64,000 nt of DNA, from positions 1 to 64,000 of the forward strand of contig NZ_AMYT01000011.1 of assembly GCF_000313915.1 (NCBI RefSeq), read 5' to 3'. Origin of the DNA: Catellicoccus marimammalium M35/04/3. GTDB lineage: Bacteria > Bacillota > Bacilli > Lactobacillales > Catellicoccaceae. Each line of letters begins with the position of its first letter. Position 1 is the stretch's first letter. The notes under the pieces were generated by a model. The model searched no databases, had not been told where the DNA came from, and was given only the letters and a program-made list of their open reading frames with translations. Below, piece by piece: positions 1-64,000 of the stretch. The position numbers and the translations under genes are program-made.

Positions 1-3000
1 AGCTGATTCTAAAGTTAAAGTAGCTAAAGAATGGAACACATATAGTGACCACTTCTACACTAAAAAAGCAAAATTAGCAGACTACAAAGGAAAAACTTTA
101 ACTGCGAAATATGTATATACTTACGGAAATGGTAAGAAATACGCTTCATTATACGATGGAGATACATGGGTAGGTTATGCCAATGTAGAAGCTTTAGATG
201 TAGTTGCTGAAGATAAACCAACAAATCCAGAAAAACCAGAAGCGAAACCAGACAAACCAACAGAACCAGGTAAACCAGAAAAACCAGATACAAAACCAGA
301 TCAACCAACAGATAAGCCAGATCAAGGTGGAGATAACAAACCAGGAACAGGTGGAGACAAACCAACAGAGCCAGGTAAACCAGAAAATCCTGATCAAGGT
401 GGTTCAGGAAGTGGCGATACAGATAATAAACCAGGAACAGGTGGTGGAGAAACAGATAAACCAGGACAACCAGATCAACCAACTGATCCAAGTGAGCCAG
501 AAAAACCAAAACCAGAAACTCCAAAACCATCAGAAGAAGAAGTGAAATCTTTAGAAGATGCTGTAGAAAAAGCGAAAAAAGTAGTGGCTGCTGAAAAGAA
601 TTTAGATGGTGTAGAGCCAGTTAAGAAAGCTTTAGAAAAAGCAGAAAAAATCTTAGCAGATAAAGATAAATCTACAAAAGAACAAGTTGTAAATGCAACA
701 AAAGAAATTGAAGCTGCAATCAAAGGAATTACTTTAAAACCTTCTGTAAATAAAGAATCAATCATTGCTTTACATAACGCAATTGAACAATTAAAAGAAA
801 CACAAAAATTAGGTGCAGGTAACTTAGTTAATAATGAAGATTATCAAAAAGTATTAGATGAAGCACAAAAAGTATTGGATGAAGCTGTTTTAGGTAAAGC
901 AGATAAAGCTAAAATTGATGCTGAGACTAAGAAAGTTAATGACTTTATCAATGGATTGAAATTAAATACTGATGCTTTAAATAAAAAAATTGAAGCTGTT
1001 AAAGAAAAAGGCGATAAAGTCTACATGACTAAAACTCAAGAAGATGAATTTAACAAGTTCATTGAAGACGCTAAAACAGCTGCAGAAAATAAAGATTTAT
1101 CTAATACAGATAAATTAAAAGAAATCGATGCTCAATTGAAAAAAGCAGAAGAATTTATCAAAGGTCAACCAACAGAAGCTGACGTTAAGGAATTAATCAA
1201 AGCAACTGAAAAAGAACAAGAAGTAGTTGGTAAATTAAAAGGTAAAGAAAACGATATCTTCGAAAATTGGAATACAGTTGAAGAAAAAGATAAAGTTGCA
1301 GATAAAATGTTAGAAAATATCAAAAAGGATACAGCTTCTAAAAATGATGCAACTGAAAAATATACAGCTGAACAAGTAAAAAATACAGCTAAAGAATTAA
1401 TGGATTCTATGGCTAACTTAGAAGTAAATCATACAAACTTACAAAAATATGATAAAGCTGCTAAAGATGCTATTAAAGATTTAGATGAAGTACATCAAGA
1501 AGAAGCTGAAAAATTATTACGTAATTTTGAAGTAGAAGTGGATAATGCAAATGCTAAAAATTTAATTAAAATGATTGATGCAGCGAAAACATTAAATGAA
1601 AAAATCCATAAAGATCAAGTTCAAGAAATCAATGATGTAATTGAAAAAGCAAAACGCATTGAAGGTGTAAATAGATCTAAAGAAGATGGTCAATCTGCGC
1701 CAAATGCGAAATTCTATGAATCAGATTCTTATGAAGCTATGAATAATGCCTTAGATGCTGCAGAAAAAGCAGAACAAAAATTAGATGGTGAATCTGTAAA
1801 ACGTTCTAAACGTTCAGTAGGTGCTACTCAAGTTCAAAATGGTAAAGATGCCGCAGTTAAGGAAAATGAATTAAAAGAAAAAATTAAAGAGCTAAAAGTT
1901 AAAGATTGGACTGTCTCTGAAGATAAAGATGGAATCATCAAATTAACTAAATATACTGGTGATTATACATCAACTGCAGGATTAACTAAAAAAGATGGTG
2001 AACAAGTAATTGAAATTCCTGGTTCATTAAAAGATAAACAAGTTGTAGTGGAATCTACAAAAGGAAATCAATTATTCAATGGTACAAGTGATACTGGTAA
2101 AGGAAATGCAGAAGTGAAATTTGAAACAGCTACTGATGGTAGAAAACCTAAAACTGGAGCTGACTTCTCATATGCTTTTGCAGATAATAAACAAATTGGT
2201 ACAGTAGATGTAACAGAATTAGATACAAAAGATATGACGAAGATGGAAAATACATTTATGAATGATTTCTATCTAAGTGAAATTAAAGGATCTGAAAAAT
2301 TAGTTCACAAAGGAGTAACTTCATTAAAAGCTGCTTTTGCTGGTACGAACTTACATACATTGAATGCTAGCGGTTGGGATACTGAAGGTGTAACTAACAT
2401 GCGTGCAATGTTTAAAGGATCAAATATTACTACTGTAGAAGGTATGAAGGGTTGGGATACTTCTAAGGTAACTGATTTTAATTATATGTTTGGTGCTACT
2501 AAATTTAAGACTTTAGACTTATCTAAATGGCCCATGCCTTCAAATGTATTAAACGAAAATGGAATCAAAGCTATGTTCTGCAGCTCAACTAGCAAAGGTG
2601 GAACTAAAGCAGAAGTAACAGAGGTAACTCTTCCTGATGTAGATAAGGGTAATCCAGAATTTGTAGTTAGAGCTTTAGAAGCAGCTGGTAAAAATGCTCA
2701 ATTAGCAAAAGAAGTTACAGTTAAAGCTGCTGTTGATAGTACAATTCCAGAAAAAATTGGTACAGTAGATACATTTGGTAAGTGGACAGCAGAAAAAAAA
2801 TTCCAAAAAGGAGATACTTTAACAACAGATAATTACGAATTAACAAATCCAGCAGCGTTATGTCGAGTTGTAATGGATTCAAAAGCAGAAGGTGATAATG
2901 CTGAATCTGCTAAACAATTAGCTCAATTGTTAGATGAAGTAGCTTATCCAGTATGGACATATAGTACAGGACATAAAGTAATTAAATCTCGTGGTGGCGA

Positions 3001-3391
3001 AGTATTAATTGATTCTGAAATTGATGATGAAAATAACCAAGGATTAGTAAATGATGGTGGTTGGTCATCATTTGAAAAATTAGGTTCAGGTCATTATTAC
3101 AAAGCTATGGAATTACTACAAAAATACGCTCGTAACACAAATTCAGTTACAAAAGATCAATTTGAAAATACGATTAAACAATTAGTAGCTGATTTCAAAG
3201 GTATGAAAGTAATTACAACAGATTTAGAAAAATTAGTTAAAGAAGTTGAAGAAAATAAATCTGAAACAAAACAAGAGATTACTTTAGTAAAAAGTGCTAA
3301 TGAGTATATCAAAGATCCAAGTTTAGCTAACTGGAAAAACATCGTAGAAACTACAAAAGAATTGCGTGAAGCACTAGCGGACAAAAAATAA
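1..3391 (+). CDS. Large secreted/surface protein, 5' end outside window (SH3-like module, Pro-rich linker, helical stalk, BspA-like repeats)
   Basis: The reading frame is open from base 2, so the gene starts upstream and about 1129 residues are visible. Residues 1-65 form an SH3/GW-like module (WNTYSDHFYT, GNGKKYASLYDG) resembling modules in the protein at 35495-38152. Next comes a PEKP/DQPT/GGDKPG-rich linker to about residue 180 and a long Lys/Glu/Ala-rich helical region with FIVAR-like segments. At about nt 2100-2560 there are BspA-like (DUF285) units with MFKGSN and GWDTSKVTDFNYMF. The C-terminal domain is unrecognised and ends REALADKK, with no LPXTG or membrane anchor, so retention may depend on the N-terminal modules. 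The GTG at 542 is internal, not a start. An adhesive role is inferred from the domain types. Confidence 0.85.
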   Translation, partial: ADSKVKVAKEWNTYSDHFYTKKAKLADYKGKTLTAKYVYTYGNGKKYASLYDGDTWVGYANVEALDVVAEDKPTNPEKPEAKPDKPTEPGKPEKPDTKPDQPTDKPDQGGDNKPGTGGDKPTEPGKPENPDQGGSGSGDTDNKPGTGGGETDKPGQPDQPTDPSEPEKPKPETPKPSEEEVKSLEDAVEKAKKVVAAEKNLDGVEPVKKALEKAEKILADKDKSTKEQVVNATKEIEAAIKGITLKPSVNKESIIALHNAIEQLKETQKLGAGNLVNNEDYQKVLDEAQKVLDEAVLGKADKAKIDAETKKVNDFINGLKLNTDALNKKIEAVKEKGDKVYMTKTQEDEFNKFIEDAKTAAENKDLSNTDKLKEIDAQLKKAEEFIKGQPTEADVKELIKATEKEQEVVGKLKGKENDIFENWNTVEEKDKVADKMLENIKKDTASKNDATEKYTAEQVKNTAKELMDSMANLEVNHTNLQKYDKAAKDAIKDLDEVHQEEAEKLLRNFEVEVDNANAKNLIKMIDAAKTLNEKIHKDQVQEINDVIEKAKRIEGVNRSKEDGQSAPNAKFYESDSYEAMNNALDAAEKAEQKLDGESVKRSKRSVGATQVQNGKDAAVKENELKEKIKELKVKDWTVSEDKDGIIKLTKYTGDYTSTAGLTKKDGEQVIEIPGSLKDKQVVVESTKGNQLFNGTSDTGKGNAEVKFETATDGRKPKTGADFSYAFADNKQIGTVDVTELDTKDMTKMENTFMNDFYLSEIKGSEKLVHKGVTSLKAAFAGTNLHTLNASGWDTEGVTNMRAMFKGSNITTVEGMKGWDTSKVTDFNYMFGATKFKTLDLSKWPMPSNVLNENGIKAMFCSSTSKGGTKAEVTEVTLPDVDKGNPEFVVRALEAAGKNAQLAKEVTVKAAVDSTIPEKIGTVDTFGKWTAEKKFQKGDTLTTDNYELTNPAALCRVVMDSKAEGDNAESAKQLAQLLDEVAYPVWTYSTGHKVIKSRGGEVLIDSEIDDENNQGLVNDGGWSSFEKLGSGHYYKAMELLQKYARNTNSVTKDQFENTIKQLVADFKGMKVITTDLEKLVKEVEENKSETKQEITLVKSANEYIKDPSLANWKNIVETTKELREALADKK

Positions 3392-3410
3392 TTCATAATC
3401 CAAAACAAAA

Positions 3411-3440
3411 AGAAGTGAGGACATCCTCACTTCTTTTTTT
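3411..3440. terminator. Bidirectional intrinsic terminator between surface protein and pyrE
   Basis: Arms AGAAGTGAGG and CCTCACTTCT enclose the loop ACAT. A T-run follows on the plus strand and an A-rich stretch precedes, so the hairpin can end both the plus-strand surface gene and the minus-strand pyr operon. Confidence 0.9.
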
Positions 3441-4056
3441 ATTGTTGTTCTTTGCGCCATTCTTCTAAGAAAGAAAGGTCTTTTTCTTCAATATAATGTT
3501 CTTTAGCTGCGATTTGAATTAACGCTTGATAGTTCGTCATAGAATGATAAGGAATTCCTGCTTTAGCAAAGTTTTCGGTTGCTTTTGGTAATTGATAACT
3601 AAAGATAGAAAAGACTGCACACACGTTAGCTCCTTCGTTTTGTGCGACTTTTACCGCATTTAATACAGAACCTCCAGTGGAAATTAAGTCATCAATCACA
3701 ATCATCTTTGTTCCTGGCAAGAACGTTCCTTCAATTTGGCTACAACGACCATGATCTTTTGGTTTATTACGAATATAAATCATAGGTAGATTTAAGGCCT
3801 CAGCTAATAGTGCCGCATGAGGAATTCCTGCTGTGGCAGTGCCCGCAATACATTGGACATCTGGATAATACATTTCAATATATTCTTTCATCGCTTGAAT
3901 AATGTGTTTGCGAATCGCAGGATAACTCAATGTTACACGATTATCACAATAAATAGGACTTTGAATGCCACTGGCCCAAGTAAATCCTTTATCCGTATCC
4001 AGTTGTACTGCACCAATTTTTAATAAGTCATATGCAATTTGTTCTTGTTGATTCAT
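3439..4056 (-). CDS. pyrE: Orotate phosphoribosyltransferase
   Basis: A 205-residue enzyme that transfers a phosphoribosyl group from PRPP to orotate, giving orotidine monophosphate (step 5 of de novo UMP synthesis, cytoplasmic). The PRPP-binding motif VIDDLISTGGS is intact, and GTATAGIPHAALLAEAL matches the family. Its length is normal for bacterial PyrE. It is the last gene of the minus-strand pyrBCKDFE operon, starting 2 bp after the pyrF stop, and is followed by a bidirectional terminator. It should be co-regulated with the operon by the leader attenuator near 8.7 kb. Confidence 0.96.
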   Translation of the reverse strand: MNQQEQIAYDLLKIGAVQLDTDKGFTWASGIQSPIYCDNRVTLSYPAIRKHIIQAMKEYIEMYYPDVQCIAGTATAGIPHAALLAEALNLPMIYIRNKPKDHGRCSQIEGTFLPGTKMIVIDDLISTGGSVLNAVKVAQNEGANVCAVFSIFSYQLPKATENFAKAGIPYHSMTNYQALIQIAAKEHYIEEKDLSFLEEWRKEQQ

Positions 4057-4058
4057 TT

Positions 4059-6394
<2,336 letters not shown>

Positions 6395-6417
<23 letters not shown>

Positions 6418-7669
6418 AGACCACTTCTCCTTTACATAGCGTATATTCGATTTTTCCATATAACGTTTGACCGATAAATGGAGAATTCACTCCTTTAGAT
6501 AAGAAGAAGTCTTCCGTTACTTCAAATGGAGTTTCTAAATCAATAATCGTTAAGTTTGCTTTCTTTCCTTCTTCAATCGCAAAAGTAGGTAGATCAAAAA
6601 CTTGCGCAGGTTTTTCTAGGAAGAAAGAAAGGAGTTGTTCTAAAGATAAACGATTTTCTTTTACAGCATAGGTATAAAGTAATGGGAAAGCTAACTCTAA
6701 TCCTGTAATCCCAAAAGGAGCATTTTCAATGGAACGAGCTTTTTCTTCTTTTGTATGTGGAGCATGGTCGGTTGCGATACAATCGATCGTTCCATCTAAT
6801 AATCCTTCCCATAACGCGGCTTGGTCTTCTCGACTGCGAAGAGGAGGATTCATTTTATAGTTACTATTAACTTCTGGAATATCGGTATCATTGAGTAGTA
6901 AATGATGAGGAGTAACTTCACAGGTTACCGGTAAGCCATAAGCTTTGGCTTTACGCATCAAAGCCACACTTTCTTTAGTAGAAATATGGCACATGTGATA
7001 GGCACAACCTGTTTTTGCGACTAAAGCTAAATCACGTAAGAGTTGTAAATATTCACTAATACTTGGAATTCCTGCATCGTTGAGGCGAGTGTGTTCGGTT
7101 CCTTTGTGGAAACTTCCATGATGTAAGAAGGATTCATCTTCGACGTGAGCTACGATGGTTTTATTTAAGGCATGTGCTTGTTTCATGGCTTGTTCCATAG
7201 TATATGCATCTTGCACTCCTACACCATCATTGGTAAAAGCAATCGGATGACTTGGTAAGAATTGTTCCATTTCGACAATAGAAGAGGAAGATAATCCTTT
7301 AGTAATTGGGGCATATTGATCAATTTCAATCGCAGATAATGCATTATGTTCTTGCATTTTTTGGAATGATTCTGGTGTATCTGGCACAGGTTTTACATTT
7401 GGCATCGTACAAACACGAGTGAATCCACCATGTGCAGCCGCTAAAGAGCCAGTGAAAATATCTTCTTTATCACAAAATCCTGGGTCACGGAAATGAACGT
7501 GTAAATCTGTAAAACTTGGGACAACTTTTTTCCCTTTAGCATCAATCACCAATTCTTCTGCCATTGGTGTTAGTTGATCTGCAACTGATAAAATTTCTTC
7601 TCCTTCGATTCGTAAATCTTTTTGAACCCATTGTCCATTTTGAAATAAACTTCCATTTTGAATTAACAT
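6395..7669 (-). CDS. pyrC: Dihydroorotase
   Basis: A 424-residue amidohydrolase cyclising N-carbamoyl-aspartate to dihydroorotate (class I, PyrC/AllB-like length). The metal-binding signature [10 protein letters not shown] is near the N terminus, followed by the His-containing blocks TIVAHVEDE and [12 protein letters not shown] and the C-terminal [10 protein letters not shown] carrying the catalytic Asp. The start overlaps the end of pyrB by 7 bp. In many lactic acid bacteria carA-carB sit between pyrC and pyrK; here pyrK follows directly. Confidence 0.96.
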
Positions 7670-8604
7670 ACTTTTTCTCCTTCCTTATCACGAGCCGCTA
7701 AAATCGCTTCTAAAATTGCCATGCGAACATAAACTCCATTTTTCATTGCTTCTACAATACGAGATTTGGGTGCTTCGACAAGTTCATCGGCGATTTCTGC
7801 ATCTCGATTGACAGGAGCAGGGTGCATTACGATGGCATGAGGTTGTAATTTTTGATAACGTTCTTTAGTTAAACCGAATTGACGATGATAATCTTCTTTA
7901 GAAAAAGAAGCTTCTTCTTCTTCCGTATGACGTTCATGTTGGACACGTAGTAACATACAAACATCAACTTTAGAAATTACGTCATCAATATCGGCATAAG
8001 ATCCATAAATATCAAATTGAGGATCATACCATTCTTTTGGCCCACAGAAATAAAGGGTGGCACCAAAACGTTTTAACATCATCATGTTGGAACGAGCCAC
8101 ACGACTATGGCGTAAATCTCCACAAATCGCGATGGTTAAGTCTTTAAATCGATGAAATTCTTCATAAATTGTCATCAAATCTAGTAAGCATTGAGAAGGA
8201 TGTTGTCCGGTCCCATCTCCACCATTGATAATCGAAGTTTGAATCGTTTTTGATTCAATCAATGGATAATAGTAATTCTCCTCTGAATGACGAATGACAC
8301 AAATATCAATCCCCAAAGCAGAAAGAGTTAGAACGGTATCATATAGTGATTCTCCTTTTTGAACAGAGCTGGTGCTTGTTTCAAAAGGAATAATTGTTCC
8401 ATTTAATCGTTCTTCTGCCACTTCAAAACTTTTATGCGTGCGCGTACTATTTTCAAAAAAGAGGTTAGAAACAAACCAAGAACTTGGAATCATCGGCTGT
8501 TCTCCTTTTTTTAGTTCAATTCCGCGTTGGATAAGTGTGAAAATTTCTTGATTCGATAGGCGTTCCACACTTAAAAAATGTTTTAAACGTAAAATTTTAG
8601 TCAC
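7663..8604 (-). CDS. pyrB: Aspartate carbamoyltransferase catalytic subunit
   Basis: A 313-residue enzyme condensing carbamoyl phosphate with aspartate, the committed step of pyrimidine synthesis. The carbamoyl-phosphate loop [13 protein letters not shown], the [12 protein letters not shown] block and the aspartate-binding LLRVQHER are intact. The start codon is at 8604 (on the minus strand TTTTAGTCAC lies just before the AGGAGAATAA ribosome site region). It is the first gene of the operon, preceded by a roughly 220-nt attenuator leader. No regulatory pyrI is present, as usual in Firmicutes. Confidence 0.96.
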
Positions 8605-8622
8605 AATTTATTCTCCTTTCAC

Positions 8623-8788
8623 AAAAAAAAGACGCTAAACTAAGTTAGCGCCTGTGAACTTCGAATATTCAATTGCATCGTTATTTATTTGATTTCTATA
8701 TGATTCGACCCTAAAAAGGATAGAAAGATAGTATTTCTCTATAGTAAGTTAGAAATAACGATGAATCTCTTTGAAGCCTCACAGGACT
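8623..8788 (-). promoter_or_regulatory. PyrR-dependent attenuator in pyr operon leader
   Basis: Read on the minus strand, the leader holds AGTCCTGTGAGGCT (8775-8788), matching the PyrR-binding anti-antiterminator consensus. The segment CCTGTGA within it can pair with TCACAGG at 8651-8657, and ATCGTTATTT (8755-8764 region) with AAATAACGAT near 8667-8681, forming a long antiterminator. That pairing competes with the terminator hairpin GGCGCTAA/TTAGCGTC (8631-8652), which is followed by a U-run (8623-8630). By family knowledge, UMP-bound PyrR would favour termination. PyrR itself is not encoded in this window. Confidence 0.9.
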
Positions 8789-8823
8789 ACATTTAAAAAG
8801 TCATATAATTTCTAATTGCGACT

Positions 8824-8852
8824 ATTATATCGATAATTCCCAAAAATGACAA
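8824..8852 (-). promoter_or_regulatory. Promoter of pyr operon
   Basis: On the minus strand, -35 TTGTCA (8847-8852) and -10 TATAAT (8824-8829) are separated by exactly 17 bp. The predicted start near 8817 gives a leader of about 210 nt that contains the complete attenuator. Confidence 0.85.
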
Positions 8853-9357
8853 GAGAAAAAATAAATTCAAAAAGTAACTTTTTGTCTCCCACTCCTAGAC
8901 AAATTTTTGAAAACAAATTTTGTATTTTACTTTTTAATATAAAACCTTGTATAAATAAGGGTTTGAGCTGATGGAGATGAATTATATCGCAAAAATAAAC
9001 AAAAAAATTAAGGAGATAAAATAAAAAGCAACCCTAAAAAACAAAAAAATGAGGAAAAATATCAATTTTTAGATTAAAATTTTCTCATTTTTGTCAAGAA
9101 ATTATTCGATGAGGGTCAAAAAACGCAAAAAAATTCAAAAGATAAAAAACAAATTTTACATAAAACTACTATTTAAATTTATAAAATGGAAGAGTGGGAA
9201 AGAAAAATCCTTTAAAATAGGGCGTTTAGGAATTTGAGGAAATAGAGAGTAAAAGTAAAAATAAAAAAGATATAAGGAAATGATTTTTGGTATATTAATG
9301 TTGTAGGGGATACATAGTGTATGAGAAAAACCTAGATGAATATGATGAATAAAAAAA
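8853..9357. other. AT-rich region without a gene, upstream of hairpin array
   Basis: No credible coding region. It holds a long A/T hairpin (AAAAATGAG about 9045-9053 with CTCATTTTT about 9084-9092), an AACCTT/AAGGGTT imperfect palindrome near 8942-8962, and at about 9300-9315 a possible degenerate member of the downstream array (TGTA-GGGGA-TACA). A plus-strand promoter for the array should lie here, but no strong -35/-10 pair can be picked. Confidence 0.5.
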
Positions 9358-9849
9358 CTAACTTGTAAGTAGGGGTACAAACAAGTTAGAAGAAAATATC
9401 TTATGATATAGGGGTATGTTATGAGATATACGTGTATGAGTTCATCAATAAAATAGGGGTACTTTATTGATACGCATATTCATCAAATTATTTTTATAAT
9501 GAACTTTATGATTGAAAAAAGGGGTATGTAATCCTAAAGTCCACTATAAAAATAAGAAGGATAAAAAATCTAAAATTGGGGTATGAAGATTTTTTATCAA
9601 GTACATTTCGTTACAAAATAGGGTAGTTGTTAACGAAATGATTGGGTATATAAACATAATAGGGTAATCAGTAATTTAATTGATCATAGGGTAAGATAAA
9701 TTAAATTACGAAAACAATTTAGTAGAACTTATTCCACTTATCTTTATAATAGGTTATAATACTATGCATTGTCAATAGGGTGAAAGCTCAAATAGGAAAC
9801 AAAAAAGAAGTTAATTTCGAAGTAGGGTGCGAAATTAACTTCTTTTTTT
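9358..9849 (+). ncRNA. Tandem array of hairpins with conserved AGGG(G)U loops, candidate structured RNA
   Basis: Eight hairpins follow one another: 9358-9389, 9396-9429, 9444-9471, 9503-9540, 9560-9598, 9604-9640, 9671-9709 and 9806-9843. Stems are 9-14 bp and share no common sequence (for example CTAACTTGT, GATAAAAAATCT, CATTTCGTTA, GTAATTTAATT). Every loop apex is nearly the same: AGGGGT in the first four, TGGGGT in the fifth, AGGGT in the rest, usually closed by T-A. Three more motif copies (9642, 9660, 9776) sit between hairpins. The last hairpin ends in a T-run and can act as a terminator. Stem G-T pairs mostly form G-U only in a plus-strand transcript. Conserved loops on changing stems imply selection on RNA structure; the function is unknown. 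Confidence 0.7.
9801..9849. terminator. Terminal array hairpin acting as intrinsic terminator
   Basis: AGAAGTTAATTTCG and CGAAATTAACTTCT pair perfectly over 14 bp, extended by A-run/T-run pairing. T-runs on both strands let it end the array transcript (plus) and the small gene at 9861-10049 (minus). Its loop also carries the array motif AGGGT. Confidence 0.85.
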
Positions 9850-9860
9850 GTCTTTATTTT

Positions 9861-10049
9861 TTAATTATATCTTTCACTAATTATTTCTTCATAAGTAATA
9901 TTCAATAACTCTGTAATTCGTTGCAGTTCATTATATCCATCATGAGCTGTTAATAAAATCTTAAATGGTAGAGTATTTGATTCCCAGCCCATTTTCATCG
10001 CTTGATAATATTCTTTTACCAAGTATTCATTTGGATCAACACGTTCCAC
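9861..10049 (-). pseudogene. Small hypothetical protein with an apparently disrupted start
   Basis: The frame encodes about 62 residues (ERVDPNEYLVKEYYQAM..., ending EEIISERYN) with ordinary protein-like composition. The only in-frame candidate start is the GTG at 10049, which lacks a ribosome site. A good AAAGGAG lies at about 10083-10089, followed by TTGAACTAAATTC. Removing one T there would open TTG-AAC-AAA-TTC-AAA-GAA into this frame and add about nine helical residues (NKFKEAYEK). A single-base insertion is therefore likely, or the protein starts weakly at GTG. I do not recognise the family. It converges on the hairpin array and shares its terminator. Confidence 0.4.
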
Positions 10050-10331
10050 TTTTTCATATGCTTCTTTGAATTTAGTTCAATTCTCCTTTGTTGAAGTTTG
10101 AGTAAAATATTCATAATTTGTTATTAAAAACAATGATGTCTAAAAATAGAAAAAATAAAACAAAATAAATTTCTCTCCTTTTCATTATTTATTCTTTATT
10201 TTAAAGTATTTTTAAGTATAAAATCGATTCATACTCATTGTTCAAAATTAAAATAAAAATAAAAAAATAATTGAAAAAGATAAAAAGTTTATATACTATT
10301 ACATTATATTTTAGAAAAAGGAGTATAGATA
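10050..10331. other. AT-rich intergenic region between small ORF and protease
   Basis: Contains the minus-strand expression signals of the small ORF (AAAGGAG near 10083-10089; a possible TTGTTT/TATTTT promoter upstream) and, for the protease, a weak plus-strand TTGAAA (10271-10276) with TACTAT 17 bp downstream. Nothing else is evident. Confidence 0.4.
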
Positions 10332-12140
10332 ATGAACAAAAAAGGAATTAGTATGAGTTGTGTTGCTTTATTAAGTGCACAATTTTTAATGAGTGGTGCC
10401 GTAGGATTTGCAGAAAATAAGGCAGATAAAGAGCCTTTAAAAAATAATGAAACCGATCGCGTGATTGTTAAATTGAAGAAGAACTCTAAAGTCAATGTAA
10501 AAGAATTACTTACAGATGTTCAGCAATCAACAAAAAAAGCGACAAAAGAAGATGAAGTGAAAGAAACGGTAGTGAAAAAAACATCTACAGGAGCTCAAGT
10601 GGTACAAACAGAAAAAATGACGCCAAAAGAGCAACAAGCAGTCGTTAAAGAATTGAAGAAAGATAAAAATGTTCAATATGTAGAACCAGATGTCTTTTAT
10701 AAACAAGATGATCCTTCTGATTTAGAGAAATTTATTAATCGTAATGACATGGTGCGTCAGTTACAATGGCATCTTGACTACACTCATATTAAAGAGGTGT
10801 GGAAAGAAGGATATACTGGGAAAGGAGTAACCATTGGTATCAATGACTGTGGATATATCCCACATAAAGATTTAGCACCTAACTATCTAGGAGGATATGA
10901 TTTTATTCAAAATCCACAAATGTCTCACGACCAAGATGGACGTGATGCAGATCCAACAGATAATGGGGATTGGCATTATAACGAATATGGTCAAATGGTC
11001 CCTTCTAGTTGGCATGGCACACACGTAGCAGGAATTGCGGCAGCGACTGGAAAAGGGAATAATTCAGTCACAGGCGTAGCTTATAAAGCGAAATTCACAG
11101 CTGGACGTTCATTAGGAGCAGGAGGAGGATATTTATCAGATATCGCAGATTCTTTTGCTTGGCTTGGTGGTATGGAGGTGCAAGGAGTACCTAAAAATGA
11201 ACATCCTGCAAAAGTTATTAATGCTTCTTTAGGTTCACAACCTTATCCTGGATTAGCTCCTGTTCCACAAACGTATCGCTATGTATTTGATGAATTACGC
11301 AGAAAAGGAGTTACATTAGTTATTGCGGCAGGAAATGATAATGTGGATGCAAATCGTACCACGCCAGCGAATGTCGGCAATAGTATAGTTGTAGGTTCAC
11401 ATGATGACCGTGGAGCAAAATCTGGTTTTTCTAATTGGGGAAGTGCTGTAGATGTTTATGCACCAGGTTCTAATATTTTCTCTACATGTAACAATGGTCA
11501 ACAAAGTCCTGGTCAACAAAGTGACGAATTCAAGAGTGGGACTTCAATGGCAGCTCCAGTAGTCACTGGTATTGTTGCTTTAATGTTAGAGAAAAATCCT
11601 GATTTGAAACCAGATGAAATTGAACGTATTTTGAAAGAAACCGCTCAAAAAGAATATGATCCAATGAGTAATACGACAATGAAAATTGTTAATGCCAAAG
11701 CAGCCATGGATGCAGTAAAAGCAAAAGATTCAAAGCCAGAAAAACCAGAACCAGAAAAACCGGTAGAACCAAAACCAGAAAAACCGGTAGATCCAAAACC
11801 AGATTACCCTGGAGATGTAGAAGCCGCTATGCGTAAGTATTACAAAACCAATGGTGGAAAAGATACTTATGGCGATTACCAATATACCCAATATTTCCAT
11901 GATGGTACTGCAAAATATTTCTTTACCTATGGCGTAATTTATAGAACAAAAGATAAATATTTTGCCAGTTTAATGAAAGATGAGTTAATCACAGAAATGT
12001 TCGAGCAAATGGGAGGAGAACAAACATTTGGGTTCCCAACTTCAGATATTCGCAAAGTAGGTTCACGCTATATTCAAACGTTTGAAAAAGGATTCCGTAT
12101 TATCCAACAAAAAGACAAAGTTTGGTTAGAAAAAGAATAA
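10332..12140 (+). CDS. Secreted subtilisin-family (S8) serine protease with C-terminal LGFP-like region
   Basis: A 602-residue protein starting after AAAAAGGAG. The signal peptide spans about residues 1-27 (ending VGFA). An inhibitor-I9-like propeptide (about 40-125) is followed by the catalytic domain: Asp172 in NDCGY, His228 in WHGTHVAG, oxyanion Asn335 in AAGNDN and Ser405 in GTSMAAP, so the triad is complete. A PEKP/PKPEKPVDPK linker (about 465-495) leads to a C-terminal module ending with LGFP-like FGFPTSDIRKVG...FEKGF. No sorting signal is present, so it is probably released or held by the C-terminal module. The linker resembles that of the surface protein at the window start. The substrate is unknown. 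Confidence 0.93.
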   Translation: MNKKGISMSCVALLSAQFLMSGAVGFAENKADKEPLKNNETDRVIVKLKKNSKVNVKELLTDVQQSTKKATKEDEVKETVVKKTSTGAQVVQTEKMTPKEQQAVVKELKKDKNVQYVEPDVFYKQDDPSDLEKFINRNDMVRQLQWHLDYTHIKEVWKEGYTGKGVTIGINDCGYIPHKDLAPNYLGGYDFIQNPQMSHDQDGRDADPTDNGDWHYNEYGQMVPSSWHGTHVAGIAAATGKGNNSVTGVAYKAKFTAGRSLGAGGGYLSDIADSFAWLGGMEVQGVPKNEHPAKVINASLGSQPYPGLAPVPQTYRYVFDELRRKGVTLVIAAGNDNVDANRTTPANVGNSIVVGSHDDRGAKSGFSNWGSAVDVYAPGSNIFSTCNNGQQSPGQQSDEFKSGTSMAAPVVTGIVALMLEKNPDLKPDEIERILKETAQKEYDPMSNTTMKIVNAKAAMDAVKAKDSKPEKPEPEKPVEPKPEKPVDPKPDYPGDVEAAMRKYYKTNGGKDTYGDYQYTQYFHDGTAKYFFTYGVIYRTKDKYFASLMKDELITEMFEQMGGEQTFGFPTSDIRKVGSRYIQTFEKGFRIIQQKDKVWLEKE

Positions 12141-12148
12141 AAGAAAAA

Positions 12149-12174
12149 AGCACAGAGAATACTCTGTGCTTTTA
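12149..12174. terminator. Bidirectional terminator after protease gene
   Basis: GCACAGAG and CTCTGTGC (12150-12169) with loop AATA, flanked by an A-run and T-run, lie between convergent genes. The right flank overlaps the stop codon of the minus-strand membrane-protein gene. Confidence 0.85.
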
Positions 12175-12750
12175 TGTGTCTTGTTGATAATATAAAAAGA
12201 AATTCAAAATTATAAGTAGTAATGCAGAGGTTACAAAAATATAAGCCAATAAATCATAGGTTAATAAGACGAAAAATAACGCAATCCAAACAAAAGGAAT
12301 CCATCGTTCTCGATGGATAAGATGGAAAAAGAGACTGATATTTCCTAAAAGTAAGAAAATACCAATACTCCAAGGAAAGAAAGATAGAATTGCGCTTTGT
12401 TGAAAGACAAGCAATAAAATAATATTTGCAACATACCATAGAATACTAAATAATCCTAAGAAAAATTCTGCCCACCAAAAATGATTTAATGAATCTGGAT
12501 GATATTGATCTTTATGATCAATATAATAGAACCATTGATTTTGAAAAAATAGGAATGGCAAAATATAAAATAAAATACTAGAAAGATTACAAAAAAGATT
12601 ATCTAAGGGATGTCCTTCAACAAGAAAGAAGGTAGTTAAATCTCCTTGTAATGTTTCTGAAGAATATAAAAAAGTATAGCGTAGTGCTAAACAATAAAAA
12701 ATGCTCAGGACTACTAAAAAAATAATTTTAAACATTTTTCTTTTTGTCAT
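12172..12750 (-). CDS. Hypothetical multi-pass membrane protein
   Basis: A 192-residue protein with about five to six hydrophobic helices (FKIIFLVVLSIFYCLAL, ILFYILPFLFF, LFSILWYVANIILLLVF, WIALFFVLLTYDLLAYI and a C-terminal ILNFFLYY). There are few charged residues, with a loop rich in His/Asp/Tyr around residues 76-90 (YYIDHKDQYH). I recognise no family. Its 5' leader, read on the minus strand, contains UACCCCUA, complementary to the loop motif of the 9.4-9.8 kb hairpin array. The gene stands alone between convergent and divergent neighbours. Confidence 0.65.
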   Translation of the reverse strand: MTKRKMFKIIFLVVLSIFYCLALRYTFLYSSETLQGDLTTFFLVEGHPLDNLFCNLSSILFYILPFLFFQNQWFYYIDHKDQYHPDSLNHFWWAEFFLGLFSILWYVANIILLLVFQQSAILSFFPWSIGIFLLLGNISLFFHLIHRERWIPFVWIALFFVLLTYDLLAYIFVTSALLLIILNFFLYYQQDT

Positions 12751-13047
12751 ATCGTCATCTCTTTCTTCTTAGTCATAGAAAGGGACATAGTGTCTTATGA
12801 TAGGGGTATTTTATCTATTTAAGGGTTTTGTTAATATAAAAATGAATTCTTTTTAAGTTTCTTTTATATTATATCATAAAGTTGTATTTTATTCTTGAGA
12901 AATTTTTGATTTTTATCAATTTTTTTTGATATGAAGTTAAGTCCTAAAAAAATAGAGACATTTCTAATGAAAAAGAAGAAAGATTAAAATAACTAGAAAA
13001 AACGTTATAATATGCGAGTTGATTTTGTATAAGAAGGTAATAAAAAA
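12751..13047. other. Intergenic region around the solitary array-like motif
   Basis: Apart from the motif at 12793-12815 and the ribosome site of the membrane-protein gene (AAGAAGAAAGAGATG on the minus strand), the stretch is very AT-rich and holds no coding region. A TATAAT-like box near 13006 cannot be assigned to a gene. Confidence 0.4.
12793..12815 (+). repeat. Solitary diverged copy of array hairpin 2
   Basis: On the plus strand TCTTATGATA-GGGGTAT-TTTAT matches array hairpin 2 (from 9399) at about 21 of 24 aligned positions with a 2-nt gap. Around the loop AGGGGT only a weak 6-bp stem (TATGAT/ATTTTA with G-U) can form. It lies 43-65 nt upstream of the minus-strand start at 12750, so that gene's leader carries the complement. 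Confidence 0.5.
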
Positions 13048-13076
13048 GCAGACGTTAACGTCTGCTTTCTCTTTTT
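13048..13076. terminator. Terminator of LPXTG protein gene
   Basis: The perfect palindrome GCAGACGTTAACGTCTGC (13048-13065) is flanked by an A-run on the left (a U-run on the minus strand) and T-rich sequence on the right, just after the minus-strand stop at 13083. Confidence 0.85.
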
Positions 13077-13082
13077 ACTTTT

Positions 13083-14465
13083 TTATGCTTGTTTTTTCTT
13101 TTCTAAAGTGAACCAACCAATTGTAGCTAGTGTTACGCATACAAGACCAAAGAAAATCCATTCTTGAGAAGAGTGAGTTCCTGTTTGTGGTAAATCACCA
13201 GAAATGGTATTGGCCTCTTTATTTTTATGGTTAGGATAAGAATTAGAAGAAGTTCCACCACCCATTATTTCAAGATGTTTTTTATCGGTTGTACTACTTG
13301 TTGAGTCACTATTCGTTGCATCTTCTTCAGAAGAAGTACTTGTAGAAGAAGTTTTTGTTGTATCTTTGTCTGAAGAGGATGCTGAACTTGTTGTAGAAGT
13401 AGTACTAGATTCTGGAGTGAAAGAAGAGCTTCCACTTACAGATTCAGAAGTAGTGGAAGAAGTACCACTTGCTTCGGATGTAGAAGTAGTAGATCCTCCA
13501 CCTACTGGAAATTGATCAGAATGATGTCCACCAGAATGTCCTTGGTCAGAAGAATCCGTATCTGAATTTGACTCTGATGGGACAGGCGTTGGTGTTACTC
13601 CACCTGCTGTTCCTGAACCCCCAACGGTTAAAGAAGCACCTACTTGCATCACTTTTAATTGGTCAGATTTTCCAGAAACTTGATTATTTACACTTACTTG
13701 ACCAGAAGTCGTCGGTGTAGAATGATAGACAATTTGTACTGCTTGGTTTAAGTCAGGGATTTTAATGGTGAATTTATTTCCTTCAATAATTGGTTTGATA
13801 GAAGGATCAACGGTTCCTGTGAAATTCCCTTGAGCGTCTGCTGTTCCTAAACTGACTTGAATTGAGTTAGGATCTAGCTGTTGTGGTCCAAATAATGTAT
13901 CGGTAATTACAACATTTGTGCGATGTTCTGAATTGGGATTATAAAGAATATCCCAGGTTGGTTGGTTATTTCCATCAATCCAACCTGCTTTATGTATTTC
14001 AGACTGTTCATACTTTTGGTCAACCGTACCATTTCCCCAAATAGATAAAGTCCCATGAATATTCGTCATTGGGTGTTGAGATAGATAGGAATTAAATGTT
14101 AATGTTCCTACACGTTGTCCTTTTTTAATAGTGAATGTCCCAATTACTTTACCATCACTAGTTTTTACTTCAAATGAAGTGTCTGTCAAAATTTGTACGT
14201 TATCAGGGATAGTGAAAGTCGCTGTATCTCCATTTTGAATACTCGTTCCATTAGGGATGGACCAATCATAAGTAATTTCATAATTGTCGTAACGATCTAA
14301 GTCATCCTTATCTGTAACATTTTCACCACTAGAAGTAGTTACTGTAGCATCTTGTGCAGTATTACCTGTAATATCAATCTCTTTTCCATAAATATTTAAT
14401 GGGGTTAGTAGAAAAGAAAAAAGTAAAGTAAAAAGAAGGGTTAGTGAAATCCATTTTTTTTTCAT
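13083..14465 (-). CDS. LPXTG-anchored adhesin-like surface protein
   Basis: A 460-residue protein starting at 14465 (MKKKWISLTL), behind AAGGAGG on the minus strand. The signal peptide covers about residues 1-28. An Ig-like adhesin region follows (NYEITYDWSIPNGTSIQNGD, then VQILTD... and NVVITDTLFGPQQLDPNSI), typical of collagen- or fibrinogen-binding A-domain folds. A Ser/Thr-rich stalk (about residues 285-410) precedes the sortase signal LPQTG, a hydrophobic helix and the tail EKKKQA. Sortase A should link it to peptidoglycan. The ligand is unknown. It is monocistronic and divergent from the alaS region. Confidence 0.9.
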   Translation of the reverse strand: MKKKWISLTLLFTLLFSFLLTPLNIYGKEIDITGNTAQDATVTTSSGENVTDKDDLDRYDNYEITYDWSIPNGTSIQNGDTATFTIPDNVQILTDTSFEVKTSDGKVIGTFTIKKGQRVGTLTFNSYLSQHPMTNIHGTLSIWGNGTVDQKYEQSEIHKAGWIDGNNQPTWDILYNPNSEHRTNVVITDTLFGPQQLDPNSIQVSLGTADAQGNFTGTVDPSIKPIIEGNKFTIKIPDLNQAVQIVYHSTPTTSGQVSVNNQVSGKSDQLKVMQVGASLTVGGSGTAGGVTPTPVPSESNSDTDSSDQGHSGGHHSDQFPVGGGSTTSTSEASGTSSTTSESVSGSSSFTPESSTTSTTSSASSSDKDTTKTSSTSTSSEEDATNSDSTSSTTDKKHLEIMGGGTSSNSYPNHKNKEANTISGDLPQTGTHSSQEWIFFGLVCVTLATIGWFTLEKKKQA

Positions 14466-14760
14466 AACCGAGCCTCCTTGTGAATACGACACAATTTAAT
14501 GATAGCACAGGGAAGAATCGAAAAAGAATGAATGAAGAAGGAATGGAGTTGTCATTTTATTGATAACTAAAAGAAACTTTTGCAAAAGAGTGAGGAATGA
14601 TTGTTATTATTCACACAAATAGAAAGAAAAGAAGAATATATAAATATAAAAAATACAATAAAATTACGTTTTTGTTTTTTGTGAATAGAATCGACAAATA
14701 GAAAAACAAAATTTACTTCTGTTTGATTAAAATACAAGTAAAAAGGAAGAAAGTAAGGAA
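14466..14760. other. AT-rich spacer between adhesin gene and alaS promoter
   Basis: About 300 bp with no plausible coding region or clear structured element. It should contain the minus-strand promoter of the adhesin gene, but I cannot pick a convincing box pair. Confidence 0.4.
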
Positions 14761-14766
14761 AAGCAC

Positions 14767-14796
14767 TTGACGGAAAAGCGAGAAAAAAATTATAAT
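14767..14796 (+). promoter_or_regulatory. Promoter of alaS T-box transcript
   Basis: TTGACG (14767-14772) and TATAAT (14791-14796) are separated by 18 bp, immediately upstream of the T-box leader. Confidence 0.85.
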
Positions 14797-14829
14797 AGGT
14801 CTGTATCTATAATTAAGAGGAAGATAGTA

Positions 14830-15025
14830 ATCAAATTCATGGACAGAGAGTATTTGCGAGGCTGAAACAAATACCGTGATGGATTATTATTTGCTACCTC
14901 AAGCAAGAATTAGAAATAATTCCGTACATTCTGCGTTAAAGAATATGAAAGAGGTAATGTCAACAGCATTGCAATCAAGGTGGTACCGCGCATGTCGTCC
15001 TTGAATTGTAATGGTGTTTTTTTAT
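14830..15025 (+). promoter_or_regulatory. T-box riboswitch controlling alaS
   Basis: The canonical T-box AAGGTGGTACCGCG is at 14977-14990, just before the terminator arms CATTGCAATCAAGG (14967-14980) and CCTTGAATTGTAATG (14999-15013) with a T-run. Stem I begins around GAGAGTATTTGCGAGGCTGAAAC. A plausible Ala specifier GCT lies at 14893-14895, followed by A. Uncharged tRNA-Ala would stabilise the antiterminator. The class is certain from the T-box sequence and the downstream alaS; the specifier position is less certain. Confidence 0.93.
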
Positions 15026-15090
15026 ATTTAAAAATAAAATCTACCTATTATAAACGAATGAAATTTTATGAATGAACAAGGAGAAATGAT

Positions 15091-17727
15091 ATGAAATCAT
15101 TAACAAGTGCGGAAGTCCGTCAGATGTTTTTAGACTTTTTCAAAACAAAAGGGCATAGCGTAGAGCCAAGTGCATCTTTAATCCCTGTAGATGATCCAAC
15201 ATTATTATGGATTAACTCTGGAGTAGCTACATTGAAAAAATATTTCGATGGAACAGTTGTACCAAAGAATCATCGTATTACAAATGCTCAAAAGAGTATC
15301 CGTACCAACGATATTGAAAATGTAGGGAAAACAGCTCGTCACCATACAATGTTTGAAATGTTAGGTAACTTTTCAATTGGTGATTATTTCAAACCAGAAG
15401 CGATTGCTTGGGCTTGGGAATTTTTAACAAGTCCAGAATGGATGGATTTTGATAAAGAAAAATTATATGTAACAGTTTATCCAAAAGATGAAGAAGCAAA
15501 ACGTTATTGGTTAGAAACAGGAGTAGCAGAAGATCATATTGTTCCTGTAGAAGATAACTTCTGGGATATCGGTGCAGGTCCATGTGGGCCAGACTCAGAA
15601 ATTTTCTATGACCGTGGACAAGAATACAATGATTTACCAGAAGATCATCCAGAAAGCTATCCTGGTGGTGAAAATGAACGTTACTTAGAAATTTGGAACT
15701 TAGTATTCTCTGAATTTAACCACACACCAGAACATACTTATGAACCATTGCCACATAAAAATATTGATACGGGCATGGGCTTAGAACGTATGGTATCTAT
15801 TATTCAAGATGCACCAACAAACTTTGAAACTGATTTATTCTTACCAATTATTCATGCGACAGAAGAATTAGCAGATGGCGTAAAATACGGAGAAGATGAA
15901 GAACAAAAAGTATCTTTCAAAGTAATTGCCGACCATATTCGTGCAGTTTCTTTTGCGATTGGAGATGGCGCACTACCTTCTAATGAAGGTCGTGGTTATG
16001 TATTACGTCGCTTAATCCGTCGTGCAGTAATGCATGGTAAAAAATTAGGAATTCATAAACCTTTCTTATATACATTAGTTCCTGTGGTTGGACACATTAT
16101 GGAAAGTTACTATCCAGAAGTATTAGAAAAACGTGAATTCATTGAAAAAGTAATCCGTATGGAAGAAGAACGCTTCTATGAAACAATGAATGATGGATTA
16201 CATATCTTAGAATCTAAATTAGAAGAATTAAAAGCAAACAATGAAACAATCTTAGGTGGAGAAGTGATCTTCCAACTTTATGATACTTATGGTTTCCCAG
16301 TGGAATTAACAGAAGAAGTAGCTCAAGATGCTGGTTTTGCAGTTGACCATGAAGGATTTGAACGTGAAATGGAAGCTCAACGTACTCGTGCGCGTAATGC
16401 TCGTAGTAACGAACAATCTATGAAAACTCAATCTGGATTATTAACTGACTTTACCGAAGAATCAGTCTTCACAGGTTACTTAGAAGGAAAAACAACAGCA
16501 AAACCAATCTTAATTGTTAAAGATGAAGAAGCTGTAGAATCTATGAATGCAGGAACTGCAAAAGTAATCTTTAACCGTACACCATTCTACGCTGAAATGG
16601 GTGGACAAATTGCAGATATCGGTGTGATTGAACAAGCAGATGGTTTAGTTATCGGACAAGTGATTGATGTACAAAAAGCACCAAATGGACAACCATTACA
16701 TGTCATTGAATTAGAACAACCATTAACAGTAGGTCAAGAATACGTATTACGTATTGATCAAAAACGTCGTCAATTAATTGCAAATAACCACACAGCGACT
16801 CACTTATTACACCAAGCATTGAAAGATGTTTTAGGAGAACATGCCAACCAAGCAGGTTCATTAGTAACAGAAGATTATTTACGTTTTGACTTCACACACT
16901 TTGGTCAAGTGACAAAAGAAGAATTAGCGCAAATGGAAGCAGAAGTAAATGAAAAAATCTTTGCGGCTTTACCAGTAGAAACCATTGAAACAACATTAGA
17001 CAAAGCAAAAGAAATGGGCGCAATGGCTTTATTTGGTGAAAAATATGGCGATGAAGTTCGTGTTGTAGACATTGACGAATGGAGTATTGAATTATGTGGG
17101 GGGACTCACGTGAAAAATACAAGTCAATTAGGAATTTTCAAAATTGTTTCTGAATCAGGAATTGGAGCTGGCGTTCGTCGTATCGAAGCGGTTACAAGTA
17201 AAAAAGCTTATGAAATGATCTGCGCAGAAGAACGTGTCTTACACGAAGTAGCTACTGAAGTGAAAGCACCAAACGTTTTAGATGCTGCTCAAAAAGTAGC
17301 TCATTTAAATACTCAATTGAAAGAAGCACAAAAAGAAAATGAACGCTTAAATACAAAATTAGCGAATCAACAAGCAGGGTCTATCTTTGAAGATGTGAAA
17401 GAAGCAAATGGTAAATCTTACATTGCTGCGAAAGTTCAAGCTTCAGATATGAATCAATTACGTCAACTAGCAGACCAATGGAAACAAAAATCTGTTTCTG
17501 ATGTCTTAGTATTAGCATTAGTTCATGAAGGTAAAGTAAACTTACTAGCAGCTGTTTCTGAAGACTTAATCAAAGAAGGTTATAAAGCTGGAGACTTAAT
17601 TAAAGAAATCGCACCATGTGTTGGTGGTGGCGGTGGTGGTCGTCCACAATTAGCACAAGCCGGTGGTAAAAATCCAGCAGGATTAGAAGAAGCGTTTGCT
17701 CGTGTTGCGTCTTGGTTAGAAAAGTAG
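15091..17727 (+). CDS. alaS: Alanyl-tRNA synthetase
   Basis: A full-length 878-residue class II synthetase charging tRNA-Ala, with editing of mischarged Ser/Gly. The aminoacylation core appears at the N terminus ([39 protein letters not shown]). The editing domain has the HTATHLLH motif and [12 protein letters not shown] (Cys near residue 668). A C-terminal oligomerisation/C-Ala region ends with a Gly-rich [16 protein letters not shown]. The ribosome site CAAGGAGAAATG precedes the ATG. Expression is controlled by the upstream T-box. It heads a probable run with the unknown gene at 17737 and murC. Confidence 0.98.
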
Positions 17728-17736
17728 GCGATAAAA

Positions 17737-18354
17737 ATGACGACACCGTTTCGTTTTCCCATATATGATGATGAGTCTGGGGTGTTCAATTTTCCACATA
17801 AAAAAGAATTGAAAATTGATTCGATTCCAGAGTGGAAAAAAGAAAAAAATCAACAACCCGCGATTTATCATCGCAAACAAGATTTTGTGAAACCTAAATG
17901 GTCACAAAATAAAGAAAAGAAAAATGTACCTTTACCAATTGAAATTGAGCCTTATGCTTCCTATGATGAGCCAGATACCAATGAGATTGAAGAAATTAAT
18001 TTGTTATCGAATCAAGGAACGGTTCAGCAACAATTGAAAAAAGCTGAAGAAGCAGCAGAAACAAAGGTACAAGATGAAACTGGAAAAGAAGTTGAAATAG
18101 AAGAGGCGAAAGAAGAAGAAAAGGAAACTCCTTCATCAAAAGAAGGAGCTCCTACTTCTGTTTATGCTCAATTTGCTAATTCAATTTCGCCAGAAGAAAA
18201 ACAAAGAAAGCAGCAACAAGAAGAAGAACTCGCTGAAACAAAAGATAAGCTTCCACAGATTAAAGAGAGTATCCAACGTGTTCGTGAAATTCAACGAGCA
18301 GATATTCCATTTTGTCGGAAACAAACAGAACGAAGTAAAGAAGGAAGAAAGTAA
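17737..18354 (+). CDS. Hypothetical highly charged protein
   Basis: A 205-residue cytoplasmic-looking protein without signal peptide or membrane segment. The N-terminal 60 residues are ordered and aromatic (FRFPIYDDESGVFNFPHKK). The middle is Glu/Lys-rich and probably disordered or coiled coil (EEAKEEEKE). The C-terminal part is helical with Arg/Gln (RVREIQRADIPFCRK). It starts 9 bp after alaS and its stop abuts the murC start, so it is translated in the alaS-murC transcript. No family is recognised. Its position beside murC suggests, only weakly, an envelope or division link. There is no strong Shine-Dalgarno sequence. Confidence 0.8.
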   Translation: MTTPFRFPIYDDESGVFNFPHKKELKIDSIPEWKKEKNQQPAIYHRKQDFVKPKWSQNKEKKNVPLPIEIEPYASYDEPDTNEIEEINLLSNQGTVQQQLKKAEEAAETKVQDETGKEVEIEEAKEEEKETPSSKEGAPTSVYAQFANSISPEEKQRKQQQEEELAETKDKLPQIKESIQRVREIQRADIPFCRKQTERSKEGRK

Positions 18355-19698
18355 ATGGAAATTAGTAAAGATAAATGCTATCATTTCGTCGGAATTAAAG
18401 GCTCTGGAATGAGCTCTTTAGCCCTAATCTTGCATGAAAAAGGGTTCAATGTACAAGGAAGTGATGTGGAAAATTACTTTTTTACCCAAAGAGATTTAGA
18501 AAGTAATCATATTCCACTATATCCATTTTCTAAAGACAACATTCAAGAAGATAAAGATATGATTGTTATCGCTGGAAATGCATTTTCTGACGACCACGAA
18601 GAATTACAGGCTGCTCGTGAAAAAGGAATTCCTGTGATTCGTTATCATGATTTTTTAGGAGAATTAATTCGTGATTATACAAGTATTGCGGTAACTGGAG
18701 CTCATGGAAAAACGAGTACTACAGGAATGTTAGCTCACGTATTAAGTGAAGTAGCACCAACAAGTTACTTAATTGGAGATGGTACGGGTCATGGAGAAGC
18801 CGATGCTCAATACTTTGCTTTTGAAGCTTGTGAGTATAAACGTCATTTCTTAGCTTATTCTCCAGATTATGCGATTATGACAAACATTGATTATGACCAT
18901 CCAGATTATTATACAAGTATTGATGATGTGTTCTCTGCCTTTCAATCTTTAGCCAATCAAGTGAAAAAAGGTATCATTGCTTTTGGAGATGATCCATATT
19001 TACGCAAAATTAAAGCCGATGTACCTATTTATTATTATGGTGTTCAAGATGAAGATGACTTCAAGGCGGATGATATTAAACGTACAGTAAATGGTTCAAT
19101 TTTCACTGTTTACCATGATGGAAAAGCGATTGGTACGTTTGAATTACCAGCGTTTGGTTTACACAATATCTTCAATGCGACAGCAGTCATTGCGGTAGCT
19201 TACTTAGAAGGAGAAGATATGGAAGATGTAGCCCATGCATTGAAAACTTTTGGTGGGGTAAAACGTCGCTTTAGTGAAAAAACAATTGGGGATATGACGA
19301 TTGTAGATGACTACGCACACCATCCATCAGAAATTCGTGCCACGATTGATGCTGCACGTCAAAAATATCCAAACAAAGAGATTGTAGCAGTCTTCCAACC
19401 TCATACTTTCACACGTACGATTGCGTTAATGCACGAATTTGCTGAAGCGTTAGATTTAGCAGATACAGTATATCTTTGTGATATCTTTGGTTCTGCTCGT
19501 GAAGACAGTGGAGATGTTAAAATTGAAGATTTGTCGCAATTAATTCATAAAGGTGGTAAAGTATTAAAAGAAGATAATATGTCTCCATTATTAGACCATG
19601 AAGATGCCGTAATTATTTTTATGGGAGCAGGAGATGTACAAAAATTTGAAACTGCCTATGAAAAATTATATTTATCCACACAGACAAGTAATCAATAA
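18355..19698 (+). CDS. murC: UDP-N-acetylmuramate--L-alanine ligase
   Basis: A 447-residue ATP-dependent Mur ligase adding L-Ala to UDP-MurNAc, the first peptide step of peptidoglycan precursor synthesis. The N-terminal nucleotide-sugar loop [15 protein letters not shown], the ATP loop [11 protein letters not shown] (about residues 114-124), the central DYDHPDYY and the late [11 protein letters not shown] block are all intact. The start directly follows the stop of the preceding gene (TAAATG). Length is normal for MurC. It is cotranscribed with its upstream neighbours and followed by a helicase gene after 52 bp. Confidence 0.97.
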
Positions 19699-19750
19699 AT
19701 AGAAGAAAGGATCTGGGTAACTGGGTCCTTTTTTGTTAAGGAGGAAGAAA

Positions 19751-20941
19751 ATGCAAACTTGGCAAAAACAATATGAAAAAGAAGGATTTACTCAACTTTC
19801 TACGATTCAAGAAAGAGCAATTCCAGTATTAAAAAAGCAAAAATCCGCCATCATTAAAGCTCCTACAGGAACAGGAAAAACATTAGCTTATGTTTGGCCA
19901 TTAGTCTATCAAGTAGAAGAAGGAAAAGGAACACAGTTATGTATTTTACTTCCTTCCCAAGAATTAGCTGCTCAAGTACAAAAAGTAGTAAAAACTTGGG
20001 CTGAATTAAGAAATTTACACACGTTATTATTAATTGGTAATGCAAATATTCGTCGTCAAATGGATCAATTGAAAAAACATCCAGAAATTATTGTGGGGAC
20101 TCCAGGTCGTATTTATGAGTTAATGGAACGCAAAAAAATTCGTCCTCATTTCTTAAATACGATTGTTTTAGATGAAGCAGATGAATTAGTGAATAGTCGT
20201 GTTGAATGGAACTTTACAACTAAAATTTTACAAAGTGTACAGAAAGATACACAATTTGTCTTTGTTTCTGCAACCGCTACCGAAGAGGAATTAGGAAGCT
20301 TCTTCCGTAATGACTATGAAGTAGTAGAAGTAAAAGAAGATAAAACGGCAGGTAAAGTACAGCACACTTATTTAGAAGTACCATTACGTAAACGCGTAGA
20401 TACTTTGCGTAGACTTTCTTATGTACCAGACTTTAAGGCGCTAGTCTTTTTCAATCATTTATCTGATCTAGGTGCAGCTGCAGAAAAATTAATTTATGAA
20501 GGAGTTTCTGTAAGTACGTTAGCTTCAGACCAAAGTAAGTTTGAACGTGAATTGTCATTGAAATTATTTAATGAAGGAAAAACAAACCTTCTATTTACGA
20601 CAGATATTGCTAGTCGTGGTCTAGATTTACCTGAATTATCTTATGTCGTGCAATTTGATGTGCCAGAATTTTTAGAAACTTATATTCATCGTGTAGGACG
20701 CATTGGTCGTATGGGGAAAGAAGGGGCAGTGATCAGTCTAGTAAATGACCGTGAACGCCGTAATTTATCACAATTATGCAAAGAGTTAGGTCAACCTTTA
20801 CACGAAATTTTCTTATATGAATCTATGCTTTGGGATGAAAAACCAGAAAAAGAAGAAAAGAAAGAAAAACCAAAAAAAGAGAAAAAAAATAAGGCAACAG
20901 CGAAAAAGAAAAAAGCAAAGAAAAAGAAAAGTAAAAAATAA
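19751..20941 (+). CDS. DEAD-box RNA helicase
   Basis: A 396-residue ATP-dependent RNA helicase. The start at 19751 is chosen for AAGGAGGAAG immediately upstream. Motifs in order: a Q motif-like FTQLSTIQERAIPVL, Walker A APTGTGKT (about 37-44), TPGR, DEAD (about 141-144), SAT (about 173), and the C-terminal TDIASRGLDLP and HRVGRIGR. A Lys-rich basic tail (KKEKKNKATAKKKKAKKK) probably binds RNA. It resembles CshB/YfmL-size helicases involved in ribosome assembly or mRNA decay; which paralogue cannot be decided here. A terminator follows. Confidence 0.93.
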   Translation: MQTWQKQYEKEGFTQLSTIQERAIPVLKKQKSAIIKAPTGTGKTLAYVWPLVYQVEEGKGTQLCILLPSQELAAQVQKVVKTWAELRNLHTLLLIGNANIRRQMDQLKKHPEIIVGTPGRIYELMERKKIRPHFLNTIVLDEADELVNSRVEWNFTTKILQSVQKDTQFVFVSATATEEELGSFFRNDYEVVEVKEDKTAGKVQHTYLEVPLRKRVDTLRRLSYVPDFKALVFFNHLSDLGAAAEKLIYEGVSVSTLASDQSKFERELSLKLFNEGKTNLLFTTDIASRGLDLPELSYVVQFDVPEFLETYIHRVGRIGRMGKEGAVISLVNDRERRNLSQLCKELGQPLHEIFLYESMLWDEKPEKEEKKEKPKKEKKNKATAKKKKAKKKKSKK

Positions 20942-20946
20942 AAATA

Positions 20947-20977
20947 AAAAGCAAGAGGGGTAACTCTTGCTTTTTTG
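20947..20977. terminator. Bidirectional terminator between helicase and mntH
   Basis: GCAAGAG and CTCTTGC with loop GGGTAA, an A-run before and TTTTTT after, lie between the convergent helicase and mntH genes. Confidence 0.9.
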
Positions 20978-22483
20978 TTACTCAGGATGAATTTCTTTCA
21001 TACGTTTATGCATATCCCAAGCAACACGAATTAATAATAAAATAATAGTGGCACATAATACAAAACTAATAACTTGAATTACTGTTTGATTGGCTGGAAT
21101 TTCAAAGTCATGACAAATCGAAGCAATTTGTCCTTCGATTGAAGTTAAGTTTAAATATACTAACACAATCGTTGATACCCATCCAATCACTTTAATCCAT
21201 AAGCGATTAGCAAATTCTCCCATAATGCGTTTGTTGTTCGTAATCATTAATAATGGAATGATAGAGAATGGTAACGCTAAAGATAAGAAAATTTGGGAAT
21301 CGATCATTAAGTTATTAATAGTCAAATGTTGCTGTGCGGTAGACATATGATGTGTAAATAAGATACAAATCATAACTGGTAATACGGCTAATAAACGAGT
21401 CACTAAACGACGTAACCAAGGTGGAAGTTTGATATGTACGAATCCTTCCATAATGATTTGTCCAGTTAAAGTACCAGTAATCGTTGAGTTTTGTCCAGAA
21501 GCTAATAAAGCGACGGCAAATAGGGTAGATAAAATACCAGTTTTTGCAATATTAGACATAATTGGGTTACTAATCAACGCTGGATTTTGTAACGCATCAT
21601 AAATCCCAAAGAATGACGTATCTTGAATCGCATTGCCTTTAAATACGGCAGCACCCATGAATAATAGAAGGGCATTGACGATAAAAGCCATTCCTAATTG
21701 TAAATTAGAGTCAATCGTTGAAAATTTGATCATTTCTTTTGTGGAATGATCTCCATCAATTTTACGAACTTGTGAAATTGATGAGTGTAAGTATAAGTTG
21801 TGCGGCATAATCGTTGCTCCAATAATACCTAAAGAGCAGGCCAACGGAGAAGTTCCGCCAATCACTGGATGGTCTTGTACGGTATATAAAGATGGAATCA
21901 TTCCTTTTAATGCTTCACCAAATTGGAAATCAGATAAGTAAATTTGGTAACTAAAGACAAGGAAGATTACCGCAATTAAACACACAACTAACGCTTCAAT
22001 TTTACGGAAACCAATTTTTGTTAATAGTAATAGTAAGAATACATCAAAAATGGTAATGAAAACCGCAAAAAGTAATGGAATGTGGAATAGTAGTTTTAAG
22101 GCAATCGCAGCACCAATAACTTCTGCGATATCGGTAGCCATAATCGCTAATTCCGCAACAATCCATAATACAACACTCAAGCGCTTGGTTGTATATTTTC
22201 TTGTAACCTGTGCTAAATCTAGACGAGTTACAATTCCTAGTTTCATAGAGGCATATTGTAATACCATCGCAATTAAACTAGAAAGTAAAATAATTGATAG
22301 TAGGTGGTATTGGAAGTATTGTCCACCGGTAATTGAAGTTGCCCAGTTTCCTGGATCCATATAGCCCACGGCCACTAATGCTCCTGGTCCTAAATAAGAA
22401 AATAGCAATTTCCAGAAGTTTTTTGTTTTAGGCAGGGCGATGGAACTGTTAATGTCTTCTAAAGACTTGTTCCGCGTATCCAT
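20978..22483 (-). CDS. mntH: Nramp-family divalent metal (Mn/Fe) transporter
   Basis: A 501-residue membrane protein with about 11-12 transmembrane helices. The metal-binding DPGN (about residues 43-46) in helix 1 and the MPHNLYLHS motif (helix 6) define the Nramp proton-coupled Mn2+/Fe2+ family. A 20-residue polar N-terminal extension precedes helix 1. It is monocistronic on the minus strand. Its promoter region carries a Fur-family-like palindrome just downstream of the predicted start of transcription, so repression by a metalloregulator is expected. Mn is the usual preferred substrate in lactic acid bacteria. Confidence 0.95.
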   Translation of the reverse strand: MDTRNKSLEDINSSIALPKTKNFWKLLFSYLGPGALVAVGYMDPGNWATSITGGQYFQYHLLSIILLSSLIAMVLQYASMKLGIVTRLDLAQVTRKYTTKRLSVVLWIVAELAIMATDIAEVIGAAIALKLLFHIPLLFAVFITIFDVFLLLLLTKIGFRKIEALVVCLIAVIFLVFSYQIYLSDFQFGEALKGMIPSLYTVQDHPVIGGTSPLACSLGIIGATIMPHNLYLHSSISQVRKIDGDHSTKEMIKFSTIDSNLQLGMAFIVNALLLFMGAAVFKGNAIQDTSFFGIYDALQNPALISNPIMSNIAKTGILSTLFAVALLASGQNSTITGTLTGQIIMEGFVHIKLPPWLRRLVTRLLAVLPVMICILFTHHMSTAQQHLTINNLMIDSQIFLSLALPFSIIPLLMITNNKRIMGEFANRLWIKVIGWVSTIVLVYLNLTSIEGQIASICHDFEIPANQTVIQVISFVLCATIILLLIRVAWDMHKRMKEIHPE

Positions 22484-22532
22484 TTCTTTCCCCCTTTATG
22501 ATGGATTGATTGAGGATGGTTATTTAATTGAA

Positions 22533-22588
22533 ATTGAAAATCATTCTCAATCACCTTTCATTATAAAGGAAGGATACAGGGATGACAA
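22533..22588 (-). promoter_or_regulatory. mntH promoter with Fur-like operator
   Basis: On the minus strand, -35 TTGTCA (22583-22588) and -10 TATAAT (22560-22565) are spaced 17 bp. The imperfect palindrome ATTGAAAATCATTCTCAAT (22533-22551) fits the 7-1-7 Fur-family layout TGATAAT-N-ATTATCA with two mismatches. It covers the region from about +2 to +20, consistent with repression. Confidence 0.75.
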
Positions 22589-22780
22589 GGATAGTTCCTT
22601 GAAAAAGTGTTTCTTTTTGAATAGTCATTTTTATTTTACTATAAAAATACTAAGAAAGAAAATCGAAAAAATGCAGAGAAAGGATAGAAAATTAAACTTT
22701 AATGTATTTCTATATATTTTCATAACAATTTAGGTAGAAACATGATAGAATAAATTTTGAATTTTATAAGGAGGTATATT

Positions 22781-25402
22781 ATGCCATTTCGGAAAGATGA
22801 AATCTATCAATATTTAAAAGAAGCAACAGAAGCGAAAACAGCAGATCAAGTATCAGAAGAGTTACAATTACACCGTACCAATGTAAGTCGATATTTAAAT
22901 GAATTATATAAAGAAGGAAAAATTGTCAAAATTAAAGGACGTCCAGTTCTTTATAAAGTGACACAACATCCAGTAGCTATTCAGGCAAATGAAGAAAATA
23001 CGAATTCTATTCCTTTGCTTTTAGATGAAAATCATCTTTCTTTTGATCATTTAATTGGGGCAGAGGAATCATTAAGTAGTGCGATTCAAAAGGGAAAAGC
23101 TGCGATTTTATATCCTCCAACAGGATTACATACGATGATTTTTGGCGCTTCTGGTACAGGGAAAACTTTATTTGCAGAATGCATGTATCAATTTGCAAAA
23201 GAATCAGAAGTGGTAGATGAAGAAGCACCTTTTATTGCCTTTAACTGTGCCGATTATGCACAAAATCCACAATTGTTATTTGGACATATTTTTGGCATTA
23301 AAAAAGGAGCGTTTACCGGAGCAGATGAAGATCGTCCAGGATTAATTCAACAAGCAAACGGTGGCATTCTTTTCTTAGATGAAATCCATCGTCTACCTCC
23401 AGAAGGACAAGAAATGCTCTTTACTTTTATTGATAAAGGAGTATATCATCCCTTAGGAGATAGCGGAGAAGAAAAGAAAGCAACGGTACAAATTATTGGC
23501 GCAACGACAGAATCTGAGGAAAATTTCTTAGAAACATTTAAACGTCGTATTCCAATGTGTATTGAATTGCCTTCGCTAGCCGACCGCACGATTGAAGAAC
23601 GTTACCAGATGATTACAAGTTTCTTTTTACAAGAAGCAATGCGTTTAGAAACTAATATTTTATTACATCGCGATGTTTTACTTGCGTTTCTTCTATATTC
23701 AACACCAGGTAATATTGGTCAATTAAAGCGCGACATCAAATTGGTTTGTGCCAAAGGATTTTTACATTATCAACAAAAAGACCAACAAGAAATTACAATT
23801 GAGCAACAAGATTTACCAATTACTGTTCAAAAAGGATTATTAAACGAGAAACATTTACATCAAGAAATCCAAACCCTTTTACATAAGAAATGGCATCAAT
23901 TATATTTCAATCAAGAAGAACGTTCTATTCATTGGCAAACCAAAGAAGTGACAGAAAATGAGAAAAACGAAGCGTTTAGCTTGTATACATTAGAAAAGGA
24001 AGTACAAGAAGAAGTTCCTTTAAAAACACAAAAATTAGCAGATCGTGTTTGTGATGAAGCAAGTATGAAGCTAAATCGCGTATATTCTAAAAAAGATCGC
24101 TTTACATTAGCTTTGCATTTACAAGCGGCGATTGAACGAATTCAAAGTGGAAAGAAAATTCCAAACCAAAAACTCAATGAAATTCGTAAACACTATCTAT
24201 TAGAATTCCAAGTAGCTCTAGAACTTGCCTCCATGATTGAACAAGAATATCATTTGTTTTTACCGATGGAAGAAATTGGTTATCTATCTTTACTTTTACA
24301 TTTGCCGGTACAAGAGAAGAAAAAAGCCATTCGTAATCATGTAAGTATTATTACGATTATGCATGGGGAAGAAATTTCTAGTGCGATGTTGAAATCGGCA
24401 CAAGAACTAACAGGAATTCGTGAAGGATACGCAATGAACATGCCAATGACAATGGATGTCTCAGAAATCTATGAAGAGTTAAAATCTCATGTTTTAGAAA
24501 ATAAAGAAGAATATCAAAATGGAATTCTACTATTGACGGACATGGGCTCATTAAATCGTTTGGCAGGAATTTTAGAAGAAGATATTCAAATTAAAACAGA
24601 ATCCATTTCTTTAACAAGTACCTTAGTAGTGATGGAAGCTTTACAATTAGCACATGATGGTTATTCTCTATCAGAAATTAAATCTCAATTAACGACTTCT
24701 ATTCGTGATATTTTATATAGTAATGAAAAAGAAGCAATAGAAGAGAATTATGAAAAACCAAAAGCTATTATTGTGTCTTGCTTTACAGGAGAAAGTGTAG
24801 CGAATAAGTTAGAAAGTCGCTTAGAAAAACTAATTCCTAAAGATGAATATCAAATTATTCCGATGCAATTTTTAGAATCTGGTGCTTTTATTCGTCATAT
24901 TGATCATTTACGTAGTGAATATGATGTCCGTGCGATTATTGGAACAGCAGAGATTCATTATCAAAATATTCCTTATTTCTCAGCTTTAGATTTATTTGAT
25001 GAAGAACGAGCACAAAAATTCTATGGCTTATTAGAAAATGAAATTGATCTATGGCAAATTGAACGTACCTTATCCGAAACATTGACGCATATTCCAGATT
25101 TGGATCAATGTTTATCGTTAATTCATCAAGAAATTAAACGAATGAAACAAACGCTACATATTATTTTAGATCCAAGCGTGGAACTAGGAATTATTATGCA
25201 CTTAGCATTTTTGATTGATTTATTATTGACCAATCATGATGCTTCTCAGCGTACATTCCCAGAGTTAGAGACCTTTAAAAAAGAAAATAAATTGCCATTT
25301 GATATCATTTCAGCGCAATTACTTTCTTTAGAGAAAAAATATGGTATTACTATCTCGGATGATGAAATTGCTTATATCGCACAAATTTTTGTGAATAATT
25401 AA
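22781..25402 (+). CDS. LevR-type sigma-54-dependent PTS transcriptional activator
   Basis: An 873-residue regulator starting at 22781 behind AAGGAGG. An N-terminal winged-helix domain (DQVSEELQLHRTNVSRYLNEL) is followed by an AAA+ domain with Walker A GASGTGKT (about 123-130), the sigma-54-contacting GAFTGA loop and FLDEIHRLP. Then come a PRD, an EIIA-Man-like domain (VSIITIMHGEEISSAM), an EIIB-like segment (IIVSCFTGE) and a second PRD. It should activate the divergence-free PTS operon downstream from upstream sites, tuned by HPr and EII phosphorylation. A perfect sigma-54 promoter about 110 bp downstream supports this. rpoN must be encoded elsewhere. Confidence 0.95.
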   Translation: MPFRKDEIYQYLKEATEAKTADQVSEELQLHRTNVSRYLNELYKEGKIVKIKGRPVLYKVTQHPVAIQANEENTNSIPLLLDENHLSFDHLIGAEESLSSAIQKGKAAILYPPTGLHTMIFGASGTGKTLFAECMYQFAKESEVVDEEAPFIAFNCADYAQNPQLLFGHIFGIKKGAFTGADEDRPGLIQQANGGILFLDEIHRLPPEGQEMLFTFIDKGVYHPLGDSGEEKKATVQIIGATTESEENFLETFKRRIPMCIELPSLADRTIEERYQMITSFFLQEAMRLETNILLHRDVLLAFLLYSTPGNIGQLKRDIKLVCAKGFLHYQQKDQQEITIEQQDLPITVQKGLLNEKHLHQEIQTLLHKKWHQLYFNQEERSIHWQTKEVTENEKNEAFSLYTLEKEVQEEVPLKTQKLADRVCDEASMKLNRVYSKKDRFTLALHLQAAIERIQSGKKIPNQKLNEIRKHYLLEFQVALELASMIEQEYHLFLPMEEIGYLSLLLHLPVQEKKKAIRNHVSIITIMHGEEISSAMLKSAQELTGIREGYAMNMPMTMDVSEIYEELKSHVLENKEEYQNGILLLTDMGSLNRLAGILEEDIQIKTESISLTSTLVVMEALQLAHDGYSLSEIKSQLTTSIRDILYSNEKEAIEENYEKPKAIIVSCFTGESVANKLESRLEKLIPKDEYQIIPMQFLESGAFIRHIDHLRSEYDVRAIIGTAEIHYQNIPYFSALDLFDEERAQKFYGLLENEIDLWQIERTLSETLTHIPDLDQCLSLIHQEIKRMKQTLHIILDPSVELGIIMHLAFLIDLLLTNHDASQRTFPELETFKKENKLPFDIISAQLLSLEKKYGITISDDEIAYIAQIFVNN

Positions 25403-25410
25403 AACGTAGA

Positions 25411-25447
25411 ATCTACACACTATTTTCAGTGTGTAGATTTTTTTATT
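25411..25447 (+). terminator. Terminator of regulator gene
   Basis: ATCTACACACT (25411-25421) pairs with AGTGTGTAGAT (25428-25438), followed by a T-run, separating the regulator from the PTS operon. Confidence 0.92.
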
Positions 25448-25463
25448 TTTTTCTGTAGTGTGT

Positions 25464-25498
25464 AAAACGCTCAAAACGTGATAAATAAAGCGTTTTCA
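25464..25498 (+). promoter_or_regulatory. Putative activator UAS with cre-like right half
   Basis: The inverted repeat AAAACGCT (25464-25471) and AGCGTTTT (25489-25496) lies about 15 bp before the sigma-54 promoter and could bind the LevR-type activator. ATAAAGCGTTTTCA (25485-25498) also matches the CcpA cre consensus TGAAAGCGTTTTCA except at its first two bases, suggesting catabolite control. Confidence 0.6.
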
Positions 25499-25510
25499 AG
25501 CATAAAAAGT

Positions 25511-25526
25511 TGGCACGATTCTTGCT
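25511..25526 (+). promoter_or_regulatory. Sigma-54 promoter of PTS operon
   Basis: TGGCACGATTCTTGCT matches the -24/-12 consensus TGGCAC-N5-TTGC(A/T) perfectly. It lies between the activator gene and the IIB gene it should drive. Confidence 0.93.
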
Positions 25527-25564
25527 TATATTAAGTGTACAAAGAAAAAAGGAGAGAATTTATT

Positions 25565-25879
25565 ATGAAAACTATTATGTTAGCTTGCTCAGCAGGAATG
25601 AGCACAAGTTTATTAGTCAGCAAAATGCAAGAGGCAGCAAAAAATGAAGGAATTGAAGCAGAAATCTTTGCTTGTGCCTCTAATGAAGCAGAAAAAATGT
25701 TAGAAGATCGTTCAGATATTGATGTTTTATTATTAGGACCACAAGTGCGCTTTATGTTACCTTCTTTTGAAGAAAAAGTAAATGGACGCATTCCTGTAGC
25801 GGTCATTGATATGGCAGATTATGGCATGATGAATGGAGAAAATGTTCTACATACTGCCCTAAAATTAATTGAAGGATAA
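25565..25879 (+). CDS. PTS lactose/cellobiose-family IIB component
   Basis: A 104-residue cytoplasmic phosphocarrier. The start at 25565 follows GGAGAGAAT. The N-terminal LACSAGMSTSLLV contains the Cys that receives phosphate from IIA and gives it to the incoming sugar. LLLGPQVRF and the overall length match the Lac/Chb family. It is the first gene of the IIB-IIA-IIC operon driven by the sigma-54 promoter. Sugar specificity (cellobiose, chitobiose, lactose or another beta-glucoside) cannot be read from sequence here. Confidence 0.95.
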   Translation: MKTIMLACSAGMSTSLLVSKMQEAAKNEGIEAEIFACASNEAEKMLEDRSDIDVLLLGPQVRFMLPSFEEKVNGRIPVAVIDMADYGMMNGENVLHTALKLIEG

Positions 25880-25902
25880 GAACAAAACACGAGGAAAATA
25901 CA

Positions 25903-26220
25903 ATGGAACAAGAAACTTTACAAGCAGTGATGGGCTTAATTATGAATGCAGGGAATGCAAAAAGTGAAGCAGTAGAGGCGATTCAAGCTGCTAAAAAAGG
26001 AGAATTCACTGTTGCGAAAGAAAAATTAGAGACAGCCAATGAATGTTTAGTGCAAGCACACCATGCGCAGACAGAATTATTAACTAAAGAGGCGCAAGGA
26101 GAAGAGATGCAAGTGACGCTTTTGGTTGTCCACAGTCAAGATCATTTAATGACTGCTATTACGTTTGTAGATTTAGCTAAAGAATTTGTGGAAGTTTATA
26201 AACGTATTGACGAAAAATAA
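25903..26220 (+). CDS. PTS lactose/cellobiose-family IIA component
   Basis: A 105-residue helical protein forming the trimeric Lac-family IIA. The phosphorylated His lies in LLVVHSQDHLMTA near residue 76, with the conserved Asp of the metal site nearby. HHAQTELLTKEAQGE is the family block before it. It accepts phosphate from HPr and passes it to IIB. It sits 23 bp after IIB with a GAGGAAAAT ribosome site and 14 bp before IIC. Confidence 0.95.
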   Translation: MEQETLQAVMGLIMNAGNAKSEAVEAIQAAKKGEFTVAKEKLETANECLVQAHHAQTELLTKEAQGEEMQVTLLVVHSQDHLMTAITFVDLAKEFVEVYKRIDEK

Positions 26221-26234
26221 ATGAAAAGGGAATA

Positions 26235-27524
26235 ATGATGATGAAAAAATTTATGAATTTTATGGAACAAAAATTTGTGCCGATAGCCGCAAAAATCGGG
26301 GCACAACGTCATCTTGTGGCCATTCGTGATTCCTTTATGGTCATGATGCCATTGATGATTTTAGGCGCTTTAGCCGTAATGATTAATAACTTACCAATTC
26401 CATTTTTCCAAAACTTCATGAATCAAATTTTCCATGGAGAAGCTTGGAAAGGATTTGGTGGAGGCATTTGGAACGCAACTTTTGCTATTTTATCTGTTTG
26501 TATTTCATTTTTAGTTGCGTATCATTTAGCCAATAGTTACGGAAAAGATGGATTATCTGCAGGAATTGTATCTTTAGCTTCTTTCTTTGCATTAGGTGCT
26601 TTAAATACTCCAGATAACATTGCTGGAATGAGCTCTCAAGGATTATTCGTAGCTTTAATTGTAGGAATCGTTTCTGCTGAAATCTTTACTCGTTTAAGTG
26701 GAAATAAACACCTAGTCATTAAAATGCCAGATGGAGTTCCACCTGCAGTAGCGAAAGCTTTTGCGGCATTATTACCATCTATGATTACGATTAGTTTATT
26801 TGCTTTAGTTTATGCTATCTTTGCTGGATTTAATATGCCAAATATCATTGGTTCTTTCTATGAATGGATACAAAAACCATTTATGGGTCTAGCTAATAGT
26901 TATGGTTCAGCGTTAATCTTAGCCTTAATCACTCCATTATTATGGTTCTTTGGTTTACATGGTGGAAACATGGTAGAACCTTTAATGCAAACATTAAATG
27001 CGCCAGCGATTGAAGAAAATATTCGTGCGATTCAAGCAGGACAAATTGCTCCAAATATTGTAAATAAACCTTTCTTTGATGTATTTGTTAACATCGGAGG
27101 AACAGGAGCAACGATTGGTTTAATTATTGCGATTTTCTTAGTAGGACGTAAGAGTAAATCAATGATGACTGTAACCAAATTATCTGCAGCTCCAGGAGTG
27201 TTTAATATCAATGAACCATTGATGTTTGGATTACCAATTGTATTAAATCCAATTTTATTCATTCCATTTATCTTGACTCCATTGGTATTAGTAACTACTT
27301 CTTATTGGGCAACAAAATTTGGCCTTGTCCCAGCCGCAACGGTTATGCCACCTTGGGTTACACCACCTGTAATTGGTGGGGTATTAGCTACCGCAAGTTG
27401 GCAAGGCGGAGTGTTAGCGGCCGTAAACTTAATCATTTCTATTTTGATGTATATCCCATTTGTTAAATTAGCAGTGAGAGAACAACAAAAAGAAGAAGGC
27501 AAATCTATCAACCAAGAAGCCTAA
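26235..27524 (+). CDS. PTS lactose/cellobiose-family IIC permease
   Basis: A 429-residue integral membrane permease (about 10 helices) translocating the sugar that IIB phosphorylates. Signature segments include LWFFGLHGGNMVEPLMQ and NINEPLMFGLPIVLNP, the sugar-binding His/Glu regions of the family. Three consecutive ATGs occur at 26235, 26238 and 26241; the first is used. It ends the operon. No phospho-beta-glycosidase is encoded before the terminator, so the hydrolase must be elsewhere. Confidence 0.95.
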   Translation: MMMKKFMNFMEQKFVPIAAKIGAQRHLVAIRDSFMVMMPLMILGALAVMINNLPIPFFQNFMNQIFHGEAWKGFGGGIWNATFAILSVCISFLVAYHLANSYGKDGLSAGIVSLASFFALGALNTPDNIAGMSSQGLFVALIVGIVSAEIFTRLSGNKHLVIKMPDGVPPAVAKAFAALLPSMITISLFALVYAIFAGFNMPNIIGSFYEWIQKPFMGLANSYGSALILALITPLLWFFGLHGGNMVEPLMQTLNAPAIEENIRAIQAGQIAPNIVNKPFFDVFVNIGGTGATIGLIIAIFLVGRKSKSMMTVTKLSAAPGVFNINEPLMFGLPIVLNPILFIPFILTPLVLVTTSYWATKFGLVPAATVMPPWVTPPVIGGVLATASWQGGVLAAVNLIISILMYIPFVKLAVREQQKEEGKSINQEA

Positions 27525-27527
27525 GAA

Positions 27528-27559
27528 AAAAACCTCTATCTTTTACGATAGAGGTTTTT
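27528..27559. terminator. Bidirectional terminator between PTS IIC and gatD
   Basis: AAAAACCTCTATC and GATAGAGGTTTTT pair perfectly around TTTTAC, between two convergent genes. Confidence 0.93.
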
Positions 27560-27560
27560 C

Positions 27561-28256
27561 TTATTTTACATCTTCAAAAGGAATTTCGGTATATTCTGCA
27601 CCATAACGCTGTTTCATGGCGATATTAATCATGCGTACCGCTAAGTTTTCATTACGAGCTAAGATTGGGCCGTGGAAGTAAGTACCAAAAGTATTTTTGT
27701 AAATGACTCCTTCGCCACCATCGGTACCATTATTTCCATTTCCTTCTAAAATTTTTCCTAGTGGTTTTTCGTCGTCTCCTAAATACGTACGTCCCCCATG
27801 ATTTTCAAAGCCAATATATTCTTCTTTAAAATCATCATTATAAATTTTAACGTTACCAATTAAGCGATCTTCATTTTCTGCTTGACTACGAGTGTAGTGA
27901 GAAAGAGCACCAATTCCATCGATTTTTGTTCCATCTGCGGTAACATAATATTGACCTAGTAATTGGTATCCACCACAAACTGCTAAAAGAGCACCTCCAT
28001 TTTCAATGTAAGTCGTCAATGGAGCTTTTTTAGTTTGTAGGTCTTTGGCAATCACGGATTGTTCATAATCTTGTCCACCACCAAAAAGAACAAAATCATA
28101 GGCATTAGGATCAAAATCATCTTCTAAGCTGATTAAATCGTAAGTTGTGGTGATACCCATTTTTTTACAATAGTATTCCATTACTAAGATATTACCGATA
28201 TCTCCATAGGTATTCATCAAATTTCCATATAAATGGCAAATACGTAATTCTTTCAT
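27561..28256 (-). CDS. gatD: Lipid II isoglutaminyl synthase glutaminase subunit
   Basis: A 231-residue class I glutamine amidotransferase-like protein of the CobB/CobQ type. The nucleophile is in LLAVCGGYQLLG, with a His in FENHGGRTYLG and a late FHGPILARN segment. With MurT it amidates the D-Glu of lipid II to D-isoglutamine, which many Gram-positives need for crosslinking. It lies 9 bp downstream of murT on the minus strand, the standard arrangement. Confidence 0.95.
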   Translation of the reverse strand: MKELRICHLYGNLMNTYGDIGNILVMEYYCKKMGITTTYDLISLEDDFDPNAYDFVLFGGGQDYEQSVIAKDLQTKKAPLTTYIENGGALLAVCGGYQLLGQYYVTADGTKIDGIGALSHYTRSQAENEDRLIGNVKIYNDDFKEEYIGFENHGGRTYLGDDEKPLGKILEGNGNNGTDGGEGVIYKNTFGTYFHGPILARNENLAVRMINIAMKQRYGAEYTEIPFEDVK

Positions 28257-28265
28257 GATTTCCTC

Positions 28266-29597
28266 CTATTTTAAATAGCCTTTTTCTTTGAATAATTGAC
28301 GTAGCTCTAACATCGCTGTGTAAGTAGCTAAGACATAAATGCGTTGACATGGCATTTCTTTAATGTTTTCAATTAGATTCGCAAACTCTGGTTGTTCAGT
28401 TAAACGATCTTCTAAACCTGCAACTTTTAGGCGAAGAGTCATATCTTTATGACGTTTTCCACCTGTAATTACTTGTGGGATTTCCATTTCTTGTAATTTT
28501 TCATAATGACCATCCCAAATCCAAGAAACATCGATTCCATCGGCATATTTATCGTTTAAAAGACTCACAACACCAAAAGGCTGCGGCGCAAGAGCAATCG
28601 TATCTAAGACTTGATTTAGACCTACTGGATTTTTCACGAGCATAATTGTCACTTCTTTATCATCGACTTGAATCACTTCTTGACGACCAAAGACATTTTT
28701 ACTTTGTTGTAAGCCTTTTGCAATTTGTTCAGCAGGAATATCATAAAATTTTCCAACGGCAATGGCAGCTAAAGCATTATAAATATTGTATAAGCCACCG
28801 ACTTCTAATTGATAAGAATGACCATCAACGACAAAAGAAGAAGAGTGGTTGGTGATTTCTTCTAAATCCGTTAAGCGGCAATCCAATGCTGGACGTTGGA
28901 AATCACAATTTGGACAATAATATTTTCCAAGGTTCGCATAAGTAATCATTTTATAATGTAAGATATGTTGACAATGAGGGCACAATACACCATCCGTATT
29001 GGCATCTGCTAGTTGTTCTCCATCTGGTAAATGATCAAATCCATAATAATAATGTGGATTTTTTAAAGAAGAGTCATTGAAAAGAGGAGTGTCTCCATTG
29101 GCAATGACTGTTGCGCTTGGGACATTTTTTGGTCCTTCCGCAATTAATTTATAAGTCGTATAAATTTCTCCATAACGATCCAATTGGTCACGGAAAATAT
29201 TAGTAAAGACAAATACATTTGGTTGTAAAAATTGAGTGACATTTTTTAGTGTTGCTTCGTCAATTTCTAAGACCGCAAATTTTTTCCCGTCTTTGATTTT
29301 TGGTGCAGAAAGGAATGTTGCAACAATTCCTTGTTTTAAGTTCGCACCCGTTGGATTGGTAATAATATGTGGATATTTTTGTTTTAAAATATTAACAATT
29401 AAAGAAGTGGTTAATGTTTTTCCGTTTGTACCGGTAACCACGATAATTTCATAATCTTTTGCAAGCTCTTCTAAAACATTAGGATCGATTTTTAACGCAA
29501 TCTTTCCAGGTAGACTACTTCCACGTTTTAAAAAAGTGCGTAAAAACCATTGTGAGCTTTTTCCAGCCATCATGGCCATTTGACCTTTAAAAGACAT
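28266..29597 (-). CDS. murT: Lipid II isoglutaminyl synthase ATPase subunit
   Basis: A 443-residue Mur-ligase-like protein activating the D-Glu carboxylate of lipid II for amidation. The ATP loop TGTNGKTLTTSL is followed by FTNIFRDQLDRYGE. A four-Cys zinc ribbon is inserted (CPHCQH... and YYCPNCDFQ), the diagnostic insertion of MurT, followed by a DUF1727 C-terminal domain. The start follows GGAGAAAGTAA. It forms a two-gene operon with gatD. Confidence 0.95.
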   Translation of the reverse strand: MSFKGQMAMMAGKSSQWFLRTFLKRGSSLPGKIALKIDPNVLEELAKDYEIIVVTGTNGKTLTTSLIVNILKQKYPHIITNPTGANLKQGIVATFLSAPKIKDGKKFAVLEIDEATLKNVTQFLQPNVFVFTNIFRDQLDRYGEIYTTYKLIAEGPKNVPSATVIANGDTPLFNDSSLKNPHYYYGFDHLPDGEQLADANTDGVLCPHCQHILHYKMITYANLGKYYCPNCDFQRPALDCRLTDLEEITNHSSSFVVDGHSYQLEVGGLYNIYNALAAIAVGKFYDIPAEQIAKGLQQSKNVFGRQEVIQVDDKEVTIMLVKNPVGLNQVLDTIALAPQPFGVVSLLNDKYADGIDVSWIWDGHYEKLQEMEIPQVITGGKRHKDMTLRLKVAGLEDRLTEQPEFANLIENIKEMPCQRIYVLATYTAMLELRQLFKEKGYLK

Positions 29598-29710
29598 TTA
29601 CTTTCTCCTTTATTCTTTTCTTTCGGTTAAATTCCATTCTTTCTCATCATATCACATTTTTATTTTTTTGATGATAAAATCCAACAGAAAGAAAAGAATT
29701 TAGCTAAGGA

Positions 29711-29739
29711 TTGAAGTAAAGATTAATTTTTTGTAAAAT
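29711..29739 (+). promoter_or_regulatory. Promoter of antiporter gene
   Basis: TTGAAG (29711-29716) and TAAAAT (29734-29739) are separated by 17 bp. The predicted start near 29746 places the structured leader at the very 5' end of the transcript. Confidence 0.65.
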
Positions 29740-29751
29740 AAAAGAGAATAA

Positions 29752-29825
29752 GTAACGGTTGGACGCTAGTTTCAAGGTTTGTTTTTCAGGGGCGGGAAAA
29801 ACATTGGAACGGCGTCTTTTGTTAT
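29752..29825 (+). promoter_or_regulatory. Structured leader (candidate riboswitch or attenuator) of antiporter gene
   Basis: Four nested helices form one elongated structure: GTAAC/GTTAT (29752-29756 with 29821-29825), GACGC/GCGTC (29762-29766 with 29812-29816), GTTTCAA/TTGGAAC (29769-29775 with 29804-29810) and TGTTTTTC/GAAAAACA (29780-29787 with 29796-29803). The bulge is GGTT and the terminal loop AGGGGCGG. It ends about 10 nt before the ribosome site. A location upstream of a cation antiporter suggests ion sensing (Na+- or Li+-type riboswitch classes exist), but I cannot confirm a known class. Confidence 0.55.
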
Positions 29826-29844
29826 GTGAAGAAAGGAAAAGAAT

Positions 29845-31020
29845 ATGATAGAAATTTTATTAGCTTTTATTGTCATTTTATTAGGGACAAAGCTAGCAGC
29901 TCATCTGTGCCAATTGATTAATATTCCATCGGTTATTGGTGAATTGTTAGTAGGGATTTTATTGGGACCTGCGATGTTAAATCTCGTCCATCCTTCGCAA
30001 ACCATGGAAATTTTTTCTCAAATTGGAGTAATCTTTTTAATGTTCTTAGCAGGATTAGAGAGTGATTTCCATCTTTTACGAAAATATATGAAGCCTTCGG
30101 TGGTCATTGCTTGTTTGGGAGTTATTTTACCAATGATCTTATTTTTCATTGTGGGAAATGTCTTCCATATGCCAACGATGGAAGCGGTCTTTTTAGGAAT
30201 CGTGTTTGCGGCAACTTCTGTAAGTATTTCGGTTCAAGTGTTACGTGAGTACAATCATTTGGATTCAAAAGATGGCTCGATTATTCTTGGTTCTGCGGTT
30301 GTAGATGACATTATGGTGGTAATGATTGTAAGTATTTTTACCACGATTTTAGATCAAAAAGGTAGCTTTTCTTTTAATCTAGCTTTCTTATGGGATATGA
30401 TTGGTGGAAAATTACTATTCTTCTTAGTAGCTTTCTTATTTGCAAAATATTTATTATTACCATTATTACGTATTGCAAAACGCTTATATGCGACAGAAGC
30501 AGTAACTGCATTTTCTTTAGCACTATGTTTTGCTTTTGCACTATTATCTGAAGAATTAGGAATGAGCGATGTTATTGGTGCGTTCTTTGTCGGATTAATG
30601 ATTTCTTTAACCGAACACCAAAAAGTAGTCCAAGAAAAAATCGACGTTATCGGGTACTCTTTATTTATTCCAATCTTTTTTGTTTCGATTGGATTAAATG
30701 TTCGTTTTGATGGATTCATCAAAAACTTACCTTTCATCTTAATCTTAACGGTATTAGGAGTGCTTTCAAAACTGATTGGTGGTTACATTGGTGGACGATT
30801 CTCTCATTTAACTTCTCGTCAAAGTTTTGTTGTGGGAGCAGGGATGGTGTCCCGTGGAGAAATGGCATTAATCATTGTCCAAATGGGCGTTCGCTATCAT
30901 TTAATTAGTGATAATATGTATTCTGAAATTATTATGGCGATTATTTTAACAACCTTAATTTCACCATTCTTAATCAAAGGTGCACTGGCCAAAGAAAAAG
31001 AAGAATTAATAGAAGGATAA
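29845..31020 (+). CDS. CPA2-family cation/proton antiporter
   Basis: A 391-residue membrane protein with about 12-13 helices and no C-terminal TrkA-N domain. The N-terminal IPSVIGELLVGILLGP and FLMFLAGLESDF blocks, and the central SAVVDDIMVVMIVSIF with paired aspartates that carry the ions, identify the NapA/Kef-like CPA2 family. It probably exchanges Na+ (or K+) for H+ to control pH and salt. GAAAGGAAAAG precedes the ATG. The leader is strongly structured, suggesting RNA-level regulation, and a terminator follows. Confidence 0.92.
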   Translation: MIEILLAFIVILLGTKLAAHLCQLINIPSVIGELLVGILLGPAMLNLVHPSQTMEIFSQIGVIFLMFLAGLESDFHLLRKYMKPSVVIACLGVILPMILFFIVGNVFHMPTMEAVFLGIVFAATSVSISVQVLREYNHLDSKDGSIILGSAVVDDIMVVMIVSIFTTILDQKGSFSFNLAFLWDMIGGKLLFFLVAFLFAKYLLLPLLRIAKRLYATEAVTAFSLALCFAFALLSEELGMSDVIGAFFVGLMISLTEHQKVVQEKIDVIGYSLFIPIFFVSIGLNVRFDGFIKNLPFILILTVLGVLSKLIGGYIGGRFSHLTSRQSFVVGAGMVSRGEMALIIVQMGVRYHLISDNMYSEIIMAIILTTLISPFLIKGALAKEKEELIEG

Positions 31021-31025
31021 CAAAG

Positions 31026-31056
31026 AAAAGAAGAGGGATTTCCTCTTCTTTTTCTT
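31026..31056 (+). terminator. Terminator of antiporter gene
   Basis: AAAAGAAGAGG pairs with CCTCTTCTTTT around GATTT, followed by T-rich sequence. Confidence 0.85.
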
Positions 31057-31076
31057 TTTGAGCAAAAAAAGTTTCA

Positions 31077-31105
31077 TTGAGTGAGAGGGAAAAATGTAGT
31101 AAAAT
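31077..31105 (+). promoter_or_regulatory. Promoter of tdk-prfA-prmC-tsaC operon
   Basis: TTGAGT (31077-31082) and TAAAAT (31100-31105) are separated by 17 bp, giving a short leader before the tdk ribosome site. Confidence 0.6.
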
Positions 31106-31138
31106 ATCAAAGTAACAAAGATAAAAGGGGAGATTCTT

Positions 31139-31738
31139 TTGGCACAATTTTATTTTAAATATGGCGCAATGAATAGTGGGAAAACCATTGAAATTTTGAA
31201 GGTGGCCCACAATTACGAAGAGCAAGATAAAAAGGTTCTTTTATTTACAAGTGCATTAGATACAAGAGCTGGCCAAGGAATGATTGCAAGCCGTATTGGA
31301 TTAGAACGAAAAGCAAAAATCATTGGAGAGGACACAGATGTCTTTGCTGATGTCAAAAGAATTCAAGAAGAACAAGGAACCATCCATTGTGTACTTGTCG
31401 ATGAAGCACAATTTTTAGAAAAAAAACATGTCTATCAATTGGCGCAAATCGTTGATGAATTAGAGATTCCTGTGATGGCCTTTGGATTAAAAAATGATTT
31501 CCGCAATGAAATGTTTGAAGGAACGAAACATTTACTATTACAAGCGGATAAGATTGAAGAAATTAAAACGATTTGTTGGTTTTGCGAGCACAAAGCAACA
31601 ATGAATTTACACTATATTGATGGTAAGCCGGTTTATGATGGTGAACAAATTCAAATTGGAGGCAATGAAGCGTACTATCCAGTTTGTCGCAAACATTATC
31701 ATCATCCAAAACCGATTGAAAAGAAAGAAGATAAATAA
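31139..31738 (+). CDS. tdk: Thymidine kinase
   Basis: A 199-residue salvage enzyme phosphorylating thymidine to dTMP. The start is TTG at 31139 behind AAAAGGGGAGA; no ATG is available upstream, and the product begins [16 protein letters not shown] with the P-loop at about 9-16. The VDEAQFL catalytic block and a C-terminal zinc-ribbon with Cys pairs (CWFCEHK and a later PVCRKH) are present. It heads the tdk-prfA-prmC-tsaC operon, an order common in Lactobacillales. Confidence 0.96.
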
Positions 31739-31749
31739 GGAGAAATTGC

Positions 31750-32829
31750 ATGTTTGATCAATTACAAGCGTTAGAAGATCGTTATGAAGAATTAGGGGAA
31801 TTATTAAGTGACCCAGATGTAATTGCAGATACAAAACGTTTTATGGCGTTATCAAAAGAGGAAGCTTCTACTCGTGAAACTGTAGAATGCTACCGCCAAT
31901 ATAAAAAAGTAGTCGCAGGAATTGTCGAAGATGAAGAAATCTTAAAAGAAGAAAGTGATAGCGACATTTTAGAAATGGCAAAAGAAGAACTTTCTGAATT
32001 GAAAAAAGAAAAAGTAGAATTAGAAGAAAAAATTAAAATTTTACTTTTACCAAAAGATCCAAATGATGATAAAAACATTATCATGGAAATCCGTGGAGCT
32101 GCAGGAGGAGACGAAGCAGCCTTATTTGCTGGAGACTTATACAATATGTATACTCGTTATGCAGAATCTCAAGGCTGGAAAGTAGAAACTTTAGAAGCAA
32201 GCGTCACTGGAATTGGTGGTTACAAAGAAGTAATCATGATGATTACAGGAGATAATGTATATTCTAAATTAAAATATGAAAACGGAGCTCACCGTGTACA
32301 ACGTGTTCCAGTGACAGAATCTCAAGGTCGTGTCCACACTTCTACAGCGACAGTTGCGGTTATGCCAGAAGCAGAAGAAGTGGAATTAGATTTAGATGAA
32401 AAAGACATTCGTGTAGATATTTATCACGCTTCTGGAGCTGGTGGACAACACGTCAACAAAACAGCTTCTGCGGTTCGTTTAACTCACTTGCCAACAGGAA
32501 TCGTCGTGGCAATGCAAGATGAACGTAGCCAAATTAAAAACCGTGAAAAAGCGATGAAAGTATTGCGTGCACGTGTTTATGATAAATTACAATCAGAAGC
32601 ACAAAGCGAATATGATGCCAACCGTAAATTAGCGGTCGGAACAGGGGATCGTTCAGAACGTATTCGTACTTATAACTTCCCACAAAATCGTGTGACTGAT
32701 CACCGTATTGGTTTGACTTTACAAAAATTAGACCAAATTTTATCTGGAAAATTAGATGAAATTATTGATGCTTTAGTCATCTATGACCAAACGAAAAAAT
32801 TAGAAGAGATGCAAAATAATGAAATCTAA
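31750..32829 (+). CDS. prfA: Peptide chain release factor 1
   Basis: A 359-residue class I release factor recognising UAA and UAG. The GGQ motif that triggers peptidyl-tRNA hydrolysis is at [10 protein letters not shown] (about residues 228-237), and the stop-codon-reading [16 protein letters not shown] segment contains the RF1-type P-x-T tripeptide neighbourhood. It overlaps prmC, the gene for the enzyme that methylates the GGQ glutamine, by 11 bp. Confidence 0.97.
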
Positions 32830-33673
32830 TCTTACTTACAAGGACGTGCTTACTCAAGCAGTCCTTTTTTTAGAAGAACAAAAAGACCCAGAGTTAGATT
32901 GTGATGCTCCAATTGCGTTAATTCAAGGATATCATCATTGGTCCGCTCAAGAATTATGGCAAAATGAAACGAAAGTGATGCCCAAAGAGGAGCAAGAATG
33001 GCTAAAAGAAGCACTACAAAAGGTTCAAGATTATTATCCAGTCGGTTATATTTTAGGGTATCAATCTTTTTATGGACGTGAATTTTTAGTCAATGAATCT
33101 GTGTTAATTCCACGTTGGGAAACCGAATGGATAGTTGAACAAATCTTACAAAGAGAACCTAATCAGAAGCAACAAGTCGTTGATTTAGGATGTGGCAGTG
33201 GCTGTATTGGTATTACTTTGAAAAAAGAACGACCTTCGTTTATCGTTCAAGAACTAGATATTTCTAAAGAGGCATTAGCCATTACAAAAGAAAATGCAGA
33301 ACGACTAGAAGCAAAGGTAGAATGTGTTTGTAGTGATGTATTTTCTAATTATCATGGCGCTCCGATTAATCTTTTTGTTTCTAATCCACCTTATATTGGA
33401 GTAGAAGAAAAAGAAGTGATGAATGAAGGGGTAAAACGTTTTGAACCAGAATTGGCGTTATATGCTCATCATCAAGGTTATGCGATTTATGAAAAAATTG
33501 CTCAAGAATTACCAAACTATTTAGCAGAAAATGGGCGAGCCTATTTAGAAATTGGTTACCAACAAGGACAGAAAGTGAAAACACTATTCCAAAATGCATT
33601 TCCTAAACATCAAGTGGAAGTGTTAAAAGATTGGAGTGGCAATGATCGCTTATTGATTGTAGAGGGGAAATGA
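32819..33673 (+). CDS. prmC: Release factor glutamine methyltransferase
   Basis: A 284-residue SAM-dependent enzyme methylating the Gln of the GGQ motif in RF1/RF2. An N-terminal helical substrate domain is followed by the SAM loop [13 protein letters not shown] and the catalytic NPPYIG motif. Overlap with prfA upstream (11 bp) and tsaC downstream (4 bp) indicates coupled translation with its substrate. Confidence 0.96.
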
Positions 33674-34686
33674 AGATGGAAACAAAACGATATACAAAAG
33701 AAAGCATAGATCAAGCAGCAGAACAATTAAAAAATGGAGAAGTCGTTGCTTTTCCGACAGAGACGGTATATGGTCTTGGAGCTTGTGCAGAAAATGAAGC
33801 GGCAGTAAAAAAAGTTTATTTAGCGAAAGGTCGTCCTAGTGATAATCCATTAATTGTCCATATTGCTAAACCAGAAGATATTCTTTCTTATACGGATGAT
33901 TTTTCTTTAGTGACAAAAACATTGATGGATACCTTTTGGCCAGGTCCATTGACCATTATTTTACCTTTAAAAAATCAGCGTCTCTCAAAAACGGTAACCG
34001 GCGGATTAGATACTTGCGCTTTTCGTATGCCAGATAAAGCGTTGACTTTGCAATTATTAGAAAAAACTGGCCCTTTAGTAGGTCCTTCTGCCAACACATC
34101 AGGAAAACCAAGTCCAACAACTTTTGATCATGTTTATCATGACTTAGCAGGAAAAGTGACAGGGATTTTAGATGGTGGAGAGTGCCAAGTAGGAGTAGAA
34201 TCTACCGTCATTGATTTATCTAATGAAGAAGAAATTGTTATTTTACGTCCAGGAAAAATTGGTGTAGAGGAATTACAACAAGTCGTTGATGTTCCTGTTG
34301 TCTATGACCAAACTATTTTAGGTGAAAAAGGGATTCCTAAAGCGCCAGGGATGAAATATCGTCATTATTCTCCAACAACTCCCGTAGTGATGGTAGAAAA
34401 GAAAGATTTCGCTCAAGCAATAAAACATTATGGAAAAGAAAAGGTTGCCCTATTAGCTTCTGATGATGTTATTGCTCAGTTTCCAAATGAAAAAGCATTT
34501 TCTCTAGGAAATACATTACAAGAAGCCGCACAACGTTTATTTGCAGGTTTACGTACTTGTGATGAATGGGGAGTAGAAACCATTTTAGCGGAAGCCTTTC
34601 CGATTGAAGAAGAGAGTGCAGGAATTCAGCGTGCGTATATGAATCGACTAGAAAAAGCAGCAGGAGGAAATCAATTCTTAGCCTAG
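33670..34686 (+). CDS. L-threonylcarbamoyladenylate synthase (Sua5/TsaC with C-terminal domain)
   Basis: A 338-residue enzyme making threonylcarbamoyl-AMP from Thr, bicarbonate and ATP, the first step of t6A modification at tRNA position 37. The YrdC domain shows FPTETVYGLGA, KGRPSDNPLIVH and VGPSANTSGKPSPT. The C-terminal Sua5 domain begins around PGMKYRHYSP, so this is the long Sua5 form. The start is ATG at 33670, overlapping the prmC stop; a second ATG at 33676 is possible. Many relatives carry glyA next, but here upp follows. Confidence 0.95.
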   Translation: MKMETKRYTKESIDQAAEQLKNGEVVAFPTETVYGLGACAENEAAVKKVYLAKGRPSDNPLIVHIAKPEDILSYTDDFSLVTKTLMDTFWPGPLTIILPLKNQRLSKTVTGGLDTCAFRMPDKALTLQLLEKTGPLVGPSANTSGKPSPTTFDHVYHDLAGKVTGILDGGECQVGVESTVIDLSNEEEIVILRPGKIGVEELQQVVDVPVVYDQTILGEKGIPKAPGMKYRHYSPTTPVVMVEKKDFAQAIKHYGKEKVALLASDDVIAQFPNEKAFSLGNTLQEAAQRLFAGLRTCDEWGVETILAEAFPIEEESAGIQRAYMNRLEKAAGGNQFLA

Positions 34687-34744
34687 CTCAAAAACCGTTT
34701 TCATGATAGTATAGTATCAGTAAAGATAAAGTGAGGGATTAGGC

Positions 34745-35374
34745 ATGGGAATTTTCCAAGTGATTGATCATCCATTGATTCAACACAAACTAAGTATTAT
34801 TCGTGATAAAAATTGTGGAACGAAGGAATTTCGTGAAGTCGTTGATGAAATCGCGATGTTAATGGCATATGAAGTCTCTCGTGATATGCCACTAGAAGAT
34901 TATGTTGTGGAAACACCAATTGTTAAAACAACACAAAAAACATTATCTGGGAAAAAGGTCGCAATTATTCCAATCTTGCGTGCAGGATTAGGTATGGTGG
35001 ATGGAATTTTATCTTTAATTCCAGCTGCTAAAGTAGGTCATATCGGATTATATCGTGACCATGAAACTTTAGAACCAGTAGAATACTTTGTAAAATTACC
35101 TTCAGATATTGATGAACGTCAATTATTCGTAGTAGACCCAATGTTAGCAACAGGTGGATCTGCAATTATGGCGATTGATGCATTGAAAAAACGTGGAGGT
35201 AATAATATCAAATTTGTATGTCTTGTAGCTGCTCCAGAAGGGGTTAAAGCATTACAAGAAGCACACCCAGATATTGATATTTATACCGCAAGTTTAGATG
35301 AAAAATTAAACGAAGATGGTTACATCGTTCCAGGATTAGGAGATGCTGGAGACCGTCTATTTGGTACAAAATAA
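34745..35374 (+). CDS. upp: Uracil phosphoribosyltransferase
   Basis: A 209-residue salvage enzyme converting uracil and PRPP to UMP. The family blocks [12 protein letters not shown] and the PRPP-binding [10 protein letters not shown] are intact, and the C-terminal uracil-binding [13 protein letters not shown] is present. RBS-like GTGAGGGATT precedes the ATG. It is separated from tsaC by 58 bp and followed by its own terminator. No PyrR-type attenuator is visible in this short gap. Confidence 0.97.
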
Positions 35375-35385
35375 GTAGAATTATT

Positions 35386-35427
35386 ATCATCATCTTTTAT
35401 TAAAATATAGAAGGTGATGATTTTTTA
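35386..35427 (+). terminator. Terminator of upp
   Basis: ATCATCATCTT (35386-35396) pairs with AAGGTGATGAT (35411-35421) with one wobble, then TTTTTT. Confidence 0.85.
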
Positions 35428-35456
35428 TTGTATATCTGATAGATTGTTTATATTAA
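35428..35456 (+). promoter_or_regulatory. Putative promoter of surface mosaic protein gene
   Basis: TTGTAT (35428-35433) and TATTAA (35451-35456) are spaced 17 bp, about 40 bp before the start codon. Confidence 0.45.
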
Positions 35457-35494
35457 TTGAATGATTTAATGATTAAAAGAAAGGGAAAGATAGA

Positions 35495-38152
35495 GTGAAA
35501 AAAGGTTATTTAGCATTAGTCACAATAGGATTATTTACCTCAATAGTTTTAGAAAATAATCAAGCAGATGCAGCAACCAGTGGATTATATAATTATCAAT
35601 CAAAAATGACTGTATCATCATCAAACGGAAGAATTTTTAAAGATTCTTCATTAAAAAGCAGTAGTAACGTAAAACAAGGAACTGTATATCAAGCTGATGG
35701 TTATCGCAATATTAATGGTAAGCGTTATTATCGTATGTACCAAGGGTCAAAATATTGTGGATATATGCATTCTGATAATGTTAAAAAACTAACAAAAACA
35801 AATTTATCTTCATCAAAGAAATACATTGCTTTGAAAGGTAAAAATATTTGGAATGACTTATATTTTAAAAAGAAAAATATAACTTCAGATAGAGAACGTG
35901 TCTATGAAACAGATGGTTATTACACTTTAGGAAATGGACAAAAATATTATTCTTTGGCGCAATATGATCGTAATGGAAAACGCGTATGGAAAGGGTATAC
36001 GTATAGTGGATCCTTACGTGATATGAAATATACATCTTACAATAAAAAAGTGGTGATTGATAAAAATAATTACTCATTATGGAATAATTTATATTTTTCT
36101 AAAAAAATGGCAAATCCGAATGCAACTGCTAAAAATGGGCAGGTATACCAAGCAAAAGGATATTATTATTTAAACGGACATCGTTATTATTCATTATATC
36201 GTACAGATAGTAATGGTAAAGAAAAATGGTGGGGCTATATTGATGGTGGTTGCGCGAAACTAGTTGATTCAAAATCTGTTTATAATCAATATTTTGATTA
36301 TAAAAATATTAGTGATAAAACTGGATATATCAACACAGGAGCTACATTAAAATTTTATAGTGGACCAACATCAAACTATGATTATACCAATCGAAAATTA
36401 GGTTATAGTACGAAAGTTTGTTATACAGACGAATCTTTTAACGAATCTGGTAACCGAGTGAAAGTATTTAAGGGAACAAAACCAAGTTCGAATACTTTTT
36501 TAGGATGGTTAGATCGTCGTTATATTTATGATAGTAACACGACAGCTAAAATGGCTAACCATGAAAAAAATCATTATGGCGTATGGAGTGAACCAGATGG
36601 CGGATCAAAACTTACAACAATGTCAACTTTCCAAAAAGGACATATTGAGGTAAATCAGCAATATATCAATCCAAAAGGGATAACACAATATCATATTGTT
36701 AGCAATGGTGCTAATGCAGGTTGGGTAGATAATGATTTTGTATTACGTAACCAAATTAATGTGCCAACTAAAATTAGTTTAGTTCGTTCATATAAAAATG
36801 AAAATGGTACCTATGTTGCTAAATGGAATCCATTAAACGCAGTAAACTATGCAACAAGTAATTATGGCTCTGTTTTAAATCCGACACGTGATGTCAAAGT
36901 AGACAAAACATCTATTGATACTTCAAAACCAGGAATCCATAAAGTTACCTATTCTATTGGAACAGCAAGTAAAACAGTGGATATTGTAGTCCGTGATAGT
37001 GAATCAGAAATGGAAGTAAAATATAATGCAAACCCTCAACAACCAGCCCAAGGATATCCAAAAATTCCATATTTGAATCAAATGACTAATTTAAACTATA
37101 CTTTAGCAGGGTATAAAGGTGGTTCTAGTTATGGCACAGCACCACAAGGAGATAATGGATATGGAGTATCATCGATTCCAAATACGTGGACAACAGCTAA
37201 AGGTACACCGAACATGACTTTTAAAACAGCTTTGTTTACACCTTATCGTTTAAGTGAATCAAACAATAAAGAGTCAATGGCTAATTCGGAGACAGTGCAA
37301 CCACAAGGATTATCCGTAATTGGGAAGAAAATATATGTTTTATATAAAAAACTAGATGAGAAAAAATCAGCTTCAAATCCAATGAAAAATCGAGGCTATA
37401 TTGTATGTTATGACCAAAGTAAAGTAGGAAAATTGGGCGATTTACGTCAATTACGTGCATTATCTCGTGAAGATTATAATAAATATGCTTCCATTTCTAC
37501 AGGAATTACTGTTGGACCAGAAATTGTTGTGGGACATGGACAAACATTAACAACAGATGGTAAAAACTTATTTGTTAATACAACAAATGAGGGAGAAAAT
37601 AATAGAGATTTAACAGGAGTTAATTCATTTAACAAAGTGAATCCAAATACATTGACAGTGAGTGAATATACAACATCACGTATTATTGCAACAAATAAGT
37701 CTCGTTCCTATATTGCGAATCGTCAATTTTTCAATATGGCAGCTAAAGATGAGAATACATTTTATGCTTTATATAAATGTAATGAATACAAAAATACAAA
37801 ACCGGGAACATCATCAGCAGCTAATTGGGAAGTTTGGGAATCAAAACGTCAAAGTGATGGTACATTTAAATCTCGACAAGTAATTTCATTACGTATGCCA
37901 ATTGGCATTGATACACCAATTCAAGGTATGACTTATATTGCGAATAAAAATGCATTGTATGTTGTAACTGATGGTGGATTTATTGGTTTCACATTACCAA
38001 CATCAACAGAAGATACGGGCGGTTCGAAATTGATTGCGAATACGAAATTAAATAGTCAACGTCGTGAAGCTGAAGGAATTGCTTATTCTAATGGTAAATT
38101 ATATATTGGATCAAATAAAGGTAGCGAAGTATTGGCAGCTTCATTGTATTAA
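35495..38152 (+). CDS. Large secreted mosaic protein (SH3/GW-like modules, Ig-like domain, propeller-like C-terminal region)
   Basis: An 885-residue protein with a GTG start behind AAAGGGAAAG. The signal peptide is about residues 1-26 (ending ADA). The N-terminal half carries at least three SH3/GW-like repeats (IWNDLYFKKK, LWNNLYFSKK, each followed by G-x-K/R-YYSL), which typically bind teichoic acid or cell wall. An Ig-like segment (VDKTSIDTSKPGIHKVTYSI) precedes a C-terminal domain of about 370 residues with repeating Gly/aromatic strands (GLSVIGKKIYVLYKK, ALYVVTDGGFIGF, GIAYSNGKLYIGSN) that looks like a beta-propeller. No LPXTG. The function is unknown; a wall-bound ligand-binding or enzymatic protein is inferred. 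Confidence 0.88.
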   Translation: MKKGYLALVTIGLFTSIVLENNQADAATSGLYNYQSKMTVSSSNGRIFKDSSLKSSSNVKQGTVYQADGYRNINGKRYYRMYQGSKYCGYMHSDNVKKLTKTNLSSSKKYIALKGKNIWNDLYFKKKNITSDRERVYETDGYYTLGNGQKYYSLAQYDRNGKRVWKGYTYSGSLRDMKYTSYNKKVVIDKNNYSLWNNLYFSKKMANPNATAKNGQVYQAKGYYYLNGHRYYSLYRTDSNGKEKWWGYIDGGCAKLVDSKSVYNQYFDYKNISDKTGYINTGATLKFYSGPTSNYDYTNRKLGYSTKVCYTDESFNESGNRVKVFKGTKPSSNTFLGWLDRRYIYDSNTTAKMANHEKNHYGVWSEPDGGSKLTTMSTFQKGHIEVNQQYINPKGITQYHIVSNGANAGWVDNDFVLRNQINVPTKISLVRSYKNENGTYVAKWNPLNAVNYATSNYGSVLNPTRDVKVDKTSIDTSKPGIHKVTYSIGTASKTVDIVVRDSESEMEVKYNANPQQPAQGYPKIPYLNQMTNLNYTLAGYKGGSSYGTAPQGDNGYGVSSIPNTWTTAKGTPNMTFKTALFTPYRLSESNNKESMANSETVQPQGLSVIGKKIYVLYKKLDEKKSASNPMKNRGYIVCYDQSKVGKLGDLRQLRALSREDYNKYASISTGITVGPEIVVGHGQTLTTDGKNLFVNTTNEGENNRDLTGVNSFNKVNPNTLTVSEYTTSRIIATNKSRSYIANRQFFNMAAKDENTFYALYKCNEYKNTKPGTSSAANWEVWESKRQSDGTFKSRQVISLRMPIGIDTPIQGMTYIANKNALYVVTDGGFIGFTLPTSTEDTGGSKLIANTKLNSQRREAEGIAYSNGKLYIGSNKGSEVLAASLY

Positions 38153-38160
38153 TACATTAT

Positions 38161-38200
38161 AATCACCAAGGAAAATTCTTTTGGTGATTATTTTTTATTT
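38161..38200 (+). terminator. Terminator of mosaic protein gene
   Basis: AATCACCAA (38161-38169) pairs with TTGGTGATT (38181-38189), followed by TTTTTT. Confidence 0.88.
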
Positions 38201-38211
38201 TTTTCGATAAA

Positions 38212-38260
38212 TGGTATAGACAGATTTTTCGCCCTATGGTATATTTTTGGTATAGACCAA
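38212..38260 (+). promoter_or_regulatory. nagB promoter flanked by NagR-like operators
   Basis: TGGTATAGACA (38212-38222) and the near-palindrome TTGGTATAGACCAA (38247-38260) match the GntR-family NagR/DasR-type site TGGTCTAGACCA. Between them a promoter TAGACA-17-TATATT (38217-38222, 38240-38245) fits. Two sites bracketing the promoter suggest repression relieved by amino-sugar phosphates. Confidence 0.75.
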
Positions 38261-38281
38261 TGAGAACGGAGGAGAACCAAC

Positions 38282-38986
38282 ATGCGTGTATTAATTGTAA
38301 AAGATGAACAAGAAGGCGGACGCATTGCTTTTGATCAAATTAAAGGAGCAATGGCAACAGGACAATTAAACGTTTTGGGATTAGCAACAGGAGGCACTCC
38401 TTGTACTTTATATGAAAACATTCGCAATAGTAATTTAGATTTTTCCAATACAATTTCTGTAAATTTAGATGAATATGTAGGATTAGGAGCAGAAGATCCA
38501 CAAAGTTATCACTATTTTATGCAAGAGCAATTATTTAATGTAAAACCATTTAAGAAAAGCTATATTCCAGATGGGAAAAAAGGAGAAGAAGCTTGCGCGG
38601 AATACAATCAAATTTTAAAAGAGCATCCTATTGATTTACAAATCTTAGGCTTAGGTCAAAATGGACACATTGGATTTAATGAACCAGGAACACCATTCAC
38701 GACTCCAACGCATAAAGTTCAATTAACTAAATCAACGATTGAAGCGAATAAGCGTTTCTTTGATTGTGTAGAGGATGTGCCAACAGAAGCATATTCTATG
38801 GGAATTGATTCTATCATGCAGGCAAAATCTATTATTTTATTAGCTTATGGCGAAAAGAAAGCAGATGCAGTAGCAAAAATGATCCAAGGGGAAATTACAG
38901 AAGATTTACCAGCAAGTATTTTACAAAAACATCCTGATGTAACGATTATTATTGACGAAGCAGCTGCTAAAGACTTGAAACATTAA
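38282..38986 (+). CDS. nagB: Glucosamine-6-phosphate deaminase
   Basis: A 234-residue enzyme converting glucosamine-6-phosphate to fructose-6-phosphate plus ammonia, the last step of amino-sugar catabolism. Characteristic blocks are GLATGGTPCTLYENI, the catalytic NLDEYVGL and GLGQNGHIGFNEPG. The length fits the short monomeric Firmicutes form lacking the E. coli allosteric region. GGAGGAGAACC precedes the ATG. It is monocistronic, and flanking NagR-like sites suggest induction by GlcNAc. Confidence 0.96.
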   Translation: MRVLIVKDEQEGGRIAFDQIKGAMATGQLNVLGLATGGTPCTLYENIRNSNLDFSNTISVNLDEYVGLGAEDPQSYHYFMQEQLFNVKPFKKSYIPDGKKGEEACAEYNQILKEHPIDLQILGLGQNGHIGFNEPGTPFTTPTHKVQLTKSTIEANKRFFDCVEDVPTEAYSMGIDSIMQAKSIILLAYGEKKADAVAKMIQGEITEDLPASILQKHPDVTIIIDEAAAKDLKH

Positions 38987-39036
38987 TCAAGCAAATGAAA
39001 AGGGTAATAATGAGAAATAAAGAACGTTAGAAATAA

Positions 39037-39070
39037 AAAAGGACTAGAGAAAATTCTCTAGTCCTTTTTA
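39037..39070. terminator. Bidirectional terminator between nagB and tRNA-Arg
   Basis: AAAAGGACTAGAGAA and TTCTCTAGTCCTTTT form a perfect 15-bp stem around AA with A- and T-runs. It serves nagB (plus) and the tRNA gene (minus). Confidence 0.92.
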
Positions 39071-39144
39071 CGTCCCCGACACGATTTGAACGTGCGACAC
39101 TCGCCTTAGGAGGGCGATGCTCTATCCAGCTGAGCTACGAGGAC
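39071..39144 (-). tRNA. tRNA-Arg (anticodon CCT)
   Basis: The minus strand folds as a 74-nt tRNA: acceptor GTCCTCG/CGGGGAC with discriminator G, D-stem GCTC/GAGC, anticodon loop CTCCTAA giving CCT (reads AGG), and T-arm with TTCAAAT. The 3' CCA is not encoded. Confidence 0.96.
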
Positions 39145-39176
39145 GAAAAATCAAGTCTAATTATAACGAAAAATGC

Positions 39177-39632
39177 TTATTTTTTCAAACGGTCGTTATC
39201 TTCTTTGATTTTTTCAGTTTGATATTTTTTTTCCATTTCCGCAAGCATTTGCAATAAGTGCTGCTTTTTATTACGTAAAAATAATGTCATCATTAAGAAG
39301 TCATTGATTTTTTGGAAAAAACCATCGGATTCTACTTTTTCTTGCACAAAAATTTGGCAGTGATAGTCATCAATGGGTGTGATTTCATAAGAAGTGTAAA
39401 AGGTATTATTTTTAGTTTTTGTTTGGAAAGCATAGCAACGATCATCTTCTTGTTTTGTAATCGTGACTGTGCCAATACTCCCATCATGGAATCGTTTTTC
39501 GTAGGAAAAATTTTCTAGATGAGAGCGTTTAGGCTTCTTTCCAGTAGTTCTTTTAATATCATATAAGACAGAATCAATCAATTCATTATAAATAAAAGAG
39601 GATGGACAATTGATTTGTTTTGTAACTTGCAT
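39177..39632 (-). CDS. DUF3284-family protein
   Basis: A 151-residue cytoplasmic protein resembling the DUF3284 family of Lactobacillales (START/SRPBCC-like fold expected). An N-terminal CPSSFIYNELIDSVLYDI is followed by alternating strands (YEKRFHDGSIGTVTITK, FYTSYEITPID) and a C-terminal amphipathic helix with many Lys/Glu. Its biochemical role is unknown. It lies 18 bp downstream of the thioesterase gene on the same strand, so the two are probably cotranscribed. Confidence 0.8.
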   Translation of the reverse strand: MQVTKQINCPSSFIYNELIDSVLYDIKRTTGKKPKRSHLENFSYEKRFHDGSIGTVTITKQEDDRCYAFQTKTKNNTFYTSYEITPIDDYHCQIFVQEKVESDGFFQKINDFLMMTLFLRNKKQHLLQMLAEMEKKYQTEKIKEDNDRLKK

Positions 39633-39650
39633 AAACGATTCCTCGATTCT

Positions 39651-40412
39651 TTATTCATTCTCATTTCTTTGGCGCCAAGAGATAAGAGCTTTGGCAGATA
39701 AAACATCTTGATTATAGATGTAATGAGCCGTTTCTTTATCTGCTTCTGTAGATTCTCTTTCTTCACATTGACTAGAGATGGTATTGCCATATTCAATTTC
39801 TTTTTGGAAAGAAATTTCAATGTGTGTTGGTTCGTATTTTTCTAAGAAAGAGAAAGGAAGTACATCTAGCATCCAAGCTAAATAACGTGCATTATTTACG
39901 TGACGATTTGTATCTAAATCAAAGTAACGAACACGATAATTTTCTTGTGCTAGCATTTCTCCACTTGGATCTGGTACCACTGGGAAGCGATGAATACGTT
40001 TAATTTTTTCTGATTGATAAACAGAAATGACTTCTTCTGGTACGGTAACGATTTTTCTTGTCTCTAGATCCATTAAAGAAAAAACGCTTTTCATAGTAGC
40101 TAGACATTTGCCTTGTTGATTATGAATATAGAAGTTACGATAGCAGAAAAATTTGTTGTAAGATTCAGCTTCCGTTGTGACAAAAATTTGTTCATTTTCT
40201 TTGGGAAATTGATGAATATCTAAGCTGTGGTTGGTAATAATCCATCCTAAATGATGTTCTTCTAAATACGCATCCGCAGTAGGATCAAGAGAATAAGTTT
40301 GTAATTCTCCTGCTGTGATGGCAACACTCATCAGCATTGGTAAAGTAAGCTGTTTATGAATATCGCACTCATAAAATTGAACTTGGTGTGTTGTAGTGTA
40401 AGATAACCCCAT
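39651..40412 (-). CDS. Acyl-ACP thioesterase
   Basis: A 253-residue FatA/FatB-related thioesterase with two hotdog domains, releasing fatty acids from acyl-ACP. The first half contains VQFYECDIHKQLTLPMLM and WIITNHSLDIHQFP; the second contains YFDLDTNRHVNNARYLAWMLD, where the Asn/His catalytic region lies. Lactic acid bacteria often have one such enzyme of uncertain role in membrane lipid adjustment. It sits in a minus-strand run with an upstream one-TM protein (3-bp gap) and a DUF3284 gene downstream. Confidence 0.93.
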   Translation of the reverse strand: MGLSYTTTHQVQFYECDIHKQLTLPMLMSVAITAGELQTYSLDPTADAYLEEHHLGWIITNHSLDIHQFPKENEQIFVTTEAESYNKFFCYRNFYIHNQQGKCLATMKSVFSLMDLETRKIVTVPEEVISVYQSEKIKRIHRFPVVPDPSGEMLAQENYRVRYFDLDTNRHVNNARYLAWMLDVLPFSFLEKYEPTHIEISFQKEIEYGNTISSQCEERESTEADKETAHYIYNQDVLSAKALISWRQRNENE

Positions 40413-40415
40413 TTT

Positions 40416-40850
40416 TTATTTTTCATCCTTTCTCTGATAGGTTTCGTAGTAAACCTTTCCTTGATCATCCTTAGCATAAATGGCATATTCTTTTGTTTTA
40501 TCACGAAATTCAAGAGGAATATCCATTAAGTTTTGGATGAATTCAATGGTTTGATTTGGTGCTAACCAACTAGGAAGAGGTGCACTATGATCTGTTAATT
40601 TATGGAAAGAATAAACTTCTTTAGTATCTAAAGAACGAATGCCTAGTTCTGTAATTAGAATTTTAGTAATTCCTTCGTTTTTCACTTGAATATGAATTTT
40701 TTTTCTACCATTCGTTTGTTCTTTTTCAGTCTTGATTGTGATAATAAAATGAACGTGTGTACGACATTTTTTATAAATTTGTTTTCCAGCAACCAAACTG
40801 ATTCCTAAAGCAATAATAATCCATAAAACGATGAGTACATAAAGTAGCAA
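40416..40850 (-). CDS. Small membrane-anchored hypothetical protein
   Basis: About 144 residues. The preferred start is TTG at 40850, 7 nt after AGGGAGAG, giving MLLYVLIVLWIIIALGISL as a single N-terminal membrane anchor. A longer in-frame ATG at 40910 adds a polar Asn-rich segment without a ribosome site. The remaining part looks like an extracytoplasmic beta-sandwich of FxLYD/DUF type (IHIQVKNEGITKILITELGIR, SWLAPNQTIEFIQNL). Function unknown. It is the first gene of the minus-strand run leading to the thioesterase. Confidence 0.7.
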   Translation of the reverse strand: MLLYVLIVLWIIIALGISLVAGKQIYKKCRTHVHFIITIKTEKEQTNGRKKIHIQVKNEGITKILITELGIRSLDTKEVYSFHKLTDHSAPLPSWLAPNQTIEFIQNLMDIPLEFRDKTKEYAIYAKDDQGKVYYETYQRKDEK

Positions 40851-40947
40851 AATTTTTCTCTCCCTATTGTTATTATTTTCATAAATCCTATTTCTTCTTA
40901 AGTATATCATGTTATCATGATAAAAAAGAAAAAAAGGAGGAAAAAAT

Positions 40948-41316
40948 ATGTTTTCTTTAGTTAATTTAAATATCCCTGCTTTTAGTTGGGTTATTTTCGG
41001 ACTTCTTGTTCTTTTTTATGTACTTGGCGCTTTTTGGTCTCATAAAAAAGGATTGTATTTATTTCCTCGTTATTTTATAAAATGGAAAGAAAATAATGGA
41101 AAATATGAGCTCAATGCGAATGAAAAAGCAGTGGTTGCTTGCTTTGGGCGGAAGATTATGATGTGGTGCTTAGGATTTATGTTTGCCATTGTAGTTTTAC
41201 TAACGGTTTATCGCTTTTTAAAAATCAATTATGGATTGGTTGCACTCATTGTGATTAGCTTTTTATATCTTTATCATTACTATGCTTCCTTTTCTACAGG
41301 AGGCGAAGTAGAATGA
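40948..41316 (+). CDS. Hypothetical three-helix membrane protein
   Basis: A 122-residue protein with hydrophobic segments at about 10-29 (FSWVIFGLLVLFYVLGAFW), 71-89 (MMWCLGFMFAIVVLLTVY) and 95-112. A strong AAAAGGAGGAAAAA ribosome site precedes the ATG. A cytoplasmic or outer loop contains NANEKAVVACFGRK. Its stop overlaps the start of the HAD phosphatase gene by 4 bp, so the two are co-translated. I do not recognise the family. Confidence 0.75.
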   Translation: MFSLVNLNIPAFSWVIFGLLVLFYVLGAFWSHKKGLYLFPRYFIKWKENNGKYELNANEKAVVACFGRKIMMWCLGFMFAIVVLLTVYRFLKINYGLVALIVISFLYLYHYYASFSTGGEVE

Positions 41317-42158
41317 TTCAAGCAATCTTTTTTGATATTGATGGTACCTTAGTGACAAGAAAGAATCATGTACTTGCTTCTACACAAAAAGCAATTCAAA
41401 TTTTAAAAGAAAATGGTTATAAAATTGGTATTGCGACAAGTCGAGGTCCAAATCAACTACCAAAAGAAGTAAGTGAGCTACCCATTGATTTTTACGTTTG
41501 CTTTAATGGTCAATACATCATTGATCAATGCTATCATCGTTTGTATTGCCATCCTTTAGAAGAAAAAATTTTGCATAAAGTAAAGCAATATCAAAAAGCT
41601 CAACATATCCAAGGAATTTGGCAAGGGGTAGAAGAAGAGAAAGGCAGTTTATTTATGCGCTTTGCTCAAAGCTCTGTCTTTTTACCATTAGTACATCAAA
41701 TGAAACGTTACATTCCCAATGTTGTTTTGCAAGGGTGTTATCAATTACGAAGAGGAGCACCTGCTAGTGTTCCAAAGATTCAAGGGAAGATTTATCAAAT
41801 TACTTTGTTACAACCACAATCTGAGGATGAATCGTTACAAAAGGAAGTAAAAGAAGCAACCATTACTCGTTCTAATCCTTTTACCGTCGAAATTATCCAA
41901 AAAGGTCATTCCAAAAAACGAGGGATTGAAGAGGTACTACAAGCTCACCAAATGGGATTAGAACATCTTTTATTTTTTGGAGATAGTTATAATGATTTAG
42001 AAGTAATGAAAAGTAAGGCGATTGGTGTGGCAATGGGAAATGGTATTCCTGAATTAAAAGAAGTTTGTGATTATGTGACAAAACATCACGATGAGCATGG
42101 GATTTATCATGCTCTAGAGCATTTTGGTTTATTAGAAAAAAGAAGAGATGAGGAATAG
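41313..42158 (+). CDS. Cof-type HAD-IIB family hydrolase
   Basis: A 281-residue cytoplasmic phosphatase. HAD motif I is FFDIDGTLV at the N terminus, motif II is ATSRGP, and the late FGDSYNDLEVMKSKAIGVAMGNG holds motifs III/IV. The central cap domain (about 80-190) is type IIB. Such enzymes dephosphorylate sugar phosphates, flavin precursors or other metabolites; the substrate is not deducible. It lies in an operon-like run of three plus-strand genes. Confidence 0.93.
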   Translation: MIQAIFFDIDGTLVTRKNHVLASTQKAIQILKENGYKIGIATSRGPNQLPKEVSELPIDFYVCFNGQYIIDQCYHRLYCHPLEEKILHKVKQYQKAQHIQGIWQGVEEEKGSLFMRFAQSSVFLPLVHQMKRYIPNVVLQGCYQLRRGAPASVPKIQGKIYQITLLQPQSEDESLQKEVKEATITRSNPFTVEIIQKGHSKKRGIEEVLQAHQMGLEHLLFFGDSYNDLEVMKSKAIGVAMGNGIPELKEVCDYVTKHHDEHGIYHALEHFGLLEKRRDEE

Positions 42159-42160
42159 CA

Positions 42161-42814
42161 ATGAAAAAAATAAAAGCAGTGATTTTTGATATGGATGGTG
42201 TAATTGTAGACACCGAACAAGCCTACCAAGAAAGACGAAAAGCCTTTATGGCCTCTTTGGGTTACCCTACAGATACTATTGATTGGTATCAATTTATTGG
42301 AGAAACTTTTTCTTCTTTATGGCATTTAGTAGAGCCTTGGGTGGATATTTCTTGCCAAGAATTACAAGAAAAATATGTAGCCTATAAAAAAGAACATCCC
42401 TTATCTTATTTAGATATGGAAAATAAAGAGATGGTAGAAACAATTTTGTCTCTCAAAGAAAAAGGGTATCTTTTAGGGCTTGCTTCTTCTTCAACGAAAA
42501 AAGATATTCAACGTTGTTTAGAGGAATTACAATTAACACATGTTTTTCAAAAGATTCGTAGTGGAGAAGAGTTTCCAAAAACAAAGCCTCATCCAGCCAT
42601 TTATCAACAAATCATTGAGGATTTAGGGGTTTCAAATGAAGAAGCGATTGCGGTCGAAGATAGTGAAGTGGGGATTACTGCAGCAAAAAAAGCAGGATTA
42701 ACGATAATTGCCTATCATCAACCTCAATATGGTCAAGATCCTTCTTGTGCAGATTTTATAGTAAGAACACCAAAAGAGATTCTTTCTTTTATTACTAGCG
42801 AAGAAAAGATTTAA
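42161..42814 (+). CDS. HAD family hydrolase, beta-phosphoglucomutase-like
   Basis: A 217-residue HAD subfamily IA protein. The nucleophile motif FDMDGVIVDTE, motif II LASSSTKKD, a conserved Lys in FPKTKPHPAIY and motif IV VEDSEVGITAAKKAGL are all intact. A small helical cap (about 20-85) follows the YjjG/PgmB pattern. It could be a sugar-phosphate phosphatase or mutase; the substrate is unknown. It begins 2 bp after the preceding HAD gene. Confidence 0.92.
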   Translation: MKKIKAVIFDMDGVIVDTEQAYQERRKAFMASLGYPTDTIDWYQFIGETFSSLWHLVEPWVDISCQELQEKYVAYKKEHPLSYLDMENKEMVETILSLKEKGYLLGLASSSTKKDIQRCLEELQLTHVFQKIRSGEEFPKTKPHPAIYQQIIEDLGVSNEEAIAVEDSEVGITAAKKAGLTIIAYHQPQYGQDPSCADFIVRTPKEILSFITSEEKI

Positions 42815-42841
42815 GGGAATTTGTTTCTATTGTTCTAAAGT

Positions 42842-42894
42842 ATGCTATAATATCATTGTTATATTGTCGCTAATGTAGGGTCAACATAGCAAAA
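42842..42894 (+). promoter_or_regulatory. ezrA extended -10 promoter and leader hairpin
   Basis: TATGCTATAAT around 42842-42852 is an extended -10 (TGnTATAAT) without a clear -35. Just downstream, GCTAATGT and ACATAGC (about 42871-42893) form a hairpin with loop AGGGTCA, resembling but not identical to the array loops at 9.4-9.8 kb. Confidence 0.5.
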
Positions 42895-42954
42895 GGAGAT
42901 AATCCTTTATTATTCATTGCACCTTGAAATTATTATACTATTGGAGGAATAAAG

Positions 42955-44682
42955 ATGACATCGAAAACTTGGTTATTCGTTTTAATACTCATTCTTCTTG
43001 TGAGTTTAGGAATTTTCCTTTGGTTAACTTATACAATCCATAAGTTACAAAAACGCTATGAAGCATTGAACGAACGGAGAATGGAATTATTAAAGAATAA
43101 AGTCCAAGAACAATTAGATGAAATCAAAAAGATGCATCTTGTAGGTCAAAGTCAAAATATTTTCCATCAATGGGAAGAACGTTGGCAAGTGGTTCATGCC
43201 GATGAGAAAAACATCGAAGCAGATTTTATGGAAATTACAGAAACAATGAACCGTTATGCTTACATTTCTCATACGAAAGAATATATGGATTATTTAGACG
43301 CTCGTTTACAAGAATGGGAAGAAAATGTTCATTCGATTGAAGACGGTTTACAACTTTTACAAGAAAGTGAAGCCGATAATTCAAAACGAGTTCAAGCTTC
43401 GTTAGATTTATTACAAGCCCTAACCTCTGATATTGAAGAAAATCCTGAAAGTTATGGTGTTGCTCTACCAGAAGTTCAAAAACAATTGCAATATGTAACC
43501 AATACGTTTAAAGAAGTAGATGATTTAAATGAAAATGGGGATCCATTAGAAGCTGCACAACGCTTACAAAAAGCGGAAAAAGAAGTGAATGTAGCAAGTG
43601 TACTTTTCAAAGCAATTCCACCATTAAATAAAGAAATCGAAACTACCTTCAAAGAACAATGGTTAGATTTACAAGAAGGATATCAACATTTAGTAGAAAT
43701 GCAATTCCAATTTCCGGCAGAATTAGGAGATATTTCGGAATTATTATCTCAACTAAAAGCTCATATTGAAGAAGCACAAAATGCGTTAGAACGTTGTGAT
43801 ATTGATATTGTAGAAACACAAAATAAACGGATTGCAAATGAAATTCATGAACTTTATGAAGGAATGCAAAAAGAAGTCGACGCTAAAAATTATGTGGATA
43901 GCAGTCGTGGTATGATTCGTGACTTTTTAGATCATGCCTATAAAAATAATCGTCAGTTATCGATTGAATTAGATCATACTGCACAGTCTTATGTTTTCCA
44001 TAATAATGAAGTGGGTCGTGCACGTAATTTCCAAAAAGAAATTGATTCTTTACAAAGTCAAGTGAATATGTGGGAAGCAATGTTAGATAACCATACTGCT
44101 ATCTACAGTGAAGTAGAAGAGTTTTATCGGGAAACCTTCAATGTATTAGAGGATATTGAAAATCAACAAGTAGAAATGGATCAAACGATGGTTCAAATGA
44201 CAGAGGATTACAAAAAAGCGGAAGCTGCCTTTGAAGAATTTGAATTTAAAATGCGTACTTATAAACGCTATATTGAAAAATATCGTTTACCTGGATTACC
44301 TACAGAATATCTAGATGATTTCTTCTTGGTTTCTGAATATATTGAAAGTTTAGGTGTAGAGTTAGCAAAAGTTCGTGTCGATATTTTAAAACTAAACGAA
44401 TATGTAGCGACGATTCGTGAAAAAGTAGCAAATATCGCGATGAAGACAAATCAAATTGTCCGTCATGCACGCTTAGCTGAACAATACATGCAATATGCAA
44501 ATCGTTATCGTACTACTCATGATGTAACATCAACGATTAATGAAAGTCTACAATACTTTAAAGAATACCGCTATGATGAAGCAATGAATACAATGAAAAA
44601 ATGTTTGGAACAAATTGATCCAGAATCGGTACAAAAAATTGAAGATTTTTACGATGAAGAATGCGATGATGAAGTAGTATAA
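42955..44682 (+). CDS. ezrA: Septation ring formation regulator EzrA
   Basis: A 575-residue division protein. One N-terminal membrane helix (WLFVLILILLVSLGIFLWLTY, about 5-25) is followed by long spectrin-like coiled-coil segments rich in Glu/Gln/Lys to the C terminus. By family knowledge it binds FtsZ and penicillin-binding proteins, limits Z-ring number and coordinates septal wall synthesis. Length and topology are standard. GGAGGAATAAAG precedes the ATG. It stands alone with its own promoter and a strong terminator. Confidence 0.95.
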   Translation: MTSKTWLFVLILILLVSLGIFLWLTYTIHKLQKRYEALNERRMELLKNKVQEQLDEIKKMHLVGQSQNIFHQWEERWQVVHADEKNIEADFMEITETMNRYAYISHTKEYMDYLDARLQEWEENVHSIEDGLQLLQESEADNSKRVQASLDLLQALTSDIEENPESYGVALPEVQKQLQYVTNTFKEVDDLNENGDPLEAAQRLQKAEKEVNVASVLFKAIPPLNKEIETTFKEQWLDLQEGYQHLVEMQFQFPAELGDISELLSQLKAHIEEAQNALERCDIDIVETQNKRIANEIHELYEGMQKEVDAKNYVDSSRGMIRDFLDHAYKNNRQLSIELDHTAQSYVFHNNEVGRARNFQKEIDSLQSQVNMWEAMLDNHTAIYSEVEEFYRETFNVLEDIENQQVEMDQTMVQMTEDYKKAEAAFEEFEFKMRTYKRYIEKYRLPGLPTEYLDDFFLVSEYIESLGVELAKVRVDILKLNEYVATIREKVANIAMKTNQIVRHARLAEQYMQYANRYRTTHDVTSTINESLQYFKEYRYDEAMNTMKKCLEQIDPESVQKIEDFYDEECDDEVV

Positions 44683-44683
44683 A

Positions 44684-44711
44684 AGCAGGGAGCTTATTCC
44701 CTGCTTTTTTT
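44684..44711. terminator. Bidirectional terminator between ezrA and gtrA-like gene
   Basis: AAGCAGGGA and TCCCTGCTT pair around GCTTAT, followed by TTTTT; the two flanking genes converge here. Confidence 0.9.
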
Positions 44712-45101
44712 GTTGAAAACGATAAACTTGCTTAAAAGATAATTCAAAATAATAACTAATACTTGAGCAATGATTTTCACTAAAAGAGTGGCAGAAGGTA
44801 AAAACCAAAGACCAATTTCTAAAATAATCATCTCTAAAACTAAAGTGACAATACGAGATGAAGTGAAAGAAGCAAATTCTTTGATTTGTTCTCTTTTACT
44901 AGTGTATGTTTTTTGAAAGACATATTTTGCATTGGTAACAAAGGCAAAAAGAACTGATAAAATCCAAGCAATCACGTTGGAGACCATAATAGGACAATGA
45001 AGAAAAAGAAAAACTTGGAAACTCACAATGTTAACCACAGTTGTCAGTACACCAAAAATTAGATACATAATAATTTCGTTGTTTTTAATTTTTTGCCACA
45101 T
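44694..45101 (-). CDS. GtrA-like family membrane protein
   Basis: A 135-residue protein with four hydrophobic helices: MYLIFGVLTTVVNIVSFQVF, VIAWILSVLFAFVTNAKYVF, a third around IVTLVLEMIILEIGLWFL and a final LVIILNYLLSKFIVF. The GtrA/DPMS pattern G-x-x-x-T-x-x-x-N and F-x-x-N-x-x-x-V-F is present. Relatives help move lipid-linked sugars for wall polysaccharide or teichoic acid glycosylation. No glycosyltransferase is adjacent, so the pathway is not identified. Confidence 0.9.
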   Translation of the reverse strand: MWQKIKNNEIIMYLIFGVLTTVVNIVSFQVFLFLHCPIMVSNVIAWILSVLFAFVTNAKYVFQKTYTSKREQIKEFASFTSSRIVTLVLEMIILEIGLWFLPSATLLVKIIAQVLVIILNYLLSKFIVFNKKSRE

Positions 45102-45228
45102 TTTATCCCTCCTTATTCGTTCTTTGTCATCATATCATATTTTTTAAGAAAGCGGTTATTTTTATTAGGGATAGTGTAAAAATTATGATACATTTAATAG
45201 TAAGAGAGATATATTCGAGGTGAGAATC

Positions 45229-45732
45229 ATGGGAATTTGGGATGAAGTAAGTGAAATTGAACAAACGAATGATATTTTTGATCGTTTACAAAAATTAGAA
45301 CTTCGCTGTAAGGAAGCGGAAGAAGTTTGTTTACGTATTAGCACACAATTTCATGGGTTTAAAAGTACATTAGAGCAAGAAGCAAAATATATTTACGATG
45401 ACCAAAAAGCTTTTCCAAAAGTAGAAAAGAAAGGAAATTTAATTAACTTTATTTATTGTACAAATTTATATCGTCGAATTGAATATATTGAGCAATTATA
45501 TTTAACTTTGTTAGAAGAAAGTAAAGAAGATTTTAAGGATAAGAAAAATCCTTGGTTAGAGGTACTCTCTCAGTTAGAACATATGGTACAATCACTTAAA
45601 GAATCATACAATGTATGTATTGATATTATTAAACGACTAGCAGATCGTCATTCTGCAGTTTACTTATTATGTGAAAATGTACCAAAAGCATTATTTATTG
45701 ATCGAGCATATATTGAGAAATATTATTTTTAG
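45229..45732 (+). CDS. Hypothetical helical protein
   Basis: The product of 167 residues begins MGIWDEVSEIEQ; the ATG at 45229 is chosen because GAGGTGAG sits just upstream, though the frame opens at GTG 45220. The sequence is soluble and mostly alpha-helical, with coiled-coil character (LQKLELRCKEAEEVCLRI). There is no signal peptide and no recognised family. It lies 16 bp upstream of the LCP-family gene and is probably cotranscribed with it, hinting only weakly at an envelope role. Confidence 0.75.
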   Translation: MGIWDEVSEIEQTNDIFDRLQKLELRCKEAEEVCLRISTQFHGFKSTLEQEAKYIYDDQKAFPKVEKKGNLINFIYCTNLYRRIEYIEQLYLTLLEESKEDFKDKKNPWLEVLSQLEHMVQSLKESYNVCIDIIKRLADRHSAVYLLCENVPKALFIDRAYIEKYYF

Positions 45733-45748
45733 TAATGGAGAGTAGATT

Positions 45749-46864
45749 ATGACTTCAAGAATGGATCGTCATAAGAAAAAGAGTAAAAAAGAGATTTTGC
45801 GTGTACCAGAAAAGAAACAAAAGACTTCTAGAGTAGAAGAACAAGAAGAAAGTAGAGAAGAAACAAAAATTTCATCAACTACTGCTTCTACTACCCAAGA
45901 AGTAGGACCAAAGAAAAAGAAAAAAAAGAAGAAATATTGGCTTTGGATCATTGTTGTACTACTGTTAGTTCTCTTAGGTAAATTTTTATGGGATACAACA
46001 AGAATGATGAATGGAATTCAAGATCAAAAAAATCCAAATGATGAAACGTCTCTAAAAGTAGCGAATGAAAAAGTGAAGAAAAGAGAACCAATCGCAATTT
46101 TATTACTAGGTACGGACGATGGTGCATTAAATCGTAGTAATAATGGTGGATTAACCGATACAATGATGGTATTAGCTATGAATCCAAAAGAGAATAAATC
46201 GTTGATGATGAGTTTGGAACGTGATTCTTATGTAGATATTACGAACGGTGGTGGAAAGGCTAAATTAAATAGCGCGTATCGTTATGGAGGAGCCACAAAT
46301 TCTGTTGCTACCGTAGAGCAGCTATTAGGAATTCCCATTGAATATTATGTCACTATTAATATGAAAGGATTGGAAGACTTAGTAAATGCAGTAGGAGGAG
46401 TAACGGTAGATAGTAATTTAGCCTTTACTTTTGATGGTTATACTTTCCAAAAAGGACCAAATAAAATTGAAACGGGAGCAGAAGCGTTAGCCTTCACTCG
46501 TATGCGTAAAGAAGATCCAGATGGAGATTATGGACGTCAAAAACGCCAACGTGCATTAGTGACAGCGATTATTAAAAAATTAGGTTCTGCTAGCTCTTTA
46601 TTGCATTATAAATCTATTTTAGATACGGTAGAACACAACATGAAAACCGATATGCCAATGTCAGTGATGATAAAAATGGCTACCACTTATCGTAGTAGTT
46701 TTGATCATATGGAAACTGATTATTTACATGGAAATAACTTCATGTTAGATGGTATTTCTTATGAAGATATTAGTGGTGATTTACCACGAGTAAAACAAGC
46801 CTTACAATCTGTTCTAGGAATGAATACGCAAGAAGGAGGAATGGGCAATGAACAAAATGGATGA
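45749..46864 (+). CDS. LytR-CpsA-Psr (LCP) family wall polymer ligase
   Basis: A 371-residue membrane enzyme. A basic, disordered cytoplasmic N terminus (about 1-65, ending in a Lys run) precedes one membrane helix (YWLWIIVVLLLVLLGKFLW). The extracellular LCP domain contains ILLLGTDDG, TDTMMVLAMNP, LERDSYVDI, the KLNSAYRYGG block and TRMRKEDPDGDYGRQKRQR with the Arg residues that contact the pyrophosphate lipid. The family transfers teichoic acids or capsule onto peptidoglycan. The unknown gene downstream overlaps it by 17 bp. Confidence 0.95.
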   Translation: MTSRMDRHKKKSKKEILRVPEKKQKTSRVEEQEESREETKISSTTASTTQEVGPKKKKKKKKYWLWIIVVLLLVLLGKFLWDTTRMMNGIQDQKNPNDETSLKVANEKVKKREPIAILLLGTDDGALNRSNNGGLTDTMMVLAMNPKENKSLMMSLERDSYVDITNGGGKAKLNSAYRYGGATNSVATVEQLLGIPIEYYVTINMKGLEDLVNAVGGVTVDSNLAFTFDGYTFQKGPNKIETGAEALAFTRMRKEDPDGDYGRQKRQRALVTAIIKKLGSASSLLHYKSILDTVEHNMKTDMPMSVMIKMATTYRSSFDHMETDYLHGNNFMLDGISYEDISGDLPRVKQALQSVLGMNTQEGGMGNEQNG

Positions 46865-47222
46865 TGCACAAAAACAAGCTTTTTTAAATGCAATGCGCAT
46901 GCAAGAAAATAAAGATGAATCTTCAAAAGGAGAAGATGTTACCGTATCATCCACAGTCTCTACAGACAAAGTAGAAACCGCGGAAGATAAGAAAGAAACT
47001 TCTACAGAAAGAATTAATGGTCTACTACATCGACTATATGATGAATTAGCTACTTTACAAAGTTATCGTAGCGATGAGTATACAAAAGAAAGTTGGATGA
47101 ATTTTTATCAAGCCTATGCGTATGCACTTTCGGTTTATGAAATGCCAAAACCAACAGAACATGAATTGACAGAGGCAATGGATAAATTAACAAAGGCCAA
47201 AAATCAATTGGTAAGTCATTAG
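46848..47222 (+). CDS. Hypothetical protein downstream of LCP gene
   Basis: A 124-residue soluble protein. The N terminus (MNKMDDAQKQAFLNAM) and a Ser/Thr/Glu-rich low-complexity middle lead to a helical C-terminal half (about 55-124) with FIVAR-like character (SWMNFYQAYAYALSVYE, LTEAMDKLTKAKNQL). No signal peptide. AGAAGGAGGAATGGGC precedes the ATG inside the LCP reading frame, so translation is coupled. No family is recognised. A terminator follows. Confidence 0.75.
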   Translation: MNKMDDAQKQAFLNAMRMQENKDESSKGEDVTVSSTVSTDKVETAEDKKETSTERINGLLHRLYDELATLQSYRSDEYTKESWMNFYQAYAYALSVYEMPKPTEHELTEAMDKLTKAKNQLVSH

Positions 47223-47228
47223 CCTTTA

Positions 47229-47273
47229 CTGAAAAAGAAATTGTACAGAAAGATGTACAATTTCTTTTTTTTA
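47229..47273 (+). terminator. Terminator of LCP operon
   Basis: AAAGAAATTGTAC and GTACAATTTCTTT pair perfectly around AGAAAGAT, followed by a T-run. Confidence 0.92.
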
Positions 47274-47380
47274 TTAGAAAAAATCGAGAAAAATTAAGAA
47301 AAATAAACAGAAAGGTATATAAAGGAAGAAAACTATGCTATCCTAAAAAGGCAAAAGAATGAAAATAGGAGAAATATCGT

Positions 47381-48274
47381 ATGAAAAAAATGCAATATAT
47401 TGTCGCTACTTTAGGATTAGCTAGCGTTTTCCTTTTATCTGGTTGTGGGCAGTCTTCTTCTTCTAGTTCTTCTTCTAGTTCAGAATCAGCACAAGAACAA
47501 ACGGTAAATTCTTTAGTAGAAATCAAAAATGATTTAGAAGAAGATTCTTATAATCAAGCCAAAGAAAAATTAGATGAGGCCTTGAAAAAAGATCCAGATA
47601 ATAAAGATTTAAAAGCAGCCAAAGAGCAAGTAGATTTGTATATGAAAGCCAAAGAAGCTTATCGTGAAGGTCGTTACGATGTAGCATTAGATAATGCTAA
47701 AAAAGTATGCAAAGTAGAATCTGGTTTAGAATTAATGGATAGTAAAGCTAAAGATCTAGAAACGAAAGCTAAAGATGAATTAGCAGAGAAACAACAAAAA
47801 TCAAAAGAGAAAAAAGTACAAAAAAGAGAACAAGCAGCCACAAAAGCCGCCAATGTTTCTAATTCAAAATGGAATGGCACAAAACAAGCGGAATTAGGGA
47901 ATTTAATGACGCAATGGAGTGCTTCAATGGGACAAGATTATTCAAAAGTTGGATTTTCTGAATATGTAGGTAATATGGGATGCTCTGTTTCTGATTTCCA
48001 AAATGGTTCTGCAACCTTATATGTGAGTGGACAACCTGTTACGGTAACGTTAGGTAATCAAGAAGCAGGAAGCAGCTATCATATTGTAGGTGCTTATGAT
48101 GGAATGACAAATAATGGGGATGATACTACTTACTTATTTGCGATCCATAATGGACAAGGAGTAGTTCTTGTTTCACAAAATTCAGATTATATTGAATCTA
48201 ATACTGTAGATTCTTACTTTACACCAACGAAAAATCAAAATTTAAGCAGTCGTTTTGCTAATTTAGTCGGTTAG
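47381..48274 (+). CDS. DUF4767-type lipoprotein
   Basis: A 297-residue lipoprotein with signal and lipobox LLSGC (Cys about 22), then a Ser-rich linker. Residues about 40-165 are helical with TPR-like spacing (YNQAKEKLDEALKKDPDNKDL, YRVGRY-like repeats) and a Lys/Glu coiled coil. The C-terminal domain (from SKWNGTKQAELGNLMTQWSASMGQDY) matches the DUF4767 pattern found in lactic acid bacterial lipoproteins. Role unknown. It is monocistronic and converges with another lipoprotein gene across a shared terminator. Confidence 0.85.
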   Translation: MKKMQYIVATLGLASVFLLSGCGQSSSSSSSSSSESAQEQTVNSLVEIKNDLEEDSYNQAKEKLDEALKKDPDNKDLKAAKEQVDLYMKAKEAYREGRYDVALDNAKKVCKVESGLELMDSKAKDLETKAKDELAEKQQKSKEKKVQKREQAATKAANVSNSKWNGTKQAELGNLMTQWSASMGQDYSKVGFSEYVGNMGCSVSDFQNGSATLYVSGQPVTVTLGNQEAGSSYHIVGAYDGMTNNGDDTTYLFAIHNGQGVVLVSQNSDYIESNTVDSYFTPTKNQNLSSRFANLVG

Positions 48275-48283
48275 TTTGCAATA

Positions 48284-48315
48284 AAAAAAGACCTCAGATT
48301 AGAGGTCTTTTTTTA
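48284..48315. terminator. Bidirectional terminator between two lipoprotein genes
   Basis: AAAAAGACCTC and GAGGTCTTTTT pair around AGATTA with A- and T-runs on both sides. Confidence 0.92.
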
Positions 48316-48318
48316 TTT

Positions 48319-48993
48319 TTAGTCATCATAACTAGATTCTGCTTCAAAATCAGATTCAGAATCTACGACTTTACCATCTTTTGCCGTTAAGGTAATTTCT
48401 TTTTCGTTTTGTTCATTTTTACGATCTTTTTGGAAAGTTACACTATATACAGGAGTATTATCATCAACTTTTAAAGTCCACTCTGTTGCCTTCATATCAG
48501 TATCTGCGTTCTTTTTCGCAATTTCAATGGCTTGTTTTGGTGAAGTTTTGATTTCTTTTAATGGTAATACTTCGTGGTCTTTATTTTCTTGTTCATTTTC
48601 TTCTGTACGTTGAAGTTCTTTGTTCATTTTATCGGCGTTAATTACCCAAGTTACTTCTTTCTTAGCAGAAGAGTTAATTCCTTCCATTTTATAAACAGGA
48701 GTTTGATTTTCTGTTTCAAATTTGACTTCAGTCAATTGGTATCCTTTGTTTTTCTTTTGGAAGGCTTTATTTAATTGTTCTGGAGTCGCAACGTATTTTG
48801 CTGCATCAGCTTTTGTGGTTTGATTTCCAGATTGAGCTTTGCTATCTTTTGTTTCTTCTTTTGTCGATTTTGTTGTTTGCTCTACGCTGCTAGAAGAAGA
48901 TTCTTTGTGTTCCTCTTCTTTTTTATCTCCACAACCGACTAAAGCAACACTCAATAAGCCGACCATGCCAATTCCTAACCATTTCTTTTTCAT
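48319..48993 (-). CDS. PepSY-like lipoprotein
   Basis: A 224-residue lipoprotein with signal and lipobox LVGCG (Cys about 21) and a Ser/Lys/Glu linker (about 25-65). Two similar domains follow: the first around EVKFETENQTPVYKMEGI, the second (KQAIEIAKKNADTDMKATEWTL...TPVYSVTFQK) with the PepSY pattern. PepSY proteins are often peptidase modulators or wall-associated inhibitors; the function here is unknown. It begins after AAAGGAGAAAAG on the minus strand and is monocistronic. Confidence 0.85.
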   Translation of the reverse strand: MKKKWLGIGMVGLLSVALVGCGDKKEEEHKESSSSSVEQTTKSTKEETKDSKAQSGNQTTKADAAKYVATPEQLNKAFQKKNKGYQLTEVKFETENQTPVYKMEGINSSAKKEVTWVINADKMNKELQRTEENEQENKDHEVLPLKEIKTSPKQAIEIAKKNADTDMKATEWTLKVDDNTPVYSVTFQKDRKNEQNEKEITLTAKDGKVVDSESDFEAESSYDD

Positions 48994-49106
48994 TTTTCTT
49001 TTCTCCTTTATGTACTAGGTTTCTTGAAACAAGTTCAATATAACATGAAAAAAGAATAAAGAGATAATTATCCTATCTCTTTATTCTTTCTTTTAATCTT
49101 TTCTTA

Positions 49107-50474
49107 TTAATTTTTTCGAGTTAGAGAAACAACCGCTTCTGCTCTAGCTGTTTGTGGGAACATATCTACCGATTGGATATATTGTACTTCATAAAGAGAA
49201 GATAAACGATTTAAATCTTTAGCTAAAGTAGAAGGGTTACAGCTTACATAGACTAATTTTGGAATCGGATAAGCTTGTAAAGTATCTAATAGCGTATCAT
49301 CCAATCCTGTGCGTGGTGGATCGACAATCATTCCATCGACAGGAAGACCTTCTTTCACCCATTGTTGAATAATAACTTCAGCTTTTCCAGCTTCGTAGTG
49401 TGTATTATTATTTTCTAATTGTTGGGCATTTTTCTTAGCATTTTCAATCGCACTAGGAATAATATCCATCCCATATACTGCTTTTACATAAGGGGCAACA
49501 GATAATCCAATCGTTCCCACTCCACAATAAGCGTCGATAATGGTATCGTTGGGTTGAACTTGTAACGCTTTACGAACTTCTTCATATAAACGTTCTGTTT
49601 GTACTGTGTTTAATTGGAAGAAAGAGCGAGCAGATAAATCAAAGTGTTGTTCTTCTAAATATTCGCGAATCGTTTCTTTACCCCATAAATGAATGGTTTC
49701 TTCTCCCATAATTAAAGAAGTTTTATCAGGTTGAACATTTTGCATAATAGAAATAATTGCTTCATTACTTTTAGCAATCGCTTGGACGATGCGTTCTAGT
49801 TGCGGCACATTTTTTTTCGTAGTAATTAAAACAACTTGTGCTTCTCTTGTATATTTACTGACACGAACCATTAAAGTTTTAAACAAGCCGCGATGTGTTT
49901 TTTCATCGTAAAAAGAAGCTTCAAAGCGATTTAAAATTTGAAATACACTGTTGGCGATTTCTTGTGTTAATGGATCTTGGACACAACAGTCATCGATTGG
50001 AACGAGCGTATGAGATCCTTCTTGGAATAAGCCCATTTTTCTTTCCTTTTGATAACGCAATTGGAATTGTAATTTGTTACGATAAAAGTAAGGTTCATCC
50101 ATGCCAATGGTTGGACGGATAGAAATATTTTTCGCTCCTTTAGGATAATAGCGTTCTAAAGCTTGTAAAATGACATCTGCTTTAAAAGCAAGTTGTCCCT
50201 CATAAGATAGATGCTGTAATTGACATCCACCACATTTTGCATAATGAGGACAACGAGGTTTCACTCGTTCTTTACTGATAGTTTCAAATTTTACAAGGGT
50301 AGCTTCAACGTAATTTTGCTTGACCTTTGTCACACGAGCAAGTACCGTTTCTTTTGGTAAGGCGTAAGGGATGAAGACTAAAGTTTTTTTATAATAAGCA
50401 ATTCCTTCTCCGTTAATTCCTAGGCGCTTTACTTTTAAACGCAAAGTTTGGTTTAATAGAGATTGATTATTCAT
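49107..50474 (-). CDS. 23S rRNA (uracil-C5)-methyltransferase, RlmCD/RumA family
   Basis: A 455-residue SAM-dependent RNA methyltransferase. An N-terminal TRAM domain (about 8-65) is followed by an iron-sulfur motif CPHYAKCGGCQLQ, a SAM site YCGVGTIGLSVA, the DPPRTGLD motif and the catalytic VSCNPSTLAKDL. In Gram-positives one such enzyme usually makes both m5U747 and m5U1939. It is divergent from recX with a gap of about 55 bp that must hold both promoters. Confidence 0.93.
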   Translation of the reverse strand: MNNQSLLNQTLRLKVKRLGINGEGIAYYKKTLVFIPYALPKETVLARVTKVKQNYVEATLVKFETISKERVKPRCPHYAKCGGCQLQHLSYEGQLAFKADVILQALERYYPKGAKNISIRPTIGMDEPYFYRNKLQFQLRYQKERKMGLFQEGSHTLVPIDDCCVQDPLTQEIANSVFQILNRFEASFYDEKTHRGLFKTLMVRVSKYTREAQVVLITTKKNVPQLERIVQAIAKSNEAIISIMQNVQPDKTSLIMGEETIHLWGKETIREYLEEQHFDLSARSFFQLNTVQTERLYEEVRKALQVQPNDTIIDAYCGVGTIGLSVAPYVKAVYGMDIIPSAIENAKKNAQQLENNNTHYEAGKAEVIIQQWVKEGLPVDGMIVDPPRTGLDDTLLDTLQAYPIPKLVYVSCNPSTLAKDLNRLSSLYEVQYIQSVDMFPQTARAEAVVSLTRKN

Positions 50475-50529
50475 AGTGGATCCTTTCTACAGTTATTTGC
50501 CTTTACTATACCATGAAAGGAGAAAAGAG

Positions 50530-51330
50530 ATGGCAGAAATCTATGAAAAAGTCCAAAAAGTGGAGAAATTAAAGAAAAATTATCGCATCTATTGGCAAAA
50601 TCATGAGCCAATGATTGTTTCAGAAGATTTTTTAGTGCAATACCGCTTATTAAAAGATAAGGAATTCACGCAAGAAGACTTTATTGAAATGAAAAAAAAT
50701 ATGAGTTCTGACCAAGCGTATGAACAAGCCTTACGTTGGATTTCTTATCAAATGCGGACGATTCAAGAAGTCGATCAGTATTTAAAGGAAAAAAATCATA
50801 AGGAGCGTGTGCGAGCAAAAGTGATTCGTCAACTCATCGATTATGGTTGGTTAAACGATTTAGAATATGCACAATGTTATATGCGTACCAAACGAAGAGA
50901 GGGTAAAAAAGGACCACGAGCGATTGCGTATCAGTTAAAAGAAAAAGGGATTTCTGAAAATGATATTTTTTTAAGCCAAAAAGAATATCCAAGAGAAAAA
51001 GAATACGAGAATGCTAAAAAACAAGCCGAAAAATTACAATTGCGCTATCAGAAAAAAAGTATTCGAGAACAAAAAGAAAAAATTCGGCAAAAATTATATC
51101 AAGATGGATTTCAAAGTGACATTATTCAAGAAGTATGTAGCGAATTGGAATTTTCTTTAGAATCAGAATTAGAAAAAATGCGTCCGGTTGCAGATCGATA
51201 TTGGAAAAAGTATCAAAAATATGATGAATACACAAGAAAAGAAAAATTAAAAATGATGCTATATCGTAAAGGATATGCCAGTGATGATATTCAACAGTAT
51301 TTACAAGAAAAAGAAGAGGAGCAAGGATGA
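50530..51330 (+). CDS. recX: Regulatory protein RecX
   Basis: A 266-residue all-helical protein that modulates RecA filaments. The start at 50530 follows AAAGGAGAAAAG; the frame extends upstream into the promoter region without a better start. Repeated three-helix RecX units are visible (ALRWISYQMRTIQEVDQYLKE; VIRQLIDYGWLNDLEYAQCY; RRKGKKGPRAIAYQLKEKGI-like segment; then two further copies). This is the long Gram-positive form. The stop overlaps the mutY start by 4 bp. Confidence 0.92.
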   Translation: MAEIYEKVQKVEKLKKNYRIYWQNHEPMIVSEDFLVQYRLLKDKEFTQEDFIEMKKNMSSDQAYEQALRWISYQMRTIQEVDQYLKEKNHKERVRAKVIRQLIDYGWLNDLEYAQCYMRTKRREGKKGPRAIAYQLKEKGISENDIFLSQKEYPREKEYENAKKQAEKLQLRYQKKSIREQKEKIRQKLYQDGFQSDIIQEVCSELEFSLESELEKMRPVADRYWKKYQKYDEYTRKEKLKMMLYRKGYASDDIQQYLQEKEEEQG

Positions 51331-52400
51331 AAGAACAGTTATTACAATGGTATGATGGGCATAAAAGAGAATTGCCGTGGCGAAGTGATCCTACACCTTA
51401 TCATGTTATGGTATCAGAAATTATGTTACAACAAACTCGAGTTGTGACCGTTTTACCTTATTATCAACGATTTATTGAAGAATTACCGACGATTCAAGCG
51501 TTAGCAGAAGTTTCTGAAGAAAAGTTACATCAACTTTGGGCTGGGTTGGGATACTATTCAAGAGCAAGAAACTTAAAAGTCGCAGCCCAACAAATTCAAG
51601 AATTAGGGTATTTTCCTTCTTCTTATACTGAATTACTTACTTTAAAAGGAATTGGACCTTATACCGCAGGAGCGATTGCGTCCATTGCTTTTCAAGAAGC
51701 AGTTCCAGCAGTAGATGGGAATGTATTACGGGTATATACTCGCTTATATCAAATCAAAGGAGATATCAAAAAGGCACGTACAGTCAATGAAGTTCGTAAA
51801 GTCGTAGAACAAACGATTTCTCATACTCGACCTGGAGACTTTAATCAAGCATTGATGGATCTTGGAAGTGAGATTTGTACTCCAAAATCACCACGTTGTT
51901 TGGATTGTCCTTTACAAGAACAATGTCTTTCTTTCCAACAAAATACCGTACTTGATTTTCCAGAAAAAGGGAAAAAGATAGAGAAAAAAGAAGAGTATTT
52001 TGTGGCTATGGCATACCATAATGAAAACGGAGAGTATTACTTCTTACCGCCAAAAGAAAAAGGATTGTTACAAAATATGCGCCTTTTTCCATTAGAAGAA
52101 GTTTCTAAAGAAAAGTTTATGTCTTTTGAGCGTTACTATAGTGAAAAAGGACAAGTTTCTTTATTGGAGCCATCTACTCCTTATCTTTCTTCTTTGGCGA
52201 CAAATCAAGAAGAGTGGCACTATGCAGGGGAAGTGAAACATATTTTTACCCATAAAGTATGGCATATTTTAGTGTTAACTCAAAAAGTAAAAGAATCCAC
52301 AGATTTTGGTGGATATCAATTAAATCAAGTTCCATTTGCACTTTGTAAATTACAAGAAAAGATGAATCAATGTATTGAAAAAAGCGAAAAAGGAAAATAG
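51327..52400 (+). CDS. mutY: A/G-specific adenine glycosylase
   Basis: A 357-residue base-excision enzyme removing A mispaired with 8-oxoG. The catalytic Glu lies in SEIMLQQTRV, followed by helix-hairpin-helix LKGIGPYTAGAIASIAF and the catalytic Asp in AVDGNVLRVY. The [4Fe-4S] loop CTPKSPRCLDCPLQEQC has the C-x6-C-x2-C-x5-C spacing. A C-terminal MutT-like 8-oxoG recognition domain (about 225-357) completes the protein. Translation is coupled to recX. Confidence 0.95.
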   Translation: MKEQLLQWYDGHKRELPWRSDPTPYHVMVSEIMLQQTRVVTVLPYYQRFIEELPTIQALAEVSEEKLHQLWAGLGYYSRARNLKVAAQQIQELGYFPSSYTELLTLKGIGPYTAGAIASIAFQEAVPAVDGNVLRVYTRLYQIKGDIKKARTVNEVRKVVEQTISHTRPGDFNQALMDLGSEICTPKSPRCLDCPLQEQCLSFQQNTVLDFPEKGKKIEKKEEYFVAMAYHNENGEYYFLPPKEKGLLQNMRLFPLEEVSKEKFMSFERYYSEKGQVSLLEPSTPYLSSLATNQEEWHYAGEVKHIFTHKVWHILVLTQKVKESTDFGGYQLNQVPFALCKLQEKMNQCIEKSEKGK

Positions 52401-52468
52401 ACAGAAGCACGAACTTTCGATATAATAATCAAGAATGAACGATATTCTGTTAGAAAGAAGGGTAAAGG

Positions 52469-53002
52469 ATGCACGTTCCAAAAGAAGGTGACATCATTAC
52501 CATCCAAAGTTATAAACATGACGGTAGCTTGCATCGCACTTGGCGAGACACCATGGTCTTAAAAACAAGTGAGAATTCCATTATTGGTGTAAACGATCAT
52601 ACATTAGTAACTGAAGCCAACGGTAGACGTTGGGTTACACGTGAACCTGCCATTGTCTACTTTCACAAAAAATATTGGTTTAACATTGTCGCGATGATTC
52701 GCGAACGTGGAGTATCTTACTACTGTAATTTAGCTTCCCCATATGTTTTAGATGCAGAGGCGTTAAAATATATCGATTATGATTTAGATATCAAAGTATT
52801 CCCAGATGGAGAAAAACGCCTCCTTGATGTAGACGAGTATGAAATTCATCGACGTCAAATGCATTATTCCAAGGAAATAGACTATATTTTAAAAGAAAAT
52901 GTCAAAATTTTAGTCGATTGGATTAATCATCATAAAGGACCTTTCTCTCAAGAATATGTAGATATTTGGTATGATCGTTACAAGCAACTGTCGAGAAAAT
53001 AA
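52469..53002 (+). CDS. DUF402-family nucleoside tri/diphosphatase
   Basis: A 177-residue cytoplasmic protein. The core [29 protein letters not shown] and [21 protein letters not shown] with conserved Asp/Glu/Lys metal- and phosphate-binding positions matches DUF402 (Ntdp-type) phosphatases that hydrolyse nucleoside tri- and diphosphates. AAAGAAGGGTAAAGG precedes the ATG. It is downstream of mutY by 68 bp and followed by a terminator. Confidence 0.9.
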
Positions 53003-53024
53003 GTTTTGATGGGTGATTTTTATG

Positions 53025-53056
53025 AAAAAAGGTTAGTCTTTACTAGCCTTTTTTTG
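53025..53056 (+). terminator. Terminator after DUF402 gene
   Basis: AAAAAGGTTAGT and ACTAGCCTTTTT pair with one G-U around CTTT, followed by a T-run. Confidence 0.85.
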
Positions 53057-53085
53057 TATAATGAAAAAAAGAAAAGGAGGCATCT

Positions 53086-54216
53086 ATGTTTGAAAAATTC
53101 AATAAATCGAATCTTTTATTTTGGTCGTTAGAATTATTGATTTTGGCATCTTTAATTTTTGTTTCGACAAAGATTAAATTTCTTTTCCAGCCAATTTCAG
53201 CATTTTGTTCGACCTTGTTTGCTCCTTTGTTGCTTGCTGGATTTTTATATTATATTACGAATCCATTAGTAACATTATTAGAGCGCTTTAAAATCAAGCG
53301 AATTATTGGAATTGCAATTGTTTTTCTATTGTTAATTGGCATTATTAGTCTTTCTGTATCTACTTTTATCCCAAGCTTGATTGCTCAATTGGTAGATTTA
53401 TCAAAAAATATTCCTTCAGTGATGGGAGATTTACAAGATTTCTTTGCTAAAATTAGCCATGAGCCATGGATGAAAGAATTAAACATTGATCAATATTTGC
53501 ATAAATTTGATATTTCGATTGCTAAAACGATCAAAGGATTATTAGTGACGATTAGTTCTGGACTAGGAAATCTATTATCTTCATTGACCAGTATGGTGAT
53601 GATGATGATTACTGTGCCTTTTATTTTGTTTTACATGCTAAAAGATGGTCATAAAATGATTCCAGGAATTCGTAAACATTTGCCAAAAAGTATTCGTGAT
53701 GACATTGCTAACTTATTACATAAAATGAGTGATACTTTATCTTCTTATATTAGTGGACAAGCGATGGAATGTGTGTTTGTAGCACTTTGCACCTTTGTTG
53801 GTTATGAATTAATTGGTATTCCTTATGCCTTTTTATTAGCGGTTATTGCCGGGCTAACAAACATGGTTCCTTACCTAGGGCCTTATTTGGGATTGGCACC
53901 AGCAATGTTTGTTACTGTATTCCATTCTCCATGGAAAGCCGTTTTATGTGCTGTAGTGGTTTTAATCGTCCAACAAATTGATGGAAATATTATTTATCCA
54001 AATGTCATTGGAAAGAGTTTAGATATACATCCTTTAACAATTATTATTATTTTACTTGTTGCAGGAAATATCGCTGGGGTATTAGGAATGATTTTAGGAG
54101 TTCCTTTCTATGCGATTGTTAAGGTGATTGTGAAGTCATTTTTACAGATTTACCGAATTCACAAGCAGCAGCAACGAGAAGATGCTTTAGTTAAAGGAAT
54201 TAATGGAGAAGAGTAA
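53086..54216 (+). CDS. AI-2E family transporter
   Basis: A 376-residue membrane protein with about eight helices in the order typical of the AI-2E (PerM/TqsA/YdiK) family. Conserved parts are the helix pair around LLAGFLYYITNP, a long extracellular domain with the DLSKNIPSVMGDLQ segment, and C-terminal GLTNMVPYLGPYLGLAPA and NIAGVLGMILGVPFYAI. Members export small molecules or ions; the substrate is unknown. AAAAGGAGGCATCT precedes the ATG. Confidence 0.93.
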   Translation: MFEKFNKSNLLFWSLELLILASLIFVSTKIKFLFQPISAFCSTLFAPLLLAGFLYYITNPLVTLLERFKIKRIIGIAIVFLLLIGIISLSVSTFIPSLIAQLVDLSKNIPSVMGDLQDFFAKISHEPWMKELNIDQYLHKFDISIAKTIKGLLVTISSGLGNLLSSLTSMVMMMITVPFILFYMLKDGHKMIPGIRKHLPKSIRDDIANLLHKMSDTLSSYISGQAMECVFVALCTFVGYELIGIPYAFLLAVIAGLTNMVPYLGPYLGLAPAMFVTVFHSPWKAVLCAVVVLIVQQIDGNIIYPNVIGKSLDIHPLTIIIILLVAGNIAGVLGMILGVPFYAIVKVIVKSFLQIYRIHKQQQREDALVKGINGEE

Positions 54217-54240
54217 GGGGTACGCCTCTTACTTTTTTGT
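54210..54240 (+). terminator. Terminator of AI-2E gene
   Basis: AGTAAG...CTTACT with inner GGG/CC pairing around GTACG, then TTTTTT; the left arm overlaps the stop codon. Confidence 0.75.
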
Positions 54241-54282
54241 GTTATAATAACGATAAAATGAATAAAAAGTGAGGAATGTGAA

Positions 54283-55614
54283 ATGCCAGACGGAGACAGT
54301 CATTCGATTTTATTCGAATTGGTATTATTAGTCGTCTTAACATTAATTAATGCTTTTTTTGCTGCAGCAGAAATGGCGATGGTGCAAGTGAACCATAATC
54401 GCTTAGAGCAGCAATCAGAGCAAGGAGATAAAAAAGCAACGTTGATCTTGAAAATTTTAAAAGAACCAACGAACTTTTTATCAACGATTCAAGTAGGAAT
54501 TACGGTCGTTACTTTGCTATCAGGGGCCTCTTTAGCAGATTCGATTGCGAAGATGATTGCGCCTTTATTAGGAGGTTCTACAGCAGCGTATCAAATCTCT
54601 CAAGTGATTGCGATGATTATTTTGACGTATATCTCCATTGTTTTTGGAGAATTATACCCAAAACGTATTGCTATGAATTGTCCCGACCAAGTCGCTCGTT
54701 TTGTTGTTCAACCGATTCGTTGGTTGAGTATTTTAGCGAAGCCTTTTGTTTGGTTATTGTCAAAATCAATCGATGTGTTGTCTAAATTAACACCGATGAA
54801 ATTTGATGATGCAGAAAACAAAATGACGCGTGATGAAATGCGCTACTTATTAGAAAATGAAGGAGCAGGCATTTTAGATCATGAAGAACTAGAAATGGTC
54901 CAAGGGGTATTTTCTTTAGATTCAATGAAAGCAAAAGAAGTGATGGTACCACGACCAGATATGTTTATGATTGATGTAGAAGAAGACCAAAAAGAAAGTG
55001 TCCGTAAAATTTTAGAAGAACGATATTCAAGAATTCCTGTCTATCAAGAAGACCGTGATAATGTGATTGGTATTGTTCATACAAAACGTATTTTAAATGC
55101 GGCATATCAAGTAGGATTTGAAAATTTCCAATTAAAAGATGTGATGCAAGAGCCTTTATTTGTGCCTGAAACTATTTTTGCCGATGATTTATTGTATGAA
55201 TTCAAGCGTACACAAAATCAAATGGCTATTGTTTTAGATGAATATGGTAGCACAGTAGGGTTGGTTACTTTGGAAGATTTATTAGAAGAGATTGTAGGCG
55301 AAATTGATGATGAAAGTGATGAAATTGATTGTCTATATAAGAAAATCTCAGAAAATGAATATTTAATCCAAGGACGCATGACAATTAATGAATTTAATGA
55401 TATTTTCCATCAAAAATTAGAGATGGATGAAGTAGATACTATGGCAGGATATTTAATTTCTGCTTTAGGTGTAATCCCAGAAGAAGGAGAACACTTAAGC
55501 TATGAGGTGGATCATTTAATTTTAACTACAGAAGTAATTGAAGATGCACGTATCATTGAATTAAAAGTGAAATTTTTAGAAGAAGAAAAAATAGTAGAGG
55601 AAGAGGAAAACTAA
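54283..55614 (+). CDS. CNNM/CorC-family (hemolysin-like) transporter with CBS domains
   Basis: A 443-residue membrane protein. The N-terminal DUF21/CNNM domain has about four helices ([40 protein letters not shown]). A tandem CBS pair follows ([62 protein letters not shown]). The C-terminal CorC_HlyC domain begins near [14 protein letters not shown]. Family members are implicated in Mg2+/Co2+ efflux. The stop abuts the prfC start by 1 bp, suggesting coexpression. Confidence 0.94.
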
Positions 55615-55615
55615 T

Positions 55616-57193
55616 ATGAGTCATTTGCAAGAAGAAGTACAACGTCGCCGTACTTTTGCGATTATTTCCCACCCCGATGCGGGGAAAACAACCATTACTG
55701 AACAATTATTATTGTTTGGTGGCGCAATTCGTGAAGCAGGGACAGTTAAAGGGAAGAAAACTGGAAACTTTGCGAAATCAGACTGGATGGATATTGAAAA
55801 ACAAAGAGGGATTTCAGTAACGAGCTCTGTGATGCAATTTGATTATGATGGGAAACGCGTTAATATCCTAGATACCCCAGGGCACGAAGATTTTTCTGAA
55901 GATACTTATCGTACATTGATGGCGGTAGATAGTGCAGTCATGGTTATCGATAGCGCAAAAGGGATTGAAGCACAAACAAAGAAATTATTTGAAGTTTGTA
56001 GTATGCGTGGAATTCCTATTTTTACTTTTATTAATAAATTAGACCGCGATGGACGTGAACCGTTAGATCTTGTCGCAGAATTAGAAGAAGTATTAGGTAT
56101 TGATGCTTATCCAATGAATTGGCCTATTGGTATGGGAAAAGGATTAAAAGGATTATTCGATGTTTACCATAAACGTGTAGAACTACATCGTCCAGAAGAA
56201 TATGGATCAGAAGAGCGTTTTATTCCTTTAAATGAAGAGATGGATATTCCAGAAGACCATCCATTGCATCAAGATAGTGTTTACACTCAAGCAAAAGAAG
56301 ATATTGAATTATTACTAGAAGCAGGAAACGAATTCTCTGAAGAAGCGATTGCGAAAGGAAAATTAACGCCTGTCTTCTTTGGCTCTGCGTTAACTAACTT
56401 TGGAGTGCAAACGTTTTTAGAAACTTATCTACAATTTGCGCCTGCTCCATCAAGTCACTTAGACGAAGAAGGAGAAGAAATTCAACCGGAAGATGAACGC
56501 TTCTCAGGATTTGTCTTTAAAATCCAAGCAAATATGAACCCTGCCCACCGTGACCGTATTGCTTTTGTTCGCATTTGTTCTGGAGAGTTTGAACGTGGCA
56601 TGGATGTTACTTTATGCCGTACACAAAAGAAAATGCGTTTAAATAACTCTACACAATTTATGGCGGATAGTCGTGAAACTGTAGAAAATGCCGTTGCCGG
56701 AGATATTATTGGGTTATATGATACTGGGAATTTCCAAATTGGAGATACATTGTATACGGGTAAAACTCCAATTCAATATGAAAAATTACCGCAGTTCACA
56801 CCTGAAATCTTTATGAAGGTCTCAGCTAAAAATGTTATGAAGCAAAAATCATTCCATAAAGGAATTCAACAATTAGTTCAAGAAGGTGCCATTCAGTTAT
56901 ACACTACTTACTTAACGAATGAATATATTTTAGGGGCAGTAGGTCAACTACAATTTGAAGTATTCCAACATCGTATGCAAAATGAATACAATACAGAAGT
57001 CATTATGACACCGATGGGGAATAAAATGGCTCGTTGGATTAATGAAGAAGATTTAGATGAAAAAATGAGTTCTAGTCGTAACATTTTAGCTAAAGATCGC
57101 TTTGGTCAACCATTATTCTTATTTGAAAATCAATACGCAATGAATTGGTTCCAAGATAAGTATCCAGATGTAGAACTGAAAAAATTATTATAA
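55616..57193 (+). CDS. prfC: Peptide chain release factor 3
   Basis: A 525-residue translational GTPase that recycles RF1/RF2 from the ribosome. G-motifs: [14 protein letters not shown] (G1), a switch region with [29 protein letters not shown] (G3) and INKLDRD (G4). The C-terminal RF3 domain ([21 protein letters not shown]) is present. The length is standard. It starts directly after the CNNM gene and ends at a bidirectional terminator. Confidence 0.97.
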
Positions 57194-57196
57194 AAA

Positions 57197-57224
57197 GAAG
57201 CTCCCTATTTAGGGAGCTTTTTCC
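57197..57224. terminator. Bidirectional terminator between prfC and small minus-strand gene
   Basis: AAGCTCCCTA and TAGGGAGCTT (57199-57220) pair around TT, with A- and T-runs; it overlaps the end of the convergent gene. Confidence 0.9.
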
Positions 57225-57480
57225 ATGTAAGTTGAAATTGATGATACAAATAGATATAACTAAGATTTTCTTTTGGAATCGGAAATGGGAAAGTCTGATA
57301 AATATCAATAATTTCTTTTGGTTGAATATTTCTTGTTGGATGATAAATTATTATTTTTTCTTTTTCTTTTATTCGGTAATATTCAATAGTTAAAGAACCG
57401 TAAGTATATTGTTGAGCAAATGAAATTGTACTTGGTAAATCTTTTAAAAATTGATTTTGTGTAATATTAATTAATTGCAT
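57205..57480 (-). CDS. Small hypothetical protein
   Basis: A 91-residue protein starting at 57480 behind GGAGGGGAGTAAA on the minus strand; the frame to 57510 has no ribosome site. It is soluble and Tyr/Ile/Lys-rich (YGSLTIEYYRIKEKEKIIIYHP) with alternating polar and hydrophobic residues, suggesting a small beta-rich fold. No family is recognised. It is divergent from the 64-residue gene at 57527, sharing a 46-bp gap. Confidence 0.7.
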   Translation of the reverse strand: MQLINITQNQFLKDLPSTISFAQQYTYGSLTIEYYRIKEKEKIIIYHPTRNIQPKEIIDIYQTFPFPIPKENLSYIYLYHQFQLTWKKLPK

Positions 57481-57526
57481 TTTACTCCCCTCCACATAGT
57501 ATAATAGCACAAAGGGGGGGAGGAAG

Positions 57527-57721
57527 ATGGATTACGTTATTGAATTAGATCGCTTGCGTAAGCATGAAATTCAAAATCTAGAAGTAAAGAATGCAGAATT
57601 CCCACAATTTAGAGAAGTTTGGCTACAGCAAAAAGATCGAGATCATATTGTGGGAGAAGCACAAAGAAATGGCGATGTTATTTATCATTGGGAAGAAAAA
57701 GAGGAAGAAGAATTAGAATGA
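57527..57721 (+). CDS. Very small acidic hypothetical protein
   Basis: A 64-residue protein (MDYVIELDRLRKHEIQ...) with a strong GGGGGGGAGGAAG ribosome site. It is acidic, with a Glu-rich C-terminal tail (EEKEEEELE), no signal peptide and no known family. It is transcribed divergently from the gene at 57205 and followed by an 11-bp inverted repeat at 57730-57763 before ptsH. Codon use and the ribosome site support a real gene. Confidence 0.65.
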   Translation: MDYVIELDRLRKHEIQNLEVKNAEFPQFREVWLQQKDRDHIVGEAQRNGDVIYHWEEKEEEELE

Positions 57722-57729
57722 TTTTGTAA

Positions 57730-57763
57730 ATATTTGAAAATGATGAAAATTGTTTTCAAATAT
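57730..57763. repeat. Perfect 11-bp inverted repeat upstream of ptsH
   Basis: ATATTTGAAAA (57730-57740) and TTTTCAAATAT (57753-57763) flank 12 bases. No T-run follows on the plus strand, so it is a poor terminator. It sits directly before the ptsH -35 box and could be an operator. Confidence 0.5.
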
Positions 57764-57791
57764 TGCAACGGGTAACACATAATGATAATAT
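57763..57791 (+). promoter_or_regulatory. Putative ptsHI promoter
   Basis: TTGCAA (57763-57768) and TAATAT (57786-57791) are 17 bp apart, giving a leader of about 120 nt before ptsH. Confidence 0.55.
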
Positions 57792-57919
57792 TACTTAAGT
57801 GAAGAGGAAATGTAGAAGTTCAAGAAATAATTTTCTATGTTTTCTGTATAAAGTTTATTATTTTCCTTCTATTTATGATAGAAGTTGAAAAAAATTTGTA
57901 AATATAAAGGAGAATCACT

Positions 57920-58180
57920 ATGTTAAAAAAAGAATTTCACATTGTAGATGAAACAGGAATCCACGCTCGTCCAGCTACTTTATTAGTACAAGCTGCAAGC
58001 AAATTCTCATCAGATATCAACTTAGAATACAACGGCAAAGCTGTTAACTTAAAATCAATCATGGGCGTTATGTCTTTAGGTGTTGGTCAAGGTGCTACTG
58101 TAGCAATCACTGCTGATGGAGCAGATGAAGCAGATGCAATGGCAGCAATTGAAGAAGTAATGAAAGGCTTAGCTGAATAA
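57920..58180 (+). CDS. ptsH: Phosphocarrier protein HPr
   Basis: An 86-residue general PTS phosphocarrier. His15 in GIHARPAT takes phosphate from enzyme I, and Ser46 in LKSIMGVM is the HPr-kinase site used with CcpA for catabolite control in Gram-positives. AAAGGAGAATCAC precedes the ATG. It overlaps nothing but sits 2 bp before ptsI. It supplies phosphate to the PTS and, by phosphorylating PRDs, to the LevR-type regulator at 22.8 kb. Confidence 0.98.
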
Positions 58181-58182
58181 AA

Positions 58183-59907
58183 ATGTCGAAAGTATTAAAA
58201 GGTATCGGCGCAAGTGACGGTGTAGCTGTTGCAAAAGCTTATATGTTAGTTCAACCTGATCTTTCTTTTGAAAAAGTTACAGGTGTTGATGCGACAGAAC
58301 AAATTAATCGTTTACATGCCGCGTTAGAAAAATCACAAGAAGAATTACAAATCATCCGTAATAAAGCTGCAGAATCTTTAGGGGAAGAAGAAGCTCAAGT
58401 ATTTGATGCTCACTTAATGGTATTAGCAGACCCAGAAATGATTTCTGCAATTGAAGCAAATATTACAGATAACTCTGTCAACGCAGAGTCTGCTTTAAAA
58501 GAAGTAACAGATATGTTTATTTCTATGTTTGAAGCAATGGTAGATAACGCTTATATGCAAGAACGTGCTGCAGATATTCGCGACGTTACAAAACGTGTAA
58601 TGGCACACTTGTTAGGTGTTAAATTACCAAACCCAGCAATGATTAATGAAGAAGTAATCGTTATCGCTCACGATTTAACACCAAGTGATACTGCACAGTT
58701 AGATCGTAAATATGTAAAAGCATTTGTTACAGACATCGGTGGACGTACTTCTCACTCAGCAATCATGGCTCGCTCTTTAGAAATTCCAGCGGTTGTTGGT
58801 TCACAAGAAATCACATCTTTAACAAAAGATGGAGATATGATTGCCGTTAACGGAATCGAAGGTGACGTTATCGTTGATCCAACAGAAGAAGAAAAAGCTG
58901 ATTTTGCTAAAAAAGGTGAAGCTTATGCTGCACAAAAAGCAGAATGGGAATTATTAAAAAATGCCCAAACAGTTACTGCAGATGGCAAACACTTTGAATT
59001 AGCTGCCAACATTGGAACACCAAAAGATGTTGCTGGTGTATTAAACAATGGTGGAGAAGCAATTGGATTATACCGTACTGAATTCTTATATATGGATTCA
59101 AATGACTTCCCAACAGAAGAAGAACAATTTGAAGGATATAAAGCAGTATTAGAAGGTATGAATGGTAAACCAGTTGTTGTTCGTACAATGGACATCGGTG
59201 GGGATAAAGAATTACCATATTTAGAATTACCACACGAAATGAACCCATTCTTAGGATATCGTGCAATTCGTGTCTGCTTAGACCAAGATCAAATGTTCCG
59301 TACACAATTACGTGCGTTATTACGTGCTTCTGTTTATGGTCAATTACGTATCATGTTCCCAATGATTGCTACATTGCAAGAATTCCGTGCTGCAAAAGCA
59401 ATTTTAGAAGAAGAACGTGCGAAATTAATCGCTGAAGGCGTTGAAGTAGCAGAAGGTATCCAAGTCGGAATCATGATTGAAATTCCTGCTGCTGCTGTTT
59501 TAGCAGACCAATTTGCTAAAGAAGTTGACTTCTTCTCAATCGGAACAAACGATTTAATTCAATATACAATGGCTGCAGACCGTATGAACGAACGCGTTTC
59601 TTACTTATATCAACCATATAACCCATCAATCTTACGTTTAATCAAACACGTAATTGATTCTGCTCACGCAGAGGGTAAATGGGCTGGTATGTGTGGAGAA
59701 ATGGCTGGAGATCAAACAGCAGTTCCATTATTAGTCGGCTTAGGCTTAGATGAATTCTCTATGAGTGCAACAAGTATCTTAAAAACACGTAGCTTAATGA
59801 AACGTTTAGATACAACAAAAATGCAAGAATTAGCACAACGTGCCGTTTCTGAATGTACAACAATGGATGAAGTTGTTGCTTTAGTAAACGAATACGTTGG
59901 TGAATAA
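58183..59907 (+). CDS. ptsI: PTS enzyme I (PEP-protein phosphotransferase)
   Basis: A 574-residue enzyme that autophosphorylates from PEP and phosphorylates HPr. The phospho-His is in [12 protein letters not shown] (about 186-197). The PEP-binding barrel includes [19 protein letters not shown] and the catalytic Cys in GMCGEMAGD (about 503). Length and motifs are standard. It is coupled to ptsH by a 2-bp gap and followed by a strong terminator. Confidence 0.98.
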
Positions 59908-59910
59908 TAA

Positions 59911-59940
59911 AAAAGAGAGGAGGCGACTCCTCTTTTTTTT
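59911..59940 (+). terminator. Terminator of ptsHI
   Basis: AAAGAGAGGAG and CTCCTCTTT pair around GCGA (about 59913-59936), followed by TTTTT. Confidence 0.9.
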
Positions 59941-60004
59941 GTCTAAAAATGGCGAAAATACTAGGAAACTTTGCAAAAATACAGTGCAAATGAATAGGTT
60001 GTTT

Positions 60005-60012
60005 GCTATAAT
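60005..60012 (+). promoter_or_regulatory. Extended -10 promoter of DUF1797 gene
   Basis: TGCTATAAT (about 60004-60012) is an extended -10 element; no good -35 is present. It lies about 50 bp before the start codon. Confidence 0.55.
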
Positions 60013-60063
60013 AATAACGTTAGGATAACCATCCAGAGAATAAGAGAAAGGAGTGAAATCCGC

Positions 60064-60327
60064 ATGGCTGAAAAATCTCAATTAGGGACAATTATTAAAT
60101 GTTTAGAAAAAATGATGGATACAGCTACCCCTGAAGTAAATACACGTCGTTTTGAAGTGGAAAAAAATGGTGAACGCGAAGAACGTTGTAGCGTAACTTA
60201 TATTCCAAGTGTTGATGGGGAAACATCTGGAACTTTCGAATTAAAAGATACAAAAACAAACGAAGTATATCAATTTGATGATATTGATTTAATTGCAATG
60301 GATATTTACGAATTATTGCAAGATTAA
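60064..60327 (+). CDS. DUF1797 (YkuJ-like) family protein
   Basis: An 87-residue cytoplasmic protein whose length and pattern (LGTIIKCLEKMMD...RRFEVEKNGE, VTYIPSVDGETSGTFELKDT, FDDIDLIAMDIYELLQD) match the DUF1797/YkuJ family conserved in Firmicutes. The fold is a small alpha/beta domain; the function is unknown. GAAAGGAGTGAAATCC precedes the ATG. It ends at an 8-bp terminator just before the tig promoter. Confidence 0.88.
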   Translation: MAEKSQLGTIIKCLEKMMDTATPEVNTRRFEVEKNGEREERCSVTYIPSVDGETSGTFELKDTKTNEVYQFDDIDLIAMDIYELLQD

Positions 60328-60335
60328 GAAATTAG

Positions 60336-60361
60336 GAGGAACCAATGGTTTCTCTTTTTTT
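60336..60361 (+). terminator. Terminator of DUF1797 gene
   Basis: GAGGAACC (60336-60343) and GGTTTCTC (60347-60354) pair around AAT, followed by a T-run. Confidence 0.85.
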
Positions 60362-60375
60362 CAACGCTTAAAGGC

Positions 60376-60404
60376 TTGAAATTCCTAGGAAAATTCAGTA
60401 TTAT
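60376..60404 (+). promoter_or_regulatory. Promoter of tig
   Basis: TTGAAA (60376-60381) and TATTAT (60399-60404) are spaced 17 bp; the transcript starts near 60411. The leader holds a small hairpin CGCAG-AA-CTGCG (60422-60433). Confidence 0.75.
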
Positions 60405-60482
60405 ATAGGAGTGTAATATAACGCAGAACTGCGAATATATGAACAACAATAAAAAAGAGAAACATTATTTGGAGGGAATATA

Positions 60483-61760
60483 ATGACTGCCAAATGGGAA
60501 AAACAAGGTACTAATGAAGGTACTTTAACATTTACAATTGCAAAAGAAGATGTAGAAAAAGCATTAGACCGTGCATTTAATCGCGTCAAAAAAAATATTA
60601 ACGTGCCTGGATTCCGTAAAGGACATATCACACGTCAAATGTTCAACCGTATGTATGGTGAAGCTGCATTATATGATGATGCACTAAACCAATTATTACA
60701 AATGGCTTATCCACAAGCAGTTGTAGAAGCAGGAATTGAACCTGTAGCTGCACCAAAAATTGATGTGGAAAGCATGGAAAAAGGTCAAGACTGGGTAATG
60801 AAAGCTACTGTTGTTGTTCGTCCTGAAGTTAAATTAGGCGAATACAAAAACTTAACAGTAGAAAAACAAAACCGTGAAGTTACTGACGAAGATGTAGAAA
60901 AACAATTAGAAAACTTACAAATCCAACAAGCAGAAATGATCATCAGTGATGAACCAGCTTGCGAAGGAGATACAGTAGTTATCGACTTTGAAGGGTTTAA
61001 AGATGGTGAAGCTTTTGAAGGTGGAAAAGGTGAAAACTATCCATTAACATTAGGTTCAGGACAATTCATCCCAGGATTTGAAGATCAATTAGTAGGTGCT
61101 AAAGCTGGGGATGAAGTAGAAGTTAACGTTACTTTCCCTGAAGATTACCATGCAGAAGAATTAGCAGGTCAACCTGTAGTCTTCAAAGTAAAAGTACATG
61201 AAGTGAAAAAACGTCAATTACCAGAATTAGATGACGAATTCGCTAAAGATGTAGATGCAGATGTAGAAACATTAGCAGAATTAAAAGATAAAATCCGTAA
61301 AGATTTAGAAAAAACACGTGCAGAAGAAGCAGACAACAACGTACGTAACTTAGCTTTAGAAAAAGCAGTTCAAAACGCTGAAATGGAAATTCCACAAGAA
61401 ATGATCGATGAAGAAATTCAACGTTCAATGGACCAATTCATGCAACAAATGAAAAATAATGGTTTATCAGCTGAAATGTACTACCAATTAACAGGTACAA
61501 CAGAAGCAGATTTACGTGCTCAATTTGCGACAGAAGCAGAACAACGTGTAGCTGCTAACTTAGTATTAGAAGCTGTAGTAGAAAAAGAAGCAATTGAGGT
61601 AACAGAAGCAGAAATTGCTGAAGAAATTAAAGAATTAGCACAACAATACAACATGGAAGAAGAACAAGTACGTAACGTATTAAGCGATGACATGTTGAAA
61701 CATGATATTAAGATTAAACGTGCAGTAGATATGATTACTGAAACAGCAAAAGAAGCATAG
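60483..61760 (+). CDS. tig: Trigger factor
   Basis: A 425-residue ribosome-associated chaperone and prolyl isomerase. The N-terminal ribosome-binding signature appears as VPGFRKGHITRQMF. The FKBP-like PPIase domain is about 150-245 (GDTVVIDFEGFKDGEAFEGG, FIPGFEDQLVGAKAGDE), and the helical C-terminal arms follow. TTGGAGGGAATA precedes the ATG. It has its own promoter. clpX and engB follow, a neighbourhood conserved in Firmicutes. Confidence 0.97.
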   Translation: MTAKWEKQGTNEGTLTFTIAKEDVEKALDRAFNRVKKNINVPGFRKGHITRQMFNRMYGEAALYDDALNQLLQMAYPQAVVEAGIEPVAAPKIDVESMEKGQDWVMKATVVVRPEVKLGEYKNLTVEKQNREVTDEDVEKQLENLQIQQAEMIISDEPACEGDTVVIDFEGFKDGEAFEGGKGENYPLTLGSGQFIPGFEDQLVGAKAGDEVEVNVTFPEDYHAEELAGQPVVFKVKVHEVKKRQLPELDDEFAKDVDADVETLAELKDKIRKDLEKTRAEEADNNVRNLALEKAVQNAEMEIPQEMIDEEIQRSMDQFMQQMKNNGLSAEMYYQLTGTTEADLRAQFATEAEQRVAANLVLEAVVEKEAIEVTEAEIAEEIKELAQQYNMEEEQVRNVLSDDMLKHDIKIKRAVDMITETAKEA

Positions 61761-61774
61761 TCTTTTGACGATTG

Positions 61775-61808
61775 GAAAGGGAAGGAAGGAAACTTTCTTC
61801 CCTTTTTT
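61775..61808 (+). terminator. Terminator of tig
   Basis: GGGAAGGAAG and CTTTCTTCCC pair (with G-U) around GAAA, followed by TTTTTT. Confidence 0.75.
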
Positions 61809-61873
61809 GTGTTAAGAATGATATGATAGAAGAAGAATCAGAAAGAATGACTTTCTAGAAAGTAGGTCGAAAG

Positions 61874-63133
61874 ATGAAAGATAATGGAGAACAAGGAACA
61901 CGTTGCTCATTTTGTGGTAAAGGATATGGTGAAGATGGTGTAGAAAAAATTCTACAAGGGCCAGGAGTCTTTATTTGTAATCAATGTGTCGACTTGTGTG
62001 AACAAGTATTATCCGATGAGCGTAATTATGAAGAAGAATTGAATTTACAAGAAATGCCTCGTCCTGATGAAATGATTGCTTATTTAGATCAATATGTCAT
62101 TGGACAAGATCGAGCAAAAAAAGTATTAGCAGTAGCAGTGTACAATCATTACAAACGTATTAAACATCTTTCTGAAGGTGCCGATGATGATGTAGAGTTA
62201 CAAAAGAGTAACATTTGCTTTATTGGTCCTACAGGATCTGGGAAAACCTTCTTAGCCCAAACATTAGCTAAATCTTTACATGTTCCCTTTGCGATTGCAG
62301 ATGCAACAAGCTTAACAGAAGCTGGATATGTAGGAGAAGATGTAGAAAACATCCTTTTAAAATTATTACAAGCAGCAGATTATGACTTAGAACGTGCAGA
62401 GCATGGAATTATCTATGTCGATGAAATCGATAAAATTGCGCGTAAATCAGAAAGTACATCCATTACTCGTGATGTTTCTGGAGAAGGAGTACAACAAGCA
62501 CTCTTGAAAATTTTAGAAGGTACTGTAGCGAATATTCCCCCTCAAGGAGGAAGAAAACATCCACAACAAGAATATATTCCAATGGATACAACAAATATCT
62601 TATTCATTGTTGGTGGAGCATTTGATGGAATTGAAAATATTGTGAAAAATCGTTTAGGAGAAAAAGTAATTGGTTTTGGTACTAGTCAAAATACAAAAGT
62701 AGATGACGAAACGATTATGCAACAAATTATTCCTGAAGATTTATTGAAATTTGGTTTGATTCCAGAATTTATCGGTCGTTTACCAGTTACTGCAGCGTTA
62801 GATAAATTAACAGAAGATGATTTAGTACGTATTTTAGTCGAACCTAAAAATGCATTAGTAAAACAATATCAAAAATTACTTTCTTATGATGATGCAGAAT
62901 TAGAGTTTGAAGAAGCATCTTTACGTGCTGTGGCAAAACAAGCGATTGAGCGTAACACCGGAGCACGTGGTTTACGTTCCATCATGGAAAATATTATGAT
63001 GGATGTTATGTATGACATCTCTACTCGTCCAGAAATTAAAAAAGTAATTATTACACCAGAACGAGTAGAAAATATGGTGCCAGCAACTTATATTTTAGAA
63101 GATGGCACAGTAGAAAATGAACAAAAGAAATAG
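61874..63133 (+). CDS. clpX: ATP-dependent Clp protease ATP-binding subunit ClpX
   Basis: A 419-residue AAA+ unfoldase that feeds substrates to ClpP. The N-terminal zinc-binding domain has CSFC (Cys11, Cys14) and CNQC (Cys35, Cys38). Walker A is GPTGSGKT (about 118-125) and Walker [12 protein letters not shown]. The pore and ClpP-contact region lie around GFGTSQ, and sensor 2 [11 protein letters not shown] is present. The zinc finger loop [15 protein letters not shown] differs slightly from common GKSQDQVRKLVAGPG. It is preceded by a tig terminator and followed 9 bp later by engB. Confidence 0.97.
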
Positions 63134-63142
63134 GAGAAGATT

Positions 63143-63727
63143 GTGAAAGTAAATCAGGCAGAAATTGTTATGAGTGCAGTTTCTAAAGCACAATATCCAG
63201 ATACTCATTTAAAGGAAATTGCTTTAGCAGGACGCTCTAATGTAGGAAAATCTTCTTTCATTAATACTTTATTAGGTAGAAAAAATTTAGCTCGTACTTC
63301 AAGTAAACCTGGAAAAACACAAACTTTGAATTTTTATTTAATTGAAAATCAATTTTACTTTGTAGATGTTCCAGGATATGGATATGCGAAAGTTTCTAAA
63401 AAAGAACGAGCAAAATGGGGGAAAATGATTGATGAATATCTATTAGAAAGAGAAGAACTAGAAGCAGTTGTTAGCTTAGTAGATTTTCGTCATGAGCCTT
63501 CAAAAGAAGATTGCCAAATGTATCAATTTTTAAAATATTATGATATTCCTGTAATTGTTGTAGCAACAAAAGCAGATAAAATCCCTCGTGGAAAATGGAA
63601 CAAACATGAAAGTATGATCAAAAAAGCGCTTGATTTTGATAAAGAAGATGATTTTATTATCTTTTCTTCTGTCACAAAACAAGGAAAAGAAGAAGCATGG
63701 CAAGCGATTGAGCATTATTTAGCTTAA
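63143..63727 (+). CDS. engB: Ribosome biogenesis GTP-binding protein EngB (YsxC)
   Basis: A 194-residue small GTPase needed for late 50S subunit assembly. G-motifs: [10 protein letters not shown] (about 30-39), a G2 Thr in [20 protein letters not shown] (G3), TKADKI (G4) and SSV (G5). The start is GTG at 63143 after AGGAGAAG. It lies in the conserved clpX-engB pair and is followed by an intrinsic terminator. Confidence 0.96.
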
Positions 63728-63784
63728 AAATGACTTTATGAAGTTTGTTTCACAGTAACAATAACTATAGTATTTAAAAGAAAA

Positions 63785-63830
63785 ACATAAAGGTTTCTAT
63801 TTTTAATATGGAACTTTTATGTTTTTTATT
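63785..63830 (+). terminator. Terminator of clpX-engB
   Basis: ACATAAAGGTTTC (63785-63797) pairs with GGAACTTTTATGT (63810-63822) with wobble, followed by a T-run. Confidence 0.85.
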
Positions 63831-63855
63831 TACTTTTAAGTTAAAAAATGTTAGA

Positions 63856-63879
63856 TTGATAATTGAAATTAATTATCAA
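63856..63879 (+). promoter_or_regulatory. Fur-family-like operator upstream of feoA-like gene
   Basis: TTGATAATT (63856-63864) and AATTATCAA (63871-63879) are perfect inverted arms. TGAAATT-A-ATTATCA inside also fits the 7-1-7 Fur layout with two mismatches. It lies 15 bp before the start codon. Confidence 0.7.
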
Positions 63880-63893
63880 TTAGGAGTGAGAAT

Positions 63894-64000
63894 ATGAATT
63901 TAACAGATGTGGCCTTAAACCAAAAAGTGTACATCGAAGATATTTTAGGTACACCTAAGGTCAAACGCCGCTTATTAGATATGGGGTTAACAAAAAATAC
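63894..64000 (+). CDS. FeoA-like protein, 3' end outside window
   Basis: Thirty-five residues are visible (starting MNLTDVALNQKVYI, with RRLLDMGLTKN), matching the SH3-like FeoA N terminus where the R-R-L-x-D-x-G-L segment is typical. FeoA assists the FeoB ferrous iron permease, which would be expected next. TTAGGAGTGAGAAT precedes the ATG, and a Fur-like palindrome sits directly upstream, consistent with iron repression. The gene is cut by the window end. Confidence 0.8.
   Translation, partial: MNLTDVALNQKVYIEDILGTPKVKRRLLDMGLTKN

Follow-up and report, generated by a model that had tools for sequence, protein, structure and literature searches.

Guanidine-II (mini-ykkC) riboswitches consist of two tandem hairpins, with conserved ACGR loops on variable stems, and are located upstream of transporter genes. 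LhrC of Listeria monocytogenes is a G-poor, Hfq-independent, multicopy sRNA with redundant CUCCC sites in two loops, that of the terminator included, and in a linker, each of which can bind an adhesin mRNA at its start region and block that region (PMC4132741). CsrB, in turn, carries 22 sites within 366 nt (PMC3856055).

The locus described here, a set of hairpins which share the loop but not the stem, was found in a window of 64,000 nt (the whole stretch of DNA that was analysed) from Catellicoccus marimammalium, a member of the Lactobacillales that lives as a symbiont in the gut of gulls (PMC3569323). The genome comprises 1.28 Mb in 23 contigs, and the GTDB PyrB closest to its own shows 66% identity. 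The array sits in ∼1.7 kb devoid of a convincing gene, flanked by the pyr operon (minus strand, reading down from 8604) and by an S8 protease gene (plus strand, from 10332). Besides an attenuator-like terminator at 8653-8630, the leader of the pyr operon (8623-8803, minus) contains a PyrR-site match below threshold (38.1 bits, gathering cut-off 54).

Eight inverted repeats, located independently of the first-pass annotation, are present at 9358-9848 (Table 1). Their arms are unrelated, yet the motif (A/U)A(U)AGGG(G)UA is present in all eight loops, in the GGGG form in H1-H5 and in the GGG form in H6-H8, which confirms the earlier claim of unrelated stems with near-identical loops. The same annotation had described eight consecutive hairpins with stems of 9-14 bp and one apical loop. 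All eight do exist, but only H1-H7 (9358-9709) are consecutive, with H8 beginning about 90 nt further on; the measured stems range from 9 to 26 bp; and in H4 and H5 the motif stands off-centre in large loops of 15-16 nt. Additional motif copies lie beyond the strong hairpins, at 9306, 9644, 9662, 9752 and 9778.

Table 1. Hairpins, motif copies and candidate transcription signals of the array (window positions).
Feature	Positions	Strand	Remarks
Weak extended -10, TGgTATATT	9288-9296	plus	
Extra motif copy TGTAGGGGATACA	9302-9314	plus	directly past the weak extended -10
U7 tract	9351-9357	minus	A7 on plus; directly after H1; candidate intrinsic terminator / 3' end
H1	9358-9389	either	CTAACTTGT aa GTA[GGGG]TAC aa ACAAGTTAG
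H2	9396-9429	plus	15 bp including 3 G.U, -13.5 kcal/mol; on minus -1.5 kcal/mol, unfolded
H3	9444-9471	either	loop ATA[GGGG]TAC
H4	9488-9555	either	arms 26 bp, 88% complementary; AAAGGGGTATG in large loop
H5	9560-9598	either	perfect 12-bp stem; TTGGGGTATG in loop
H6	9604-9640	either	loop AATAGGGTAG
Two motif copies outside strong hairpins	9641-9668	either	TTGGGTATA, AATAGGGTAAT
H7	9671-9709	either	loop CATAGGGTAAG; homologous hairpin in paralogue
Conserved block CTACTAAATTGTTTTCGTAATTTAATT	9699-9725	minus	common to array and paralogue (2 mismatches)
Promoter-like TTGACA-18-TATTAT, 11/12	9746-9775	minus	predicted start ∼9739
H8	9801-9848	either	loop GTAGGGTG; T7-8 on plus, T6 on minus

The MFE of the array corresponds to a z-score of -7.6 on the plus strand and -12.8 on the minus strand, with none of 100 shuffles on either strand being equally good. 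When 1.495 Mb of sequence from this genome and from Lactobacillales were scanned in 450-nt stretches for hairpins with a common loop 5-mer, the array reached seven and any other stretch three at most. A 493-kb sample harbours 96 TAGGG+T sites, nine of which are in hairpins scoring at least 15, and six of these nine fall inside the 570-nt array. The interpretation as a CRISPR array was rejected, as only the loop core (∼8-14 nt) is repeated, the spacing is irregular and near-identical direct repeats of constant length are absent. No gathering-level Rfam match was detected in the array and nothing below gathering was credible, in support of the earlier statement that it fits no recognised family. 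Taken as a whole, the array is a real, unusual and lineage-restricted structured element, and most likely a non-coding RNA with multivalent loops.

Counting of motif clusters led to the identification of one diverged paralogue in the same genome (contig C15, 52.78-53.06 kb), which is homologous to window positions 9646-9725 with a local score of 56 (1000 shuffles: mean 25.8, sd 3.1, maximum 45). With three mismatches allowed, the 27-nt block CTACTAAATTGTTTTCGTAATTTAATT occurs in the genome only in the array and the paralogue (0 and 2 mismatches) and is missing from the 147 other Lactobacillales genomes searched. Outside the homologous part, the paralogue has motif-bearing hairpins of its own with different stems (CTCTTTTATC..GATAAAAGAG and CTGTTAACCATTT..AATGGTTAACAG). 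In the H7 stem, as read from the alignment, one pair has changed from A-T to G-C and another from A-T to G.T, and the number of compensatory stem changes between array and paralogue is one. Since the paralogue possesses the block, its own hairpins and the H7 pair changes, the element is a maintained small family and not a single accident; the structured non-coding elements of this family are confined to the lineage.

Beyond this pair, the blastn search of the array against its own genome returned the self match only, no array-like match was found among 20 relatives or, by blastn, among plasmids and phages, and a triple AGGGGTA pattern recovered this array alone in 395 genomes of the order. The first-pass annotation had looked to related genomes for homologous arrays and had proposed a covariance model of all eight hairpins as the means of finding them. 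The expectation of related arrays is borne out in part: no comparable array was present in the 394 other Lactobacillales genomes sampled, and the single relative of the array resides in the same genome. GGG and GGGG loops did not come into one register in MAFFT alignments. A covariance model of H1-H3 retrieved self matches only, and at E≤10 the whole genome yielded no other hairpin.

Several other candidates were set aside. A third motif cluster (C15, 239.56 kb) is not homologous (score 29), and tandem TATAAT promoters overlap with its copies of the motif; at this locus (L153, 5560-5620) phoH is preceded by two AATAGGGTATAAT copies, 31 nt from each other, and one of the two forms part of an 11/12 promoter match. 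Matches to the triple AGGGTA pattern represent 22-bp iterons that look plasmid-like, and tandem hairpins of 52 bp with a different architecture. The former are iteron-like direct repeats (e.g. TAGGGTACAAATTAGTATTTATC) in genomes G009, G056 and G228, where they are probably plasmid replication origins. The latter occur as several units with a 52-bp period at several intergenic loci (L303 and L322 in G188; L304, L321 and L323 in G060) of one genus from another Lactobacillales family; the unit is ACTTCTTAGGGTAACGGCTCTATCCTAAGGAGT plus an A-rich spacer, TAGGGTA is in the stem, and the stems are near-identical across units. The IMG/VR motif matches listed were, by their look, mostly short-period tandem or coding repeats, none of them array-like, and the five IMG/VR matches to the CTACTAAATTGTTTTCGTAATTTAATT block are chance-like and have no adjoining motif cluster.

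The first-pass annotation had read the array on the plus strand, with H8 as the natural 3' end. H8 is indeed a strong predicted terminator on plus, but it is bidirectional and on minus ends a probable remnant ORF: the open frame of 62-70 residues at 9861-10090 (minus) has no usable start codon and is probably a gene remnant that stops at H8. The plus-strand reading itself is not established, as the minus strand has the better promoter, the U7 after H1 and a terminator in the paralogue. This promoter lies inside the array, just inside H8; equally good intergenic promoter sites number 15 in the 493-kb sample, 12 of them directly upstream of a same-strand gene. The equivalent end of the paralogue, on the same strand, is a -13.6 kcal/mol hairpin followed by T7, and is situated 479 nt past the nearest same-strand gene, a permease with its own terminator. 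Read from the minus strand, both RNAs would have the CTACTAAATTGTTTTCGTAATTTAATT block near the 5' end, and both consist of 9-10% G and 18% C. Against this strand, H2 folds on plus only, and the motif copies of the H8 loop, 9778 and 9306 fall outside the proposed minus transcript, while the stem wobbles are balanced between the strands (3 G.U, 3 A.C). Because the minus-strand features recur in both paralogues and the plus-strand features do not, the minus strand is favoured, and we lean to transcription from it, without certainty.

The best explanation of the locus, although a tentative one with rather less than an even chance of being right, is a minus-strand non-coding RNA gene, one of two diverged paralogues, specifying a multi-site LhrC-like antisense sRNA. 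While the array with its non-randomness, the paralogue, the shared block and, as a prediction, the open loops are shown by the sequence, we infer strand, transcription, targets and mechanism of this sRNA as follows. Transcription would start from the 9775-9746 promoter and stop at hairpin H1 with its U7, yielding a G-poor RNA of ∼390 nt (∼9739 to ∼9351) in which nine UACCC(C)UA copies would be exposed in loops and in short single-stranded stretches. Any one of them could then pair with AUAGGG(G)UA or GGGG close to the translation start in a small number of mRNAs, the best candidate targets being surface-protein genes (a WxL operon and an adhesin). In agreement with such a design, the C run is predicted to be at least 97% unpaired at eight of the nine minus-strand sites. 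The search for ATAGGGGTA in mRNA leaders found only two sites, both in the WxL surface-protein operon of contig C8, and the predicted duplexes of the ATAGGGGTA leader sites with the GGGG-type array loops range from -16 to -19 kcal/mol (WxL leader, -18.7). The best two of 274 sampled start regions were those of a WxL-operon gene (-16.8 kcal/mol) and a secreted adhesin-like protein (-15.1 kcal/mol); across the 274, the C loops displayed no overall pairing excess over reversed or shuffled loops. It also counts against the minus-strand sRNA that GGGG is found near the start in only ∼5% of genes. Isolated TAGGG(G)TA sites were rejected as a genome-wide regulon, their enrichment between genes being only mild.

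Both WxL-operon sites are found on the minus strand of locus L013 (contig C8) as hairpins which match the array loop. The one at 6650-6750, with the loop AUAGGGGUAU, is positioned directly past the promoter of the first operon gene; the 3' side of the other, at 4700-4770, overlaps the Shine-Dalgarno sequence of a later gene.

These leader hairpins bear on the most serious rival, according to which a plus-strand RNA of ∼550 nt (9303-9849) would act like CsrB, its G-rich AUAGGG(G)UA loops titrating an RNA-binding protein or a C-rich sRNA. The titrated factor would be drawn off mRNA leaders carrying the same hairpin, a logic that does without CsrA. With scores of 13.0 and 16.0, against a null whose 95th percentile is 12.0 and 99th 16.4, both ATAGGGGTA leader sites form hairpins that display the array loop, which is what binding of array and leaders by one protein would predict. 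Likewise, all eight hairpins fold on the plus strand (H2 there only), H8 is a strong terminator on that strand with the motif in its loop, motif copies occur between the hairpins too, as in decoy RNAs, and the change from A-U to G.U in the paralogue H7 keeps the pair on plus alone. However, the plus strand offers a weak extended -10 in place of a good promoter, the paralogue lacks a strong plus-strand terminator, the H1-H3 covariance search produced no further hairpins, and intergenic regions are only mildly enriched in the motif. The earlier suggestion of a protein sponge fails in its literal CsrA-type sense, given that the PF02599 (CsrA/RsmE) profile search of the genome gave no match while control genomes were positive; since the genome has no CsrA, CsrA is not the loop-binding protein. 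A decoy is considered on the unlikely side, although serious. Its more specific form is clearly less probable still: a new RNA-binding protein of this Gram-positive, CsrA-less lineage would recognise AUAGGG(G)UA loops, and the decoy would control the WxL mRNAs that share the hairpin. Mimicry of Shine-Dalgarno sequences by the G loops was rejected because of weak anti-SD pairing (about -4 to -8 kcal/mol, compared with -18). Elsewhere in the window, a ATAGGGGTAT site at 12795-12815 precedes a membrane protein gene (minus); as its TCTTATGATAGGGGTAT is almost a copy of the H2 5' arm and loop, this leader could form base pairs with an array RNA from the plus strand.

There is only a slim chance that the array acts at the level of DNA, double- or single-stranded, as inverted repeats around TAGGG(G)TA forming an operator cluster or a recombination or replication site, with template-switch repair keeping the stems perfect. 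As DNA, the stems form nearly perfect palindromes whichever strand is read, and some isolated motif copies are found at promoters (L174, L168, L153); still, operators need no stems, the change in length between GGG and GGGG and the irregular spacing are a poor fit for a dimeric DNA site, the array has neither a recombinase nor a Rep gene next to it, and plasmids and phages yielded no match. Least probable of all is that the array is a repeat in decay, or a by-product, that has no function at present, which would agree with the narrow distribution (no such array in the 394 other members of the order), yet eight unrelated intact stems with one constant loop are hard to keep without selection and the diverged paralogue retains motif-bearing hairpins and the shared block.

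Compared with described systems, the array shares tandem hairpins with constant loops and variable stems with guanidine-II riboswitches, but it has eight hairpins, no gene in a clear cis position, and neither ACGR loops nor an Rfam match. It resembles CsrB/CsrC and RsmX/Y/Z in extending over hundreds of nucleotides, with many hairpins and one repeated purine-rich loop motif, except that its loops read AGGG(G)UA and the GGA core of CsrB/RsmZ is absent. With LhrC and other sRNAs of the UCCC motif (RsaE, RNAIII, FsrA) it has in common a redundant C-rich motif in loops, single strands and the terminator loop, and its minus-strand RNA is G-poor as that of LhrC is. LhrC, however, is a much shorter RNA with three UCCC sites and two stem loops, whereas the array would offer about nine UACCC(C) sites over ∼390 nt on long AU-rich stems; the UCCC core is absent from its minus-strand loops, which read UACCC(C), and no sequence match to LhrC or RsaE and no gathering-level Rfam match was detected. 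The array would work in the manner of LhrC if read from minus and of CsrB if read from plus, but a defining feature of each was sought in the array and found lacking, and it is placed in neither family. It is rare among Gram-positive bacteria for one loop to be presented repeatedly on stems that change freely. If the plus strand is the one transcribed, the array points to an undescribed RNA-binding regulator; if it is the minus strand, the array would specify, to our knowledge, the most multivalent C-rich sRNA known, apparently directed against surface proteins of a symbiont from the bird gut.
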